From positions 1-64,000 of the forward strand of contig CAIOIZ010000145.1 in NCBI GenBank assembly GCA_903858475.1: a stretch of 64,000 nt of DNA, read 5' to 3'. Below the pieces are notes generated by a model. That model did not search any database. It was not told the origin of the DNA and was given only the letters and a program-made list of their open reading frames with translations. Numbering within the stretch: position 1 is the first letter of the stretch; each line of letters opens with the position of its first letter. A program made the position numbers and the translations under genes. Below are positions 1-64,000 of this stretch, piece after piece. This DNA is from an uncultured Bacteroidota bacterium. Its GTDB lineage: Bacteria > Bacteroidota > Bacteroidia > Chitinophagales > Chitinophagaceae.

Positions 1-1647
1 CAATTATTGAATATAAAAAATAAATTTAGTGTACCCATTACCGGTACTTTACAAATAGCAATTAGCAAAGCAACGGACAACGGCTTAGTTTCTAGTTCAA
101 GCAAGGGTATTAAATTAACCAATAAAATGGCCCACCTAGAAACCATTAAGAATCCCGGCGGCAATGACCCCATTCAAATTCTTTACACTTTTACCGAATC
201 GCAATCTAAAAAAACGATAACGCTCAAACAACTACTCCCCTATATACTTACTCCCAAACCAGGATTGGCACCGCGTATCAATGGAGCGAAAGTATTTGGC
301 GTAAGGCCAGGATCTCCTTTTTTATTCAAAATAGCTGCCACTGGCAAAAAGCCTTTACAATACAGCGTAGAAAATTTACCAGAAGGTTTGCTATTAAATA
401 AAACAAATGGAGTGATTAGTGGAGTATTGAAAAATAAGGGTGATTATAATATGCAATTAGTAGTAAAGAATGAAGTAGGTGAAAGCAAGAATAGCTTTTT
501 GGTAAAATGTGGTGAGCAATTGGCCTTAACTCCTCCAATGGGATGGAATAGTTGGAATTGCTGGGGCTTGAGTGTAAGTGATGAAAAAGTAAAAGCTTCT
601 GCAAAAGCTATGATGGATAAAGGATTAATTGACCATGGTTGGACCTACATGAATATTGATGATGGTTGGGAAGCTCCTGCACGTGCTGCATCAGGCGAAA
701 TTGTTGTCAATAAGAAATTCCCCGACATGAAAAAATTGGGCGACTGGTTACATAGCAATGGATTGAAGTTTGGTATTTATAGTAGTCCGGGTACCTATAC
801 CTGTGGTGGCTACTTAGGCAGTTACCAACATGAATTAGCAGATGCTTCCACTTATGCATCTTGGGGTATCGATTATTTGAAATATGATTGGTGTAGTTAT
901 GACGAAGTATTTAAAGCAGCCAAAGACAGTAGTCTCGATGCGTATAAAAAGCCCTATCGCGTTATGCAGGCTGCATTAGAAAATCAATCCAGGGATATTG
1001 TTTATAGCCTTTGTCAATACGGCATGCAGGATGTATGGAAGTGGGGTGCCAGTGTAAATGGCAATTCCTGGCGAACCACTGGAGATATTGAAGATACATG
1101 GGAAAGCTTGAGTGGCATTGGATTTAATCAGTTTAAGCAATACCCTTATGCAGGTCCTGGGCATTGGAACGATCCTGATATGATGATTGTAGGTCAGGTA
1201 GGTTGGGGCGAAAATTTACACCCTAGTCGTCTTAGTCCTGATGAGCAATATACCCACCTGAGTTTATGGAGTATTCTTTCTTCGCCACTACTCATTGGAT
1301 GCGATATCAGCAAGCTAGATGATTTCACTTTGAACTTATTAAGTAATGATGAAGTGATAGAATTGAATCAAGACCCATTGGGTAAGCAAGCGCAGCAAGC
1401 CCTCAAAACTGCAGGATACCAAATTTGGGTAAAGGAATTGGAGGATGGTTCACGGGCAGTGGGAATATTTAACACCACAGACCAATACAATGTGGTTAGG
1501 TTTTACTGGAATAATTTAGGTTTACCATTTAATACTTACGCGGTACGAGATGTATGGAGGCAAAATGATTTGGGGAATTTTGCTTCTATGTTTGCTACCA
1601 AGGTTGCACCACATGGTGTAACTTTGATTAGGATAAAAAAAGCATAA
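1..1647 (+). CDS. GH27 alpha-galactosidase, 5' end outside window
   Basis: Glycoside hydrolase family 27 enzyme, most likely an exported alpha-galactosidase that removes terminal alpha-linked galactose from plant oligo- or polysaccharides. The frame is open from the first base, so the signal peptide and N-terminal region lie upstream; the TTG at position 7 is not a credible start. Visible order: a beta-rich segment, an Ig-like (He_PIG-type) domain at visible residues about 95-168, then the TIM barrel opening with PPMGWNSWNCWG (about 178), the nucleophile Asp in YLKYDW (about 295), the acid/base Asp in TTGDIEDTW (about 360), and a C-terminal beta domain. Both catalytic Asp residues are present, so it should be active. 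Other GH27 specificities (alpha-N-acetylgalactosaminidase, beta-L-arabinopyranosidase) remain possible. No SusC/SusD pair is visible nearby. Confidence 0.93.
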   Translation, partial: QLLNIKNKFSVPITGTLQIAISKATDNGLVSSSSKGIKLTNKMAHLETIKNPGGNDPIQILYTFTESQSKKTITLKQLLPYILTPKPGLAPRINGAKVFGVRPGSPFLFKIAATGKKPLQYSVENLPEGLLLNKTNGVISGVLKNKGDYNMQLVVKNEVGESKNSFLVKCGEQLALTPPMGWNSWNCWGLSVSDEKVKASAKAMMDKGLIDHGWTYMNIDDGWEAPARAASGEIVVNKKFPDMKKLGDWLHSNGLKFGIYSSPGTYTCGGYLGSYQHELADASTYASWGIDYLKYDWCSYDEVFKAAKDSSLDAYKKPYRVMQAALENQSRDIVYSLCQYGMQDVWKWGASVNGNSWRTTGDIEDTWESLSGIGFNQFKQYPYAGPGHWNDPDMMIVGQVGWGENLHPSRLSPDEQYTHLSLWSILSSPLLIGCDISKLDDFTLNLLSNDEVIELNQDPLGKQAQQALKTAGYQIWVKELEDGSRAVGIFNTTDQYNVVRFYWNNLGLPFNTYAVRDVWRQNDLGNFASMFATKVAPHGVTLIRIKKA

Positions 1648-1686
1648 TTTTCAAAAATAAATCGAGTTCATTATTGAATAGCATAC

Positions 1687-2406
1687 ATGACTAAATTATC
1701 TGTCAATATTAATAAGCTGGCTACACTACGTAATAGCAGAGGTGGCAATAATCCAGATTTGTTACAAGCGGCACTTGATATTGAAAGATTTGGTGCTGCT
1801 GGCATTACTGTACATCCCAGACCAGATGAAAGACATATTCGTTATCAAGATGTATATGACTTAAAAAAAATCATTACCACAGAATTTAATATCGAAGGCA
1901 ACTGTAAAGAGCAAAGTTTTGTAGACCTGGTGCTGGCCAATAAGCCAACGCAAGTTACCTTGGTGCCTGATGATCACCATCAATTAACCAGCAATCATGG
2001 TTGGGATACTATCAAGGAACAGGATTACCTAAAAAGCATTGTGCAGGTATTTAAAGAAGCAGGTATTAGGGTGTCAATTTTTGTTGACCCTAATCCACAA
2101 ATGGTAGAAGCTGCAAAGGAAACTGGAACAGACAGGATTGAATTATATACAGAATCTTATGCCAGTCAATTTTTAAAAGTTGATAAAGAGAAAGCCATTG
2201 AACCATTTATAGCTGCTGCCAAGAGAGCAAATGAATTAGGAATAGGAATTAATGCAGGGCATGATCTTGATTTACATAACCTTCCATATTTTGCAAAGCA
2301 TATTCCGGGTTTACTGGAAGTATCCATTGGACATGCATTAATATGCGATGCCATTTATCTTGGATTAGAAAATGCCGTACAATTGTATACCCGGCAATTA
2401 CAATAA
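1687..2406 (+). CDS. pdxJ: Pyridoxine 5'-phosphate synthase PdxJ
   Basis: Cytoplasmic TIM-barrel enzyme that condenses 1-deoxy-D-xylulose 5-phosphate with 3-amino-2-oxopropyl phosphate to give pyridoxine 5'-phosphate, the last step of DXP-dependent vitamin B6 synthesis. The 239-residue length is typical. Recognition is by the N-terminal [17 protein letters not shown] and the phosphate/active-site motif HPRPDERHI, plus the C-terminal GHALI segment. It starts 39 bp after the GH27 stop on the same strand without an obvious terminator, so it may be read from upstream. It converges on the transaldolase gene with only 4 bp between the stop codons. No other B6 genes are near. Confidence 0.97.
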
Positions 2407-2410
2407 AATA

Positions 2411-3064
2411 TTAAGCGAATTTTTTTGCGTCTTCCAAGAATTTGGCCAGACCAATATCAGTTAATGGATGTTTCAATAATCCAAGGATAGAATCCAGTGG
2501 GCAAGTACAAACATCTGCACCAGCTTCGGCACATTTAATGATATGATTAGGGTTGCGAATAGAGGCCGCAAGAATTTCTGTTTTAAATCCTTGTATTGAA
2601 TAGATTTGACGTAACTGATGAATTAGTTCCATACCATCCCAACCGCTATCATCGATTCTTCCAATAAAGGGGGAGACATAAGTTGCACCAGCCTTTGCAG
2701 CTAAAATTGCTTGACCAGCACTAAATACCAAAGTGCAATTAGTTTTGATATTATTTTCAGTAAACCATTTTATAGCTTTAATCCCTTCTTTAATCATGGG
2801 TACTTTTACCACGATATTTGGATGAATAGCAGCCAATTTTTTACCCTCTGCAACGATGCCTTCAAATTCAGTGGAAATTACTTCCGCGCTGATATCGCCA
2901 TCCACCATTTCACAAATCGTTTTGTAGTGGTTATTCACTGCTTCCTCACCTTTGATGCCTTCTTTAGCCATCAATGAAGGGTTAGTGGTTACGCCATCTA
3001 AGATTCCTAAATCATTGGCTTCTTTTATTTGAGCTAGATTAGCTGTATCAATAAAAAATTTCAT
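2411..3064 (-). CDS. tal: Transaldolase, small TalC-type
   Basis: Class I aldolase of the short (217-residue) transaldolase / fructose-6-phosphate aldolase family, acting in the non-oxidative pentose phosphate pathway. The Schiff-base lysine is K87 in IVVKVPM; TTNPSL and GRIDDSG are the other family motifs. Known discriminating positions favour true transaldolase over fructose-6-phosphate aldolase: a Glu in SAEVIST where the aldolase has Gln, and a Phe in SPFIGR where the aldolase has Tyr. Databases often label this group fsa regardless. The SRP RNA gene lies just upstream on the same strand, and its T-run ends about 30 bp before this start codon. Confidence 0.9.
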   Translation of the reverse strand: MKFFIDTANLAQIKEANDLGILDGVTTNPSLMAKEGIKGEEAVNNHYKTICEMVDGDISAEVISTEFEGIVAEGKKLAAIHPNIVVKVPMIKEGIKAIKWFTENNIKTNCTLVFSAGQAILAAKAGATYVSPFIGRIDDSGWDGMELIHQLRQIYSIQGFKTEILAASIRNPNHIIKCAEAGADVCTCPLDSILGLLKHPLTDIGLAKFLEDAKKFA

Positions 3065-3104
3065 TGCTGTGTTTTTATAATTGAGTGGGATAATTAAAAA
3101 AAAA

Positions 3105-3200
3105 TGGCAAGTTACTTACATCGCACCGCTCAACCACCTACCCTTGCTGCCTTCCGGCCCTGGGGGAGTTCAGCAGGAGCTGGCCGTATAAGACTTGCCG
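3105..3200 (-). ncRNA. ffs: Signal recognition particle RNA, small bacterial type
   Basis: About 95 nt, minus strand. The conserved domain IV core reads GGGCCGGAAGGCAGCAAGGG on the minus strand (complement near 3139-3160), the Ffh-binding hairpin with its GGAA-type tetraloop. The ends pair perfectly: GGCAAGT at the 5' end (complement 3193-3199) with ACTTGCC at the 3' end (complement 3106-3112). The 3' stem strand runs straight into nine T residues (complement 3096-3104), so the outer helix doubles as terminator. A TATATTTG -7 element lies 4-5 nt upstream. The RNA scaffolds Ffh/FtsY in co-translational membrane targeting. End positions are accurate to a few bases. Confidence 0.93.
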
Positions 3201-3203
3201 CTG

Positions 3204-3211
3204 CAAATATA
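3204..3211 (-). promoter_or_regulatory. -7 promoter element of the SRP RNA
   Basis: Minus-strand TATATTTG matches the Bacteroidota -7 consensus TAnnTTTG, and its last G is 4-5 nt from the paired 5' end of the SRP RNA, which is the expected promoter-to-start distance. No TTG is seen at the usual -33 distance. Confidence 0.75.
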
Positions 3212-3283
3212 GGTAGTATTAAAGGAAGAAAAAAACGGCAGGATGAATTTATGGATTATAGTAAAATTGTATTTAATACTAAA

Positions 3284-4633
3284 TCAAAAACTAAGGCCTG
3301 GTCGGTCGACCCTAGAGTTAATTTTACCTACACCTATTAATTGGTCGCTGCGGTCGGTGAAACCTTTATAATATATTAAAATGGAATAATTATTTTCGGT
3401 TTCCCAGTAATCGCCCTCTAATTCAGTTTTTATACTTAGGTTCTTTTTATCCACTGCTATATAGGTATAATTGTAATAACCCTGCTTTAAGAAAGTGCTT
3501 ACTTCGTAGTTACCTGTAGTTGGATTGAAGTTCATTTTTGTTTTGTCATTCAATTCATAATTGGTCAACTGCCCAGCTAAGTAGATATCCTTTGTAGGAT
3601 AAGGCAACCCACCCGGGCCTTTTAAATTAAAATGAACCTGTGCATAATCGCCCTGCCAGTAGGGATTAATAGATTCATAGGTTTCTACTGAATACATCCC
3701 GTTGAGGTCGGTGAAATACACATATTTGACTGCACTACGATCAATATCGGGTTTTAGAAATAAGTCGGCATGTGTTTTATCATAATAGCCACTATCTACC
3801 CGATCGCTGAATAATCGAAAACTTCGAAGGTCCAACCAACGCCATTCTTTTCCACCAGGGAATAACAAATTATTTTCGGCGCTGTATTCAAGGTTATTGC
3901 CTCGTACAAAAGTGGGGGCAATATCTTTTACTGCATTGTCCCACCTATTATTTTGTAAAATGACAACTTTCACTTGTTGTGCAGCACTAAAAGAATTGAT
4001 GCCAGACAAGCTTACATTAAATTGAATTTTTTGGTGTGTACGAAATTGCTGTACACTAAATGGTTGAATAATTTTTGCTGCAATGGAAGCTTTTTGATCT
4101 AGTACCAATAATCGGCGGGTGAAAGCCAATTTAGCAGTATCCCCATCTAAAAATACTTTTAGCAAATAATTACCACTTTTAGTAGGCACCGAATTTCGTT
4201 CTGGTAGGATGGCCTGATAGTGGGTGTATTTAGTAAAAGCCAAGGAAGAATACCGGTAATTGGAAATCCGGTTTTGGGTGAAGCCCTTGATATAATCGAA
4301 GGCGCTCATATTCACTGGCTGCCAATTATAATCACATAGAACGAAAGCATAATAATAAGATTTTGTATTGGCATCCATATCATCAAAATGCAATTCGAGC
4401 TGATCGCCACTATTGAGATTATATACGGGCAGGCTTTGTTGGTCGCCATACATATGAAATCGAACAGATTGAATATTGGACTTAACAATACGGTCGGGGG
4501 ATTGAGCTGATAAATTATTAGCAGGTACAATAAAAAATAGTATCAACAAGCTTAGAAAGTGACTAGTTAAATACCTACACGAGCATTTTAAAGGCTTAGT
4601 ATGTTGCCAGATGAAACTATATAGAGAAAGCAT
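3284..4633 (-). CDS. DUF5103 protein, type IX secretion Plug
   Basis: Exported 449-residue protein of the DUF5103 family. In the SprA structure from Flavobacterium the DUF5103 protein is the Plug that closes the periplasmic side of the type IX translocon, so that is the inferred role. The N-terminus holds a hydrophobic segment (LSLLILFFIVPANNLSAQ); the usual start may be one of the later in-frame codons, because about 25 residues precede the hydrophobic stretch. The body is beta-rich: an N-terminal domain (YNLNSGDQLELHFDD), central sandwich domains and a C-terminal domain (PYPTKDIYLAGQLTNYEL). It is divergent from the LolC/E-type gene with 54 bp between starts. T9SS substrates elsewhere in the window support an active system. 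Confidence 0.88.
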   Translation of the reverse strand: MLSLYSFIWQHTKPLKCSCRYLTSHFLSLLILFFIVPANNLSAQSPDRIVKSNIQSVRFHMYGDQQSLPVYNLNSGDQLELHFDDMDANTKSYYYAFVLCDYNWQPVNMSAFDYIKGFTQNRISNYRYSSLAFTKYTHYQAILPERNSVPTKSGNYLLKVFLDGDTAKLAFTRRLLVLDQKASIAAKIIQPFSVQQFRTHQKIQFNVSLSGINSFSAAQQVKVVILQNNRWDNAVKDIAPTFVRGNNLEYSAENNLLFPGGKEWRWLDLRSFRLFSDRVDSGYYDKTHADLFLKPDIDRSAVKYVYFTDLNGMYSVETYESINPYWQGDYAQVHFNLKGPGGLPYPTKDIYLAGQLTNYELNDKTKMNFNPTTGNYEVSTFLKQGYYNYTYIAVDKKNLSIKTELEGDYWETENNYSILIYYKGFTDRSDQLIGVGKINSRVDRPGLSF

Positions 4634-4657
4634 GGGCTGTAATACGTTTAAATAAAA

Positions 4658-4665
4658 TACATTTG
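4658..4665 (+). promoter_or_regulatory. -7 promoter element of the LolC/E-type permease gene
   Basis: TACATTTG, an exact TAnnTTTG match, ends 22 bp before the TTG start at 4688 and lies in the 54-bp gap between two divergent genes. Confidence 0.6.
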
Positions 4666-4687
4666 TAAGGTACTAAATTTATGCCGA

Positions 4688-5917
4688 TTGAATATAGCCG
4701 CTTTTATAGCACGGCGCATTGCCTTTAGCCGACAACAGACTTTTTCGCGTTTCATCATACGACTAGCTGTTGCAGCTACTGCCATCAGTGTGGCCGTAAT
4801 GATAGTGGCATTGAGTTTTGTGAACGGATTTCAACAAGTCATCAGCAATAAGGTATTTAGCTTCTGGGGACATATCCATGTACGGCAAGATGTAGAAAGC
4901 AAGCAAACTATCAGTGAAGAATACCCGATAACAAAGGATGATAGTGTAGCCCAGTATATCAAAAAATTACCAGCAGTACAATCAGTAGCCGCCTATGCCA
5001 CCAAGACTGTTATTTTAAAAAATGCTGCAGAAATAGAAAGCATTGTAGTAAAAGGAATCGATTCCTCTTTTGACTATACCAGGATGAATGCATTTTTAAA
5101 AGAAGGCCGTTGGGTACAGTTTGAAGACAGTGGCTATAGTAAGGAAATCAATATTTCTTCTTATGTGGCCAATCGACTAAATGCCAAGGTGCAGGACACT
5201 ATTTTCTCCTACTTCATTCAGCCCGATGGAAGTAAACGCCCCCGCAAATTGGTAGTTGCAGGTATTTTTAAAACTTCTATTGAGGAATATGATAAGCAAT
5301 TTGGAATTTGCGATATTAATTTAATACGCAGAATGAATAATTGGGAGCCAGATCAGATTGGCGGCTACGAAATCTTTTTAAAAGATTATGAAAAAATTGA
5401 TACCGTTACTTCTTTGTTATATGAACAAATGCCACAAAGCTGGTATAGCAGAAGCATCAAGGAAATTTATCCCAATATTTTTGACTGGCTGGCTTTACAG
5501 GGGCAATTAAAAAATATTCTATTAATTATTATGATGGTGGTAGCTGTTGTGAATTTAATCACCTGCTTAATAATACTTGTACTGGAGCGAACCCGTATGT
5601 CTGGCATATTAAAAGCCCTAGGTGCCAGCAACTGGGATGTGCAAAAAATATTTTTATTCAATACCTCCTTTATAGCCATTACTGGCATTGTCATTGGAAC
5701 GGCACTGGGACTGGCCATTTGTTGGCTGCAAGAAAAAATACATTTTATTACATTGAATGAAGAAGCTTATTCGATGCCGTATGCACATGCCAATGTAATA
5801 TGGTGGCAGGTATTATTGATAGGCTTAGCCACTTTTGCAGTATGCTTTGCCACTTTGATAATCCCCACTTTATTGATTAGAAAAATAAAACCAGTCAAAG
5901 CCATTCAATTCAGGTAA
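4688..5917 (+). CDS. ABC transporter permease, LolC/LolE-like
   Basis: Inner-membrane permease of the FtsX/MacB fold, probably the lipoprotein-releasing LolC/E type that hands lipoproteins to the periplasmic carrier. Layout: one N-terminal membrane helix (about residues 22-48), a large MacB-like periplasmic domain (about 50-265), then three C-terminal helices (about 270-400) with the family loop [16 protein letters not shown]. The start is TTG at 4688; the ATG at 4681 is in another frame and the N-terminal sequence IAAFIARRI fits the family. No cognate ATPase gene is adjacent, which is usual for this gene in Bacteroidota. Its last 8 bp overlap the end of the convergent methyltransferase gene. 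Confidence 0.88.
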
Positions 5918-6650
5918 GATGTGCCACTAAGATACCAGTAGCCACTGCTGCATTGAGTGATTCAGCCTTGCCCTTTTTAGGGATGGTTATTTTTTCGTCC
6001 ACCATATCCAATAAGGCAGGATGAATTCCTTTGCTTTCATTACCAATCAAAAGAATACCTTCAGCAATAGGGCCCAGTTCGGCGATGGGTTTTCCGTTCA
6101 ATGCGGCAGCGTACAATGGAATTTTTTGTTCAGGCAACCAGGATAACAAGTCAACATAAATTACATTTACCCTTGCCAGTGAGCCCATGGTACTTTGCAC
6201 CACTTTAGGGTTATATTGGTCAACTGACCCGATAGAACAAATAACATTTTCAATTCCAAACCAATCTGCTATCCGAATAATCGTTCCCAAATTACCTGGA
6301 TCCTGCATGGTATCTAAGGCAATACTTATTTTACCATTCAAGGCAGGAGCCGTTTCCACAAATATTTGTTCGAATACCGCCAATACTAAATGTGGTGTAG
6401 CAAGTGCAGATATCTTTTCTAATTCAAAATCCTCAACTTCAAAGACTGTTTCAATATTTTTTTTTGCCACCATTTGTTCATTGGCTTCTAGCCAGGCGCT
6501 CAATGCAAAAAGGGCTTTGCAAACCAGTCCGGGAGCTTGTAATAATTCTTCCACCAACTTGGGGCCTTCGGCAATAAAAACCCCCAATTCATCTCTGAAT
6601 TTTTTATGGTGTAAACTTTGGATATATTTGGTATGTGATTTGCTGAACAT
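5910..6650 (-). CDS. TrmH (SpoU) family RNA 2'-O-methyltransferase
   Basis: 246-residue SPOUT methyltransferase that uses S-adenosylmethionine to methylate a ribose 2'-OH in rRNA or tRNA. An N-terminal substrate-binding domain ([13 protein letters not shown], residues 24-36) is followed by the knotted SpoU domain with motif 1 [16 protein letters not shown], motif 2 IGNESKGI and motif 3 [18 protein letters not shown]. The exact target nucleotide cannot be read from the sequence. Its ATG lies only 19 bp from the ATG of the divergent tamL, so at least one promoter must sit inside the neighbouring coding sequence. Confidence 0.93.
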
Positions 6651-6669
6651 ATTCGCCCTAGATTAAGTA

Positions 6670-9108
6670 ATGGTAAAATTAAACTTCATACAATATAGCA
6701 ACCTTTTTAAACGCAGCGCACCACTGCTATCATTAATATTTATTTTCTCGTGTACGATTCCACGAAATTATCAAAAAAACAAACCCTTTGTTTTTAAAAA
6801 TTCCATTGATCTCAAAGGTGGCCATTTTAGCAGGGAGGAAAAAACGGCACTAAAATCCAGATTAAATGCACAATTGGATGATAGCGCTCGGTTTAATAGT
6901 AAGGACGTTTTGTTTTTTTTACATTATATAGATCATCCCCCAGCTTATGATACCAATGCTAGTTCCCAATCCGCTAAAAATATGCAAGCTGCTATGTTGC
7001 ACCTTGGATACTATACAGCGAAAGTACATTTTAAGGCCGATACCATTCAAGTTAGACATCAGCAAAGGATGCATGTCAGCTATACTGTTGAGTCGAATAA
7101 ACCAACCTTGATTGATACCGTAAGCTATCGCATTAGTAAGCCTGCCTTACAAGCACTGGCCATTCAGAATTTAGACAAGTCTTTTTTACAACAACAAAAA
7201 CCAGTTAGTAAATCCGGTGTTCAAGGCGAAATAAGCCGATTAGTAGAATTATACCGCAACAATGGCTATTATAAATTCACTTCGGATGAATTGAAAGTGA
7301 TGGGCGATACCAGTTTGGATGTATTAACCAATATCAGCGATGATCCGTTTGAACAACTAGAAGCATTGACTAATGCGCAACAAATGCGGGATTCGCCTAG
7401 AGTGAAACTAAGGGTAATACTCACCCCCCCCAGAGACAGCAGTAAATTGAATAAGTACAGTCTAAGAAATATTTATATCTTACCTGACTACATTCCCGGT
7501 GATCGACTAAATGATAGCAGCATATTTGAGCGGACAACTAAAACAAGTCGCTATATTATTCGCTATCACAATAAATTATTTAAAACTGGATTTATCCTAC
7601 GCAATGTATTTTTAAAGAAGGGCAATGTGTACAATCAGGATGATTATTACAAAACCCTGAATGCACTTTCTAAAGCCGGGGTATGGCAAAATGTAAATAT
7701 CCTCACCAACGAGGTGAAAGACAGTAGTCAGCTAGACATGATTATTCAATTGATACCTGGCACTCGTTTCAATTTTCAAACTTCCTTAGAAGCCAGTTAT
7801 TCTGCTACGAGCAATAACAATAGTGCAGTAGTAGCAGGAGCGGGTAATCTAATTGGATTAACCGGCAATATTTCTATCCTAAATCGCAATCTGGCAAAAG
7901 AGGGAATTAGAATGACACATACCGTTTCGTCGGGTATTGAATTCAATAAAAATAGAGCTGGACAAAGCAGCAAGAACAATATTATCAATTCGAATGAAGC
8001 CAGTTATTCTAATAATATTATTATTCCTAAACTTATTTTCCCCTTTGCAAAGCTCAATAATAAAAACCTAGCGCTGGGTGAAACATTTATTAATACCAGT
8101 GTTTCATATATCAATCGTATCAATTTATTCAACCTTCAAACAGTTAGACTTGCCTTGGGTTATAATTACTCCACCAAACCAGGAAGGCAATGGCTTTTTA
8201 AACCAATCAATATTGAGTTTAGTAAACTTTATAATCGTTCTTTGATTTTTGATAGCACACTCAATGCCAATCCTTTTTTAAGATATTCGTTCAATAATGC
8301 ATTGGTGGCTGGAATTATCAATATTGGATATTCCTCCAATTACACCAATCCCAAGAACAATAAAAAGCAACATAGCTTTAAATGGAATTTAGAAGAATCG
8401 GGATTGATATTGGGAAGATTTGGATTGTTCAAAAATTACTTAAGGCAGTTTGTTAAAACCGATATTGAATATACCTATTCACGCAATTATACCAAATCTG
8501 CCATCGTTACCCATTTTGCTGCTAGAGTGGGCATTCCTACTTCTAAATCTGATACAACACTCCCCTTCTTTAAACAATATTTTGGTGGAGGCAGTAATAG
8601 CATGCGAGGATGGCCTGTACGTGGAATTGGCAGAGGCAGTCAGCCATTGGCACCATACGACAACAATTCATTTAACGACAGAACAGGTGATATACAATTG
8701 GAAGGAAATTTTGAATACCGCTATGATATTGCCCAGTTAATTCCCAATACCCTTACCTTAAGAGGGGCACTTTTTGCAGATATTGGAAATGTTTGGAACA
8801 TGAAAAATTCAAAGGCCGTTGGTACAGATAGTGCGCAGTTTAAATTTAAAAATATCTATCGCGACCTTGGAATATCAGCAGGAACAGGCTTTCGGCTTGA
8901 CTTTAACTATTTTATATTGCGATTTGATTTTGGATTCCGATTCAAAAGGCCGGAAGATGCTTATCACAACAATGGCTGGAAAGTGCCCGCCATGAGTTTC
9001 AATGATTTTTACAAGAAAATATTTTACAAGGGGGTGAATGATGAATACAGGAAATGGCGCTACGAAAATTTCAACCTTACTATCGGTATTGGGTACTCGT
9101 TTAACTAG
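6670..9108 (+). CDS. tamL: TamL, BamA-like outer membrane lipoprotein
   Basis: 812-residue Omp85-family protein. The N-terminal signal ends in a lipobox (IFIFSC, Cys28), so it is a lipidated BamA/TamA paralogue as described for TamL of Bacteroidota, which works with TamB in outer-membrane assembly. POTRA-like repeats fill about residues 40-365 (GYYTAKVHF, NGYYKF, KGNVYNQDDYYKTLNALSKAGVW), then a 16-strand barrel with the Omp85 marker FGGGSNSMRGW at about 640 and terminal segment FNLTIGIGYSFN. No tamB follows: truB is convergent with an 8-bp overlap. A BamA-only function is a weaker alternative because BamA is not a lipoprotein. Confidence 0.9.
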   Translation: MVKLNFIQYSNLFKRSAPLLSLIFIFSCTIPRNYQKNKPFVFKNSIDLKGGHFSREEKTALKSRLNAQLDDSARFNSKDVLFFLHYIDHPPAYDTNASSQSAKNMQAAMLHLGYYTAKVHFKADTIQVRHQQRMHVSYTVESNKPTLIDTVSYRISKPALQALAIQNLDKSFLQQQKPVSKSGVQGEISRLVELYRNNGYYKFTSDELKVMGDTSLDVLTNISDDPFEQLEALTNAQQMRDSPRVKLRVILTPPRDSSKLNKYSLRNIYILPDYIPGDRLNDSSIFERTTKTSRYIIRYHNKLFKTGFILRNVFLKKGNVYNQDDYYKTLNALSKAGVWQNVNILTNEVKDSSQLDMIIQLIPGTRFNFQTSLEASYSATSNNNSAVVAGAGNLIGLTGNISILNRNLAKEGIRMTHTVSSGIEFNKNRAGQSSKNNIINSNEASYSNNIIIPKLIFPFAKLNNKNLALGETFINTSVSYINRINLFNLQTVRLALGYNYSTKPGRQWLFKPINIEFSKLYNRSLIFDSTLNANPFLRYSFNNALVAGIINIGYSSNYTNPKNNKKQHSFKWNLEESGLILGRFGLFKNYLRQFVKTDIEYTYSRNYTKSAIVTHFAARVGIPTSKSDTTLPFFKQYFGGGSNSMRGWPVRGIGRGSQPLAPYDNNSFNDRTGDIQLEGNFEYRYDIAQLIPNTLTLRGALFADIGNVWNMKNSKAVGTDSAQFKFKNIYRDLGISAGTGFRLDFNYFILRFDFGFRFKRPEDAYHNNGWKVPAMSFNDFYKKIFYKGVNDEYRKWRYENFNLTIGIGYSFN

Positions 9109-9802
9109 CTGCTTGATCGCGTATACTTTCAATAAATTGCTCCATTGACACCGCATCCGCTACATCCAATGCACCAATTTTAGTTCTACGTAAACTACTC
9201 AAATAAGCGCCGCAACCCACTGCTTGCCCCAAATCATGGGCGAGACTTCGGATATAAGTTCCTGTACTACAAACCACTTTAAAATGCACAAATGGTAATA
9301 GTATTTCAGTTAATTCAAACTCGTGAATAGTGATGGGTCTTGCTTTCAGCTCAACCTCTTCGCCTCTTCGAGCCAACTCATATAGTGCTACCCCTTCTTT
9401 TTTGATGGCAGAATAAATTGGAGGGAATTGCAGGATCGCTCCTTCAAACAGTTGTTTCTTTTCATTCAATAATTCGGGCGTTACAAAACCAATATCCTTT
9501 TCGTCGATAGGAGTTGATTCCAAGTCATAAGTAGGCGTTACTGCACCCAAGGTGATGGTACCGGTATAGGTTTTTTCGGCTGCCATGTATTCATTGATCT
9601 TCTTGGTGAATTTGCCAGTGCAAACAACCAACAATCCGGTTGCCAGCGGATCGAGGGTACCCGCATGTCCTACTTTCTTGATACGAAGCATTCCCCTTAT
9701 TTTCCGTACCACATCAAAAGATGTCCAGTGTAAAGGTTTGTCAACAAGAATCAGTTGTCCTGCTTCATAACGAGCGCTCGTTTCTTCGTTAACAGCAATC
9801 AT
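9101..9802 (-). CDS. truB: tRNA pseudouridine(55) synthase TruB
   Basis: Converts U55 in the T-loop of tRNAs to pseudouridine. The catalytic Asp is in GHAGTLDPLATGLL; KP-hinge, YTGTITLG and CSTGTYIRSLAHDLG motifs follow in order. The open frame extends to 9925, but I place the start at the internal ATG 9802 (MIAVNEETS): the region upstream has no family similarity, and a minus-strand TACATTTG promoter element at 9914-9921 would put the transcription start downstream of the longer start. The resulting 233 residues fit short TruB proteins. The stop overlaps tamL by 8 bp. Confidence 0.93.
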   Translation of the reverse strand: MIAVNEETSARYEAGQLILVDKPLHWTSFDVVRKIRGMLRIKKVGHAGTLDPLATGLLVVCTGKFTKKINEYMAAEKTYTGTITLGAVTPTYDLESTPIDEKDIGFVTPELLNEKKQLFEGAILQFPPIYSAIKKEGVALYELARRGEEVELKARPITIHEFELTEILLPFVHFKVVCSTGTYIRSLAHDLGQAVGCGAYLSSLRRTKIGALDVADAVSMEQFIESIRDQAAS

Positions 9803-9913
9803 TTGCCTTGGCCCAGTATCCAATGATAATTTTTCTGCGTTCTTATGGCGGTATGTAATTTTTTTAGACAAAATATTAATTGTACGAGTACTTAATCTTA
9901 TTAATTGACATTG

Positions 9914-9921
9914 CAAATGTA
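9914..9921 (-). promoter_or_regulatory. -7 promoter element of truB
   Basis: Minus-strand TACATTTG, an exact TAnnTTTG match, about 110 bp upstream of the preferred truB start. It falls inside the longer version of the open frame, which argues for the shorter protein. Confidence 0.5.
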
Positions 9922-9964
9922 TCAAATTGAATTGAGGATATGTATATGGATTGACTTTAGCGAA

Positions 9965-11308
9965 TTAAATAGCCTGACGAGCTTTTAATTCAAGGTATTT
10001 ATTGACGGCAGTTACCGTTAGTAATTCAGGAGGGGTTAATACAGCCAGGATTCCATGCTTCATCAACTCTTTTACGATTAATTTTTTCTCGTAACGGAAT
10101 TTTTCAGCAATAGTTTTAACATATACTTCCTCCAAATTATTGGTGTGAAGATTGGTCAATTGTTGCAATTCTGTATTTTCAAAAAACACCACCATTAGTA
10201 AGTGATGCTTAGCGATGCTGCGTAAATAATTGAGTTGGCGTTGTAAGCCGGTCATCGATTCAAAATTGGTAAATAGTATCAATAAACTTCTTTGTTTAAT
10301 TCTATTACGAATTTGCAAGTACAACATTTCATAATCACTTTCTAGAAAAGAAGTTTCCTGGTTGTATAATAATTGTAAGATGTTTTCGCGTTGAATTGGT
10401 TTTTTGTCTGCCGGAATTAGTGCCCCCATTTTATTAGAAAAAGTAAGCACCCCTACTCTATCTTGTTTTTGCAAACACACATTGCTTAATACCAAACTGC
10501 TATTAATAGCATAATCTAACAAGCTGAGGTCGGCAAAGGGCATTTTCATTAGGCGGCCTTTGTCGATAATGCAATATACCTGCTGGCTCTTTTCATCCGT
10601 ATAATTATTCACCATCAAGCCTCCCTTTCGGGCAGTGGCTTTCCAGTTAATTGTTCTCATATCATCTCCCCGTACATATTCCTTAATCTGTTCAAACTCC
10701 ATACTATGACCAATTTTGCGCATTCTTTTATTTCCCATTTCAGATTGAATGGTGGTTTGACTCAATAATTCATACTTACGCATTTGCATAAACGAAGGAT
10801 AAACAGGCACATCGGTTGCTGCTGCTAAATTGTGTCGGCGCAACAATAATCCCAATAATGATTTAACATATAATATAATCCTTCCAAAACCATATACCCC
10901 TCTTTGCACGGGCCGCATAACGTAGATAATACTTCGCTGCTCCTTGGCTTTGAATCTTTGTTTTAATAACCAATCTCTTTTTTGGAACTGAACAGGCAAC
11001 TCATCAATCAATTCAATATCCACAGTAAAAGGCATATTGTTTTTAACCTGAATTTCGATTTTATTTTCATCCCCATTACTGAGTCGGTCAGCCAATATCC
11101 GTTGAGCGGTGGGTGCCTTGCTGAAAACAAATAAAAAAAGATAATCCACCAGTACCAGTGACCAATATACAATCAGTATTATTTTACTGATATTTAATAA
11201 CGGAGGATAAAAAAATGAAACGATATACAGTACTATACATATAGATAAGCTCAAGTAAAATCTACTTGTAAAATACAATCCACCAATATATTTTTGTACT
11301 GCCTGCAT
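9965..11308 (-). CDS. DUF58 domain protein of the MoxR cluster
   Basis: 447 residues: two N-terminal membrane helices (about residues 12-32 and 38-60), a beta-rich domain, then the DUF58 region with the signature EFEQIKEYVRGDDMRTINWKATARKGGLMV at about 205-235, which leads into a von Willebrand A-like fold (CIIDKGR, LLDYAINSSLVLSNV). DUF58 proteins are partners of MoxR AAA ATPases, probably envelope-linked chaperone systems assembling metal-containing or surface proteins. It is the last gene of the five-gene minus-strand cluster (spoIIM-type, DUF4129, DUF4350, moxR, DUF58), 22 bp after the moxR stop. The substrate is unknown. Confidence 0.92.
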   Translation of the reverse strand: MQAVQKYIGGLYFTSRFYLSLSICIVLYIVSFFYPPLLNISKIILIVYWSLVLVDYLFLFVFSKAPTAQRILADRLSNGDENKIEIQVKNNMPFTVDIELIDELPVQFQKRDWLLKQRFKAKEQRSIIYVMRPVQRGVYGFGRIILYVKSLLGLLLRRHNLAAATDVPVYPSFMQMRKYELLSQTTIQSEMGNKRMRKIGHSMEFEQIKEYVRGDDMRTINWKATARKGGLMVNNYTDEKSQQVYCIIDKGRLMKMPFADLSLLDYAINSSLVLSNVCLQKQDRVGVLTFSNKMGALIPADKKPIQRENILQLLYNQETSFLESDYEMLYLQIRNRIKQRSLLILFTNFESMTGLQRQLNYLRSIAKHHLLMVVFFENTELQQLTNLHTNNLEEVYVKTIAEKFRYEKKLIVKELMKHGILAVLTPPELLTVTAVNKYLELKARQAI

Positions 11309-11330
11309 GCTGTTCTTTTATTTTACCAAC

Positions 11331-12308
11331 TTAACGAGGCACTTCCACTGTTTTTAATATTATCTCAATTAAGTCATCGGCGGTTACGCCCTCCATTTCC
11401 TTTTCGGGAGTAAGAATAATTCTATGCCTTAGTACATGAGGAGCCATTTCAATAATATCTTCCGGGGTAACAAAATCTCTACCCTTAATAGCTGCATTGG
11501 CTTTGGCACTTCTTAAAATAGCTAATGAAGCTCTTGGAGAAGCCCCCAAATAAAGAGAAGGATTGTTCCTTGTTTCGTTCACAATTTTGGCAATGAATTC
11601 TATCAATTTGGGTTCAATTAAAATTTCTTGTACCAAGGACCGGTAATGACGGATATCGGCAGCAGATAAAATTTTCTTGACCATGCCCAGTAATTCAGTT
11701 GCCCCTTTACCTTGTTGGTTATTGAGGATACTAATTTCTTCCTGCAAGGAAGGATATAGCACTTCTATTTTAAATAAAAACCTATCTAATTGGGCCTCTG
11801 GCAAGCGATAAGTACCTTCCTGTTCGATGGGATTTTGAGTGGCCAATACAATGAAGGGGAAGCGCATTTCATGTGTAGTACCGTCAACGGTTACCTGCCG
11901 TTCTTCCATTACTTCAAAAAGGGCCGCCTGTGTTTTGGCAGGTGCTCTGTTGATTTCATCTATTAATACAATATTGCTAAAGATAGGGCCAGGCTTAAAA
12001 TTAAAATCACCTTCCTTCGGATTGAAGACGGATGTACCAGTAACATCACTTGGCATGAGGTCGGGTGTAAATTGAATGCGACTAAAATCGACATCCATGA
12101 TTTTAGCGATTAATTTGGCGGTAAGAGTTTTTGCTACACCTGGCACGCCCTCAATAAGGATGTGTCCGTCGCAAATCAAACCTATTAATAATAGGTCTAC
12201 CATCTTATGCTGCCCCACAATCACTGTACTGATTTCATTTCTAATTTCAAATACGGAGCGACTGAATCCGCTTAGATCAATTCTTTGTTGAAAAATATTC
12301 TCTTCCAT
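11331..12308 (-). CDS. MoxR family AAA+ ATPase
   Basis: 325-residue cytoplasmic AAA+ ATPase of the MoxR branch. Walker A is GVPGVAKT, Walker B VLIDEINRAPAKTQAALFEVMEE-type, sensor 1 VLATQNPIEQEGTYRLPEAQLDRF, and sensor 2 in GASPRASLAIL. MoxR ATPases act as chaperones for complex maturation and almost always sit beside a DUF58/VWA gene, as here. Position in the middle of the cluster and the short gaps on both sides (22 bp to DUF58, 58 bp from the DUF4350 gene) suggest one operon. Confidence 0.96.
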   Translation of the reverse strand: MEENIFQQRIDLSGFSRSVFEIRNEISTVIVGQHKMVDLLLIGLICDGHILIEGVPGVAKTLTAKLIAKIMDVDFSRIQFTPDLMPSDVTGTSVFNPKEGDFNFKPGPIFSNIVLIDEINRAPAKTQAALFEVMEERQVTVDGTTHEMRFPFIVLATQNPIEQEGTYRLPEAQLDRFLFKIEVLYPSLQEEISILNNQQGKGATELLGMVKKILSAADIRHYRSLVQEILIEPKLIEFIAKIVNETRNNPSLYLGASPRASLAILRSAKANAAIKGRDFVTPEDIIEMAPHVLRHRIILTPEKEMEGVTADDLIEIILKTVEVPR

Positions 12309-12366
12309 TGTGCATTGATTTTATTTTGGTATTTATCCAAAATTGGTAAAGAAAAAATTGGTAATG

Positions 12367-13560
12367 CTATTTTTTATAAAACTGTTGAAACAATTCATTC
12401 AAACTTAACAATTCATAATCACTGATGTCTTGCTTTTTTTGAGCCTGCTCCATCGCACGATACAAGCTATCTACCTTTGCTCTTTCCACCCCACTCTTTC
12501 TACTCAAAGCTGTTACAAAGTCATCGTTAACATGATTGGTATTTAAAAAATACTGATGCCTTACTTGTTCATTAAAATACGTGCACATTTTCTCTGCCAT
12601 GTTCTTATTGTCTTTTTTTTGCAGGTACAATCTTCCTATGGTTTCCGTAAATGCCACGGTCGTATTTATATTGGGCTTAATTGGATCGATAATGCGTTGA
12701 CGGCGCTTTGAACCTACAAACAAATACAACAACAATAATACTATCAAAAGCCAAAAAGCAGTTTTCAATGCGGGGTGCTTCATTATTTCACTTAGAGACG
12801 AAAATCCATCTTCGTTGTCTGATTTTCGTGCACGGAGGTTTCTGTAGTAATCATCCCAATAAACGTGCTCAGGCTCATTCTTGGTATACGCCAATACATG
12901 TTGCAGGTATTTGTAATTATCTTTTTGTAATAAAAAATAATTGCTAAAAGTGCGGGGCTCTGAATGCAAAAACAACCTACCCTTGCCATGAAAATAAACG
13001 AGGTAATTTACTTTGCCATTTCCATTGGTAGCAATAGGCTTTAACCATTCATTATCTTCATAACCTGAAAAATACTGATCCAAGGGAAGATAATAATAAA
13101 AAAAAGATCGAGCATTGAAAAAGGTGGCAGTCGATTGCATCCTGTCGTAATCAAGGGAAAGACTATTTTGACTATGTTGTTCTATGCCCAACTTATTCAA
13201 TAAATTTTCATCCACCGAAGAAGCCGCAATAAATAAATCATTCCCCTTCTTAACATACTCCAGCATATCATTGACCTCAGCTGTGGTGAGGTATAAATTT
13301 CGCGCAAGAAGTATATACAAAGCATTGTCGTCTGCACTTTGACTCCAGGTAGTAGTAAATGATTGGCGTTTGTCACGAATGGTATTCCTGCTATACATCT
13401 CCCTTACCTGGTTATAGGCTATATAAGCTCCAAAAGGCTTTTTATCAGACAACCCATAGGTTTCTTTTAGCTCGGGCATAACCCGCTTGCCAGATTTACA
13501 GGCAAACAATGCCAACAAGGCTATCAGCAAATAAAAGCGATATGTATTGCTATATCTCAA
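12367..13560 (-). CDS. DUF4350 lipoprotein of the MoxR cluster
   Basis: 397 residues. The N-terminal hydrophobic segment ends in LLALFAC, a lipobox with Cys21, so it is probably a lipoprotein. A DUF4350-type domain (GATase/Rossmann-like, around NALYILLARNLYLTTAEVNDMLEYVKKGNDLFIAAS) occupies about residues 75-210, a single membrane helix lies at about 272-292 (FWLLIVLLLLYLFVG), and the C-terminus is a helical cytoplasmic tail. Lipidation together with a later transmembrane helix is unusual. The gene follows the DUF4129-like gene by 6 bp. The function in the MoxR cluster is not known. Confidence 0.85.
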   Translation of the reverse strand: MRYSNTYRFYLLIALLALFACKSGKRVMPELKETYGLSDKKPFGAYIAYNQVREMYSRNTIRDKRQSFTTTWSQSADDNALYILLARNLYLTTAEVNDMLEYVKKGNDLFIAASSVDENLLNKLGIEQHSQNSLSLDYDRMQSTATFFNARSFFYYYLPLDQYFSGYEDNEWLKPIATNGNGKVNYLVYFHGKGRLFLHSEPRTFSNYFLLQKDNYKYLQHVLAYTKNEPEHVYWDDYYRNLRARKSDNEDGFSSLSEIMKHPALKTAFWLLIVLLLLYLFVGSKRRQRIIDPIKPNINTTVAFTETIGRLYLQKKDNKNMAEKMCTYFNEQVRHQYFLNTNHVNDDFVTALSRKSGVERAKVDSLYRAMEQAQKKQDISDYELLSLNELFQQFYKK

Positions 13561-13566
13561 TGCGTA

Positions 13567-14376
13567 TTACAATTTTTTATTAAACTCTTTAAAATCCATT
13601 TCCATGCGAGCATATTGTATCGCATCAATTGGAAATTCACCATACCAAACATATTCATAATGCAAGGTCAGTTTACTAAAGCCATTTTGCAATTCAATAT
13701 GTTTTATTTCCCGCACATATTGAAAATTGGTTTTATCCCCTGTCAATAGTATCCATTGATGGGCTGCCAGCATATGAAGGGTTTTTAAATAATGATACCT
13801 TACAGCCGTGCGATATTGTTTTTGAGAAATCGCCATAGTGATGGCAGCATCAAAATCTGTTTCGCTTGTAATTTCTTCTTCTCTAACAGCTTCAAATACG
13901 GCTTCTGCTTTTTTTACATTTTTCTGAAATATGCTATCAGCAAGGAATAGACGATATACGATAAATGCCACAAAAATACCGGCCAATATCCAAAATATCA
14001 CTTTTACAATAGCGGAGGAAAAAAGTTGCTCCATCCATGATTGACGAGGCATGTTGAAGGATGGGGGTGGATCTTTTTTTTTGTTTTTAGCCTCTTTTAG
14101 TAAACTATCGAGGTAGTTTGCATACGCAAATGCTTTACCCTTTTTCCAAGCTACTATTGTATCAGCTATTATCTCAGATGGATAATAATACAGGAGCGTA
14201 TCGGGCTTGTCCTCCGCTTCCTGGTAAACTGTATTCGATTCCGTAGCAGTTTCTTCCAGGGGAGCTGGCGCTAATTCTTTCAGCGCTGAATCTTTATAGA
14301 TATACTCTTTTTGCTGAGCGTTGACTGAGCAAGTAGAAGAAAAAAATAAAGCCAATATGAAAACTATTTTACGCAT
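13567..14376 (-). CDS. DUF4129-like membrane protein of the MoxR cluster
   Basis: 269 residues: signal peptide (IVFILALFFSSTCSVNAQ), an acidic Pro/Glu-rich periplasmic stretch, one membrane helix at about 139-160 (VIFWILAGIFVAFIVYRLFL), and a C-terminal cytoplasmic helical domain resembling DUF4129 (YRTAVRYHYLKTLHMLA, LTLHYEYVWYGEF). Its first 8 bp overlap the end of the SpoIIM-type gene and its stop is 6 bp before the next start, which suggests translational coupling. The domain assignment rests on pattern and position; a profile search would settle it. Confidence 0.8.
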   Translation of the reverse strand: MRKIVFILALFFSSTCSVNAQQKEYIYKDSALKELAPAPLEETATESNTVYQEAEDKPDTLLYYYPSEIIADTIVAWKKGKAFAYANYLDSLLKEAKNKKKDPPPSFNMPRQSWMEQLFSSAIVKVIFWILAGIFVAFIVYRLFLADSIFQKNVKKAEAVFEAVREEEITSETDFDAAITMAISQKQYRTAVRYHYLKTLHMLAAHQWILLTGDKTNFQYVREIKHIELQNGFSKLTLHYEYVWYGEFPIDAIQYARMEMDFKEFNKKL

Positions 14377-15391
14377 TGCTCTCTTTCAACCGATGAATAA
14401 TTCCATCTGGCTTGATATAATACCCTTTTTTATGTAATCGAATTGGTTGAATAACAAAGTACCATAGGATGAATGTTAAAGATGCTACTAGCATTAATAT
14501 GCCAGCCCATATAGGCAAGCCGCCATTGTCTTCCTTATCAATGGTTTGACTCATCAGGTGCGTGACATAGCTTTCAAAAAAAGCAGCTACTAGAAAAATA
14601 GGAACAAGTACCAACATGATTTTAGCAGCATCTCTTGCGGTTTTTTTGAATGATTGCAAACGACTATAAGTGCCCGGAAAAATAAAACCACTGATTAAAA
14701 TAAACCCGGCAGTACAAGAAATAATAATCGCAGCTATTTCAAGCGTTCCATGAATCCAAATAACAAGAATAGATTTAATTCCTAATCCCTGTGCAAAAAA
14801 AAGCTGTTCAAAAGTTCCCAACATGATGCCATTTTGCCACATAATATAAAGGGTAGGAATGCCAAATAACAAACCACCAGCAAAACTAAAAAAAGCCACT
14901 TTGATATTATTGAAGGCAATCCTTACAAACATGGCAAAATAGTTGTCGCTTTTATAAATCCCAAAAGGATCACCTTTGGCGATATTATCCTGGGTTTCGT
15001 TTACATAGTTATCTCCCAACACGCCCCTTACAAATTCAGGATTCACCATGGACGAAAAAACGCCAATGGCAACCATCATCATAAAAGCTAGGGTAGTAAA
15101 TAAAAAAATACGATGGTATTTCTTAAACAAAAGTGGCAATTCAAATTTCCAAAATGTAAAAAGGCGACTGTATTTTTCTTTTCTGTTTTGATAAATACTT
15201 TGATAAATACCTGCAGCGATGCCATTCACCCACCTGGTAACCTGACTGCGAGGATAGAAAGTTTTGGCATAAGACACATCATCAATCAGGGTAATAAAAC
15301 GCTGTGCAGTTTCATCTGGATTGTTGCTGGGCTCATGTTGGTATTCCTTCCATTTTTCAGCATTTTTCTTAATAAATAAGGCCTCCCGCAT
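14369..15391 (-). CDS. Stage II sporulation protein M family (DUF95) membrane protein
   Basis: About 340 residues with five or six hydrophobic helices and the SpoIIM-family core (YIMWQNGIMLGTFEQLFF, WIHGTLEIAAIIISCTAGFILI). The species does not sporulate; in Bacteroidota this family belongs to MoxR/DUF58/RDD clusters. The open frame reaches 15454, but the start is set at the ATG 15391 (MREALFIKKNAEKW): the upstream 21 residues form an extra hydrophobic segment not typical of the family, so either could be right. It is the first gene of the minus-strand cluster and diverges from the RDD gene. Confidence 0.88.
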   Translation of the reverse strand: MREALFIKKNAEKWKEYQHEPSNNPDETAQRFITLIDDVSYAKTFYPRSQVTRWVNGIAAGIYQSIYQNRKEKYSRLFTFWKFELPLLFKKYHRIFLFTTLAFMMMVAIGVFSSMVNPEFVRGVLGDNYVNETQDNIAKGDPFGIYKSDNYFAMFVRIAFNNIKVAFFSFAGGLLFGIPTLYIMWQNGIMLGTFEQLFFAQGLGIKSILVIWIHGTLEIAAIIISCTAGFILISGFIFPGTYSRLQSFKKTARDAAKIMLVLVPIFLVAAFFESYVTHLMSQTIDKEDNGGLPIWAGILMLVASLTFILWYFVIQPIRLHKKGYYIKPDGIIHRLKESNA

Positions 15392-15567
15392 AATGTATAC
15401 TTTCAGGTATATGATACTGTAAATTCCCGAAAAAATTAGTAATAAAAAAATCAAGTTATGTTTTTCAATGGTTAATTTGCATAAATCTGGTCAAGTACTT
15501 TGCGCCAATCATTTTACCCATTATTATGATGCACCGTACTTAGGACTGCCTTTCATTAATTGACCCT

Positions 15568-16374
15568 ATGGCCTTGTTGAAAATTGATACCGCGTTTAAT
15601 ATAGATTTGGAGTTCGAAATTGCCGAATTCCATAAGCGTTTATTGGCCTATATGATAGATTATACGCTGCTGATTATTTACCTATTTATGATGAAATATT
15701 TGTTGCATGGCGAAACGGACAGCTATAGTAGCCTTGTGCTGGGTATGGATGAAGGTAGGATTGCTACAGATATTTTAGCCATTTCGGTTCCGATGTTATT
15801 TTATTCATTGCTGACAGAAGTTTTCATGAATGGGCAGACAGTAGGAAAGAAAATTCTAGGCATTAGAGTCATCAGCTTAGATGGCGGGGAGGCTACACTG
15901 GGCCAATATATCTATCGTTGGATTGTTAAATTTTTTGAATGGCCCTTTTTATTTGGATTCATTTTTTTAAGTACACCTACTATCATAGTGTATACTTTCA
16001 TCACTGCCATCTGCGGAATTGCAGTAGTGGTTACGATTGCCGTAACAGAAAAGAACCAACGAATAGGTGATATTATTGCTGGCACAGTGGTAGTAAATAC
16101 TAAAACAAAAATGAGTTTAGACGATACCATTTTTATGCAGGTAGCCGAAACCAATTACCAAGTGATTTTCCCTGAGGTAATGCGACTTAGCGACCGAGAC
16201 ATCAATACCATCAAGAGTGTATTAACGCAGGCGAGCAAACGCAATAATTTTGATATGTGCAATAGAGTAGCAGACAAGGTAAAAGAAGTACTGAAAATAA
16301 AGTCTGATATGTATGCCGACCAATTCCTAGAGAAACTACTGGAAGATTATAATTATTTAGCCACCCGGGAATAA
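15568..16374 (+). CDS. RDD family membrane protein
   Basis: 268 residues with an RDD domain: Arg/Asp/Asp pattern in FHKRLLAYMIDYTLLIIYLF (helix 1), a second helix near IATDILAISVPMLFYSLL, the GQTVGKKILGIRVI motif, and a hydrophobic hairpin at about 130-165. The last 75 residues are soluble and helical. RDD proteins are of unsettled function (some have been described as ion antiporters) and recurrently accompany SpoIIM-type and MoxR genes, as here. It is transcribed divergently from the cluster and converges on the next gene 15 bp away. Confidence 0.92.
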   Translation: MALLKIDTAFNIDLEFEIAEFHKRLLAYMIDYTLLIIYLFMMKYLLHGETDSYSSLVLGMDEGRIATDILAISVPMLFYSLLTEVFMNGQTVGKKILGIRVISLDGGEATLGQYIYRWIVKFFEWPFLFGFIFLSTPTIIVYTFITAICGIAVVVTIAVTEKNQRIGDIIAGTVVVNTKTKMSLDDTIFMQVAETNYQVIFPEVMRLSDRDINTIKSVLTQASKRNNFDMCNRVADKVKEVLKIKSDMYADQFLEKLLEDYNYLATRE

Positions 16375-16388
16375 AATACGCTAATCAA

Positions 16389-16838
16389 TTATACAGCAAC
16401 ATTCCCCAAACCAATCACTGCAATAGATAATAATAGTACCATCAGAATAGCGATAATCCCCCGCATGATTGAAAATACTTTAATATTTCTGAAGCAACGG
16501 TTTAACTCCATTGAATCTTCATTGCGAATGGCCGCTAACAATTGATTGCCAAATCTAAACTGCAAATAACTTAGAATAGCATGCAATAGCGCAATAATAA
16601 TATACATAGTAAGGGCAACAAGCTGGTCGGTTGACATGCCGCCGCTTTTATACCAACTGGGTCTTGAATTTTTCTCTGCATAAATATAGGCAAAGACCAA
16701 TACCAAGGCGCTCAATACAAAGCCCGCGATTCCTGTTATTCTCGACCAAACTGCAGTATCTTTTAAATAACTACTGGCAGCAGAATCAATTTGTAATTCG
16801 GTTTGCAGAAAGCTCTCCTCTTGCTCTAACATGGTCAA
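16389..16838 (-). CDS. Small four-helix membrane protein, DUF5362-like (copy 2)
   Basis: 149 residues: a short acidic N-terminus, then about four hydrophobic helices (VLSALVLVFAYIYA, LVALTMYIIIALLHAILSYL, and a C-terminal one, IMRGIIAILMVLLLSIAVIGLG). It is a clear paralogue of the gene upstream: both carry LQI/VDSAA..YLKDTAVWSR-type N-termini and the segment I(A/V)GFVxSAL. The resemblance to DUF5362 proteins is from memory of the pattern. The ATG at 16832 (MLEQEES) is an alternative start. Function unknown. Confidence 0.7.
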   Translation of the reverse strand: MTMLEQEESFLQTELQIDSAASSYLKDTAVWSRITGIAGFVLSALVLVFAYIYAEKNSRPSWYKSGGMSTDQLVALTMYIIIALLHAILSYLQFRFGNQLLAAIRNEDSMELNRCFRNIKVFSIMRGIIAILMVLLLSIAVIGLGNVAV

Positions 16839-16884
16839 TTTTATTTACAACAGTTTGTTATATTATTTGCCAGGCTGCTTTTTA

Positions 16885-17352
16885 TTAAAAGCCGCCAGAT
16901 AGGATGGCACCCAATCCGCCAAACAACAAGCCCATGGCTATGAAGAAAATATAAATAAGTGCTATCACCCCATAGACCCTAAATAAAAGTTTCAGATTTT
17001 TAAAAGAGTCGTTCAATGATGTTTGATCGCTACTAACAAGGGCAGCTTTCATTTTTACAGCAAATCGATATGTAAACAAGGAAACCATGCAACCAATGGC
17101 GGCGAAAATCAGGTAAACGACAGTAATCGTTGTAGCACCCATGGCAGCGGCATTTTTGTCGTAAGCATACCCTCTGCTACTCATATTATCAAAAATAGTA
17201 CCTGCAAAAAAGGAAAACAACCCAAGCAGCGCACTCATCACAAAACCCACTATCCCTAATAGTTTGGCCCACATAGCCGTTTCTTTTAAATGTGCCTGAG
17301 CGAAATTATCCACTTGCAATTCATTGCTAAGTAAATGTTGGCCTTGTTCCAT
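16885..17352 (-). CDS. Small four-helix membrane protein, DUF5362-like (copy 1)
   Basis: About 155 residues from the ATG at 17352 (MEQGQHLLSNELQVDN); the longer open frame to 17427 would add a hydrophobic leader absent from the paralogue and would run through the proS terminator hairpin. Hydrophobic helices lie at about 33-58, 75-105 and 130-153 of the short form. It precedes the paralogue at 16389-16838 by 46 bp, a tandem duplication with clear divergence. The middle region carries a Gly/Tyr/Ala-rich loop (SSRGYAYDKNAAAMG). Function unknown. Confidence 0.7.
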   Translation of the reverse strand: MEQGQHLLSNELQVDNFAQAHLKETAMWAKLLGIVGFVMSALLGLFSFFAGTIFDNMSSRGYAYDKNAAAMGATTITVVYLIFAAIGCMVSLFTYRFAVKMKAALVSSDQTSLNDSFKNLKLLFRVYGVIALIYIFFIAMGLLFGGLGAILSGGF

Positions 17353-17405
17353 ATTAACTATTTTAGTTGAAAAACGAATATTAAAAAAAAAGTTTACAAT
17401 ACAAA

Positions 17406-17437
17406 ACAAAAGACATTGATATTTCAATGCCTTTTGT
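17406..17437 (-). terminator. Terminator after proS
   Basis: A 14-bp stem with one mismatch (ACAAAAGACATTGA against TCAATGCCTTTTGT, TATT loop) just downstream of the proS stop. Read on the minus strand the stem ends in TTTTGT. Being nearly symmetric it could act in both directions. Confidence 0.6.
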
Positions 17438-17477
17438 AATAATGCTATTAATAAAATACGCCAACCTCAATTGGCTA

Positions 17478-18950
17478 TCAATAAGCCCTTGCAAATAAAA
17501 CTCTTTCCTGGCTTGGTTTTCCGGTGAGTATACAAGTACCTGCTTCTTTTTTATTATTTAAAGGAATACAACGAATCGTAGCCTTTGTTTTTTCTTTGAT
17601 GGCATCTTCCGTTTCTGGAGTCCCGTCCCAATGAGCAGCAATAAATCCGCCTTTTTCATCCAAGAGCTTAACAAATTCATCCCAGCTATTTGCTTCGGTA
17701 GTATGACTCGTCCTAAATGCCAGGGCTTTGTCAAACATATTTTGCTGAATTTCATCAAGTAATCGAACAACTGTATCGGCAATACCGTCAACGGGTACAC
17801 TATTTTTTTCCTTCGTGTCTCTTCTCGCTATTTCCACGACGCCATTTTCAATATCTCGTAAGCCCAAGGCAATTCTTACAGGCACCCCTTTCAATTCGTG
17901 TTCTGCAAATTTCCAACCTGGCCGGTTATCGCTTTCATCATATTTCACAGAAACCCCTGCAGCTTTTAATTGATTCAATATTTCTTTGGCTTTTGCGTCA
18001 ATAACAGGCTTGCTATCTTCTCCCTTATAGATAGGCACAATAACGGCTTGCAAGGGTGCAATTTTCGGTGGCATCACTAATCCGTTGTCATCACTGTGTG
18101 CCATTATCAAAGCGCCAATCAAACGAGTACTAACACCCCAACTGGTGGCCCAAACATATTCTTGTTTATTTTCTTTTGTCAGGAATTGCACATCAAAGGC
18201 TTTGGCAAAATTTTGTCCAAGAAAATGAGAAGTACCTGCCTGCAATGCTTTTCCATCTTGCATCAAGGCTTCAATACAGTAAGTATCTTCAGCACCTGCG
18301 AATCTTTCGTTGGGAGTTTTTACGCCACGAATGACTGGTACTGCCATATAGGTTTCAACAAAATCGGCATATACACCCAGCATTCTTTCTGTTTCTTCAA
18401 TGGCTTCTTCCTTGGTGGCATGGGCGGTATGTCCTTCCTGCCAAAGAAATTCTGCTGTACGCAAAAACAATCGTGTACGCATTTCCCATCTTACCACATT
18501 GGCCCATTGATTAATCAATAAAGGTAAATCGCGGTATGATTGAATCCAATCACGATAGGTATGCCAAATAATGGTTTCTGATGTAGGCCTTACAATCAAT
18601 TCTTCTTCCAATTTAGCATCTGGGTCCACAATGATTCCTTTTCCATTAGGGTCATTCATCAAACGGTAATGGGTTACCACTGCACATTCTTTGGCAAAGC
18701 CTTCTACGTGTGCGGCTTCTTTGCTCAAAAAGCTTTTGGGAATGAATAAAGGGAAATAGGCATTCACATGTCCCGTATCCTTAAACATTTTATCCAATTG
18801 ATCCCTCATTTTTTCCCATAAGGCAAAACCGTAAGGTTTAATAACCATACAACCCCTAACGGCCGAATAATCAGCCAATCCGCCTTTGATAACCAAATCG
18901 TTGTACCATTGAGAATAATCTTCCTGTCTAGTAGTCAGTTCTTTCGCCAT
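17478..18950 (-). CDS. proS: Prolyl-tRNA synthetase, archaeal/eukaryotic type
   Basis: Class II aminoacyl-tRNA synthetase that charges tRNA-Pro. The 490-residue length without a large editing insertion and with a C-terminal zinc-like extension region is the archaeal-type ProS commonly found in Bacteroidota. Class II motif 2 is around [36 protein letters not shown] (about residues 150-185), motif 3 near [22 protein letters not shown] (about 275-297), followed by the anticodon-binding domain (about 300-400). A TACTTTTG element at 19102-19109 would give a leader of about 145 nt. Confidence 0.96.
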
Positions 18951-19101
18951 ACAATATTCGCTGGAAGCAGGCCAGCATTGTTTTAAATAAATTGAAAAAT
19001 AATATTTCTTAGCACATTTTTAACAACAAAACATTAAACTTAAGCGTCTTATGGCAAAAGATTTGATGTATACTGTATATCATTTGTACTGTAAATCTTT
19101 A

Positions 19102-19109
19102 CAAAAGTA
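19102..19109 (-). promoter_or_regulatory. Possible -7 promoter element of proS
   Basis: Minus-strand TACTTTTG matches TAnnTTTG, about 150 bp upstream of proS. The predicted transcript begins with an AT-rich inverted repeat (AAAGATTT at 19057-19064 and AAATCTTT at 19093-19100). Confidence 0.4.
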
Positions 19110-19143
19110 GTAACTTCATTCTTAACGGATAAAACCATTTGCC

Positions 19144-19824
19144 ATGAACGCTAAAATTTTACTCCTAGCATTAACTGTTGCTGCTTTCAGCAGTTGCACT
19201 ACCGCCTATAAAAGCGGCCAAACTCCTGATGATGTTTATTATAGTCCTATTAAGGTTGTAGAAGAAAATAATAACAATGATCAGCAACAAGATCAGGCTC
19301 AAAACAATCGTCAAACTGCAGAAGATCGCCAAATTCGTTGGGGTATCCGCGATCGTCGCTGGAGGGATTGGAATGACGACTACGATTATAGCTATCACAA
19401 TAGTCCTTATGGATATTGCAGCTGTTCCTGCAATAACAGTGGCTATTATTATAACCCTTATTATTCACCTTGGCCTGTTTACAATCCAAAGGTAAATCCA
19501 GTAATGGTTAATAGCACTCCCAGAATGATCAACCTAGGTGGTTACAATGGCTATAACAATGCGGTAAATTCTAATCCTAAATCAGGAGGAAATACCAATT
19601 GGGCTTCACCAGGAAAACAATACAATAATAGCAATAACCAAACCGGATTTGGCAGAGTAGTAAGACAGATTTTTAGTCCTGGTAGCGCTACTAATAATAC
19701 CGGTTCTAACAATAACAGTTCCTCTGGAAATAATACCAGAACTTATAGTCCATCTTCTAGTAGCAGTAGCTCTTCAGGTAGCAGTTCCTCTGGTCAACCA
19801 GTAACAAGACCAGGAAGAAACTAA
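19144..19824 (+). CDS. Low-complexity lipoprotein
   Basis: 226 residues. A lipoprotein signal ends at ALTVAAFSSC (Cys18). The mature protein is mostly low complexity: an Asn/Gln/Asp/Arg-rich segment (30-85), a Tyr/Cys/Ser-rich patch (YGYCSCSCNNSGYYYNPYY), an Asn/Gly-rich region and a Ser-rich tail. No catalytic fold is visible. It is probably an outer-membrane-anchored surface or stress-related structural lipoprotein; similar proteins are common and uncharacterised in Bacteroidota. A hairpin with arms TGAGCCG/CGGCTCA at 19854-19874 follows the stop and may end its transcript. Confidence 0.75.
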   Translation: MNAKILLLALTVAAFSSCTTAYKSGQTPDDVYYSPIKVVEENNNNDQQQDQAQNNRQTAEDRQIRWGIRDRRWRDWNDDYDYSYHNSPYGYCSCSCNNSGYYYNPYYSPWPVYNPKVNPVMVNSTPRMINLGGYNGYNNAVNSNPKSGGNTNWASPGKQYNNSNNQTGFGRVVRQIFSPGSATNNTGSNNNSSSGNNTRTYSPSSSSSSSSGSSSSGQPVTRPGRN

Positions 19825-19853
19825 TGCCCGCATTCCAATTTAAATAACTAGTA

Positions 19854-19874
19854 TGAGCCGATTTTGCCGGCTCA
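19854..19874 (+). terminator. Weak hairpin between the lipoprotein and FadL-like genes
   Basis: Seven-bp perfect stem TGAGCCG/CGGCTCA with a 7-nt loop, about 30 bp after the lipoprotein stop. It lacks a T-run, so it may be a weak terminator or mRNA 3' stabiliser. Confidence 0.35.
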
Positions 19875-19879
19875 GATAA

Positions 19880-19887
19880 TACTTTTG
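19880..19887 (+). promoter_or_regulatory. -7 promoter element of the FadL-like gene
   Basis: TACTTTTG ends only 2 nt before the ATG at 19890, so the predicted transcript would start at or just inside the start codon (leaderless), or the element is coincidental. Confidence 0.45.
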
Positions 19888-19889
19888 CC

Positions 19890-21431
19890 ATGAAAAAATA
19901 TTTACTCTTCTGCTTACTATTTGTCAGCAAGCAAATTATTGCACAGGTACCTGATGATGCTGTCCGCTATTCTAATTTTCCTCAAAATGGCACAGCTCGT
20001 AACCTAGCCATCGGGGGTGCAATGGGAAGTTTGGGTGGTGATATCAATGCTACTTTTGTCAACCCTGCAGGCCTTGGCTTTTATAAAACCGGAGAATTTG
20101 TATTTACCCCAGGCTTTATTTTGAATAATAACAAAGCCAGCTATCGTGATACAGACACCAAATCAAAAAAAAATGCGATGAGTTTTGGCACCAGCGGACT
20201 GGTCATTGGATTTCCCAATAGACGCAATAAGAATAGCAGTGCTGTTAGTCTTGCCATTACTCAAACAGCCAATTTTAATAACCAGCTTAATTATACTGGG
20301 CTGAACAATTACAGTAGTTTTAGTGAGCAATTTGCAGAAGAATTTGCTAAGAGCGGAAAATCCATCAACGAAGTTTTAAATAGCAATTCTATTTTTCCTT
20401 ATACCAGCGCCCCTGCCCTTTATGCTTATTTAATTGATACTGTAAAAGTAAATGGGGTATACCAGGTAAAGGGTGCTCCAGAATATATTTTAGATGCTGG
20501 GCAGGCCATTCGTCAGGATATGACCAAAGTTACCAAGGGTGGAATTACTGAGTTTGCATTAGGTCTTGCAAGTAACCATGCCGATAAATGGTTCTTTGGA
20601 GGAACAATTGGCATACCTTATTTAAGTTATAGCAGTAATATGACTTTTAAAGAATCAGACACCTCGTCTAACGGATCGAATCATTTTAAATCCTTTGACT
20701 ATAACGATCAATTTAAAACTACAGGATGGGGTGTAAATGTAAAGCTTGGCATGATTTACAGACCAAAAGAATATATTCGACTTGGACTTGCCTTGCATAC
20801 GCCCACTTTTAGTTCGCTGTCTGATACCCGTACCACTACCTTGAATACGCAATTAGAAAATCCAGTGGGTAGTTTCTCCGCCAGTTCGCTAACCTTTACG
20901 AACAATGTAGCAGGGGAAAGTAAATATTTTCAAACAGGTGTTTGGAAACTGATTGGAAGTGCCTCTTATGTATTCAGGGAAATTGAAAATGTAAAGAGAC
21001 AAAGAGCATTTATTACGGCAGATTTAGAATATGTAACACATGGTGCCAGTAGGTTTAATAGTAATAATGACCAGCCAACACAGGATGAAAAGAATTATTA
21101 CAAAGCCCTCAATAATGTCATTAAAGCCGAATACAAGGGTGCCATCAATGCAAGAATAGGAGGCGAATTGAAGTTCAACACTATTATGGGAAGATTGGGA
21201 TTTGCCTATTATGGCAACCCCTACAAAGATGCGGCTATCAAAGCCAATAAGATGTTATTAAGCGGTGGCTTGGGCTATCGCAATAAAGGGGTATTTTTTG
21301 ACCTTACTTACGTACATAACATAAGTAAAGATGCTGATTTTGCATATAGACTTGAGGATAGGGCTAATACGTATGCCAGCCTCAAGCAGACAAGAGGAAA
21401 TATTGTAGCAACCCTAGGTTTTAAACTTTAA
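19890..21431 (+). CDS. OmpP1/FadL-family outer membrane protein
   Basis: 513 residues with a signal peptide (KKYLLFCLLFVSKQIIAQ). The N-terminal mature segment carries FadL/OmpP1 hallmarks (SNFPQNGTARNLAIGGAMGSLGGD, then ATFVNPAGLGFY), followed by beta strands typical of a 14-strand barrel and ending in NIVATLGFKL. FadL-type barrels take up long-chain fatty acids or other hydrophobic compounds; the substrate cannot be deduced here. It is followed by a perfect inverted repeat (21461-21493). Confidence 0.85.
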   Translation: MKKYLLFCLLFVSKQIIAQVPDDAVRYSNFPQNGTARNLAIGGAMGSLGGDINATFVNPAGLGFYKTGEFVFTPGFILNNNKASYRDTDTKSKKNAMSFGTSGLVIGFPNRRNKNSSAVSLAITQTANFNNQLNYTGLNNYSSFSEQFAEEFAKSGKSINEVLNSNSIFPYTSAPALYAYLIDTVKVNGVYQVKGAPEYILDAGQAIRQDMTKVTKGGITEFALGLASNHADKWFFGGTIGIPYLSYSSNMTFKESDTSSNGSNHFKSFDYNDQFKTTGWGVNVKLGMIYRPKEYIRLGLALHTPTFSSLSDTRTTTLNTQLENPVGSFSASSLTFTNNVAGESKYFQTGVWKLIGSASYVFREIENVKRQRAFITADLEYVTHGASRFNSNNDQPTQDEKNYYKALNNVIKAEYKGAINARIGGELKFNTIMGRLGFAYYGNPYKDAAIKANKMLLSGGLGYRNKGVFFDLTYVHNISKDADFAYRLEDRANTYASLKQTRGNIVATLGFKL

Positions 21432-21460
21432 CCAAAAAACACATTAAAAATAAATTAAAC

Positions 21461-21493
21461 CCTTCGCAATAATTTGTAACATTATTGCGAAGG
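21461..21493 (+). terminator. Perfect hairpin after the FadL-like gene
   Basis: CCTTCGCAATAAT and ATTATTGCGAAGG form a 13-bp perfect stem around a 7-nt loop, 29 bp after the stop codon. There is no strong T-run (CATTCGTATATTTATT follows), so it is a weak intrinsic terminator or a transcript-end stabiliser. Confidence 0.6.
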
Positions 21494-21522
21494 CATTCGT
21501 ATATTTATTAAAATTATACTAT

Positions 21523-21921
21523 ATGAAAAGAATGGCCTTCTTTTTTGTTTTACTTACTGCCACTTGTCTGACGGTGAAAGCCTCACAAGATTCTTTACAG
21601 CAGTATGTCGCCAGGTATAAATTTCCCGAGGGCAGTCCGGTAAATGAAATCAATATTATATTGGAAAATGGCAATCTACAAATCACTTCCATCCTCGGAA
21701 ATTCGGCACTAGAAAAAACAACAGATGATCAATTTAGCATTGTAGCTTATAATGGCACAGCAAGTTTTCTCAGAAATAATGCAAAAAAAATAATCGGTTT
21801 AAAAATTGAGGCCATGGGAATCATCATGGAAGGGACTCGAGAAGAAGGCAATAGCCATGAAGATGGTAAGATTATTTTACCGATTAAATTTCCGATACCC
21901 ATGATACCGACAGACCTTTGA
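21523..21921 (+). CDS. Small exported protein, DUF3471-like
   Basis: 132 residues with a signal peptide (MAFFFVLLTATCLTVKAS). The mature part YKFPEGSPVNEINIILENGNLQI...GIKIEAMGIIMEGTRE resembles the DUF3471 beta domain usually fused to serine hydrolases, but here it stands alone. The last 38 bp overlap the 3' end of the convergent miaA gene. Role unknown, presumably periplasmic. Confidence 0.7.
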   Translation: MKRMAFFFVLLTATCLTVKASQDSLQQYVARYKFPEGSPVNEINIILENGNLQITSILGNSALEKTTDDQFSIVAYNGTASFLRNNAKKIIGLKIEAMGIIMEGTREEGNSHEDGKIILPIKFPIPMIPTDL

Positions 21922-22783
21922 TTGGTCTTGTCCATTTAATTTCAGCATCCCGTTTGAACCAAGTCATTTGCCTTTTAGCATATTGCCTTGTATGTTGCTT
22001 TATTCGTTCTACCGTTTCTGTAAATGTCTTGCTATTCCCATTTTTAAAATATTCAAAAAACTCAGAATAGCCCACCGTTTTCAAAGCATTCAAAGATTGA
22101 AATGGCAAAAGGCCTAGCACTTCCTGTTCTAGTCCAGCTGCAATCATTTCATCCACGCGCTGATTGATTCGTTCATAGAGTATTTCCCTAGGCAATTCTA
22201 ATCCTATCTTAATGACATTAAAATCTCGCTGTTTTTTTTGTCGTAGCTGATAGCTGAGGATGCTATTACCGGTAAATATCATCACTTCTAAAGCACGCAT
22301 TACTCGTTGGGGATTATGCATTTCTCCTTTTTCAAAAAACAAAGGGTCCTTACCCATTATTTGATCTTGTAACCAGGCCATCCCCTGTTGCTCATAATTT
22401 AAAATAATTTCTGTGCGAATTGATTCAGGTACTGCAGGAACTGCATCCAAGCCCTCGCAGAAAGACTTGATATAGAGGCCCGTTCCTCCTACCATTACCA
22501 GCTGGTCTTTTTTTTCAAATATTTTTTCAGCAGCAGCCAATGCATATTTTTCAAAATCTGCAGCATTCACTTCTTCAGTAATAGAATGAGAATTAACAAA
22601 GTGGTGAGGAACTGTATTTAATTCTTCGATAGACGGTTTAGCGACGCCTATATTCAGTTCTTTATAACACTGACGGCTATCCGAAGAAATAATTTCGGTA
22701 TTAAGCGCAACTGCAAGCTCAATTGCAAGGGAAGTTTTTCCTACGGCAGTAGGTCCGCAAATAATGATGCAAGTTTTATTCAT
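21884..22783 (-). CDS. miaA: tRNA dimethylallyltransferase MiaA
   Basis: Transfers a dimethylallyl group to A37 of tRNAs reading UNN codons. P-loop GPTAVGKTSLAIELA at residue 9, the conserved SSDSRQCYKELNIGVAKPS, GGTGLYIKSF and the C-terminal QHTRQYAKRQMTWF zinc-less motif are all present. Length 299 is typical. The terminal 38 bp overlap the convergent DUF3471-like gene. The gene lies 50 bp downstream of the pRiA4b ORF-3-like gene on the same strand. Confidence 0.97.
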   Translation of the reverse strand: MNKTCIIICGPTAVGKTSLAIELAVALNTEIISSDSRQCYKELNIGVAKPSIEELNTVPHHFVNSHSITEEVNAADFEKYALAAAEKIFEKKDQLVMVGGTGLYIKSFCEGLDAVPAVPESIRTEIILNYEQQGMAWLQDQIMGKDPLFFEKGEMHNPQRVMRALEVMIFTGNSILSYQLRQKKQRDFNVIKIGLELPREILYERINQRVDEMIAAGLEQEVLGLLPFQSLNALKTVGYSEFFEYFKNGNSKTFTETVERIKQHTRQYAKRQMTWFKRDAEIKWTRPIKGLSVSWVSEI

Positions 22784-22833
22784 GTAGTTGTTTAGGCTGA
22801 TGAAGAGCCCAACATTTTATTGAACTGAAAATT

Positions 22834-23412
22834 TTAGAACCCATCATTGGCTTCATCAGAAGATATTTCTTCTTCTGGATCGGCCTCACTTTCATCTTCC
22901 GGATCGCCCTCCGTACCAAAGCCATCACTTAATGCATCGGGTTGCAAATCATATTTCTCTTCCATTTCTGCCAATCGACTATCCACCAGCCCCTTGGTAC
23001 CATATTGAGATGGCGCAATACCTTCCTTACGTATACAAGTAGGATATTCTAATTTTTTATTCCCCTCTTTGTCTACATTAATAAGTTCTACCATAAAATG
23101 CCAATACTTATTAAAATCATATTCATAAATAAACTTCTGATTAGGATCCTTTATTTCTGAACCAATAGTAGTATCCCCCATTATCAATGGATCAACTATA
23201 TAGACCTTATCATAAACTTCAATAGAAATCTCTCTACCCCGTTGCCACTGATCGTTGCTTCGATAGAAAGTAGCTTTGTGTTGGCTATCAAACTCAAAAC
23301 TTTTAAGAATGGCCAAATGCAGGTCAAAAAATGTTTGGGTATGCTTGATTACCACATCTCTGTATATGCTGTCATCATCTTCCCAATAAGCTCTAAACTT
23401 TAATATTGCCAT
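22834..23412 (-). CDS. pRiA4b ORF-3-like protein
   Basis: 192 residues. The first 120 match the plasmid pRiA4b ORF-3 family pattern (ILKFRAYWEDDDSIYRDVVI, then FDLHLAILKSFEFDSQHKATFY and FIYEYDFNKYWHFMVELINV); the last 45 residues are strongly acidic (EGDPEDESEADPEEE). Biochemical function is unknown. It is chromosomal and flanked by tRNA-processing genes (cca upstream, miaA downstream), so there is no sign of plasmid origin. Confidence 0.88.
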   Translation of the reverse strand: MAILKFRAYWEDDDSIYRDVVIKHTQTFFDLHLAILKSFEFDSQHKATFYRSNDQWQRGREISIEVYDKVYIVDPLIMGDTTIGSEIKDPNQKFIYEYDFNKYWHFMVELINVDKEGNKKLEYPTCIRKEGIAPSQYGTKGLVDSRLAEMEEKYDLQPDALSDGFGTEGDPEDESEADPEEEISSDEANDGF

Positions 23413-23445
23413 ACTGTAAAATTAGTGATTCTGTTGTTAGAAATA

Positions 23446-23470
23446 AAAAATAGCCTTGTGCTGTCAAGGC
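23446..23470 (-). terminator. Terminator overlapping the cca stop codon
   Basis: On the minus strand GCCTTG-ACAGCA-CAAGGC is followed by TATTTTTTATTT. The upstream stem arm contains the last sense codon and the TGA stop of cca (23464-23466), so terminator and stop codon share bases. Confidence 0.65.
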
Positions 23471-24882
23471 CGGGTTTTAAGGCCCATTTCGGTTGCTTTA
23501 TCCAGCATCAATTGAGTGGCTGCTGCCAGATTGTTTTCAATGTCTCCGTCCAAAATAGCATTGCGAATAGCGTCTTTGATAAGGCCTACTTCTTTAGAGG
23601 GAGGCAGTCCAAAGGTTTCCATAATCATTTCACCAGTAATAGGTGGTTGCCAATTGCGTAAATGATCCTTTTCTTCCACTTCTGCACATCTTGCCCTAAC
23701 CATTTCAAAATTTTCTAAATATCGTTTTACCTTTTGTTTGTTTTTGCTAGTGATATCTGCTTCACACAATGTCATCAATGCTTCAAAATCATCACCAGCA
23801 TCAAACAATAATCTTCGTATTGCGCTGTCGGTGATATTTTCTTTGGTCAAACTTATAGGGCGAAGATGTAGTTCTACCATTTTGCGAACAAAACGCATTT
23901 TTTCATTTTGTGGCAACCGAAGTTTGGTAAATATTTTGGGCACCATTCTTCCCCCTATTACTTCATGGCCATGAAACGTCCAACCATGCCCTTCTTCAAA
24001 TTTTTTGGTAGCTGGTTTTGCTATATCGTGTAATACGGCGGCCCAGCGCAACCAAAGGTCATCTGTATTTTTACAGATATTATCTACTACTTGTAAAGTG
24101 TGATAGAAATTATCCTTGTGTCCATGCCCATCAATATATTCCGCTCCAGACAATTGAGCAAATGCAGGGAAAATAATATCTAGCAACCCGGTTTTAAATA
24201 ATAGGTCGAAACCAATCGATGGCTTTGCAGTCAACAAAATTTTATTCAATTCATCAGCAATTCTTTCACTACTTACAATTTTAATTCTTTCAGCATATTG
24301 GGCAATCGCTTCCAAAGTGTTTGCTTCAATGGTAAATTGCAATTGAGCCGAAAACCGAATGGCCCTCATCATCCTTAGGGGGTCATCACTAAAAGTGATA
24401 CCTGGCTCCAATGGTGTTTTAATAATTTTATTCTGCAGATCTAAGATACCATTGAATGGATCGATTAGTTGTCCGTAGTCTTGTTCATTTAAACTAATGG
24501 CCAACGCATTAATAGTAAAATCTCTTCTGTTCTGATCGTCTTCAATGCTGCCATTTTCTACTGCCGGCTTTCTACTGGAAAAATCGTAGCTCTCTTTTCT
24601 AGCACCCACAAATTCAATTTCCATTTGAGCGGTTTTGATTTGTGCAGTACCAAAATTTTTAAAAAAATGAACTTCTGGTTTAGGGAAAAACATGCCAGCT
24701 ACTTTTTCGGCCAAAACAATTCCATCGCCAACACAAACTATATCGACGTCTTTGGTAGCTCTTCCGATTAATTTATCCCTCACAAATCCGCCAATAGCAT
24801 AACAGGGAACGTTTAGTTCCTTCGCTGCCAAGGCTATTTTTTTTAACAGCGCCAGTTCAATATCGGTGCAGGGTATTTGCAT
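23464..24882 (-). CDS. cca: CCA tRNA nucleotidyltransferase with HD domain
   Basis: Class II nucleotidyltransferase (472 residues) that adds or repairs the 3' CCA of tRNAs. The nucleotide-binding core is [21 protein letters not shown] (residues 30-50), with RRDFTINAL and the [12 protein letters not shown] neck helix; an HD phosphohydrolase domain ([10 protein letters not shown], about 290) follows. A -7 element TATTTTTG ends 7 nt before the ATG, and a perfect 17-bp palindrome lies just upstream of it. The transcript ends in a terminator embedded in the stop codon. Confidence 0.95.
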
Positions 24883-24889
24883 GAAAGGA

Positions 24890-24897
24890 CAAAAATA
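24890..24897 (-). promoter_or_regulatory. -7 promoter element of cca
   Basis: Minus-strand TATTTTTG (TAnnTTTG) with 7 nt to the ATG, so the transcript should have at most a few untranslated bases. Confidence 0.5.
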
Positions 24898-24904
24898 AGC
24901 AATG

Positions 24905-24921
24905 CGTTCAATGATTGAACG
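24905..24921. promoter_or_regulatory. Perfect 17-bp palindrome upstream of cca
   Basis: CGTTCAAT-G-ATTGAACG sits directly upstream of the cca -7 element, where an operator would act, and also 31 bp after the stop of the upstream cysteine desulfurase gene. An outer GCAAT/ATTGC pair extends it, so it could instead be a transcript-end hairpin for that gene. Confidence 0.45.
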
Positions 24922-24951
24922 GTTAATGCCTATTGCATTTAAAATGGATGA

Positions 24952-26085
24952 TTAAATTAGTTCTTTTAGCTTACTTATGACTTCATCTACCTGTGGCTTG
25001 GTATTGTGACGACTAAAACTAAACCGAACGGTTACCTGATTAGGATTATTATTAATGGCTCTAATTACATGGCTGCCTTGATCTGCACCACTTGTACAGG
25101 CGCTACCACCACTGGCGCAAATATTATTAATATCCAAATTGAAAAGAAGCATTTCGGATTTTTCTGTTTTGGGAAAACTTACATTCAGTACCGTATATAA
25201 ACTTTTACCTAAAACATCGCCATTAAAAGTAATACCTGGAAATTGCTTGCACAATTCATCATGCATATAATGTTTTAATGATCCAATAAAGGCACTGTCT
25301 TCTTCGTAACGTTTGGTAGCCATTTCTAAAGCGCTTGCAAATCCAACTATACCATATAAATTTTCGGTACCTGCCCGCATATTCCTTTCTTGTGCCCCAC
25401 CATGCATAAATGGTTTTATTTTCACATTTTCATTGATGTATAAAATGCCCACTCCCTTGGGCCCATGGAATTTATGAGCAGCGCCTGTAATGAAATGCAC
25501 CGGTGTATTGCGTAAATCAAAGGGGAAATGCCCTACTGTTTGTACCGTATCGCTGTGGAAGATAGCATTGTACAATTTGCACAAATTACCAGTTGCCTGC
25601 ATATCCAACATATTGCCAATTTCATTATTGGCATGCATGAGTGTTACCAGTGATTTCGACTCAGATGAAGCCAATAATCTTTCCAAATCTTCTAAATCGA
25701 TATGTCCGTCTGACAACAATTTTACATAACTAACTTTAGCGCGTTCTTGTGTCCCTAAATTTTCAACAGTATGCAAAACAGCATGATGTTCAATTGAAGA
25801 AGTTATGATATGCCGACAACCCAAATCATTGACTGCTGCATGGATAGCGGTATTGCTACTCTCTGTTCCACCACTGGTAAAAAAGATTTCAGCAGGATGA
25901 GCGTTTAGTAATTTAGCCACTGATTTTCTTGCCGCTTCAATGGCCATCCTGGTTTCTCTACCATAGGAATAAATAGAAGATGGATTGCCAAATTTATTGG
26001 TCAAATAAGGCATCATGCTTTCCAACACATGTGGATCCAAGGATGTGGTGGCAGCATTGTCAAAATAAATTCTATTTGTATTCAT
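24952..26085 (-). CDS. Cysteine desulfurase, NifS/IscS family
   Basis: PLP enzyme of 377 residues that takes sulfur from cysteine for Fe-S cluster or thio-cofactor synthesis. The PLP lysine is in TGAAHKFHGPKGVG; the catalytic cysteine loop is CASGGSACTSG near residue 325. The N-terminal IYFDNAATTSLDP is typical. It is not inside an isc or suf operon, so its acceptor is not evident; tRNA thiolation would suit the neighbouring tRNA genes but is inference. Two direct ACTGAGTATT repeats precede the gene. Confidence 0.93.
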   Translation of the reverse strand: MNTNRIYFDNAATTSLDPHVLESMMPYLTNKFGNPSSIYSYGRETRMAIEAARKSVAKLLNAHPAEIFFTSGGTESSNTAIHAAVNDLGCRHIITSSIEHHAVLHTVENLGTQERAKVSYVKLLSDGHIDLEDLERLLASSESKSLVTLMHANNEIGNMLDMQATGNLCKLYNAIFHSDTVQTVGHFPFDLRNTPVHFITGAAHKFHGPKGVGILYINENVKIKPFMHGGAQERNMRAGTENLYGIVGFASALEMATKRYEEDSAFIGSLKHYMHDELCKQFPGITFNGDVLGKSLYTVLNVSFPKTEKSEMLLFNLDINNICASGGSACTSGADQGSHVIRAINNNPNQVTVRFSFSRHNTKPQVDEVISKLKELI

Positions 26086-26089
26086 ACCT

Positions 26090-26113
26090 ACTGAGTATTG
26101 ATCACTGAGTATT
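26090..26113. repeat. Direct repeat ACTGAGTATT x2
   Basis: Two identical 10-bp copies with a 14-bp period (26090-26099 and 26104-26113), immediately upstream of the cysteine desulfurase start. A CTGAGTATT copy also occurs at 31044-31052, with an inverted partner AATACTC at 31078-31084. Confidence 0.6.
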
Positions 26114-26163
26114 TTAAAAAAATATATTGATGTTCAAAATCCTATTTTTAAAACTTCTAAATA

Positions 26164-27543
26164 CTAAGCCATTTCTCCAATATCCTGCATCAATCTTTTT
26201 GCGATGTTATCGGCAGTTGTTTCAAAATTACTTTCCGCATAAATTCTAATTATAGGCTCTGTATTGCTTGTCCGAAGATGCACCCAATCGGTATCAAATT
26301 CAATTTTCAATCCATCTTCTGTATTGATGGGTTGATTCTTATACTTGGCCTTTATCTTATCGAAGATCTGTAAAACATCTGTTTCTTTTTGCAGGGCAAT
26401 TTTATTTTTGCTAATAAAATAATCCGGATATGTATTGCGCAATTGTTTAATTGTTTTCTCTTGTTGAGCCAAATGAGTTAAGAACAAACCGATACCAATT
26501 AAAGCATCTCTACCGTAATGCAAGTCGGGAACAATAATACCGCCATTACCTTCTCCCCCAATTACAGCATCCACTGCTTTCATTTTATTAACCACATTTA
26601 CTTCCCCCACAGCACTGGGAAAATACAATCCACCATGTTTCAAGGTAACATCTTTTAATGCTCTTGTAGAAGACATATTGCTCACTGTATTCCCTTTCTT
26701 TTTACTCAACACATAATCCGCCACTGCCACTAGGGTATATTCTTCGCCAAACATACTACCATCTTCACATACAAAGCAAAGCCTATCTACATCTGGATCT
26801 ACTGCAATTCCTAAGTCGGCATTTAGTTTTACTACTTCATTACTCAAGGCTGTTAAATGCTCGGGCAATGGCTCTGGGTTGTGTGCAAATTTTCCATTCA
26901 CTTCAGCATTTAATACTGTAACTTCTTTAACGCCCAATGCTTTTAACAATGCAGGCACTGCAATGGCCCCTGAACTATTTACGGCATCTACTACAATTTT
27001 GAATTGGGCTTTTTTAATTGCAGCCACATCCACGAGTGGGTAGTGCAATACCTTTTCAATATGTTGATCTAAAGAGGTTGTATCCAATTGATAGCTGCCT
27101 AATTTATCAACAGCAGAAAAATCGAATGCTTCCTTCTCTGCAATGGACAAAATTAATTGTCCTTCTTCGGCACTAATAAATTCGCCTCGATGGTTCAATA
27201 ATTTTAGCGCATTCCATTCCTTTGGATTATGGCTGGCAGTTAGTATAATACCGCCTGCAGCGCCTTGCATTTGCACTGCCATTTCTACCGTAGGAGTAGT
27301 ACTTAATCCAAGATCAATAACATCCCATCCCAGTGCTAAAAGTGTATTGGCTACCAATTGACTAACCATTGCACCGCTCATTCTCCCATCCCGTCCTATA
27401 ATTACTTTTTTATTTTCGGATGACGATGCTAGCCAAGTGCCGTAAGCGGCTGCAAATTTTACTATGTCCAAAGGGGTTAAGTTCTCAGTTGTTTTCCCTC
27501 CTATTGTACCTCTGATGCCGGAAATGCTTTTTATCAATGTCAT
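26164..27543 (-). CDS. glmM: Phosphoglucosamine mutase GlmM
   Basis: Interconverts glucosamine 6- and 1-phosphate for peptidoglycan and LPS precursors. The phosphoserine motif is TASHNPKEWNALK (about residue 100), the metal-binding loop DPDVDRL is near 245, and the sugar-binding loop GGEGNGG is near 330. The length of 459 fits Bacteroidota GlmM. The phosphomannomutase activity of sister families cannot be fully excluded by eye. A TATCTTTG -7 element lies 23 bp upstream of the ATG. Confidence 0.9.
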   Translation of the reverse strand: MTLIKSISGIRGTIGGKTTENLTPLDIVKFAAAYGTWLASSSENKKVIIGRDGRMSGAMVSQLVANTLLALGWDVIDLGLSTTPTVEMAVQMQGAAGGIILTASHNPKEWNALKLLNHRGEFISAEEGQLILSIAEKEAFDFSAVDKLGSYQLDTTSLDQHIEKVLHYPLVDVAAIKKAQFKIVVDAVNSSGAIAVPALLKALGVKEVTVLNAEVNGKFAHNPEPLPEHLTALSNEVVKLNADLGIAVDPDVDRLCFVCEDGSMFGEEYTLVAVADYVLSKKKGNTVSNMSSTRALKDVTLKHGGLYFPSAVGEVNVVNKMKAVDAVIGGEGNGGIIVPDLHYGRDALIGIGLFLTHLAQQEKTIKQLRNTYPDYFISKNKIALQKETDVLQIFDKIKAKYKNQPINTEDGLKIEFDTDWVHLRTSNTEPIIRIYAESNFETTADNIAKRLMQDIGEMA

Positions 27544-27565
27544 TACACTTATTATTTAGGGGTCA

Positions 27566-27573
27566 CAAAGATA
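27566..27573 (-). promoter_or_regulatory. -7 promoter element of glmM
   Basis: Minus-strand TATCTTTG, an exact TAnnTTTG match, 22 bp upstream of the glmM start and in the 112-bp gap to the divergent methyltransferase gene. Confidence 0.6.
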
Positions 27574-27643
27574 CAAAAGACTTGGCAGAGCAGTTAACGC
27601 AATCAACTCATTAATAGCAGATACAGGATAAAGGCTAGTTCAT

Positions 27644-27651
27644 TACCTTTG
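27644..27651 (+). promoter_or_regulatory. -7 promoter element of the methyltransferase gene
   Basis: TACCTTTG with only CGGC between it and the ATG at 27656, so the predicted transcription start falls on or next to the start codon (leaderless). Confidence 0.55.
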
Positions 27652-27655
27652 CGGC

Positions 27656-28396
27656 ATGCAGCAACAATGGTTTAAAGATTGGTTCAACACCCCTTACTAT
27701 CATTTACTTTATTTCAAAAGGGACGAGCAGGAAGCTGCTAATTTCATCAGCAAATTAATTGAATATCTACAGCCAATAGCCGGTGCAAGGATGCTAGATG
27801 TAGCCTGTGGCAAAGGCAGGCATTCAATTCATCTGGCAGAAAAGGGATATGATATTACTGGCATTGATTTGAGTGCCGATAGTATCAAAGAAGCACTCGA
27901 GTCGGCGAATGACCATTTGAATTTTTACCAACATGATATGCGCCTCCCCTTTTGGATTAATTATTTCGACTACGCATTTAATTTTTTTACCAGCTTCGGT
28001 TATTTTAAAACCACACGGGAAAATGACAATGCCATTCGTACCATTGCACAATCAATTCGGCCAGGCGGCTACTTTGTGATGGACTACCTGAATGTTCACT
28101 ATGCAGAAGACCATTTAGTATACCAAACCGAAAAACAAATAGAGGGCATAAATTTCATCATCACCAAATGGCTGGATGAAAACTATTTTTATAAAAAAAT
28201 AGTGGTAGAAGATGAATCCTTAGAAAGTCCACTGGAATATACTGAACAAGTAGCCAAATTTTCTTTAGGCGATTTTACAGAAATGTTTTCCTATCAGAAT
28301 ATGCAGATTCAGGAAGTATTTGGAGACTATAATTTTTCTGCATATGATATCAGAAAATCGCCCAGGCTTATTATGATTGCAAAAAAAATCAGGTAG
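27656..28396 (+). CDS. Class I SAM-dependent methyltransferase
   Basis: 246-residue cytoplasmic methyltransferase with a Rossmann core: motif I MLDVACGKGRHSIHLAEKG (about 45), motif post-I ITGIDLS, and motif II FNFFTSFGYF. The substrate is not apparent; related Bacteroidota proteins are annotated only by the fold. It converges with the next gene with an 8-bp overlap (TCAGGTAG). Confidence 0.88.
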   Translation: MQQQWFKDWFNTPYYHLLYFKRDEQEAANFISKLIEYLQPIAGARMLDVACGKGRHSIHLAEKGYDITGIDLSADSIKEALESANDHLNFYQHDMRLPFWINYFDYAFNFFTSFGYFKTTRENDNAIRTIAQSIRPGGYFVMDYLNVHYAEDHLVYQTEKQIEGINFIITKWLDENYFYKKIVVEDESLESPLEYTEQVAKFSLGDFTEMFSYQNMQIQEVFGDYNFSAYDIRKSPRLIMIAKKIR

Positions 28397-28976
28397 TCAA
28401 TTGCACATATTTAGGTTTCCCTTTCACCCTAAAAAACAAAAAGATTAATAATACCAATGCTACCATTGACACAATGGCCATCCCATTGGTAAACCCTGTT
28501 CCATTTAAAAAATTACCCCCCACTAATTGCTCCGTTTTTTTTCCATTTTTATAGGTAATCAATTCTTTTATTTTTTTCAATCGTACTATCCCTTTTTCGA
28601 TGCCTTTTATTTCAAACAGATCTACAATAGATTGAATACTCGGGTTAACATTTGATATGCCTCCCATGGATACAGTAGATACATACCATTGACTACTATC
28701 CTTAGACAAGGCCAACAAGGGGGATTGGTCATTTCCTCTTGAACTTACAAAATAGGATTGCACCCCCTCCACAAGAGTGGTATCAGGCTTTCCTGGATGA
28801 TAGCCCATATTATAGGAATAACCCTGATAAATGTAATAGAAACTGTAGCCTGGATATTTGTTCAAATTACTAATTTGAAACTGCCGGTTGATTTCGCCTG
28901 GCACCACTATATCCGCTTTAGCAATTTCTCCAAAAAAGAATAGAAGCAGACAGGCTGCAATAATATTTTTTCCCAT
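28389..28976 (-). CDS. Exported protein with C-terminal membrane anchor, unknown
   Basis: 195 residues that I do not recognise. A signal peptide (IIAACLLLFFFGEIAKA) is followed by a beta-rich periplasmic region with several Tyr residues (YPGYSFYYIYQGYSYNMGYH) and one membrane helix at about 165-185 (GMAIVSMVALVLLIFLFF), ending in a short basic tail. The topology suggests a periplasmic domain anchored in the inner membrane. It follows the first LTA-synthase-like gene by about 50 bp on the same strand, which may mean co-transcription. Confidence 0.65.
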   Translation of the reverse strand: MGKNIIAACLLLFFFGEIAKADIVVPGEINRQFQISNLNKYPGYSFYYIYQGYSYNMGYHPGKPDTTLVEGVQSYFVSSRGNDQSPLLALSKDSSQWYVSTVSMGGISNVNPSIQSIVDLFEIKGIEKGIVRLKKIKELITYKNGKKTEQLVGGNFLNGTGFTNGMAIVSMVALVLLIFLFFRVKGKPKYVQLTT

Positions 28977-29026
28977 ACTAGTAATTTGTATAAATATAAT
29001 CTTTCAAATGGGTTTCTGCAAGCGAA

Positions 29027-31006
29027 TTATTTATTATTCACCAACATCCATTTACCTGTTTCGTAGATGGTAGTAGCTAGTACAGAGAGCTTTCGCTTGA
29101 TAGAATCCGATTGAGCGGGACTAAGCGGTGGAAGATTTTCCTTTACAGGCACCAGGTCTTCTTTGCTAATATTCAAGTTCTTGATATAGTAATAATCATC
29201 CGTTACAATGCCGATATTGGCTTCGTCGTGATGGATAATAAATGCTGCATGAAGTATATCCTGTCGATTGAGCACATCTCTACCAATACCTGCATTGGAA
29301 TATGTTTGATGCAACATTCCCGCCAGTGTAGGCAATAAATCGATTTGCGACATAGCAAAGGAATGTCGGGCAGGCTCTAATAAAGCAGGTGCATAAAATA
29401 ATAAAGGTACATGTTCGTCACTGAGCCTTTGCGAAGTCCATGCTTTAGGATACATCGCGCCTGCTTCCCCCTCTACACCATGATCGCCTATGAACACAAA
29501 AATCGTATTACCAAAATAAGTTTGCTTTTTAGCCCCCTCAATAAATTGTTTAAAACAAAAATCAGTATAAGAAAATGCTTCAAATTCTGCTTGACTATCG
29601 AAGCCATATTTATTCAAGCTGTCAATATCTATTACTGGGCAAGTAAATTCTTTTTCATCCGGTGGCAACATGAAGGGACGATGGTTATGGGCTGTTTGTA
29701 TTATTGCAAAAAAGGGTTTATTTTCCTTACCTAAGACAGTATTTGCTTCTTTAAAAAGATTGCGGTCGCTGATACCCCATACATTGATTTCGGGTGATTG
29801 ATATTTTCCTTTTTCATAAATATCAATATCATTTACATTCCCCATTAACCCTTTGAAATTATTAAATTGACTTCTCCCCCCAATAAAATAATATTTATTA
29901 TATCCCTCAAAACTATTGATGATGGACTTTTGATGTACCGCCTCAGGATTCTGTGACGAAAACTTTGCCATTTGTACATCTGGAATACCAGTAATAGTAG
30001 CAAATAATCCTCGAGCTGTTCCAAAGGTGGGTGTAAAACATTTGTCGAAGAAAATTCCTTTTTCACATAGGCTATTGAAATAGGGAGTTGCATTGAGCTT
30101 ATTCCCGCTCATGCTACTTTTATACATGCTAAAGCTTTCACATAATACGAGTACAACATTGGGATTGCTTTCTAAACTTTTGCCATTCGGCATTACGATT
30201 CGCTGATAGGTTTTAGAGGCCTTAGTAGCCGAATCTAATTGCAAGTAATCGGCCATTACATCATAATACTTAGCGGCCCCACTTGTATTAAAATCTGGTG
30301 TACGATATTTTAAAGTAGTGATAAAATTTTGAAACGGATTCAAAGCCAAGTAACTCTTAAAATTATCGTTCAGCCGATAAGCATCCTGACGATTTAAAGG
30401 TTTGAATTGCGGGAAACCAAAAATAAACCAACACATCAATAATAACCCAACTAAATACCAGCGACGTTTGTATTCAAATTTATGCAAGTTGCTTTTGTGG
30501 TGGACATGATCATGACTTCTTCTAAAAAAACCCGCTGCTATAAAAACGGCGAACCCTAATCCCACCAAAATCCATATTACGGGATAAGATTCCCAAACCA
30601 TCCTGAACATTTCATATGGGTCGTCTTTAAAATTCAATGCACTGGCACTAATTCTTGTATGATTGTAACTGAAATTGCCAAAATCAGCCCCATAAAAAAA
30701 CATAATGACAAGGGTAATAATGGCCAAATAAATAGTCCAAGTCTTTTTGTTTTTTAAAGAATGAAACGGGGAAAACTTTTTATAAATGGATAACACTATA
30801 ATTGGAGAAAGCACGATAGCAATCCATCGAAGGTCATATTTTAAACCCAACCAAAATGAAGGAACTAATTCAATCACCCTTGTATCGGCAGGCTTAAAAA
30901 AAATAGCTGTTGCAAATCGGAATGCCGTAAACATGCAAATATAGATCAGGAATAATCTCATGATCCATTGAATAGTTTTAGGTATCCTTTTGAAAGTTGA
31001 TTGCAT
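29027..31006 (-). CDS. LTA synthase family sulfatase-fold transferase (copy 1)
   Basis: 659 residues: five N-terminal membrane helices (to about 200), then a periplasmic alkaline-phosphatase-fold domain. Glu290 in VLCESFS and Thr330 in FGTARG take the place of the metal-binding Glu and catalytic Thr of LtaS; the DHG motif (FIGDHGVEGEAG, about 505) completes the metal site. A Gram-negative has no lipoteichoic acid, so the probable reaction is transfer of a phosphoglycerol- or phosphoethanolamine-type group to an envelope glycan or lipid. A paralogue lies upstream on the same strand (108 bp gap). The acceptor is unknown. Confidence 0.9.
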   Translation of the reverse strand: MQSTFKRIPKTIQWIMRLFLIYICMFTAFRFATAIFFKPADTRVIELVPSFWLGLKYDLRWIAIVLSPIIVLSIYKKFSPFHSLKNKKTWTIYLAIITLVIMFFYGADFGNFSYNHTRISASALNFKDDPYEMFRMVWESYPVIWILVGLGFAVFIAAGFFRRSHDHVHHKSNLHKFEYKRRWYLVGLLLMCWFIFGFPQFKPLNRQDAYRLNDNFKSYLALNPFQNFITTLKYRTPDFNTSGAAKYYDVMADYLQLDSATKASKTYQRIVMPNGKSLESNPNVVLVLCESFSMYKSSMSGNKLNATPYFNSLCEKGIFFDKCFTPTFGTARGLFATITGIPDVQMAKFSSQNPEAVHQKSIINSFEGYNKYYFIGGRSQFNNFKGLMGNVNDIDIYEKGKYQSPEINVWGISDRNLFKEANTVLGKENKPFFAIIQTAHNHRPFMLPPDEKEFTCPVIDIDSLNKYGFDSQAEFEAFSYTDFCFKQFIEGAKKQTYFGNTIFVFIGDHGVEGEAGAMYPKAWTSQRLSDEHVPLLFYAPALLEPARHSFAMSQIDLLPTLAGMLHQTYSNAGIGRDVLNRQDILHAAFIIHHDEANIGIVTDDYYYIKNLNISKEDLVPVKENLPPLSPAQSDSIKRKLSVLATTIYETGKWMLVNNK

Positions 31007-31114
31007 CTTCAGCTTGATAAACTATGCGAATATAAGAAAGCTCTGAGTATTAAGCCTTATTTCTAATTGCCCTTTGAATACTCCTAAGCAGTTTAAACTC
31101 CCTATGAGTCAAAA

Positions 31115-33106
31115 CTATTTTTTCTTATTATTATACAAGAGGTATTTAGCGGTTTCATAATAAGCCGTTGTCATGCTATCGAGGTGAGCTTTTAGGGAAA
31201 TCGTTGCAGGAGAATATATTATCGGGTCATTATTTGTAATCGAGTACATTTCCTGCTTTTTGCCATCGATAGATTTCACAAAATAGTAGGCCTCATTTAT
31301 CACGCCAATACTATGATTATCATGATCTATTATAAAAGAAACTGGCTTTATACCAATGCGGTTGGTATCAAATAAATTTCTGCCAAAACTATTATTCGAA
31401 TAGTTTATTTTGGCCAGCCCTGCGATGCTGGGCAAAATATCTACCTGACTACAAATTTCGGATACTTTTCGAGGGGCTATTAATTTGGGTGCATAAAACA
31501 ATAAGGGCACGTGTTCGCAGGTAAGTCCCTGTTGTGTCCAAACGGCAGGAAACATATTGGCCGCATTGCCCCTAATACCATGATCGCCTACAAAGACAAA
31601 AATAGTATTGTCATAATAAGCCTCTTTGGAAGCAGCTTCCATAAATTTTTGAAAACAATGATCGGTATAGCGAAAAGCATTCATCTCCTCATTGGTATCA
31701 AAGCCATATTTTCTTAAACTGTCTTTTGGAAATTCAAGCATTTTAAATTCAACTCTATCTTCCTTTGGTATGGTATAAGGACGGTGATTATCGGCTGTTT
31801 GAATCACCGCAAAGAAAGGATCTTTCTCGGCTCGCAAAACCTTATTAGCTTCGAGAAAAAGGTTTTTATCACTAATACCCCATACATCAATATCTCCTGC
31901 ACTAAAACTACCTTGCTCATATAAATGCAGGCCATTGATATTATTGGTTAATAATCCCCGCAAGTTGGCCCAGGTGGCACTACCACCAATAAAATAAAAA
32001 TTATTATACTTAAAATCATTGATAATGGTTTGTTGGTCTACTGCATTGGGATTGCGGCTGGCGGTTGAAGGATTAGACACATCTGGAATACCAGTGATGG
32101 TGGACCATACCCCACGAGCGGTACCATAGGCTGGCGTAAAACATTTTTCATAGAAGGCCCCTTTTTCGGCCATCGTCTTGAAAAAGGGTGTTGTATTCAA
32201 GGGGTTGCCATACAATCCACTTTTATAGGCACTAAAACTTTCACAGATTACCAATACCACATTTGGTTTACGTGTAAAGGTATCCGTTACTTTATAATCG
32301 CGCCTAAAATTCAATTGCAATGAGTCTTTTTGCTCTACCCCCAATTGTTGCGCCATTAAACGATAGTATGACCTTACTTTTTCCGTATTGGGTGCAGCCG
32401 TTCTGAATTGTAAAGTGCTGAAGAAACTCTGGAATGGATTAAGTGCCAATTGCGATTTAAAATCATTATTAAATGTAAAAGCATCACTCCAACGCAATGG
32501 ATATTGGCCAGGCTTATAGATAATATTTCCCACCACAGAATAGGCGAAAAACAAAAATGCAAAAATCACCACGGGAATATTGGACCGTTTATAGAAACTT
32601 TCTTCTGCCTGGTAACGTTTTAATAGGGCAGCGAAGAAAAGGCTAATTCCTATGGCCAGCAAAAGGAGCAAAATAAAAATCTTAAGCAATGGGTAGGTTT
32701 GCCACATCATCGTAAATGAAATGCCTGCATCCTGCAAATAATTTAATACGGTGGCATTGAGTCGTTGGTGCAAGTAATCGTAATGATAAAAGTCGATGGC
32801 ATAAAAAAGAAAACTAATGGACATTGATAGTGTCAGCAAAATATTCCAAAACCTTCCTGCTTTTTTATGCTTAAATGGATGTAAAATAGGAAGGGCTGTG
32901 AGCAGTAGCATCAGCAGCGCTAAACCACCTGCATACCGAGCATCAAAACGCAGCCCCAACAAAAAAGCCTTCCCACTAAATGGAATATTAGCCGCATTGT
33001 ATTTCCAGAAAAAAATCAACCTCCCAGTGGTCATCAATAGGATAAAAACAGTCCAGATTGACAGTATCCAACGAAGCAATTTGGGTATCTTTTTAAAAAA
33101 TAACAT
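31115..33106 (-). CDS. LTA synthase family sulfatase-fold transferase (copy 2)
   Basis: 663 residues, a paralogue of the next gene with the same five-helix N-terminus and periplasmic catalytic domain: Glu289 in VICESFS, Thr329 in YGTARG, and FVGDHGIRGNA near 520. The two copies are colinear throughout (shared NPFQ, GIPDV, VWGISD, TADNHRP/TAHNHRP blocks) but clearly diverged, so they probably act on different acceptors or under different conditions. The PAP2 phosphatase gene upstream is divergent. No regulator is adjacent. Confidence 0.9.
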   Translation of the reverse strand: MLFFKKIPKLLRWILSIWTVFILLMTTGRLIFFWKYNAANIPFSGKAFLLGLRFDARYAGGLALLMLLLTALPILHPFKHKKAGRFWNILLTLSMSISFLFYAIDFYHYDYLHQRLNATVLNYLQDAGISFTMMWQTYPLLKIFILLLLLAIGISLFFAALLKRYQAEESFYKRSNIPVVIFAFLFFAYSVVGNIIYKPGQYPLRWSDAFTFNNDFKSQLALNPFQSFFSTLQFRTAAPNTEKVRSYYRLMAQQLGVEQKDSLQLNFRRDYKVTDTFTRKPNVVLVICESFSAYKSGLYGNPLNTTPFFKTMAEKGAFYEKCFTPAYGTARGVWSTITGIPDVSNPSTASRNPNAVDQQTIINDFKYNNFYFIGGSATWANLRGLLTNNINGLHLYEQGSFSAGDIDVWGISDKNLFLEANKVLRAEKDPFFAVIQTADNHRPYTIPKEDRVEFKMLEFPKDSLRKYGFDTNEEMNAFRYTDHCFQKFMEAASKEAYYDNTIFVFVGDHGIRGNAANMFPAVWTQQGLTCEHVPLLFYAPKLIAPRKVSEICSQVDILPSIAGLAKINYSNNSFGRNLFDTNRIGIKPVSFIIDHDNHSIGVINEAYYFVKSIDGKKQEMYSITNNDPIIYSPATISLKAHLDSMTTAYYETAKYLLYNNKKK

Positions 33107-33260
33107 CCCAGTTTTTTTGATGCAAGCGCTAAGTTATGCGAATTATTTTTCTGTGGCTTTGTGGAGCTGAATTAAACCATTTATTTAACTATTTACACCC
33201 TTCGATGGAAGTTCCCTAACAAATTAAAGCCCTCCCCAACTGTATTGCTTGAAAGAATAT

Positions 33261-33268
33261 TACTTTTG
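33261..33268 (+). promoter_or_regulatory. -7 promoter element of the PAP2 gene
   Basis: TACTTTTG ends 6 nt before the ATG at 33275. It overlaps codons that the longer TTG-initiated frame (from 33245) would need, which decides for the ATG start. Confidence 0.55.
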
Positions 33269-33274
33269 CAGCGC

Positions 33275-33862
33275 ATGCTCCAGCAAATTATACATATCGA
33301 CCATCTTCTTTTCAAATTCATCAATAATAACTTAAGCAATGAATTTTTTGATTGGATGATGCCAACCATGCGTAATTCCATCACCTGGGTACCCCTTTAT
33401 TTATTTCTAATTTTGGTCATTACTATCAATTACAAAAAGAATTGCTGGTGGTGGATTGCCTTTGCTGCCTGCACCGCCATTGTAGCGAATTACATTAGCA
33501 GTGACCTAATTAAACACAATATTATCAGACTAAGGCCCTGCAATAACCCCGATTTCAGCAGTTGGATACAGGTATTAGTAGCGTACAAGCCGCAGAGTAG
33601 TAGCTTTACTTCTTCGCATGCTACCAACCATTTTGCTATCGGCCTTTTCCTTCACTTAACGCTGAAAAAACGATGGGGAAAATGGACCTATCTGTTTATA
33701 GCATGGGCCGCCTTAATTGGGTTCGCTCAAATCTATGTTGGGGTGCATTATCCCATAGATATTGCTGCTGGCGCCGTTATTGGAATATTAATCGGATATT
33801 TGTCTGGAAAAATTTTCAACCGGAACTATGGATTAACCAGGAACCAAGCGGTAACCCTCTAG
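33275..33862 (+). CDS. PAP2 family membrane phosphatase
   Basis: 195 residues with about five membrane helices. The three PAP2 signatures are present: KHNIIRLRP, SSHATNH (in place of PSGH) and IYVGVHYPIDI. Such enzymes dephosphorylate lipid phosphates at the periplasmic face, for example undecaprenyl pyrophosphate or phosphatidic acid. It is divergent from two LTA-synthase-like genes whose lipid by-products would be possible substrates (inference). The start is placed at ATG 33275 because the promoter element covers the upstream part of the frame. Confidence 0.92.
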   Translation: MLQQIIHIDHLLFKFINNNLSNEFFDWMMPTMRNSITWVPLYLFLILVITINYKKNCWWWIAFAACTAIVANYISSDLIKHNIIRLRPCNNPDFSSWIQVLVAYKPQSSSFTSSHATNHFAIGLFLHLTLKKRWGKWTYLFIAWAALIGFAQIYVGVHYPIDIAAGAVIGILIGYLSGKIFNRNYGLTRNQAVTL

Positions 33863-33920
33863 TTCCAATGGACCGCTTTTTAAATCAAAAAAGCATTACA
33901 ATCATTTTTGCAACCAATAC

Positions 33921-35222
33921 ATGATAGAGATTTTAATTTTATTACTGCTGATTATTTTTAACGGGCTCATTGTAATGAGTGAAATTGCCCTGGTAAGTGC
34001 CAGAAAGGCAAGATTGGAAACCATGGCGAATAAAGGAGATGAAAAAGCAAAGGCTGCACTCTATCTAGCTGAAAATCCAGAAAAATTTCTTTCCACTGCA
34101 CAGATATTTATCACACTCATTGCCATCCTAACGGGTGTGTACTCGGGAGAAAAATTCAGTGAGCACCTAAGGCCTTTCATTGAACAAGTAGATGCTTTTA
34201 AACCCTATGCTAATACCATTTCAACTGTACTCATAGTAATTCTCGTAACTTTTTTATCCATCATTGTTGGAGAATTAATTCCTAAAAGGATGGGCATGCT
34301 CAGGGCAGAAAAAATTGCCAGAATTGTAGCCGGTCCCATGAATTTTTTATCTGGCGTTACCTACCCCATTGTTTGGTTACTCAATAAAACCAGCAACCTG
34401 TTTTTCCAATTATTCAATATCAAAAAAGCAACCGACAGCGCAGTAACAGAAGAAGAAATCAAGGCCATGATTACAGAAGGTAGCGAATATGGCACTATTG
34501 AGGAAGAGGAAAAAGAAATTATTGAAAGAGTATTCCACTTAGGAGATAGAAATATTACTTCTCTCATGACCCATCGAACAGATATTATCTGGTTATCGAT
34601 GCAAGACACGGTTCAATCTGTGAAGGAAAAATTTGTAGACATTATCTATTCAAGTTATCCAGTTTGCGATGAAACAGTGGATGAAATCAAAGGCATCATC
34701 AATATCAAAGACCTATTGAAAGCTCCTTCTACTGTGATACTAAAAGATATTATGAAGCCTGCTTTATTCGTGCCGGAAAACAACACTGCTTATCAATTAT
34801 TAGAAAAATTTAAGGATACTAAGATTCACTCCTGTTTTATTGTTAATGAATATGGCACACTGGAAGGAATGATAACATTGAACGATATCATGGAAGCAAT
34901 TGTGGGAGATGTTCCCCAGACTGGCCAGGATGAATATGAAATTGTAGAAAGAACGGATGGTAGCTTTTTGGTAGATGCACAAATTCCTTTTTATGATTTC
35001 CTAAGCAGGTTCGACAAAACAGATTGGATGAATCAAGACGACCATGATTTTGACACATTGGCTGGCTTTGTTTTACACGAATTAGAACACATACCAGCTA
35101 CTGGAGAAACTTTCGAATGGAGAGGATTTAGTTTCGAAATTATTGATATGGACGGACAGCGGATTGATAAATTATTAGTGAACCTATCGGACAAAATAAA
35201 GGAAGAACTAGAAGAAAATTAG
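33921..35222 (+). CDS. CNNM/HlyC-CorC family transporter
   Basis: 433 residues: a DUF21 membrane domain with four hydrophobic stretches (residues 3-150), two CBS domains (about 200-330; LMTHRTDIIWL and LKDIMKPALFVP), and a CorC_HlyC transporter-associated domain at the C-terminus (DYDFDTLAGFVLHELEHIPATGE-like). Members are linked to magnesium or cobalt export and are commonly mislabelled hemolysins. The gene ends 4 bp inside the convergent DUF6702 gene. Confidence 0.94.
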   Translation: MIEILILLLLIIFNGLIVMSEIALVSARKARLETMANKGDEKAKAALYLAENPEKFLSTAQIFITLIAILTGVYSGEKFSEHLRPFIEQVDAFKPYANTISTVLIVILVTFLSIIVGELIPKRMGMLRAEKIARIVAGPMNFLSGVTYPIVWLLNKTSNLFFQLFNIKKATDSAVTEEEIKAMITEGSEYGTIEEEEKEIIERVFHLGDRNITSLMTHRTDIIWLSMQDTVQSVKEKFVDIIYSSYPVCDETVDEIKGIINIKDLLKAPSTVILKDIMKPALFVPENNTAYQLLEKFKDTKIHSCFIVNEYGTLEGMITLNDIMEAIVGDVPQTGQDEYEIVERTDGSFLVDAQIPFYDFLSRFDKTDWMNQDDHDFDTLAGFVLHELEHIPATGETFEWRGFSFEIIDMDGQRIDKLLVNLSDKIKEELEEN

Positions 35223-35743
35223 AATTGTAATATTGCTTTAGCCTCAGGATTATTCAATTTGATACTTTTCCGCTCTCCGCCTACAATGACATGTATGATA
35301 CTGATTTGTTCTGCTTTATATTCATATAAAATAGTATCCGTTATTTCCAATTTTTTTACAGCATTAATAGCTGCTGATTCATAATAACTCACTACGCCTT
35401 CTTCTATAATTTCATATCCAATAAATTGTAGGTTTACTGGTTTTCCATCCGCCACAATTTGAAGGTGCTGTAAAACATAATTACTTACCAATTTATCCAT
35501 GGCCAACTTATTGGCAGGATGAATAAGATCCACGGTACCTTTATATTTTGTACGCAAAGTTTTTTCAAAATCATCTGTAAAAATCTTACAGCTAACTTCC
35601 AGGCGCTTGGCACTGGCATTGTGTTCTATTTCGGTAACACTCATAAAAACCGGATGCAGGCAGGATAATTTACTGGCTGGGTTCACTAACTGACCCGTAA
35701 ATGGAATTAGGCAGATTAGCCACTTAAATAATATTGTTACCAT
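35219..35743 (-). CDS. DUF6702 family exported protein
   Basis: About 174 residues from the ATG at 35743 (MVTILFKW); the open frame extends to 35797 but the hydrophobic leader fits the shorter form. The mature part LHPVFMSVTEIEHNASAKRLEVSCKIFTDDFEKTL is the DUF6702 pattern: a beta-rich periplasmic domain. In Bacteroidota this family is repeatedly next to HupE/UreJ and M1 peptidase genes, as here. Function unknown, possibly in metal handling by association. Divergent from the HupE/UreJ gene, with 52 bp between starts. Confidence 0.8.
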   Translation of the reverse strand: MVTILFKWLICLIPFTGQLVNPASKLSCLHPVFMSVTEIEHNASAKRLEVSCKIFTDDFEKTLRTKYKGTVDLIHPANKLAMDKLVSNYVLQHLQIVADGKPVNLQFIGYEIIEEGVVSYYESAAINAVKKLEITDTILYEYKAEQISIIHVIVGGERKSIKLNNPEAKAILQF

Positions 35744-35795
35744 TGATTGATTATATTTCGTGAATACAAAAGTCTGCTTTATTTTTAAAACCAAC

Positions 35796-36410
35796 ATGGG
35801 AGATTTTAAATTTTACTTTTCCACTGGATGGGAACATATCATTAGTTGGGAGGCATTGGATCATCTTTTGTTTATCTTGGTACTCTCTTCCATTTACTTG
35901 ATTAAAAACTGGAGGCAAGTGCTCGTATTGGTAACTGCTTTTACCATCGGACATTCTCTCACCCTAGCGTTGGCAGTGTATGAAATTATACGAATACCAG
36001 ACAAATGGGTAGAATTCCTGATTCCTTGCACCATTGTATGTACCGCAGTTTTCAATCTCGCACAAAGAGAGTACGATGCCAAGAATCTGCGATTCAACTA
36101 TTTAATGGCACTAGTATTTGGCTTGATTCATGGAATGGGCTTTGCCAATACCATTCGTTTTATGATGGCAAAGGACCAGCAAATTGGTTGGAGTTTGTTT
36201 GGCTTCAATATTGGCTTGGAGGCGGGTCAAGTTGTAGTAGTAATAATCATTTTATTGATAAGTCTGCTATTTGTGACAAAATTGAATGTATTTTTAAACC
36301 TGTTTTGGAATACCAAATTTGCAATCAAACGAAAATGGTGGGTTTGGAGCATCAATATATTCAGCTTTTACTTAGCCTTCAGGATGATGATGGATAGATG
36401 GCCATTTTAA
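35796..36410 (+). CDS. HupE/UreJ family membrane protein
   Basis: 204 residues with six membrane helices. Family signature HIISWEALDHLLFILVL in the first helix region, FTIGHSLTLAL, and GLIHGMGFANT, where the conserved His residues could bind metal. HupE/UreJ proteins are thought to import nickel or cobalt; here no hydrogenase or urease gene is near. The ATG at 35796 is chosen over the upstream 35760 because helix 1 and its amphipathic lead-in begin there. Confidence 0.9.
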   Translation: MGDFKFYFSTGWEHIISWEALDHLLFILVLSSIYLIKNWRQVLVLVTAFTIGHSLTLALAVYEIIRIPDKWVEFLIPCTIVCTAVFNLAQREYDAKNLRFNYLMALVFGLIHGMGFANTIRFMMAKDQQIGWSLFGFNIGLEAGQVVVVIIILLISLLFVTKLNVFLNLFWNTKFAIKRKWWVWSINIFSFYLAFRMMMDRWPF

Positions 36411-36470
36411 AAATACTTTCGTACAAATTATCATATAATAAACCGAAACGATCACTATTAAAAAAAACAA

Positions 36471-38855
36471 ATGAAACAATTAATCGCTTTTGCTTTTTTG
36501 GTATTGTCTTTTAGCTGTGTGCAAGCGCAGGATATACGCAACAACCCTGGAAGCAATCATGGCAATCGCTTTGAACAATTAGGCACCATCCTGCCTACAC
36601 CTAACGAATACCGCACAGCCAGCGGGGCTCCAGGGCCAAAGTACTGGCAACAAAGATGCGATTATGATATTGTTTGCGAATTGGATGAAAAAGACCTTCG
36701 CTTGAATGGGAAAGAGACCTTGACTTATTTTAATAATAGTCCGGATCAGCTTACATATTTATGGATTCAACTGGACGAAAACCAACATAGTAAAAATGAC
36801 AATTCGGGTTATCAAAGCAGTAGCACCATGCAACAGCGCTATGGGGAAGGCAGTTTTGCAGCAGAAGATAAGACGGATAAATTCGGAGATAAAATAGTAA
36901 AAATAACAGATGCCAATGGCAAGGATTTAAAATATACCATCAATAAAACCATGATGCGTGTTGAGTTGCCAACTGTATTAAAACCAGGCCAACAATTCAT
37001 CTTTAAAATTGACTGGTATTATTATATCCCTGACCGTATGACCTTGGGTGGACGTGGCGGGTATGAGTATTTTGCAGAAGATGGCAACTATCTATTCACC
37101 ATGACTCAATGGTATCCTCGACTTTGTGTATACAGTGATTTTCAAGGATGGCAAAATCATCAATTTGTAGGAAGTGGTGAGTTTGCTTTGACCTTTGGTA
37201 ATTTCAAAGTTTCCATGACAGTGCCCTCAGACCATGTAGTAATGGGCACTGGCCAATGTCAAAACTATGCAGCTGTATTAAGTCCAGCACAATTAAATAG
37301 ATGGAACAAAGCGCAAAAGGCCAAGGATGTTACAGAAGTCGTAACCTTGGCAGAAGCTACTGCAAGAGAAAAAGCCAAATCTAACAGTAAAAAAACATGG
37401 ATTTTCAAAGCAGATATGGTGCGTGATTTTGCTTGGGGCAGTAGCCGAAAATTTGTTTGGGATGCCATGCCAATAAACGTAGAAGGTAAAAAAGTGATGT
37501 GCATGAGTGCTTATGGAAAAGAAGCCTATAACCTCTATAGAAAATTCAGCACCAAGGCCGTAGCACATACCATTCGCACTTATTCTCACTTCACCATCCC
37601 TTACCCCTACCCTGTAGCCCAAAGTTTGGAAGCAGCTAACGGTATGGAGTATCCGATGATTTGTTTCAATTTCGGCAGGTGTGAAAAAGATGGCACCTAT
37701 AGCGAAGGCACAAAGAATGGCATGTTGGGTGTAGTGATTCATGAAGTTGGGCATAATTTCTTTCCGATGATTATCAACAGCGATGAAAGGCAATGGACTT
37801 GGATGGATGAGGGATTGAATTCTTACTGTGAATACCTCGCCGAAGAATTATGGGATAATAAATTCCCTGTAAGCAAAGGGCCTGCTTATAAGATCGTGGA
37901 TTACATGAAACTACCGAAGGACCAATTGGAGCCCATTATGACCAATAGCGAAAACATTGCACAGTTTGGCCCGAATGCCTATAGCAAACCTTCTACTGGC
38001 TTAAATATTCTTAGAGAAACCATTATAGGCAGAACCAATTTTGATTATGCCTTTAAAGAATATGCTAGAAGATGGGCATTCAAACATCCAACACCAGCTG
38101 ATCTTTTCAGAACAATGGAAGATGCCAGCGGAGAAGACCTAGATTGGTTCTGGCGCGGTTGGTTTTACAATACAGACCCTGTAGATATTTCTTTAGACAC
38201 TGTTAAATGGGCTGTCTTAAATACAGAAGCTGTTGCACCTAGAATGAATGCTGGCAATAATGTAATCAAACAAACTTTGAGCAAACCTAATTTGAATTCA
38301 TTTGAAGATATCAGCAAAATAAGAAACAAAGAAGACAAACAAATAGTATTTGCTACTGATGCAGATCTTTCTCTAAGAGATTTTTACTGGAACTACGATC
38401 GTGGGTTAGCAAAAGTAGATAGCACACCTGTAGAAATTACTATTCCTGCAGCTGTTATAGATACTTTTACAACAGAACAAAAAATGGCATTGGCCGGTAA
38501 TAAGAATGTATACGAATTAACCTTTAGCAATAAAGGAGGATTGGTAATGCCCATCATCATTGAATGGACTTATAAAGATGGCAGCAAGGAAATAGATCGC
38601 ATTCCTGTTCAAATTTGGAGAAAGAATGAAAACAAAGTAACAAAGGCATTTATTAAAAACCAGGAAGTGGTGAGCATTAAATTGGATCCCATGAGGGAAA
38701 CTGCCGACATCAATGAAAGAAACAACAGCTGGCCTGCTATTAGCACTCCGAGTAAATTTCAATTATTCAAAGGCGGAGGAGGAGGAGGAGGAAGAGGCCC
38801 TAGAGGTGGTGCAGGCGGCAGTGGCAATCCAATGCAGAGAGAGATAAAAAATTAA
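36471..38855 (+). CDS. M1 family zinc metallopeptidase, exported
   Basis: 794 residues. Signal peptide (IAFAFLVLSFSCVQAQ), N-terminal beta saddle (YDIVCELDEKDLRLNGKETLTYFN), and the gluzincin site HEVGHNFFP (about 424) followed by WMDEGLNSY, giving HExxH plus the downstream Glu. The GAMEN-type exopeptidase motif appears as NGMEYPM. The C-terminal region is beta-rich and ends in a Gly/Arg tail (GGGGGGGRGPRGGAGGSG). Likely a periplasmic or outer-surface aminopeptidase supplying peptides. The gene is followed by a strong terminator. Confidence 0.93.
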   Translation: MKQLIAFAFLVLSFSCVQAQDIRNNPGSNHGNRFEQLGTILPTPNEYRTASGAPGPKYWQQRCDYDIVCELDEKDLRLNGKETLTYFNNSPDQLTYLWIQLDENQHSKNDNSGYQSSSTMQQRYGEGSFAAEDKTDKFGDKIVKITDANGKDLKYTINKTMMRVELPTVLKPGQQFIFKIDWYYYIPDRMTLGGRGGYEYFAEDGNYLFTMTQWYPRLCVYSDFQGWQNHQFVGSGEFALTFGNFKVSMTVPSDHVVMGTGQCQNYAAVLSPAQLNRWNKAQKAKDVTEVVTLAEATAREKAKSNSKKTWIFKADMVRDFAWGSSRKFVWDAMPINVEGKKVMCMSAYGKEAYNLYRKFSTKAVAHTIRTYSHFTIPYPYPVAQSLEAANGMEYPMICFNFGRCEKDGTYSEGTKNGMLGVVIHEVGHNFFPMIINSDERQWTWMDEGLNSYCEYLAEELWDNKFPVSKGPAYKIVDYMKLPKDQLEPIMTNSENIAQFGPNAYSKPSTGLNILRETIIGRTNFDYAFKEYARRWAFKHPTPADLFRTMEDASGEDLDWFWRGWFYNTDPVDISLDTVKWAVLNTEAVAPRMNAGNNVIKQTLSKPNLNSFEDISKIRNKEDKQIVFATDADLSLRDFYWNYDRGLAKVDSTPVEITIPAAVIDTFTTEQKMALAGNKNVYELTFSNKGGLVMPIIIEWTYKDGSKEIDRIPVQIWRKNENKVTKAFIKNQEVVSIKLDPMRETADINERNNSWPAISTPSKFQLFKGGGGGGGRGPRGGAGGSGNPMQREIKN

Positions 38856-38873
38856 TGTGCTTCTTTTTCTATA

Positions 38874-38908
38874 AAACCTGTAAGTTTGAAAAGCTTACAG
38901 GTTTTTTT
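38874..38908 (+). terminator. Terminator after the M1 peptidase gene
   Basis: AAACCTGTAAG / CTTACAGGTTT, an 11-bp perfect stem with a 9-nt loop followed by a T-run, 18 bp after the stop. Confidence 0.88.
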
Positions 38909-38928
38909 AAATCTTCAAATTGATTTAT

Positions 38929-39771
38929 ATGTTGTCGCTAACAACCACTATCAAAAAAATACTACTGCCCTTTTGCTGTATGATTTTCTTTATCAGTAAA
39001 ATTCATGCAGGCACCGTAGACACCGTACTAATCAATAGTACATCAATGCACAAAATTATCAAGGCAGTAGTGATCAAACCCAATTCGTATAATCAAAAGA
39101 AAAAAATATTCCCAGTGGTTTACCTCCTACATGGATATGGTGGCACTTATAGCAATTGGATTATTAGAGTACCCGCACTTAAAAACTATGCAGACGATAA
39201 CCAAACCATTATTGTATGTCCCGATGGCAATATTGGCAGTTGGTATTTTGATAGTCCAATCGACAGCAACTATCGTTACGAAACACATATTACTGTAGAA
39301 CTCATTCAATTTATTGACAGCCATTACCGTACTATTGCCGATAAAAAAGGAAGGGCCATTACGGGATTAAGTATGGGTGGCCATGGTGCTTTATATCTTG
39401 CCTTGAAGCACCCCAATATTTTTGGAGCAGCAGGTAGTATAAGTGGAGGTGTGGATCTTGGCCAAAGCAAATCCAAATTCGAAATCATGCAAAGAATTGG
39501 TGATACAATTACCAATGCCGCCAACTGGCATGATATGACGGTGATTAACCTGATTGAGCAATACACTAATACTTCAGTGAAAATAATTTTTGATTGTGGC
39601 AATAAAGATATTTTCATCGAAGGCAACCGACACTTACATCAAAAAATGAATAGTCTGGGTATTCCCCATTCCTATACAGAACGCCCAGGAGAACACAATT
39701 GGGACTATTGGAAAAACTCCATCCCCTATCAACTCCTCTATTTCAAAAGGTTTTTCTACCCCGAAAAATAA
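38929..39771 (+). CDS. Exported esterase (PF00756-type alpha/beta hydrolase)
   Basis: About 280 residues from the ATG at 38929. A hydrophobic leader (ILLPFCCMIFFISKIHAG) is followed by an esterase-D/Ig85-type hydrolase: oxyanion region YLLHGYGGTY, nucleophile elbow GLSMGGHG (Ser about 150), Asp in DCGNKDIF, and His in PGEHNWDYW. All triad members are present. Sitting before a GH97 gene, it may deacylate sugar esters (for example acetyl or feruloyl), but the substrate is not shown by sequence. Confidence 0.87.
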   Translation: MLSLTTTIKKILLPFCCMIFFISKIHAGTVDTVLINSTSMHKIIKAVVIKPNSYNQKKKIFPVVYLLHGYGGTYSNWIIRVPALKNYADDNQTIIVCPDGNIGSWYFDSPIDSNYRYETHITVELIQFIDSHYRTIADKKGRAITGLSMGGHGALYLALKHPNIFGAAGSISGGVDLGQSKSKFEIMQRIGDTITNAANWHDMTVINLIEQYTNTSVKIIFDCGNKDIFIEGNRHLHQKMNSLGIPHSYTERPGEHNWDYWKNSIPYQLLYFKRFFYPEK

Positions 39772-39825
39772 TGGCATATCGCCTACACAATAAGTGATAC
39801 ATTTACTATCTAAAAACACAACGCT

Positions 39826-41964
39826 ATGCTTTTCAAAAAATGGCTCTTAGTGCTATTGGCACTATTGCTTACTCAAACAAATTTTGCTCAAAACAAAACC
39901 ATCGTTAATTCTCCAAATAAAAAAATATCACTTGGCTTTTGGCTAGGTGACAAAGGCCAACCCATGTATGAAGTGAATTTTCAATCAAAGCCAGTGATGT
40001 TAGCCTCTTCTCTGGGGCTAGACCTTAAGCAAACATTGAATTTGATTGTTTACCCTACCCTGAGCAACAATCTTAGCATTCTATCCATTGATGAAACTTC
40101 CAGCAATACCACCTGGAAGCCTGTTTGGGGAGATGTAAATGAAATCAGAGACAATTACAATAAACTAACGGTAAAGCTTACCCAAAAAAATGCAAATCCA
40201 ATTGTATACAATATTGTATTTAAAGTATTTGATGATGGTGTAGGATTCCGCTATGAATTTCCAGAACAATCAACCATACAACATTTTATTGTTTCAGATG
40301 AATCCACTCAATTTCATTTGACAGGCAATCACAAAGCATTCTGGATTCCGGGCGATTATGATAGCAATGAATTTAGCCCAGTAGTAAGTAACTTAAATGA
40401 AGTAGACGCAGAAGACCCTAAATATGGCGCAAACATTTATGGCCACCAGTTCATTGACAAAAATGCGGTACAAACTCCATTAATGTTAAAAACAGCAGAA
40501 GGTCTTTATATTAATATTCACGAAGCGGCCTTGGTTAATTATCCGGCTATGAATTTAATGATAGACAAAAGCAATTATACGCTTACCTCTACCCTTGTAC
40601 CAGATGCATTGGGTAATAAAGCCTATTTACAAACACCGGCTAAAACTCCCTGGAGAACCATCATCGTTTCTGATAAAGCAACGGATATATTAGCCTCCCA
40701 TACCATCTTAAATTTAAACGACCCTTCAGTAATTAAAGATCCTAGCTGGATTAAACCCACTAAGTATGTTGGCATATGGTGGGAAATGCATGTAGGCAAA
40801 TCTACTTGGGACTATGCGGGCAGTCAGAACGCAACCAATTTTGATGCGAATAACCTAAAGCCTACAGGCAAACATGGCGCTACAACGGCCAACGTTAAAC
40901 GCTATATTGATTTTGCTTCAAAAAATGGATTTGATGGTGTGCTAGTAGAAGGATGGAATGTAGGATGGGAAGATTGGTTCGGTCAATTCAAAGAGAATGT
41001 TTTTGATTTTGTAACCCCTTACCCCGACTTTGATGTAAAAGGTTTACAAAAATATGCTGCTTCCAAAAAAGTAAAATTGATCATGCACCATGAAACCTCT
41101 GGCTCAGTAACCAATTACGAAAGACAAATGGATACGGCCTTTCGCTTCATGAAAAAATTTGGCTATGACGCCGTAAAGACTGGCTATGTAGGACATATTA
41201 TTCCAAGAGGTGAGCACCACGACGGACAGTGGATGGTAAATCATTATGTTAGAGTAGCTCAAAAAACAGCGAGCTATAAAATCATGCTAGATGCACATGA
41301 ACCAGTTCGTCCAACAGGGTTGAGTAGAACCTATCCTAACTGGTTGGCCAGTGAAGCAGCTAGGGGCATGGAATTCAATGCGTGGAGCGATGGCAATAAA
41401 CCCAGGCATGAAACTATTTTCCCTTTTACAAGATTTATGGGAGGACCAATGGACTATACTCCTGGTATTTTTCAGCTAGAATTAAATTACTGGAACAAGG
41501 ATAAAAAAGAAACCATCCATACCACCCTGGCTAAACAATTGGCATTGTATGTTACGATATGTAGTCCTTTACAAATGGCTGCCGATATGCCAGAGATTTA
41601 TGAGAAAAAAATGGATGCATTTCAATTCATTAAAGATGTTGCAGTAGACTGGGATGATAGTAAATATTTAGAGGCCGAACCAGGTGAGTATATTACCGAA
41701 GCAAGAAAAGCAAAAGGAACAAATAATTGGTTTGTGGGTGCCATCACCAATGAAAATAGCAGAACGGCTATTGTTAATTTAAATTTTTTAGACGCTGGAA
41801 AAAAATACAATGCTACTATTTATGCAGATGCAGCTGATGCACATTACGAAAAAAATCCTGCTGCGTATAAAATAACTAAACAGGTAGTAGACAGCAAAAT
41901 GATATTAAGCTTAGCATTAGCACCTGGTGGAGGATGCGCTATAAGCATTACTCCCATCAAATAA
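39826..41964 (+). CDS. GH97 glycoside hydrolase, SusB-like
   Basis: 712 residues with a signal peptide (WLLVLLALLLTQTNFAQ). An N-terminal beta-super-sandwich (LGFWLGDKGQPMYEVNF to about 290) precedes a TIM barrel: WWEMHVGKSTWDY, DGVLVEGWNVGWEDW, MHHETSG, DAHEPVRPTGLSRTYPN and AARGMEFNAWSDG. The Glu in HHETSG, the Glu in AHEPVRP and the Glu in GMEFNAW match the acidic calcium/catalytic set of the inverting GH97a group (alpha-glucosidase). A retaining alpha-galactosidase member would have Asp at the nucleophile position; I favour glucosidase. Ends at a bidirectional terminator. Confidence 0.88.
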   Translation: MLFKKWLLVLLALLLTQTNFAQNKTIVNSPNKKISLGFWLGDKGQPMYEVNFQSKPVMLASSLGLDLKQTLNLIVYPTLSNNLSILSIDETSSNTTWKPVWGDVNEIRDNYNKLTVKLTQKNANPIVYNIVFKVFDDGVGFRYEFPEQSTIQHFIVSDESTQFHLTGNHKAFWIPGDYDSNEFSPVVSNLNEVDAEDPKYGANIYGHQFIDKNAVQTPLMLKTAEGLYINIHEAALVNYPAMNLMIDKSNYTLTSTLVPDALGNKAYLQTPAKTPWRTIIVSDKATDILASHTILNLNDPSVIKDPSWIKPTKYVGIWWEMHVGKSTWDYAGSQNATNFDANNLKPTGKHGATTANVKRYIDFASKNGFDGVLVEGWNVGWEDWFGQFKENVFDFVTPYPDFDVKGLQKYAASKKVKLIMHHETSGSVTNYERQMDTAFRFMKKFGYDAVKTGYVGHIIPRGEHHDGQWMVNHYVRVAQKTASYKIMLDAHEPVRPTGLSRTYPNWLASEAARGMEFNAWSDGNKPRHETIFPFTRFMGGPMDYTPGIFQLELNYWNKDKKETIHTTLAKQLALYVTICSPLQMAADMPEIYEKKMDAFQFIKDVAVDWDDSKYLEAEPGEYITEARKAKGTNNWFVGAITNENSRTAIVNLNFLDAGKKYNATIYADAADAHYEKNPAAYKITKQVVDSKMILSLALAPGGGCAISITPIK

Positions 41965-41973
41965 ATCTTTACT

Positions 41974-42009
41974 AAAAAAATAAGGGACTTTGCAGTCCCT
42001 TATTTTTTT
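41974..42009. terminator. Bidirectional terminator between GH97 and MORN-type genes
   Basis: 16-bp perfect stem AAAAAAATAAGGGACT / AGTCCCTTATTTTTTT with a TTGC loop, lying between two convergent genes. A-run and T-run flank both sides, so it can stop transcription in both directions. Confidence 0.92.
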
Positions 42010-42021
42010 CTGATAAATATA

Positions 42022-42723
42022 TTATCCCCCCGTTCTTCCGTCTCGAACAACTTTTTTCTTGCCTTTATTTTTTTTCTCCCATTCTAACATCTCAGGCGTT
42101 TTGTCTATTTTTTTAGTCTTTTCTGCAGGCGCTGCAAGGGTTTTGGTATTAGCATTGGCTACAACTGGAAATCCCCGATCATATTTTTCTAATTTAAGCA
42201 ATCGACCAGAGCCCGGTTCAAAATATTTCCATTCGCCATGTTTTACACTGTATTGTTCCGCCTTTACAATTTTCTGGTCTACGATTTCGCCATTGCCTGC
42301 ACCATAAACATCAATGGTATCATAGGGCGCATCGGGATTGTATCCCTTCCAGTTTTCTTCCCGAACCATATCTCCCAGATAGGTAAAATATTGTTGAATG
42401 CCATCCTTACCGCCAAAGCGATAGTTTTCCATTCCAATCAAATCATTATTCAAATTATAAACACGCCAAACTCCTTCTTTCTTGCCATTTTTGAAAAGCC
42501 CTTCTTCCTCATAACCAGGCTCTCCCCTAATTTCATCCACATGAATAATCCACTTGCCCTGTTTTAATCCTTTACTATCAGTCAGGTTAAGCGTATCGCC
42601 TTGCTCTGTTAACTGAAAGCTTTGCGCATGGCCGTTCATCAAAAACAAAGTCCCTATTGCCAACAATAAACTGAATTGCAGTACTTTTAAATATTGGCTA
42701 GTCGGAATTAATTTCATCATCAA
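42022..42723 (-). CDS. Exported MORN-repeat (YwqK-type) protein
   Basis: 233 residues with a signal peptide (VLQFSLLLAIGTLFLMNGHAQ). The mature part consists of MORN-like repeats with GxWxxY/F patterns (KQGKWIIHVDE, KKEGVWRVYN, KHGEWKYFEPGSG), as in YwqK-family proteins, and a Lys-rich C-terminus (KKNKGKKKVVRDG). These repeats bind surfaces or act as scaffolds; an antitoxin label given to some relatives is not supported here because no toxin gene is adjacent. Divergent from the VPS10/BNR gene. Confidence 0.75.
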   Translation of the reverse strand: MMMKLIPTSQYLKVLQFSLLLAIGTLFLMNGHAQSFQLTEQGDTLNLTDSKGLKQGKWIIHVDEIRGEPGYEEEGLFKNGKKEGVWRVYNLNNDLIGMENYRFGGKDGIQQYFTYLGDMVREENWKGYNPDAPYDTIDVYGAGNGEIVDQKIVKAEQYSVKHGEWKYFEPGSGRLLKLEKYDRGFPVVANANTKTLAAPAEKTKKIDKTPEMLEWEKKNKGKKKVVRDGRTGG

Positions 42724-42792
42724 TTTTTTTATATGTTAGTTGCACTTCTACTACTTATTTCTTTGTATATGATTTACAATTTAATCTTTGCA

Positions 42793-45498
42793 ATGGTCAA
42801 AAGGAAACTCTTATTGCTTACCAAATTTACTATTTTCCTTTTTTTATTAAATGTTAATTTCTTACAGGCACAAATCAAAGCTACCAGTGCAACTGACAGG
42901 CTGAATGGTTTGCAAAAAAGGAAAGCACTAGAAGAAAATTCTTTGTTAAAAAATATCAATTTCCGAAATATCGGTCCGGTGCAAATGAATGGCCGTGTAG
43001 TAGATATTGAAGCCAACCCTTACGACCCCACCGAATTTTATGTTGCGTATGCTAGCGGCGGCTTATTTTATACCAATACCAATGGCCAAAGTATGCAACC
43101 CATTTTTGAAAGGGAAGATGCATTTTCCATTGGAGATGTTGCAGTGCACTGGCCTCCACCAGGGCAAGCCGACCAAACGAAAACCATTTGGGTGGGTACA
43201 GGTGAAGTAAACAGCAGCCGTTCCTCCTACAGTGGTGTGGGCGTATATAAAAGTTCCGACAATGGAAAACATTGGCAATACTTGGGCTTGCCCGAGAGTC
43301 ATCATATTGGTAAAATTATTTTGCACCCTACCGATAACAATACTGCCTGGGTAGCAGTGCTTGGGCATTTGTATTCCGCGAATAAAGAAAGGGGTGTATA
43401 TAAAACAACAGATGGTGGGCTCAACTGGAAGCAAACATTATTCGTGGATGAAAATACCGGCGTGGTGGATATGGATATCAATCCCAAAAATCCGAATGTG
43501 CTCTATGCCAGTACTTGGTATCGCGAACGCCGTGCATGGGATTGGAAAGAAAGTGGCAAAACATCTGGCCTTTATAAAAGTGCTGATGCTGGCAATTCCT
43601 GGAAATTAATCAGCGGTCCCAATACCGGTTTTGCAGGTGGTGAAAAACTAGGAAGAATTGGCTTAGCGGTATTTCAGAAAAACCCCTCCATTATTTATGC
43701 AGTAATTGATAATAACAATTTAAAACCCGATACCGCCAAAAAGAAAATAGACAGCAGTAAATATCAATTGGAAGATTTTAAAAACATCAGCAAGGAAAAT
43801 TTCGAACAATTGAATAATAAAAAACTGGATAGCTTTTTAATTAAAAATGGGTTTGATGCTAAATACCGCTCTGCCACTGTAAAAGAACTTATTAGAAATG
43901 ACAAAGTAAAACCTACCGCTGTTTATGATTGGTTGGTAGCGGATGATGGATTTCAAAATGCAGGTATTATCGGCTGTGAAGTTTACCGATCAGACAATGA
44001 GGGGCAATCCTGGAAGAAAGTAAATAGCAAAGAGATTAATACATTTAACACCTATGGCTATTATTTTGCAAAAATAAGTTTGTCTGCAACAGATGAAAAT
44101 AAAGTAGTGGTACTGGGCTTTAATTGTATCTACAGTAATGATGGAGGCAATACCTTCAGTTCTACAGATAAGAATGTTACACACCCCGATTGGCATGCCT
44201 GCTGGATTAATCCAAATCGCGATGGCCATTGGATTGCCGGTAATGATGGCGGCTGTAATATTACCTATGATTATGGCAAGCACTGGTTCAAAGTAAATAA
44301 CAATGCTGTTGGACAGTTTTATAATATTGCTACCGATGAGGCCAAACCATACAATGTTTATGGTGGCTTACAAGATAACGGAACCTGGTTTGGCAGTAGT
44401 AAACTTAGCAACAATGCAGCTGATGAGGAAGAAGATGGGGAAAAAGAAGATGGAGCAGATGCCTACAACTGGAAGGGTATCGGTGGTGGTGATGGCATGC
44501 AAGTACAGGTAGATACAAGAGACAACAAAACAGTTTACAGTGGCTTTCAATTTGGATTTTACAGCAGAAGAAGTACAGATGGAGGAAGAGGAATTAGTAT
44601 ACATCCCATGCATGATTTGGGTGAGCCCAAATTGCGCTACAATTGGCAAACACCCATTTGGTTGAGTAAACATGGACAGGATGTATTTTATTATGGCAGC
44701 AATAAATTTCATCGCAGTCTCAATAAGGGAGAAAAGATGGAAACCTTGAGCAGCGATTTAAGCAATGGAAAAAAAGAAGGCAAAATACCTTTTGGCACAA
44801 TAACTACGCTTGTGGAATCGCCTTTGAAATTTGGATTAATTTATATTGGTACGGATGATGGAAATATACAAGTTACCAGAGATGCTGGTTATACCTGGAC
44901 CAAAATAAATGTAAACCTAAAAGCTATTCCCGCTGGATTATATATTAGCAGGGTAATGCCTTCGCAATACAAGGAAAGCAGGGTATACGCTACTTTAAAC
45001 GGCTATCGGAATGATCATTTCCTGCCTTACTTAGTGGTGAGTGAGGATTATGGTACTACTTGGTTGCAATTGGGCACTGACCTACCTGCAGAACCACTGA
45101 ATGTGGTAAAAGAAGACCCAAAAAAAGATAGCATTTTATATGTGGGTTCCGATAATGGTTTGTATGCAAGCTTTGATAGGGGGCAATCTTTTATGTCGAT
45201 GAGCCATCATCTTCCTCGTGTACCCGTTCACGATATTGCTATTCAACAGCGCGATAATGAATTAGTAGTGGGCACACATGGGCGTAGTGCCTATGTTACT
45301 AAATTGGATGAAGTACAGAAAGCTTTTGTCAAAATGACTGAATCGCTCCATAACAAAGCGCAATTAAAAACTTTTAACCCCAATGAAATGAATGCAGGCG
45401 AGCCCAATATTCCCTGCCCACCAGCGAAATCAAAGAAAAAGAACAATAAAAAAGCAAAGGCCACTGTACTAGTGGATTTAAATTCAGTAAAAAATTAA
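42793..45498 (+). CDS. VPS10/sortilin-like BNR-repeat exported protein
   Basis: About 901 residues from the ATG at 42793; the open frame reaches 42733, but the signal peptide (LLLLTKFTIFLFLLNVNFLQAQ) starts after 42793. The body is a ten-bladed-type propeller of BNR/Asp-box repeats (SSDNGKHW, TTDGGLNW, SADAGNSW, SDNEGQSW, SNDGGNTF, TRDAGYTW, SEDYGTTW, DRGQSF). Bacteroidota homologues are called glycosyl hydrolases or sortilins without shown activity. An Asp/Glu/Lys insert at about 540 and a Lys-rich tail occur. The acyl-CoA-binding protein gene follows after 10 bp. Confidence 0.85.
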   Translation: MVKRKLLLLTKFTIFLFLLNVNFLQAQIKATSATDRLNGLQKRKALEENSLLKNINFRNIGPVQMNGRVVDIEANPYDPTEFYVAYASGGLFYTNTNGQSMQPIFEREDAFSIGDVAVHWPPPGQADQTKTIWVGTGEVNSSRSSYSGVGVYKSSDNGKHWQYLGLPESHHIGKIILHPTDNNTAWVAVLGHLYSANKERGVYKTTDGGLNWKQTLFVDENTGVVDMDINPKNPNVLYASTWYRERRAWDWKESGKTSGLYKSADAGNSWKLISGPNTGFAGGEKLGRIGLAVFQKNPSIIYAVIDNNNLKPDTAKKKIDSSKYQLEDFKNISKENFEQLNNKKLDSFLIKNGFDAKYRSATVKELIRNDKVKPTAVYDWLVADDGFQNAGIIGCEVYRSDNEGQSWKKVNSKEINTFNTYGYYFAKISLSATDENKVVVLGFNCIYSNDGGNTFSSTDKNVTHPDWHACWINPNRDGHWIAGNDGGCNITYDYGKHWFKVNNNAVGQFYNIATDEAKPYNVYGGLQDNGTWFGSSKLSNNAADEEEDGEKEDGADAYNWKGIGGGDGMQVQVDTRDNKTVYSGFQFGFYSRRSTDGGRGISIHPMHDLGEPKLRYNWQTPIWLSKHGQDVFYYGSNKFHRSLNKGEKMETLSSDLSNGKKEGKIPFGTITTLVESPLKFGLIYIGTDDGNIQVTRDAGYTWTKINVNLKAIPAGLYISRVMPSQYKESRVYATLNGYRNDHFLPYLVVSEDYGTTWLQLGTDLPAEPLNVVKEDPKKDSILYVGSDNGLYASFDRGQSFMSMSHHLPRVPVHDIAIQQRDNELVVGTHGRSAYVTKLDEVQKAFVKMTESLHNKAQLKTFNPNEMNAGEPNIPCPPAKSKKKNNKKAKATVLVDLNSVKN

Positions 45499-45508
45499 TC
45501 AACAACAT

Positions 45509-45766
45509 ATGGAACTACAACAACTATTTGAACAGGCTATAGCCGACAGCAAATTACTTAATAAGAAACCAGACAATGAAACACTTTTGAAATTGTATTC
45601 ATTGTATAAACAAGCTACTGAAGGCGATGTAAATACAGACCCCCCTAGCAATCCTTTTGATTTTGTAAACAAAGCCAAACATGATGCCTGGACTAGTTTA
45701 CAGGGGAAGGGAAAAGAGGAAGCGATGAAAGCATACATTGATTTGGTTCAACAATTAAAAGGATAA
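45509..45766 (+). CDS. Acyl-CoA-binding protein
   Basis: 85 residues matching the four-helix ACBP fold along its whole length: LLKLYSLYKQATEGDVN, the NPFDFVNKAKHDAW segment with the acyl-CoA-contacting Lys and Trp residues, and AMKAYIDLV. It binds long-chain acyl-CoA thioesters in the cytoplasm and protects or presents them. The ACBP family is mainly eukaryotic but recurs in Bacteroidota. Ten bp downstream of the BNR gene, so it is probably co-transcribed. A short AAGCT/AGCTT hairpin and a strong terminator follow. Confidence 0.93.
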   Translation: MELQQLFEQAIADSKLLNKKPDNETLLKLYSLYKQATEGDVNTDPPSNPFDFVNKAKHDAWTSLQGKGKEEAMKAYIDLVQQLKG

Positions 45767-45784
45767 GCTTCGCAGCTTATAAAA

Positions 45785-45820
45785 AATAAGAAGGCCGTCC
45801 AAATGGACGGCCTTCTTATT
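45785..45820. terminator. Bidirectional terminator
   Basis: 16-bp perfect stem AATAAGAAGGCCGTCC / GGACGGCCTTCTTATT with an AAAT loop, placed between the ACBP gene and the convergent T9SS substrate gene. Confidence 0.92.
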
Positions 45821-45837
45821 AAATACAGTCAGCAATT

Positions 45838-48654
45838 TTATTGCTTGATGAACTTACTGGAAATTTCTTTTCCGCTATTATTCACTTTAATCATGTATAC
45901 CCCTTTTGGTAATTGACTAATATCAATGGCCTGAGGATTATTGATCAGCGCTTTGGTAAGCATCAGTTTTCCATTTACATCTGTGATACGTAAACTAGCA
46001 GAAGGACTAATTTGTCCCAATACACTTACGTTTAAAATATTAGTAACCGGATTAGGATAAACTTTTACAATACCATTGCCTGCTGGTTCTAGTTCAGGTT
46101 TAGCGGCAGTACCTAATTGTACTTTTAAAGTATAACAAATAGTGGTGTTATTGGCACCTGAAAAGCCATTTACTTTTACATAATAGGTTCCAGTTGTGTA
46201 ACTACGTGTGATGGTTTCACTCGTGGTGCCAGCATTTTGAGATACGGCTAACTGTGTAGTACCATTACTCCTATACAAACGAAGATCAAAATCAGCGGGC
46301 AAGGTTGTCAAGGTAATAGTAGCTGTACCTGCTTTAGTGATAACAAACTTGTAAAAATCATTATCAGTTGTTGTATTAATCAATCCCTTGATATCGGTAT
46401 TGAATGGAATAGTAGCTGCTCCTGAAGCAGTACCATTGGTTGATACATCGTAAATACCAGGACAAGTACTAACAGCCGTTGTTGTAAACTGTGCTTGTGT
46501 ATAAGCACTGGTTAAACCAACTGTTGTACAATTAGCAAGAACTCTCCAATCGTATAAAGTAGAAACTGCCAAACCACTCAATCCTAGAGAGGTGGCAGTA
46601 GTAGCAGCAGCAGCATTAGTCCAAGTAGCAGCACTTGCTAACTTATAATCTACAGTATAATTAGCAGCCCCAGAAACAGCAGACCAACTAACAGTAGCAG
46701 TACTGGAGGTAATAGCAGAAGAACTTAATCCTGCAGGTGCATTACAAGAAGCAGGAGCAGTGGTTGTAAATTGTGCTCCTATATAATTTCCACTTCCTGC
46801 AGCACAGGTAGCGCGTACTCTCCAATCGTATAAAGTGCCTTGGGTAAGTCCACTAACGCTAACGGATGTAAGTGCAGTAGCAGTAGCTAGATTCGTCCAG
46901 GTAGCAGCAGTAGATAATTTATAATCCACATCATAACTAATAGCGCTGGCCACGGCAGTCCAACCTAAGGTAGCACCAGTATTAGTAATAGAAGTAGCAG
47001 TTAAACCAGCTGGGTCACCACACAATGCAGGTGTACAATTATCCAAAGTAAAAGAGGCGATGCGGGTACTCCAAGTGCTGGCAGCATTGTACTCGCAAGT
47101 AAACCAAAAACGGATGCCATCTGGATCTGCTACCAATTGATTGTAGTCTCCATAACGGGTACTACTATTCGCAGCTGTGCCAGCAATGATAACAGATTCA
47201 GCATATGTCATCGTATTCAAAGCATCGCATGATTTCCTACCAGTGTAACGTGCCCCAGGCGTAAAGCCAGTGGCGGAAGAAGAAACATTATAAGCCAATC
47301 CGATATTTCCGGCAGCATCATAACAGATGCCAGGTAACCATCGGTGGGTATTGTCAGGGGCATAAGTACTTTGTTGGTAAACAGACCAATTACCGGTAGT
47401 CTTACGCAATTCATACCAACGAATACCTGAAATATTAGTGCCTTTATCCACTACATGCGACAATACGATGCCTTCAAAACCACCAAAGTTTCGGTAGATG
47501 GGTTCGTTCATTATTTTTTGATGCAGGGCTTCAACTTTTACGGTACTACCCGATTGAGTGATACACTGTCCCCTAGTAGTTGTACAGATATCCGACTTAA
47601 AAGCGGTAACTGCCATAGATGATTTTGCTACTACACTTGTTAATGAGGGGGTGGTGAAATTCACTTTGAATTCAAATAATCCAATACTATCAACATCACT
47701 TGTACTTGTTGTCCAGGCATCATCCGACATATAAGCAATCAAACCACCTGAACCGGCGGGAGGCAAACTAGTACCTTCCAGGCAAACAGGGCTCATAGAG
47801 AAATGTTTATTGGTTGTGCCCAATGTAAATTTTTGTACAGTAGCAGTAGCATTTCCAGCAATCATTTTTGCACGGTCAAATGCATAAACTGTAGATCCCG
47901 AATAGGTGGTACCATTGGCAAAATCATTGGTAGTGGCATAATAGGCATCTGGCCAAACAGAAAATTTGGGATAATCGGGGAAGGTAGTACCTGTGCTAAA
48001 AAAGTAAACATACCATGCTCCTGCTGGATCATTGGTTTGAGACACTGCAAAGGTTAAGCCTTCTGTTCCTGTTTCTGGTTTATTATTAAACTCAGTTAAA
48101 ATATACCGATCAGCCAATTGGTCATACAAAGCGATTGGATCACCCAAACCACCTTTGCCGGTGATGGCATCCATATAAGTTTGAGCAACTACCTGCCCGC
48201 CAGTTTTGTTAAATACTTTAAACAATGCACCAGAAGAACCATTGATCATTTGAATCACATGATTGGGCCCCACACATAAGGTTGGATCAGGTGGATTCAG
48301 TGGCTGGTATCCGATACCATTAAAATTAGCAGAAATTACATTGTCAGGACTAATCCCGTTGCCATGCGGGCGATTGGGATATTGCATTTGCAATGCTGGA
48401 TCCTTGAGGATATTGGCACCAAATGGAGCTTCGGCTCCTTCTTCAAATGCTTCATCCTTTCCGATTATTCCATCCAAATCACGTACTCGTACATCTGGAA
48501 TAGCTTTATCGGCTGGAGTAAAATCACGCAAAGGCTTTGTGATTTTCACCAATCTGCCTGTAAGCACAATGGGATTTTTAAAAAAGGATTGATTTTGTGC
48601 AAATAGTGCACAACTAAATAGTAATACAAATACCGTTAGTAGTTGTTTGCGCAT
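45838..48654 (-). CDS. Large T9SS type A substrate with Fn3 and PPC domains
   Basis: 938 residues. Signal peptide (LLTVFVLLFSCALFAQ), then a propeller-like N-terminal region to about 545 (HVIQMINGSSGALFKVF, LPGICYDAAGNIGLAY), two near-identical fibronectin type III domains (about 550-725), a pre-peptidase C-terminal type domain (about 730-850; DNDFYKFVITKAGTATITL), and the C-terminal type A sorting signal (VYPNPVTNILNV through GVYMIKVNNSGKEISSKFIKQ). The tail directs export through the type IX secretion system and attachment at the surface. No catalytic site is apparent; an adhesin role is possible. The Fn3 DNA is a strong internal repeat. Confidence 0.88.
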   Translation of the reverse strand: MRKQLLTVFVLLFSCALFAQNQSFFKNPIVLTGRLVKITKPLRDFTPADKAIPDVRVRDLDGIIGKDEAFEEGAEAPFGANILKDPALQMQYPNRPHGNGISPDNVISANFNGIGYQPLNPPDPTLCVGPNHVIQMINGSSGALFKVFNKTGGQVVAQTYMDAITGKGGLGDPIALYDQLADRYILTEFNNKPETGTEGLTFAVSQTNDPAGAWYVYFFSTGTTFPDYPKFSVWPDAYYATTNDFANGTTYSGSTVYAFDRAKMIAGNATATVQKFTLGTTNKHFSMSPVCLEGTSLPPAGSGGLIAYMSDDAWTTSTSDVDSIGLFEFKVNFTTPSLTSVVAKSSMAVTAFKSDICTTTRGQCITQSGSTVKVEALHQKIMNEPIYRNFGGFEGIVLSHVVDKGTNISGIRWYELRKTTGNWSVYQQSTYAPDNTHRWLPGICYDAAGNIGLAYNVSSSATGFTPGARYTGRKSCDALNTMTYAESVIIAGTAANSSTRYGDYNQLVADPDGIRFWFTCEYNAASTWSTRIASFTLDNCTPALCGDPAGLTATSITNTGATLGWTAVASAISYDVDYKLSTAATWTNLATATALTSVSVSGLTQGTLYDWRVRATCAAGSGNYIGAQFTTTAPASCNAPAGLSSSAITSSTATVSWSAVSGAANYTVDYKLASAATWTNAAAATTATSLGLSGLAVSTLYDWRVLANCTTVGLTSAYTQAQFTTTAVSTCPGIYDVSTNGTASGAATIPFNTDIKGLINTTTDNDFYKFVITKAGTATITLTTLPADFDLRLYRSNGTTQLAVSQNAGTTSETITRSYTTGTYYVKVNGFSGANNTTICYTLKVQLGTAAKPELEPAGNGIVKVYPNPVTNILNVSVLGQISPSASLRITDVNGKLMLTKALINNPQAIDISQLPKGVYMIKVNNSGKEISSKFIKQ
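46480..47030 (-). repeat. Tandem Fn3-coding repeat
   Basis: Two consecutive Fn3 units of about 270 bp share long stretches at DNA level (SYDVDYKLSTAATWTNLA versus NYTVDYKLASAATWTNAA at protein level). The similarity is within one gene and suggests a recent internal duplication. Confidence 0.7.
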
Positions 48655-48862
48655 TTTGGATCGATTTAATTTTTGAATAGACGCAATATATAATTATTAT
48701 TCCGATGCCCCAACAGCAAAAAAAACTGACCTGATAATGTGTATAAGTTTTTTATTATATAATTTAAAATACCCGGCAGTTTAAGTATAATTTGTACACT
48801 GAATTGTATAAAAATATTTTTTTGTGTGGATAATTTTATGGCAATTTGTAAAAAATTTGGCC

Positions 48863-49522
48863 ATGGCTGCCTTTAAAATAAAAGAACTATTGAAAAAGGA
48901 CCTGCTGTTGGAGTTTCGTCAACAGCATACTTTCTATGGTATTCTACTATACATAGCCAGTACTATATTTGTATTGTACTTATCCGTTGACAAACCCGAT
49001 GCTGTTGTTTGGAATAGCTTATTCTGGGTGATCCAATTATTTATTTGTGTGAATGCTGTTGCAAAAAGTTTCTTGCAGGAAAGCAAGGGCCGATTATTGT
49101 ATTTTTATTCCATTGCCTCTCCTGCTGATTTTATCATTAGTAAAATACTCTACAATGTGTTACTGATGATATTGATGAGTAGCATTAGTCTTTTGCTATT
49201 TTTCTTCTTTTTATCCAATCCTGTTGCCAATACTTTACAATTCACAGGAATTGTTTTACTAGGAGGCATTAGCTTAAGTCTTGTATTTACGCTAATGAGT
49301 GCTATTGCGGCCAAAGCCCAACAAAATGCAGCCCTCATTGCTATCATGGGCTTCCCAATTATTTTACCTCAATTGATGATATTAATGAAACTCAGTAAGG
49401 CTGCCTTTGCTGAAGTATTCAAGGAGGGTGCCGTAATGAATCTGTGCTTAATGATTACTGGGTTAGATATCTTAGTAATTGTAATGGCGGTTGTACTATT
49501 CCCATTTCTGTGGAAAGAGTAA
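48863..49522 (+). CDS. ccmB: Heme exporter protein CcmB
   Basis: About 219 residues from the ATG at 48863 (MAAFKIKELLKKDLLLEFRQ), which matches CcmB N-termini; the open frame to 48824 lacks family similarity. Six hydrophobic helices follow. CcmB is the permease of the CcmAB heme-handling ABC transporter in system I cytochrome c maturation. ccmC and ccmD follow on the same strand, but no ccmA ATPase gene is adjacent. A 74-bp gap with its own promoter element separates it from ccmC. Confidence 0.93.
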   Translation: MAAFKIKELLKKDLLLEFRQQHTFYGILLYIASTIFVLYLSVDKPDAVVWNSLFWVIQLFICVNAVAKSFLQESKGRLLYFYSIASPADFIISKILYNVLLMILMSSISLLLFFFFLSNPVANTLQFTGIVLLGGISLSLVFTLMSAIAAKAQQNAALIAIMGFPIILPQLMILMKLSKAAFAEVFKEGAVMNLCLMITGLDILVIVMAVVLFPFLWKE

Positions 49523-49562
49523 GTTTTATCCACCTTGATTGATTCCTAATAAATAAGTTCCC

Positions 49563-49570
49563 TATCTTTG
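49563..49570 (+). promoter_or_regulatory. Promoter of ccmC (TTG-N21-TATCTTTG)
   Basis: TATCTTTG preceded by a TTG at 49539-49541, spacing 21 bp, which fits the Bacteroidota -33/-7 pattern. It lies 26 bp upstream of the GTG start of ccmC. Confidence 0.65.
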
Positions 49571-49596
49571 CAACTCAAAACATTTGAATCTTCTCT

Positions 49597-50301
49597 GTGA
49601 AGAAAAATTGGTGGAAAATATTATCGCTCGCATTACTGATCTACACGGTTGTAGCAGGCTTTTTGGTGAAAGTACCAGACCTTCCCATCATCCATCAATC
49701 GATCCGCAATCTTTATTTTCACGTATGCATGTGGTTTGCCATGATGATATTATTCATCATCAGTTTTGTGTACAGTGTTAAATACTTAAAGACAACCAAT
49801 TACCGCTATGATATTTCGGCCCGACATTTTGCTGCAGTAGGCGCTTATTTGGGCATACTCGGATATATCACAGGCGCCATTTGGGCCAATTATACTTGGT
49901 TAACTGATCAAAGTCAAAGTTTAGGTTCTGTATTAAAAGAGCCCAAACTTATTGGAGCGGCCATCGCATTATTAATCTATGGTGCCTACTTTGTTTTACG
50001 TGGCAGTTTTACTGATATTGACAAAAGAGCAAGAGTAAGTGCAGTCTATAACATTTTCGCTTTTGTCATGCTATTCCCCAGTATCTGGATTATTCCAAGA
50101 ATGGTGGGCAGTTTGCATCCAGGAGCACCTGGTAGCAATACGGGCAATCCCGCATTGAATGCACAGCAAGACTTAGATAGTACCATGCGAATGGTTTTCT
50201 ATCCTGCTGTTATTGGTTGGACCTTATTGTCAGTTTGGCTGGCCACATTGAGAATTCGAATGCAGTTATTAACAGATAAATCATTATTAAATGAGAAATA
50301 A
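49597..50301 (+). CDS. ccmC: CcmC-type cytochrome c assembly protein
   Basis: 234-residue six-helix protein starting at GTG 49597 (MKKNWWKILSL). CcmC carries heme to the chaperone CcmE. Both heme-ligand histidine positions are kept: NLYFHVCMWF (about 45) and GSLHPGAPG (about 175). The tryptophan-rich signature expected between helices 3 and 4 (the WWD motif, WGAWWxxDPK-like) is not there: after GAIWANYTW the chain reads LTDQSQSLGSVLKEPKL. The fold and gene order still support CcmC; activity may differ. Overlaps ccmD by 11 bp. Confidence 0.88.
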   Translation: MKKNWWKILSLALLIYTVVAGFLVKVPDLPIIHQSIRNLYFHVCMWFAMMILFIISFVYSVKYLKTTNYRYDISARHFAAVGAYLGILGYITGAIWANYTWLTDQSQSLGSVLKEPKLIGAAIALLIYGAYFVLRGSFTDIDKRARVSAVYNIFAFVMLFPSIWIIPRMVGSLHPGAPGSNTGNPALNAQQDLDSTMRMVFYPAVIGWTLLSVWLATLRIRMQLLTDKSLLNEK

Positions 50302-50527
50302 TTTTTTCACTCCAGCAATAAAGAGCATATCATTAACCCTCAGCTGCCTACTTTTCCAATTTATTTCATTTGCCCAGGAAAAAACAAACGAAAGTTTTGA
50401 TGCCACCATGCGCAATAATGGAAAAATTTATGTAGTAGTAGCTGTTTGCCTTACTATCTTGATTGGTCTTTTTTTGTATGCTTTCCTAATTGATAGAAAG
50501 CTAAGTAAAATGGAAAAAGAAAATTAA
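50291..50527 (+). CDS. CcmD-like small membrane protein
   Basis: 78 residues: an N-terminal hydrophobic leader (LSCLLFQFISFAQ), a short hydrophilic stretch with MRNNGKIYVVVAV, one membrane helix (VVVAVCLTILIGLFLYAFL) and a charged tail (DRKLSKMEKEN). The GKIYVVVAV..LDRK pattern is the CcmD-family form in Bacteroidota. It starts inside the last codons of ccmC (ATGAGAAATAA), an arrangement that suggests translational coupling. A GGGC-TTC-GCCC mini-hairpin at 50546-50556 follows the stop, a weak terminator at most. Confidence 0.82.
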   Translation: MRNNFFTPAIKSISLTLSCLLFQFISFAQEKTNESFDATMRNNGKIYVVVAVCLTILIGLFLYAFLIDRKLSKMEKEN

Positions 50528-50600
50528 ACCGTCCGCCAGCCTGTTGGGCTTCGCCCGTTTAAAAAATAAACAACGATTGTAAACAAAAATTAGCATTTTT

Positions 50601-52019
50601 ATGTCAGTAGAAAAACATTACAGTTTTTTTCAAAGTGTAGAAAAAAGCTTTGACAAAGCAGCCAAATTCACCAACTGGGATTCCGGTTTACTAGAACAAA
50701 TTAAACAATGCAATTCAGTATTAAGAATGCATTTCCCTGTAAAGGTGGATGGCAAAATTGAAGTAATTAAAGCCTATCGTGTTCAACACTCTCACCATAA
50801 AGCTCCTTGTAAAGGTGGTATACGATATAGTCCTGAAGTAAACTTGGATGAAGTGATGGCACTAGCCGCATTGATGACTTTCAAATGTGCTATTGTAAAT
50901 GTACCTTTTGGTGGTGCCAAAGGCGGTATTACCATTGACCCAAAAAAATACAGCGTTTATGACCTTGAAAAAATAACAAGGCGTTATACTGCTGAATTGG
51001 TAAAGAAAAATTTCATTGGGCCTGGCATCGATGTTCCCGCTCCTGATTATGGCACCGGCGAAAGAGAAATGGCTTGGATCGTAGATACTTATGCCTCTCT
51101 CAAACCAGGAGACATAGATGCGGCTGGTTGTGTTACAGGTAAGCCTATCACACAAGGTGGTGTAAGAGGACGTAGAGAAGCCACTGGACTAGGTGTATTC
51201 TTTGGCATTCGCGAAGTATGTAATATGCCAGATATCATGGCTAAACAAGGATTGACTATAGGCGTAGAAAATAAAACAGTAGTGGTACAAGGATTGGGTA
51301 ATGTGGGCTACCACACCGCTAAATTCTTCCGCGAAGGAGGGGCTAAAGTAATTGCATTGGCTGAATACGAAGGGGCTATTTTTAATGCCAATGGACTGAA
51401 TGAAGAAGAAGTTTTTCAACACAGAAAAAAAACTGGTTCTATTCTTGATTTTCCAGGTGCCACCAATTTGGCAAAGAGCTCAGACGCGCTGGAATTAGAA
51501 TGCGACATCTTGATACCCGCAGCACTTGAAAATGTAATCAATGGAGAAAATGCGCCAAGAGTAAAAGCTAAAATTGTAGGAGAAGCAGCCAACGGACCTT
51601 GTACACCTGAAGCAGATGATGAGTTTAGCAGAAGAGGTATACTTTGTGTTCCCGACATGTATTTAAACGCTGGTGGAGTAACCGTTAGTTACTTTGAATG
51701 GTTGAAAAACCTTAGCCACGTTCGTTATGGTCGTTTGGAAAAGAGATTTGCTGAAAACCTCAATGGCAGAATCATCAACCAAATTGAAGAATTGAGTGGA
51801 AAATCAGTGAATCAAAAAGATAAAAACTTAATTATTCACGGGCCAGAAGAAGAGGATTTAGTACACAGTGGATTAGAAGAGACCATGATTAACGCTACCC
51901 GCGAAATCATGGAAATATGGAAAAACAATCCATCTATTCCCGACATGCGTACAGCCGCTTACGTTAGTGCCATCAACAAAGTAGCAGTCAGCTACAATGA
52001 ATTAGGCATTTTCCCATAA
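50601..52019 (+). CDS. Glu/Leu/Phe/Val dehydrogenase, glutamate dehydrogenase type
   Basis: 472-residue oxidative deaminase linking glutamate and 2-oxoglutarate. Substrate-binding segment SHHKAPCKGGIRYSP (Lys about 73), catalytic Lys in VPFGGAKGGI, the Asp of PAPDYGTGEREMAW, and the nucleotide fold VVQGLGNVGYHTAKFF. The cofactor preference (NAD versus NADP) cannot be settled by eye. It has its own strong terminator and is separated from ccmD by 73 bp. Confidence 0.95.
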   Translation: MSVEKHYSFFQSVEKSFDKAAKFTNWDSGLLEQIKQCNSVLRMHFPVKVDGKIEVIKAYRVQHSHHKAPCKGGIRYSPEVNLDEVMALAALMTFKCAIVNVPFGGAKGGITIDPKKYSVYDLEKITRRYTAELVKKNFIGPGIDVPAPDYGTGEREMAWIVDTYASLKPGDIDAAGCVTGKPITQGGVRGRREATGLGVFFGIREVCNMPDIMAKQGLTIGVENKTVVVQGLGNVGYHTAKFFREGGAKVIALAEYEGAIFNANGLNEEEVFQHRKKTGSILDFPGATNLAKSSDALELECDILIPAALENVINGENAPRVKAKIVGEAANGPCTPEADDEFSRRGILCVPDMYLNAGGVTVSYFEWLKNLSHVRYGRLEKRFAENLNGRIINQIEELSGKSVNQKDKNLIIHGPEEEDLVHSGLEETMINATREIMEIWKNNPSIPDMRTAAYVSAINKVAVSYNELGIFP

Positions 52020-52033
52020 TGAAATTTGAACCA

Positions 52034-52070
52034 GCATAAAAAAAACCAGCTATTGCTGGTTTTTTTATGC
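52034..52070. terminator. Bidirectional terminator after glutamate dehydrogenase
   Basis: GCATAAAAAAAACCAGC / GCTGGTTTTTTTATGC with a TATT loop (one extra A), between two convergent genes; T-runs exist on both strands. Confidence 0.9.
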
Positions 52071-52092
52071 TTATACATTGAAGTAATTGAAA

Positions 52093-52527
52093 TCAGTAGT
52101 CCGGCAGCTCACTCATTTCCACTGGCCCAGCGCTAGTTATTTTAAATCCAAAACTATTTTCTCCATTGCTGATAAGAATATATTTCATCTGCAGCGATTG
52201 ATTATACCGCAACACTTGTTGCAATACTTTCTCGTTCAGTGGTACATTCATTTCTTTGCATTCAATAATCATAAAGGGCAATTGTGAGCGATCGTATACT
52301 AAAATATCTACCCGCTTTTTCAATTCGCCTAAATGAATTTCCTTTTCAACAGCAATTAAACTGGCTGGGTAATTTTTAACCTGTACTAAATATTGCAATA
52401 TATTTTGCCGTACCCACTCTTCTGGTGTCAATACAACCCATTTCTTCCGGATAAAATCAAAAATCATTTCTTTGCCGGCTTCCGTTTTAATATTTGGCTG
52501 ATATGGAGGAAATTCAATTTTAATCAT
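52093..52527 (-). CDS. Small HsdR N-terminal domain protein
   Basis: 144 residues consisting only of an HsdR_N_2-type PD-(D/E)xK fold: KKRVDILVYDR followed by FMIIECKEMNVPL gives the D...ExK nuclease-type signature, with QQVLRYNQSLQMKYILISNG completing the core. There is no helicase, methylase or specificity subunit nearby, so it is not a restriction system by itself. Stand-alone copies are common in Bacteroidota beside DNA replication or AMP nucleosidase genes. It is divergent from the AMP nucleosidase gene. Function unknown. Confidence 0.87.
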   Translation of the reverse strand: MIKIEFPPYQPNIKTEAGKEMIFDFIRKKWVVLTPEEWVRQNILQYLVQVKNYPASLIAVEKEIHLGELKKRVDILVYDRSQLPFMIIECKEMNVPLNEKVLQQVLRYNQSLQMKYILISNGENSFGFKITSAGPVEMSELPDY

Positions 52528-52561
52528 CGAACTGCAGCAAATTTTGTAATTTTAAAAATAA

Positions 52562-52627
52562 ACCTGCTTGCTCAAAGATAAGTGGTTCGATTGACCAACA
52601 CAAGCAGGTGCCAGTTAGCACAACTGG
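52562..52627. repeat. Nested inverted repeats between divergent genes
   Basis: Outer pair ACCTGCTTG (52562-52570) and CAAGCAGGT (52601-52609); inside it TGGT/ACCA around TCGATTG; next to it CCAGTT (52611-52616) and AACTGG (52622-52627) with a 5-nt loop. The repeats cover the HsdR-N promoter and lie 24 bp upstream of the AMP nucleosidase ATG. Operator or structured leader. Confidence 0.7.
52573..52580 (-). promoter_or_regulatory. Promoter of the HsdR-N gene (TTG-N20-TATCTTTG)
   Basis: Minus-strand TATCTTTG with TTG at the complement of 52601-52603, spacing 20 bp; the predicted start gives a leader of about 40 nt. The element lies inside an inverted repeat (52562-52609). Confidence 0.65.
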
Positions 52628-52650
52628 AATATTATTATAAAATTGAAATC

Positions 52651-53421
52651 ATGAAATCAAAAGAAGAAATTGTAGACAACTGGCTACCTAGATACACTGG
52701 ACAATCATTGGAAAATTTTGGAGAATATATTCTACTGACCAATTTTGGAAATTATGTAGACATGTTTGCCGAATGGAACCAAGTACCTGTTATTGGCAAA
52801 GATCGACCCATGCAATGTGCTACAGCCAATAATATTACCATTATTAATTTTGGAATGGGCAGTCCGGGTGCAGCTACCATTATGGACTTACTCACAGCAA
52901 TATCACCTAAAGCGGTTTTGTTTTTAGGAAAATGTGGTGGCTTAAAAAAACGCCATAGTATCGGCGACCTGATTCTTCCGATTGCGGCCATGAGAGGAGA
53001 AGGTACCAGCAATGACTACTTCCCTCCGATTGTACCAGCACTTCCTTCCTTTAGCCTTCAGAAAGCCATCAGTACTACCATTCGCGAATACGAAACTGAT
53101 TATTGGACCGGCACTGTATATACCACCAACAGAAGAGTATGGGAACATGATGAGGAGTTTAAAGCCTATCTCGAAAAAGTAAGGGCCTATGCCATCGATA
53201 TGGAAACTGCTACCATCTTCTCTGTGGGTTTTTATAATCGCATTCCTACAGGTGCTTTATTATTGGTCAGTGATCAACCCATGGTACCAGAAGGTGTAAA
53301 AACAGAAGAAAGTGATAAAAAAGTAACAGGCGCATTTGTAGAAAGGCATTTGAAAATAGGAATTGACTCTTTAAAACAGTTAATCAATGACGGCTTAACT
53401 GTTAGACACTTGAAATTTTAA
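52651..53421 (+). CDS. amn: AMP nucleosidase
   Basis: 256 residues from the ATG at 52651 (MKSKEEIVDNWLPRYTG); the open frame to 52582 would run through the inverted repeats. The enzyme hydrolyses AMP to adenine and ribose 5-phosphate. Phosphorylase-type core: LFLGKCGGLKKRHSIGDLILP, EGTSNDYFPP, YAIDMETATIFSVG (catalytic Glu region) and LLLVSDQPMVPEGVKT. This is the short Bacteroidota form without the long N-terminal regulatory domain of the E. coli enzyme. A near-consensus TAAAATTG lies 6 nt upstream of the ATG. Confidence 0.92.
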   Translation: MKSKEEIVDNWLPRYTGQSLENFGEYILLTNFGNYVDMFAEWNQVPVIGKDRPMQCATANNITIINFGMGSPGAATIMDLLTAISPKAVLFLGKCGGLKKRHSIGDLILPIAAMRGEGTSNDYFPPIVPALPSFSLQKAISTTIREYETDYWTGTVYTTNRRVWEHDEEFKAYLEKVRAYAIDMETATIFSVGFYNRIPTGALLLVSDQPMVPEGVKTEESDKKVTGAFVERHLKIGIDSLKQLINDGLTVRHLKF

Positions 53422-53470
53422 ATAGCCCAACCGCACTTGAATATTTTCAGCTATCAAATTAAACGCATTA

Positions 53471-55180
53471 TTGACTCCACTGCTTTCCATAAAAAACCTT
53501 TCTATCCAATTCAATACTGGAGAAGGATTCCAAACAGCGGTTAATCAAATCAATTGCAGCATTCAGCCAGGTGAATTACTGGCGATCGTTGGAGAAAGTG
53601 GTAGCGGCAAATCAGTAACAGCCCTGTCTCTATTGCAATTACTGACTTCCGATGCGAGGATAAGCGGCGAAGCCATTTTTACAAACAATCAATCTGAAAG
53701 CAATCTACTTCAACTCAATACCGCTGCCATAAAAAAAATTAGAGGCAACCGGGTAGCCATGATATTCCAAGAACCTATGACCTCTTTAAATCCTGTTTTC
53801 ACCTGCGGGCAACAAGTCATGGAGGCCATTCAACAACACCAAAAAATTTCTAAGGCAAAGGCAAGGGAAAAAACAATTGAACTTTTTAAAAAAGTTCGTT
53901 TACCCGACCCCGTTAATATATTAAACAGGTATCCACATCAATTGAGTGGTGGACAAAAACAACGGGTGATGATTGCAATGGCCATCAGTTGCGAACCTGC
54001 CCTCTTGATTGCTGACGAACCCACCACAGCGCTGGATGTTACCGTGCAGCAAACCATCCTGGAGCTAATCAAAGAATTACAAGTTCAAAATAAGATGGCA
54101 GTAATACTGATTACCCATGACTTGGGAATCGTTGCTGAAATTGCTGATAAAATTGCCGTACTGTACAAAGGAGAAATGGTAGAACAAGGAATTGCTAAAG
54201 ACATTTTACAAAGCCCACAACATCCTTATACCAAAGCACTACTAGCCTGCAGACCCGCCGCCAATACCAAAGGAAAACGGTTGCCAATAGTAGCAGACTT
54301 TATGGAAAATTCTTCCACTTCAGTTGATGCAGTTGCCGATTCTACATCAAATAATACCAAGCCTATAACAAATACAAAGCTTGCCTTGAGAGTGGAAAAT
54401 TTGAAGGTATATTTCCCCATGACTAAAAAACTTTTTTCCGGTCAGCAAGATTTTTTCAAAGCCGTAGAGGAGGTGAGTTTTGATATTCTACAAGGAGAAA
54501 CGGTGGGATTGGTTGGGGAAAGTGGTTGTGGCAAAACAACACTAGGCAGGGCTATCTTACAATTAATCCCTATTACTGCCGGACATATTTTTTTAAACGG
54601 AAAAGAGCTTGGTAATTATAAACAAGCTGCCCTACAAAGCTTGAGAAAAGATTTGCAAATTGTATTTCAGGATCCCTATGGATCATTGAACCCAAGGATA
54701 ACAATCGGAGATGCCATTATGGAAGCTTTAAAAGTACACCGGCTATGGAAGGATAAAAAAGAAAGGAAGGAACAGATCATCGAACTATTGGAAAAAGTGA
54801 GTTTATCGGCTGATCACTACAACCGCTACCCCCATCAATTTAGTGGAGGCCAACGTCAGCGTATTTGCATTGCCCGTGCCTTGGCCTTGAACCCTGCCTT
54901 TTTAATTTTCGATGAAAGCGTTTCTGCCCTGGACGTAAGTGTACAGGCACAGGTATTGAACCTACTCAACGATTTAAAAAAGGAATTCGGTTTTACTGCG
55001 CTTTTCATTTCACACGACCTTTCGGTGGTACACTATTTATGCGACCGAATAATGGTGATGAACAAAGGAAAAATTATTGAAACAGGCAGTGCCGATGATA
55101 TCTATTACCACCCAAAAAATGAATATACCCAACAATTGATTGCTGCCATTCCGGGCAAAAACCTGGTCTCCACTTTCTAA
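53471..55180 (+). CDS. Fused two-domain oligopeptide ABC transporter ATPase
   Basis: 569 residues with two complete ABC cassettes, like DppD-DppF fusions (YejF/GsiA type). First Walker A GESGSGKS (about 42), signature LSGGQKQR, Walker [13 protein letters not shown]; second Walker A GESGCGKT (about 349), signature FSGGQRQR, Walker [12 protein letters not shown]. Linker of low complexity at 275-305. It would power uptake of peptides or similar solutes, but no permease or binding protein is in the window. The start is TTG 53471; no ATG fits the conserved N-terminus. Confidence 0.94.
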
Positions 55181-55266
55181 TTGGGTATAGTGCAAGCAGG
55201 TATGCACAACTAATGCCCATTTTTTACTTTATGTGTTTTAAATGCCTGTGCTGGCTGCATTTTCCT

Positions 55267-55274
55267 TATCTTTG
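55267..55274 (+). promoter_or_regulatory. -7 promoter element of queA
   Basis: TATCTTTG, an exact TAnnTTTG match, about 105 bp upstream of the queA ATG, giving a leader of about 100 nt. Confidence 0.6.
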
Positions 55275-55296
55275 CAACTTCTTAAAAAATATAAAT

Positions 55297-55360
55297 CATG
55301 CCGTAACATGATAAGTGCCCTTCAGAGGCTATCCAATCAGTACCCAGTACACGGCATGTA
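55297..55360 (+). promoter_or_regulatory. Structured leader of queA with a two-codon upstream ORF
   Basis: CATGCCGT (55297-55304) pairs with ACGGCATG (55352-55359). Inside, GCC/GGC around CTTCAGA and GTAC/GTAC around CCA could form two more hairpins, a three-way-junction outline. The leader also holds ATG CCG TAA at 55298. It does not match the preQ1 riboswitch classes I know. Candidate cis-regulatory RNA only. Confidence 0.4.
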
Positions 55361-55380
55361 ACAATTTAAATTATCGTTGC

Positions 55381-56430
55381 ATGAAATTATCTCAGTTCCG
55401 ATTCGACCTACCGCTCAATTTAATTGCACAGAACCCAACCAAAAGAAGGGAAGACAGCCGCATGATGGTGGTAAATCGCAAGACCGGCCAAATTGACAAC
55501 AAACATTTTAAGGACATCATGGATTATTATGATGACAAGGATGTTTTTGTGGTAAATAATACCCGTGTATTCCCTGCGCGTATGTATGGACGTAAGGAAA
55601 AGACAGGTGCCAAAATTGAAGTGTTTCTACTAAGAGAATTAAACAAGCCCAATCGCCTTTGGGATGTAATTGTTGACCCTGCACGTAAAATTAGGGTGGG
55701 CAATAAACTATATTTTGGAGAGAATGATGAATTGGTAGCAGAAGTCATTGACAATACTACCAGTCGCGGTCGTACCATTCGCTTTCTTTGGGAAGATTCT
55801 GAAGAGAGCTTCCGCCAAATGCTTGATTTTTTAGGTGAAACCCCATTGCCTAAATACATTAAACGCAAACCAGATGAAGACGATAAAGAACGTTATCAAA
55901 CGGTTTATGCCAAGCACGAAGGTGCTGTAGCAGCGCCCACTGCTGGACTACACTTTAGCAAAGAATTAATCAAAAGATTAGAAATTAAAGGCATTCGCTT
56001 TGCAGAAGTAACCTTGCACACCGGCCTAGGTACTTTCCGTCCAATTGAAGTAGAAGATTTAAGTAAACATAAAATGGACGCAGAATATTATCGCATTGAA
56101 GAAGCAGCTTGCGCTATCGTAAATAAGGCCAAAGAAAAAGGACATCGTATCTGCAGCATCGGTACTACTACCATGCGCGCCATGGAAACCTCCTTCACGG
56201 CTCAAAAATACCTTAAGCCATCTGAAGGATGGACCAATCATTTTATACATCCTCCTTACAATTTCAATATTGCTGATTCACTCGTCACCAATTTTCACCT
56301 GCCAAAAACCAGCTTACTGATTATGGCCTGTGCATTTGCTGGTTATGACCTGATGATGGAAGCTTACAAAAAAGCCATCAAAGACAAATACAGATTCTTT
56401 AGCTATGGCGATGCCATGTTGATTCTATAA
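55381..56430 (+). CDS. queA: S-adenosylmethionine:tRNA ribosyltransferase-isomerase QueA
   Basis: 349 residues from the ATG at 55381 ([19 protein letters not shown]), the usual QueA N-terminus; the upstream extension of the frame from 55315 is rejected. It transfers the ribosyl part of S-adenosylmethionine to preQ1 in the tRNA wobble position to form epoxyqueuosine. Family blocks: [54 protein letters not shown] and [10 protein letters not shown], with [17 protein letters not shown] near the end. No other que genes are present. It is preceded by a structured leader and followed by a terminator. Confidence 0.96.
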
Positions 56431-56461
56431 GTTGACATTAATTTATCAAGACTGAAAATAT

Positions 56462-56490
56462 ACTCCTCTTTTTTAAGGGGAGTTTTTTTT
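56462..56490 (+). terminator. Terminator after queA
   Basis: ACTCCTC / GGGGAGT stem (one G-T pair) with an 8-nt T/A loop, followed by eight T residues, about 30 bp after the queA stop. Confidence 0.82.
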
Positions 56491-56495
56491 AGGAA

Positions 56496-56596
56496 GAGGT
56501 TGAGGTTGAGGTTGAGATTGAGGTTGAGGTTGAGGTTTAGGGGTTTAGGGGTTTAGAGGTTTAGGGGTTTAGAGGTTTAGGGGTTTAGAGGTTGAG
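56496..56596 (+). repeat. G-rich hexamer and octamer tandem array
   Basis: Seven GAGGTT-type hexamers (56496-56537, one variant GAGATT) run into eight octamers (A/G)GGTTTAG (56533-56596; the last is AGGTTGAG). The G-tract octamers could form G-quadruplexes. The array starts directly after the queA terminator. Confidence 0.9.
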
Positions 56597-56633
56597 GCAT
56601 TCAAGAGTTAAACCTATTGCAATTTGAAGGCTA

Positions 56634-56664
56634 ACTTCCAACCTCCAACATTCAACCTCCAACC
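56634..56664 (-). repeat. C-rich counter-array, inverted relative to 56496-56596
   Basis: On the minus strand the segment reads as 7-mers GGTTGGA, GGTTGAA, TGTTGGA, GGTTGGA. It lies 37 bp beyond the G-rich array and is oriented opposite to it, so the two arrays bracket a short unique core without any gene. Confidence 0.75.
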
Positions 56665-56935
56665 AAAGACTAAAAACTTCTGATCTCTAAATTTGTTTAG
56701 AGTTATATGAAATAAAAAAGGGGCTGGATAGAAATCCTGCCCCGTTTAAATCCAATATCCTATGAAAAACCAAGCTATAGACGCAAAATGACCTCTTTTT
56801 ATTGTGGAGAACCCATTAAAATGAAAAATAAATGTTTGAATGCATCATATGGCATCGATTCATTTTAATTGATTTATTTTGTACCAGTATAAGAACCTAG
56901 ATTAATTGGTTGATTTATCCATAAACTTCATCCCC
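56665..56935. other. Intergenic remainder with hairpin and 9-codon ORF
   Basis: Between the counter-array and the PLP enzyme gene I see a strong hairpin (GGGGC-T-GGAT / ATCC-T-GCCCC, loop AGAA, 56720-56743) preceded by an A-run, then a short ORF MKNQAIDAK (56762-56791). On the minus strand the hairpin is followed by a T-run, so it is a terminator reading leftward, yet no minus-strand gene exists here. A near-consensus -7 element (TTATTTTG, 56874-56881) may serve the gene at 56936. No SAM riboswitch core is recognisable. Confidence 0.5.
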
Positions 56936-58162
56936 ATGACCGATCATAAAATTTCTTTCAGTGGCTTTGGTTCAGCAGCCATCCATGCAGGTAGAACTAG
57001 AGATGGAAACTATGCACACCTAACTCCTGTATATGCTAGCAGCACCTTTGTATTTGATGATGCAGAACAGGGTATGCGTAGATTTACCGGAGAAGAAAAA
57101 GGCTATATCTATAGCAGATGGGGCAATCCATCGATGAATGAAGCGGAAGAAAAAATTGCTGCGCTGGAAGGATTTGGCTTATCTAACAATAACGGTCAAA
57201 CGCTAGCACTTAAAGCCATCTTGCATTCAAGTGGCATGGCAGCCTTAAGCACATTATTGCTGAGCCAATTAAAAAGTGGCGACAAAATTTTAACCCATTA
57301 TTCACTATATGGAGGCACACAGGAATTAGTTGAAAAAGTATTGCCCTCATTGGGCATTGAAGCTATTATCGCTGATTTGAGAGACCTCAACAAGGCAGAA
57401 GAAATATTAAAATCGGAGAAGGGCATTAAAATGCTCTATTTAGAAACTCCTGCCAACCCAACTATTCAATGTGTGGACCTAGAAGAACTCAGTCGACTTG
57501 GTAAAAAATACAATCTGATTGTTGCCTGCGATAATACTTTTGCAACACCTTATCTACAACAGCCTTTTAAGTATGGAGTTGATTTTGTTTTTCATTCAAC
57601 CACCAAATTTTTGAATGGGCATGGCACTGCTATTGGTGGTGTGTTAATTGGTTCCGATATAGAAAAAATGAATGGCCCAGTAACAAAAGTTCATCGCTTA
57701 TTAGGAGGAAATGGCAATCCCTTTGATGCTTTTTTGCTCAGTACTGGTATCAAAACATTGGAAGTGCGTATGGAAAGGCATTGCCATAATGCCTTTGAAG
57801 TAGCAGGCTTCTTAGACCAACATCCTGCCATTAGCAAGGTTAATTATTTAGGCCTCAGCAGCCATCCTGACTACGCCATTGCTGCCAAGCAAATGCGGCA
57901 TCCGGGTGCCATGCTAAGTTTTGAAATGAAAGGGGGCTTAGTAGCTGCCAAAAAATTCATTGACCGATTACAATTCTGCATTAGAGCTGTTTCACTTGGA
58001 ACAGTGGACACTTTATTAAGTCACCCAGCCAGTATGACTCATTTTGGGGTACCAAAAGAAAAAAGAGAAGCATATGGCATTACCGATGGATTGATCAGAA
58101 TGAGTGTAGGCATTGAAAATATTCAGGATATACTATTGGATTTGGACAAAAGCCTATCCTAA
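56936..58162 (+). CDS. Cys/Met metabolism PLP enzyme (gamma-synthase/lyase family)
   Basis: 408 residues from the ATG at 56936 (MTDHKISFSGFGS). Fold-type I PLP enzyme of the trans-sulfuration family: YSRWGNPS phosphate-contact motif, LHSSGMAALST, the Tyr of HYSLYGGTQE, ACDNTFATPYLQQP, and the PLP Lys in FHSTTKFLNGHG. Could be cystathionine gamma-synthase, cystathionine gamma-lyase, methionine gamma-lyase or O-acylhomoserine sulfhydrylase; these are not separable by eye. Upstream region lacks a recognisable methionine riboswitch. Confidence 0.9.
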   Translation: MTDHKISFSGFGSAAIHAGRTRDGNYAHLTPVYASSTFVFDDAEQGMRRFTGEEKGYIYSRWGNPSMNEAEEKIAALEGFGLSNNNGQTLALKAILHSSGMAALSTLLLSQLKSGDKILTHYSLYGGTQELVEKVLPSLGIEAIIADLRDLNKAEEILKSEKGIKMLYLETPANPTIQCVDLEELSRLGKKYNLIVACDNTFATPYLQQPFKYGVDFVFHSTTKFLNGHGTAIGGVLIGSDIEKMNGPVTKVHRLLGGNGNPFDAFLLSTGIKTLEVRMERHCHNAFEVAGFLDQHPAISKVNYLGLSSHPDYAIAAKQMRHPGAMLSFEMKGGLVAAKKFIDRLQFCIRAVSLGTVDTLLSHPASMTHFGVPKEKREAYGITDGLIRMSVGIENIQDILLDLDKSLS

Positions 58163-58260
58163 TAAATGTGCTCAGCCTATTGGAAAAGCAGCGTAATACA
58201 GTTGGCAGCCCTCTTTAATTTACTTAGCTTTGGAGTTGCCATTTATAATAATTTTTACTT

Positions 58261-60717
58261 ATGCCATATAGGCTGTTTAAAATTTTTCTTTTCCTTTTTG
58301 CAGGCCTTAGTGCTTGTCCTATAATTTGGGCACAAAACCAATGCCCCGATAATATTGATTTTGAAAGAGGCAACTTCACCAATTGGATTTGCAGAAAAGG
58401 ATTTTCTGTAGCTACACTTTCTGGTACTGCCCCTGTTGTCAATCAGCATGATATTGTTTCTTCCCCGAATAGCAATCGCGATTTTTATGGCAATTTCCCC
58501 GTTTTATGTCCAAATGGAAGTAACCATAGTGTAAAATTGGGGAATGCTTTAACCCGCAATCAGGATAATGGAACGGGCGCACAGGAAGTGTCATATACTT
58601 ATGCTATTCCTGCCAACGTAACTAATTTTTCGGTACTGTACCAATATGCAGTTGTTTTACAAGACCCACCTGGCACTTCGCATACACAAACTGAAAAGCC
58701 AAGATTCCAGGCCATTGTAAAAAATATTACAGACAATATAGATATCGGTTGTGTGAGTTTCGATTTTATTGCCGGCAGTTTACCAGGATTTTTACCATCT
58801 CCAGTTGCTACTGTTGGTGGACAGGTTTACTATAAAGATTGGACGCCCATCACTTTAAATCTCAGCCAGTATGCAGGCAAGACTATAAAATTGCAATTTA
58901 TAACCAGCGATTGCACATTGGGTGGGCATTTTGGTTATGCTTATGTAGATGTAAACTCCAGTTGCAATGGTGCAATAGTAGGTACTACCATGTGTCAGGG
59001 AGATGCATCCGTTACACTGACTGCACCCTATGGTTTTGAAACTTATACTTGGTATGCTGATCAAGCATTTTCGCAAGTAATTAGTACCACACAACAATTA
59101 TTATTAAACCCAGCGCCCAATGCTGGTGCAGTATATCCTGTAGTTGTAACGCCTTACTCTGGTTATGGATGTGTTGACACTTTATATGCAACATTAACTT
59201 TAGCACCAAAACCAAACTCCAATGCAGGTTCAGATGCAGCTGTTTGCAAGTGGGAACAAATACCAATTGGAACTGCCCCTTACTTAAATTATACCTATGC
59301 ATGGTCACCTGCTTCACAGGTAAGTGACCCCAGTATTTCTAACCCTACAGGTTTTGTTAGCAGCTTTGGGCCACCTACTGAATTGGTGGTTACAACAACT
59401 GATTTAGCCAGTGGATGCTATTCAACTGATACCGTAATACTCACTCCCAAATCATATGATACTTCACTTACGGTGAATGGCAAAACAGATTACTGCATTA
59501 ATGAACCCTTAACTACTACCATCAATATAAATAATAGCAGCACGAGTATACAATGGTTTAATAATACCAGCCCTGTAGCAGGGGCCAATTTACCGAGCTT
59601 TACCCCTACCAGTACGGGTGACTACTGGGCACAATACACACAAGTTGGCTGTACCGATACAAGCAGGAGTATCCATTTTGATGCCTTCCCTTTACCTGTA
59701 GCCAGTTTCAGCCCCGACAATGACACACAATGTGTAACCAAGAACTCCTTTATTTTTACCAATAACTCCACTATCAGTGATGGTACTGCTTTAAGTTATC
59801 TGTGGCGATTTGGCGATGGCACCACTACTACTACTGCTGCACCCGCTAAAAGCTTTAATTATACTGGCTTAATACCTGTAAAGCTAATTGCCAATTCCAT
59901 ACACAATTGTAAGGATAGTATTAGCCAATCGATGCGCGTGCTGCCAAATATTACTCCCGACTTTAATTGGGACAAAGCATGCACCAATGCATTAACTATT
60001 TTCGATAACCGAACTGTGGAGAATGGAAGTCCTGCTGTTAGCTATGCATGGGACTTTGGTAATACTAGTAGTTCCATATTAAAATATCCTGCACCCTTTA
60101 CCTATACTAATGCCGGCGATTATATAGTGAAGCTGACTGTCACTGCATTGGGTTGTGAAAACGACAACCGCAGCATCAGTAAAAATTTAAAGGCATTTGG
60201 AATTCGCAATGGAATCACCTACCCGACATTAACAGTTCCTGCAGGATACAATACATTAATATGGGCGCAATTTGATAGCTTGGGTGCAAGGTATCAATGG
60301 AACCCAGCCACACAATTAAATGACAGTAGAATTAAAGCCCCTTATTTCTTTGGCATTACTGATGTTAAATATCAAATAACCATTACTGATAAAAATGGCT
60401 GTCTTACTAAAGACACCTTGCAAATGCTGGTACTCAAAAAACAAGGTTGGTATCTGCCCAATACATTTACCCCAAATGGGGATGGATTAAATGATGTAAT
60501 TAGGCCTTACCTGATTGGGATGAAATCGCTTACAAGGTTCAGTATTTATAACCGAATAGGAAATCTGGTATTCAATACCGTTAGAGATGGAGAAGGGTGG
60601 GATGGCACTTATATGGGAAGAAAACTGGATACTGGCGCTTTTGTATGGATACTGGAATACATGGATGATAGCAATAAGCCAGTACAACAAAAAGGTTCCT
60701 TGCTGCTACTGAGATAA
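58261..60717 (+). CDS. T9SS type B substrate with PKD domains
   Basis: 818 residues: signal peptide (FLFLFAGLSACPIIWAQ), an N-terminal beta domain with paired Cys residues (to about 230), Ig-like repeats (CQGDASVTLTAPYGFETYTWYADQ), two PKD domains (about 475-640; LWRFGDGTTTT and YAWDFGNTSSS), and the CHU_C / gliding-motility C-terminal domain (LPNTFTPNGDGLNDVIRPYLIG, WDGTYMGRKLDTGAFVW). The type B tail is a secretion signal for the type IX system, often paired with SprF-like proteins; no sprF-like gene is adjacent. Probably a surface adhesin. A terminator follows. Confidence 0.92.
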   Translation: MPYRLFKIFLFLFAGLSACPIIWAQNQCPDNIDFERGNFTNWICRKGFSVATLSGTAPVVNQHDIVSSPNSNRDFYGNFPVLCPNGSNHSVKLGNALTRNQDNGTGAQEVSYTYAIPANVTNFSVLYQYAVVLQDPPGTSHTQTEKPRFQAIVKNITDNIDIGCVSFDFIAGSLPGFLPSPVATVGGQVYYKDWTPITLNLSQYAGKTIKLQFITSDCTLGGHFGYAYVDVNSSCNGAIVGTTMCQGDASVTLTAPYGFETYTWYADQAFSQVISTTQQLLLNPAPNAGAVYPVVVTPYSGYGCVDTLYATLTLAPKPNSNAGSDAAVCKWEQIPIGTAPYLNYTYAWSPASQVSDPSISNPTGFVSSFGPPTELVVTTTDLASGCYSTDTVILTPKSYDTSLTVNGKTDYCINEPLTTTININNSSTSIQWFNNTSPVAGANLPSFTPTSTGDYWAQYTQVGCTDTSRSIHFDAFPLPVASFSPDNDTQCVTKNSFIFTNNSTISDGTALSYLWRFGDGTTTTTAAPAKSFNYTGLIPVKLIANSIHNCKDSISQSMRVLPNITPDFNWDKACTNALTIFDNRTVENGSPAVSYAWDFGNTSSSILKYPAPFTYTNAGDYIVKLTVTALGCENDNRSISKNLKAFGIRNGITYPTLTVPAGYNTLIWAQFDSLGARYQWNPATQLNDSRIKAPYFFGITDVKYQITITDKNGCLTKDTLQMLVLKKQGWYLPNTFTPNGDGLNDVIRPYLIGMKSLTRFSIYNRIGNLVFNTVRDGEGWDGTYMGRKLDTGAFVWILEYMDDSNKPVQQKGSLLLLR

Positions 60718-60740
60718 ACAATCAACTTTATTAATACTAT

Positions 60741-60767
60741 TACCGGCACATTGGCCGGTATTTTTTT
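60741..60767 (+). terminator. Terminator after the T9SS type B gene
   Basis: TACCGGC / GCCGGTA, a 7-bp GC-rich stem with a 6-nt loop followed by seven T residues, 23 bp after the stop. Confidence 0.88.
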
Positions 60768-60821
60768 AAATGAATGACATGACCAATTCAAATTAATTTT
60801 AAAAAAAACGATCAGTAAGCA

Positions 60822-61280
60822 ATGATTATACGCAAAGCAAAAATAGAAGATGCAGCTGCTATGATGGACCTTATCAAAGAATTGGCAGTTTATGAAAAAG
60901 CTCCCAATGAAGTAACGGTGCAAATGGAGCATTTTATTGATGCTGGCTTTGGACCACAACCAGTTTGGTGGGCATTTGTTGCAGTAGATGACACTCCATT
61001 AGGTCAACCGGTAGTAGCCTTTGCACTGTATTATATTCGCTATAGCACCTGGAAGGGACAAAGAATGTATTTAGAAGACCTATTGGTAACAGAAAAAATG
61101 AGGGGGAAAGGCATTGGCAAATTATTATTTGATGCCCTGATACGAGAATGCAAGGATAAAAATTTCAATGGCATGGCCTGGCAGGTTTTGGACTGGAATG
61201 AACCAGCGATTAATTTTTATAAAAAAATCGAGGGCGTCTATTTTGACGAAGAGTGGGTAAATTGCAGTCTCAATTTTTAG
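60822..61280 (+). CDS. GNAT family N-acetyltransferase
   Basis: 152-residue acetyltransferase. Acetyl-CoA-binding motif A is [23 protein letters not shown] (about 85-105), with motif [18 protein letters not shown] near the C-terminus. The pattern is closest to diamine (spermidine/spermine-type) or amino-acid acetyltransferases, but the substrate is undetermined. It ends 20 bp before the icd start on the same strand, so the two may be co-transcribed. Confidence 0.93.
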
Positions 61281-61300
61281 AACAATTATTTGACCCTATT

Positions 61301-62611
61301 ATGTCTGCAAAAATTACCTTGGGTAGCAATGGAAAGCTCCTCGTACCCAATCATCCAACGATACCATTTATTGAAGGCGACGGCATTGGTCCGGAAATAT
61401 GGAAAGTAGCGCAGAAAGTATTTGATACAGCTGTAGCAAAGGCCTATAATGGCGAAAGAAAAATTGAATGGAAAGAAATGCTGGCAGGAGAAAAAGCATT
61501 TAAACAAACAGGGGAATGGTTACCTGCTGCAACGCTTCAAACTGCAAAAGACTATATTATTTCCATCAAAGGACCATTAACTACTCCCATTGGTGGTGGC
61601 ATTCGCTCATTGAATGTTGCTATGCGCCAGGACCTTGACCTATTTGCCTGTGTAAGACCAGTGAAATGGTTCAAGGGTGTTCCCTCACCTGTTATTCATC
61701 CTGAGCAAGTGAATATGACCATCTTTAGAGAGAATACAGAAGACATCTATGCAGGTATTGAATGGAAGGCTGGTTCACCAGAAGCCATGAAATTCGAAAA
61801 ATTTTTATTGGAAGAAATGGGTGTTACCAGTGTTCGTTTTCCCGGCGATTCTAGTTATGGAGTAAAGCCGGTTTCTTCACAGGGAAGTAAAAGGTTGGTA
61901 AGGGCTGCCATTAAATATGCACTTGAAAATAACCTACCCTCCGTAACCTTGGTACACAAAGGAAATATTATGAAATTCACAGAGGGTGGCTTTAAGAATT
62001 GGGGATACGAAGTTGCGCGACAAGAATATGGGGACGCTACTTTTACCTGGGACGAATGGGATCAGTTGAAAAAACAATTTGGAGAAGCGCATGCCAACGA
62101 AATGCAACGCAAAGCCCTGCATGATGGAAAATTACTTGTAAAAGACATGATTGCCGATAATTTTTTACAGCAGATATTAATTGCACCAAAAGATTTTTCA
62201 GTAGTTGCTACACTAAATTTGAATGGCGACTATATCTCCGATGCATTGGCTGCAGAAGTGGGTGGTATTGGAATTGCCCCCGGAGCAAATATCAACTATA
62301 ATACTGGTTATGCTGTATTTGAAGCTACCCATGGCACTGCACCTAAATTTGCAGGTACCGATAGTATGAATCCATCTTCTGTTATTTTAAGCGGCTGTAT
62401 GATGCTGGAGTATATGGAATGGAAGGAAGCTGCTGAGCTTATCTCTTCCGCGTTACAAGCCGCCATCATGCGCAAGAGAGTTACCATCGATTTCTATAAC
62501 TTAATGAATGGTGCCACGCTATTAAAAACTAGTGAGTTCGGCGATGAAATTATTGCCAATATGGGGGTGGTAATAGGTGATGCGCAGTTAAAGAAAAGTA
62601 GTAGTCTGTAA
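61301..62611 (+). CDS. icd: NADP-dependent isocitrate dehydrogenase, E. coli Icd type
   Basis: 436 residues from the ATG at 61301 ([13 protein letters not shown]); the frame extends to 61253 inside the GNAT gene, which I reject. Oxidative decarboxylation of isocitrate to 2-oxoglutarate. Blocks: [14 protein letters not shown], the substrate/phosphorylation loop [37 protein letters not shown], the [13 protein letters not shown] region and [14 protein letters not shown] with NPSSVILSG. This is the subfamily I enzyme. A second, subfamily II isocitrate dehydrogenase lies 635 bp downstream. Confidence 0.95.
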
Positions 62612-62632
62612 TGTTGTGGAGGGGTTGAGGAC

Positions 62633-62670
62633 GGATACTGGATTCTGGATACTAGATACTGGATGCTAAG
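62633..62670 (+). repeat. Left heptamer array of the four-helix-bundle cassette
   Basis: Consecutive 7-mers ACTGGAT, TCTGGAT, ACTAGAT, ACTGGAT, GCTA.. after a leading GGAT. It is the inverted partner of 63156-63199. The stop codon (TAG) of the minus-strand gene (62666-62668) is contributed by this array. Immediately upstream is GGGGTTGAGG (62621-62630), like units of the array at 56.5 kb. Confidence 0.85.
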
Positions 62671-63043
62671 ACGGGAATTCATTATGACTACGGTCTACTG
62701 CTATGATAAAATTTTGGAGCTTTTTCCCTAAATGTTCCAGTTTTTGGTGCAATGAGTGATAAAGGATTTCATCTTTTAAAGAGGCAGTTTCAAAGAGTAT
62801 TTCAAGATGGTCAATCGTTTCATCATTTGAGGATAATGAATAAATGAGAAACTTTATAAACGCTGCTTTATACCTTCTTCTTCCATAACCTTCCACTATA
62901 CAACTCCTAACTGTTTTACTTGATCTTCTGATTTGCTGCGCTTCTTCAAATTGTTCAAATTTTGGTAGAAGTAAAGTCATTTTATGAATCTCTATTGTCA
63001 GATCTCGAGATATTCGCCATATTTCCAAGTTTTTGTAACTCAT
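62666..63043 (-). CDS. Four helix bundle protein (23S rRNA IVS / S23 family)
   Basis: About 125 residues from the ATG at 63043 ([15 protein letters not shown]). The pattern [21 protein letters not shown], the central [20 protein letters not shown] (Ser-Asn-IAEG-like signature with IVEGYGR) and the final LxxLxxxLxxFI helix match the S23/bAvd-type four helix bundle family. First found in ORFs of rRNA intervening sequences; relatives serve diversity-generating retroelements. No reverse transcriptase or variable gene is seen. The gene is bounded by inverted heptamer arrays and has a GTAGCA/TGCTAC hairpin (63055-63078) just upstream. Function unknown. Confidence 0.88.
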
Positions 63044-63155
63044 GAATATTCCTTGTAGCACCAAATTAATAATGCTACCCTCCGATTTTATTTAATCCTG
63101 CCTGTATTACCAACCAAAAAATCCTGTTTTTTAACCCAGAACCTAGCACTACTTT

Positions 63156-63199
63156 CCAGTATCTAATATCCAGTATCTAGCATCCAGCATCCAGTATCC
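63156..63199 (-). repeat. Right heptamer array of the four-helix-bundle cassette
   Basis: Minus-strand 7-mers ACTGGAT, GCTGGAT, GCTAGAT, ACTGGAT, ATTAGAT, ACTGG. Read inward from both ends, the outer 32 positions match the left array at 30 places. It ends 25 bp before the -7 element of the downstream gene. Confidence 0.85.
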
Positions 63200-63223
63200 C
63201 TTCCCACTTTCCCTTCCTTGATG

Positions 63224-63231
63224 TACATTTG
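63224..63231 (+). promoter_or_regulatory. -7 promoter element of the second isocitrate dehydrogenase gene
   Basis: TACATTTG, exact TAnnTTTG, 15 bp before the ATG at 63247, so the gene has its own promoter independent of the upstream icd. Confidence 0.6.
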
Positions 63232-63246
63232 CAAAAAAACTGAATC

Positions 63247-64000
63247 ATGGCAAAAATAAAAGTTACCAATCCTGTGGTAGAATTGGATGGAGATGAAATG
63301 ACCCGCATCATCTGGAAATTTATCAAAGACAAATTAATTCTTCCCTACTTGGATGTGCCCATTCAATATTTTGATTTAGGGATGGAGTATAGGGATGAAA
63401 CCAATGACCAGGTTACCATCGATGCAGCGAATGCCATCAAGGCATGTGGGGTAGGTATCAAATGTGCTACCATTACACCTGATGAAGCAAGAGTAAAAGA
63501 GTTTAATCTCAAACAAATGTGGAAGAGCCCCAACGGCACCATTCGCAATATTCTAGATGGCACTGTATTTAGAGAACCCATTGTGATGCAAAATGTGCCC
63601 CGACTAGTAACCAATTGGACAGCCCCTATCATTGTAGGCCGTCACGCATTTGGCGATCAATATCGTGCAACCGATACCGTTATTAAAGGAAAAGGCAAAT
63701 TAACCATGACTTTTACACCTGAAAACGGTGGCGAGCCCCAAGTATTTGAAGTATACAATTATAAAGGCGATGGTGTTGCCATGGCCATGTATAATACCGA
63801 TGAAAGTATTTATGGTTTTGCCAGAAGTTGCTTTAATATGGCACTCAGTAAAAAATGGCCCCTCTATCTTTCTACCAAAAATACCATTCTGAAAAAATAC
63901 GATGGTCGTTTCAAAGACATCTTTGAAGAAGTGTATCAAAATGAATTCAAAGCGGCTTATACTACTGCTGGTATCACTTATGAGCATCGATTGATTGATG
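63247..64000 (+). CDS. NADP-dependent isocitrate dehydrogenase, eukaryote-like type (3' end outside window)
   Basis: At least 251 residues; the frame is open to the end of the window. N-terminus [20 protein letters not shown], then [36 protein letters not shown] and the substrate loop region around [26 protein letters not shown]: the pattern of homodimeric subfamily II isocitrate dehydrogenases as in eukaryotes and some bacteria. It catalyses the same step as the subfamily I enzyme upstream. It should reach roughly 400-410 residues beyond the border. Confidence 0.95.

Follow-up and report, generated by a model that had tools for sequence, protein, structure and literature searches.

The stretch of DNA analysed here, hereafter the window, comprises 64,000 nucleotides from an uncultured member of the Chitinophagaceae (assembly GCA_903858475.1, contig CAIOIZ010000145.1, positions 1 to 64,000) and contains, near its end, a lone gene for a four-helix-bundle (4HB) protein of the S23 type. 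The gene (62666..63043, minus strand), characterized by profile match, AF2 model and dN/dS, belongs to PF05635/TIGR02436 and encodes 125 amino acids when read from the ATG at 63043; a TTG 21 bp upstream would yield 132. As the initial annotation had proposed, it lies between two dehydrogenase genes, both matching PF00180. The left neighbour, icd1, of the isocitrate/isopropylmalate dehydrogenase family (61253..62611, plus strand), likely starts at the ATG at 61301, several homologues aligning from residue 17, and the right neighbour, icd2 (63247..64000, plus strand), extends past the window end and was used as the anchor for comparing the site among genomes.

The same annotation had placed the 4HB gene between opposed tandem heptamer arrays, a description that withstood renewed analysis. 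TRF located a left array, (GGATACT)n on the plus strand, downstream of the gene (62633..62668), and a right array upstream of it (63155..63199, minus strand), which reads (TCCAGTA)n on the plus strand and is the left array inverted. In addition, the left array does supply the stop codon of the gene, this being the complement of 62666-62668, inside the last partial unit. A repeat search recovered the arms as a 39-nt inverted pair, 87% complementary and spaced by 503 nt, with 34 matches over 39 aligned columns, which fits the 30 of the outer 32 positions counted earlier. They score 29 in alignment, whereas none of 1000 dinucleotide shuffles exceeded 18 and none of 407 same-geometry placements at other positions of the window exceeded 15. 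Terminal inverted repeats enclosing an ORF (here 39 nt, 87%) are a mark of the intervening sequences (IVS) of 23S rRNA, and inverted cognate repeats flanking a gene are one of RAYT/REPIN systems; the window has both, and the latter arrangement is found often, not always, at 4HB genes elsewhere.

At a separate place in the window (56496-56664), arrays of GAGGTT / GGTTTAGG are followed 35 bp on by an opposed AACCTCC array with no gene between them. Their polarity is the same as around 4HB genes, and no GAGGTT unit occurs at the three 4HB genes of this genome.

The four-helix-bundle protein

The window protein scores well above the curated cut-offs of both families (81.9 bits against 33.8 for PF05635, 83.1 against 24 for TIGR02436), and a Y1/HUH transposase domain is absent, PF05635 being its sole Pfam match at E ≤0.001. 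The AF2 monomer model (pLDDT 94.7) has the fold of the solved members, the best match in the PDB being Xcc0516 (2gsc, TM 0.83-0.87), and that to BT_0352 (2rld) reaching TM 0.75-0.76 by query length. In the available text of PMC4990558, the X. campestris 4HB protein is described as a homopentameric torus and S23 proteins as being without known function. In the three of 15 pairs with unsaturated dS, dN/dS was 0.075-0.092, a range which indicates that the window protein is under purifying selection; the S23 protein of one 23S IVS, in contrast, is presented in the accessible part of the same source as probably not expressed and in reductive evolution (PMC4990558).

Avd, a protein of diversity-generating retroelements, is a more distant relative in fold, with a weaker match (4dwl, TM 0.63-0.76, E 0.07-0.19). 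Unlike in those retroelements, no match to the reverse transcriptase profile PF00078 was found in the eight genomes with a cognate gene, namely G000 (the window genome, 96% complete), G018, G010, G050, G028, G052, G020 and G023, the assemblies being incomplete. A telomere-like addition of repeats driven by reverse transcriptase was rejected on the same result, and carriage of the cassette by phages was rejected too, the window protein having no match in the phage collection.

A further observation concerns fusions. In other members of the genus, at L043, L048, L049, L188, L193, L194 and L199, and partially at L200 and L209, the 4HB ORF continues in frame into a RidA-like domain, the QT-rich linker between the two reading like a translated array; Pfam confirms both domains in L048 only.

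Arrays at the icd site and beside other four-helix-bundle genes

Comparison of the icd site covered 30 icd2 loci of the 54 genomes with a match, and only GGATRCT-type and GTTTGG units were sought there. An adjacent icd1 is present at 17 of the 30 loci. A 4HB gene lies in six of these 17 pairs, three times in either orientation, and a GTTTGG hairpin without a gene in two; the other nine have neither unit, five of them with gaps of 11-211 bp. The initial annotation, in reading the unit as a mobile or RNA-processed cassette, had called for empty-site alleles; both gene-less and array-less alleles are in fact present. Moreover, its concern that relatives might carry the gene here without arrays was not borne out, all six carriers having them, G020 in a diverged GGATGCC form (by eye).

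Among the sampled genomes of the genus the cassette is found mainly at the icd site: of the eight that encode a protein close to that of the window, seven carry it beside icd2, the exceptions being the eighth, G010, and also L053, a named contig. The G010 protein, 80% identical to that of the window, is encoded elsewhere, beside a GTPase-like gene (by eye), and clusters with the copy at the icd site of G018 with a support of 92/88, short of the tool's star; if this grouping is right, the cassette has moved. By eye, the sequences between the icd genes yielded no definable target-site duplication.

Some of these loci have peculiarities of their own. The icd-icd site of L157 (G053) holds two small ORFs, antitoxin-like and PIN-type-like by eye, and no 4HB cassette. 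The contig of L142 (G021:C227) starts within an array, upstream of icd2, of 11 CATCCAG-type units, and the contig break may have removed a cassette, if there was one. At L153 (G052) and L095 the 4HB copy of the icd site looks truncated or broken, and L153 has units on both strands.

The association extends beyond this site. The window genome has three PF05635 genes, all three bracketed and each by a different unit, with AGTTTTT and GTTTAG-type units making up the inverted arrays at the other two. PF05635 matches occur in 56 of 59 genomes of the genus, often several in each, and the sample of the phylum has them in 90 of its 118 genomes. Altogether 212 loci were entered, 132 from the genus, in which at least some 18 further places match, and 80 on named contigs, which span several phyla and were the best 80 among 172 relatives; L253 gave no ORF match, and 220 ORFs were reduced to 216 on removal of identical ones, 10 of them shorter than 90 amino acids. 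Arrays were measured by a self-similarity score for periods 4-12 in 500-bp flanks, with a threshold score of 14, and counted for the 196 4HB genes with at least 300 bp on both sides, N runs being discounted.

By this measure an array lies on either side of 132 of the 196 4HB genes, compared with 16 of 163 other genes taken from the named contigs as controls. The proportion is similar in the two samples (55/80 in the named contigs; 77/116 in the genus, that is, 78 minus one N run in L244), and arrays on both sides were found at 56 of the 196 (27 in named contigs, 29 in the genus) vs 3 of the 163 controls. As control flanks contain more coding sequence, lone Y1 transposase genes of the genus were added as a further control, and none of 20 had a real tandem array, one N run being discounted; Y1 transposase was consequently rejected as the general owner of the arrays. 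The prediction that short arrays flank 4HB genes far more often than other genes was upheld in each of these comparisons and in that with plasmids described below.

Bracketing is common, not universal. Tandem arrays were weaker among 30 high-scoring genes sampled across the phylum (9/33 rows). Inverted similarity between the two flanks of the same gene exceeded the cross-locus 95% level in 20 of 30 genes of this sample, in 74 of 123 of the genus and in 16 of 83 of the named contigs, where shared units raise that level, and in 6 of 20 Y1 controls; an earlier version of the flank test had placed 30 of 112 4HB genes above the 99% level of the control. Cultured strains also have the arrays, e.g. 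Psychroflexus and Aequorivita (L060, L064, L084, L087, L091), and no array was found beside the 4HB gene of L097, also a named strain.

Among plasmid records the window protein has 23 matches, all below 60% identity, and the best 15 of these 23 are all cyanobacterial. An array is present on either side in 12 of these 15 4HB genes and on both sides in 8, or in 11 and 7 of 14 when L364 and L365, copies in one strain, are counted once, whereas among 55 further ORFs, from 90 kb of two such plasmids, only 2 have an array and none has two. Inverted similarity of the own flanks lies above the cross-locus 95% level at 8 of the 15 loci. The units include AACAGGG, AGGGTGT and GCAGAGGA; repeats of cyanobacteria go by the name of STRR. 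In L357 (Pseudanabaena plasmid pPg_01), the 4HB gene lies between annotated cas6 and cas4 genes, with long AAAAGCT arrays on both sides in the same orientation, not inverted.

Repeat units, protein clades and dispersed arrays

The arrays are narrowly defined in unit length, periods 7, 9 and 8 accounting for 186 of 189, and one of the remaining three being an N run; their median sizes are 6.6 and 5.3 units. For the 78 genes with two arrays, the upstream array and the inverted downstream array of the same gene gave a 6-mer cosine of 0.45, above 0.2 in 70% of cases, vs 0.044 with the downstream arrays of other genes and 0.088 with the own downstream array read forwards. Hence, where both arrays exist, they are usually inverted copies of one another, as they are in the window. 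Upstream arrays have G>C on the coding strand in 81 of 92 cases and downstream arrays C>G in 91 of 107, with reversed polarity in 11 of 92 and 16 of 107, respectively, and mainly direct-orientation flanks at some loci (L080, L105, L357). Units usually differ from gene to gene, and sharing is not commoner within a genome (6 of 138 same-genome gene pairs) than between genomes (4.1% of 5857 pairs).

Repeat units are distributed according to protein clade. When mapped on a tree of 84 4HB relatives from 11 groups with phylum names, the four unit classes require 11 changes, vs a mean of 26.7 and a minimum of 22 in 300 shuffles (n=69), the classes having been defined after viewing the arrays and 15 of the 84 rows, including three on long branches, being without a class. 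Period 7 vs 9 needs a single change, compared with 7.7 when shuffled (n=71). Likewise, a Mantel test between array and protein similarity gave r 0.53 against a permutation maximum of 0.09 (n=150), array similarity falling from 0.50 at >80% protein identity to about 0.01 at <40%. Such congruence would also arise from linked inheritance alone. Furthermore, relatives with the same unit occur in different phyla and icd neighbours are found at only six of the fetched loci; therefore, the gene and its arrays seem to travel together.

Arrays of the same units also occur at other places in the genomes. The window genome has GGATRCT arrays at five further places, intergenic and gene-less by eye, and AGTTTTT arrays at eleven, with zero matches to the reversed control patterns of both. 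Across the 59 genomes, GGATRCT arrays are present in all eight with a close relative of the window protein vs 10 of 51 without (Fisher p 2e-5), those ten holding 141 of 496 matches, 85 of them in G046. Similarly, of the 10 genomes in which the L048 protein has a relative (≥55% identity), 5 contain at least 10 GTTTGG matches, vs 2 of the 49 others (p 0.0009). The two, G005 and G017, have many GTTTGG arrays without an L048 relative at 55%, five genomes with such a relative stay below the threshold, and the reversed GTTTGG pattern is not rare in the same genomes (e.g. G037, 62 vs 79). Co-occurrence of the cognate gene and dispersed arrays is thereby suggested, and becomes non-significant once phylogeny is paired: the icd2 tree, with 30 of the 59 genomes, provided 2 supported pairs only, none being opposite in direction at ≥1 match and a few of 200 pairings being opposite at ≥5.

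Some of the dispersed copies are themselves gene-less inverted pairs, as are REPINs. Both arms are present at 7 of 20 GTTTGG loci in G011, all seven in the polarity seen around genes, and at 4 of 20 GGATRC loci, three of the four in that polarity; the remaining 13 and 16 are single arms. The initial annotation had allowed that arrays might prove equally frequent without the gene. This concern is borne out in part: arrays do occur without it, and in 10 of 51 genus genomes lacking a close 4HB relative.

In another stretch of the window genome, L016 (G000:C85:1-334), arrays of GTTTAG, CTAAAAA and CATCCAG type adjoin one another (by eye) and resemble the units of the genome's three 4HB genes.

Candidate explanations and related systems

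The above suggests that the 4HB gene and its repeat are a little-studied pair and not a coincidence. The explanation that we favour, and hold to be somewhat probable, is a two-part genetic element in which the 4HB protein is paired with its own short tandem repeat, gene-less arrays being its satellites. In such an element the protein would most likely recognise its 7-9 nt unit as a single strand, of DNA or RNA, perhaps with one unit per protomer of the protein ring, a speculation which the median array sizes would suit. Gene and arrays would be inherited, and occasionally moved, as one cassette, while hairpins and single arrays of the same unit would spread through the genome without the gene. 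The coding copy and its gene-less relatives would therefore behave like RAYT genes and REPINs. The protein may be what causes the arrays to spread, yet, no catalytic domain being recognised in it, the chemistry would have to come from other enzymes.

The likeness to RAYT/REPIN systems lies in the lone gene between two inverted cognate repeats, in the dispersal of these repeats, some as hairpins, and in the co-variation of gene and repeat. There are nevertheless differences. The window protein is a four-helix bundle without a Y1/HUH match, and as it has no transposase domain, membership of that class fails, although the likeness in working stands. REPs, according to the available text of PMC3733652, are palindromes of 20-40 bp, whereas the repeats described here are tandem arrays whose units, unlike those of RAYT genes, usually differ from gene to gene. 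In addition, repeat abundance has been reported to track the cognate RAYT gene (accessible parts of PMC2817692 and PMC3116915), but such tracking is only suggested for the 4HB arrays (8/8 vs 10/51 and 5/10 vs 2/49 genomes, with few independent tree pairs).

The 23S IVS offer a second model, and their S23 ORFs belong to the same protein family. In the available text of PMC4990558, one IVS with an S23 ORF is excised by RNase III; its terminal inverted repeats form a 28-bp stem, and the ORF is closely preceded by two or three heptamers in tandem. By analogy, the window arrays could pair in the transcript, RNase III trimming the stem and the protein binding or protecting the excised RNA; indeed, the predicted fold of the cassette RNA pairs the arrays and is better than those of all 20 shuffles (z -3.69). 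However, the cassette lies between two dehydrogenase genes and not inside 23S rRNA, so that membership fails on location, and processing alone leaves gene-less arrays and single arms unexplained; we consider such an RNA element unlikely. The reading first advanced, a mobile or RNA-processed cassette, has accordingly fared unevenly: bracketing, inversion, empty sites and the link between unit and protein agree with it, and the occurrence of arrays without the gene does not.

Alternatively, the 4HB protein could bind RNA and control its own mRNA through the upstream array, the dispersed arrays being its regulon. The position of the arrays (a median of 49 nt from the start codon upstream and 15 nt from the stop downstream), the apparently intergenic situation of the five dispersed sites in the window genome and a conserved basic stretch around residues 37-60 of the protein would suit such a regulatory pair. 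We regard it as rather improbable, the inverted downstream copy having no evident role in it, the matches ranging from 2 to 199 among cognate-gene genomes, unlike a conserved regulon, and the cassette being present or absent at the icd site.

It is a shade more improbable that the association is passive, arrays generated by slippage or hairpin copying being hot spots where 4HB genes insert or survive. That arrays also exist without the gene, some as hairpins, and in genomes without a cognate would then be expected, but Y1 genes of the same genus do not lie in arrays, the unit follows the protein clade, and the genes of one genome usually have different units. Finally, an artefact of assembly or binning, or chance, can scarcely be credited: many of the relatives are metagenome bins, but the arrays also occur on complete cyanobacterial plasmids and in cultured Psychroflexus and Aequorivita (though not in L097), and the arms in the window exceed the shuffled and same-geometry controls.

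Dispersed intergenic heptamer arrays have been described in Xanthomonas (GGGAATC), Nostoc (GGGGA(T/C)T) and Beggiatoaceae (TAACTGA), those of Xcc forming 70 convergent pairs, with most arrays of four units (PMC4692102, PMC4679880, available portions). Unlike the arrays reported here, they are presented in those portions without a tie to a 4HB/S23 gene; the link is our inference. Xcc does encode a 4HB protein, Xcc0516 (2gsc), and by analogy the repeats of the three groups may be satellites of 4HB genes. In the full text of openly available journal papers, the only tie of PF05635/S23 genes to flanking tandem arrays was that of the heptamers of PMC4990558, and the accessible text of PMC2700814, PMC10053308 and PMC10910872 had no bearing on it. 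A wider proposal, possible though open to considerable doubt, is that PF05635 comprises phylum-crossing, ring-shaped, repeat-specific binders, each with its own 7-9 nt array, which propagate array hairpins through bacterial genomes although they have no transposase. The long-unexplained heptamer repeats in cyanobacteria, Xanthomonas and Beggiatoaceae would then derive from them, and the S23-bearing rRNA IVS would be one branch.

For the family as a whole, the repeat word beside each 4HB gene makes its function testable, and the diverse protein-word pairs would be a natural set for learning how 4HB proteins recognise sequence. The element also provides a possible cause for intergenic heptamer repeats described, in the available portions of PMC4692102 and PMC4679880, without one. 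If true, it would represent a second, independent invention of the RAYT/REPIN arrangement, by a protein without a recognised DNA-cutting domain.
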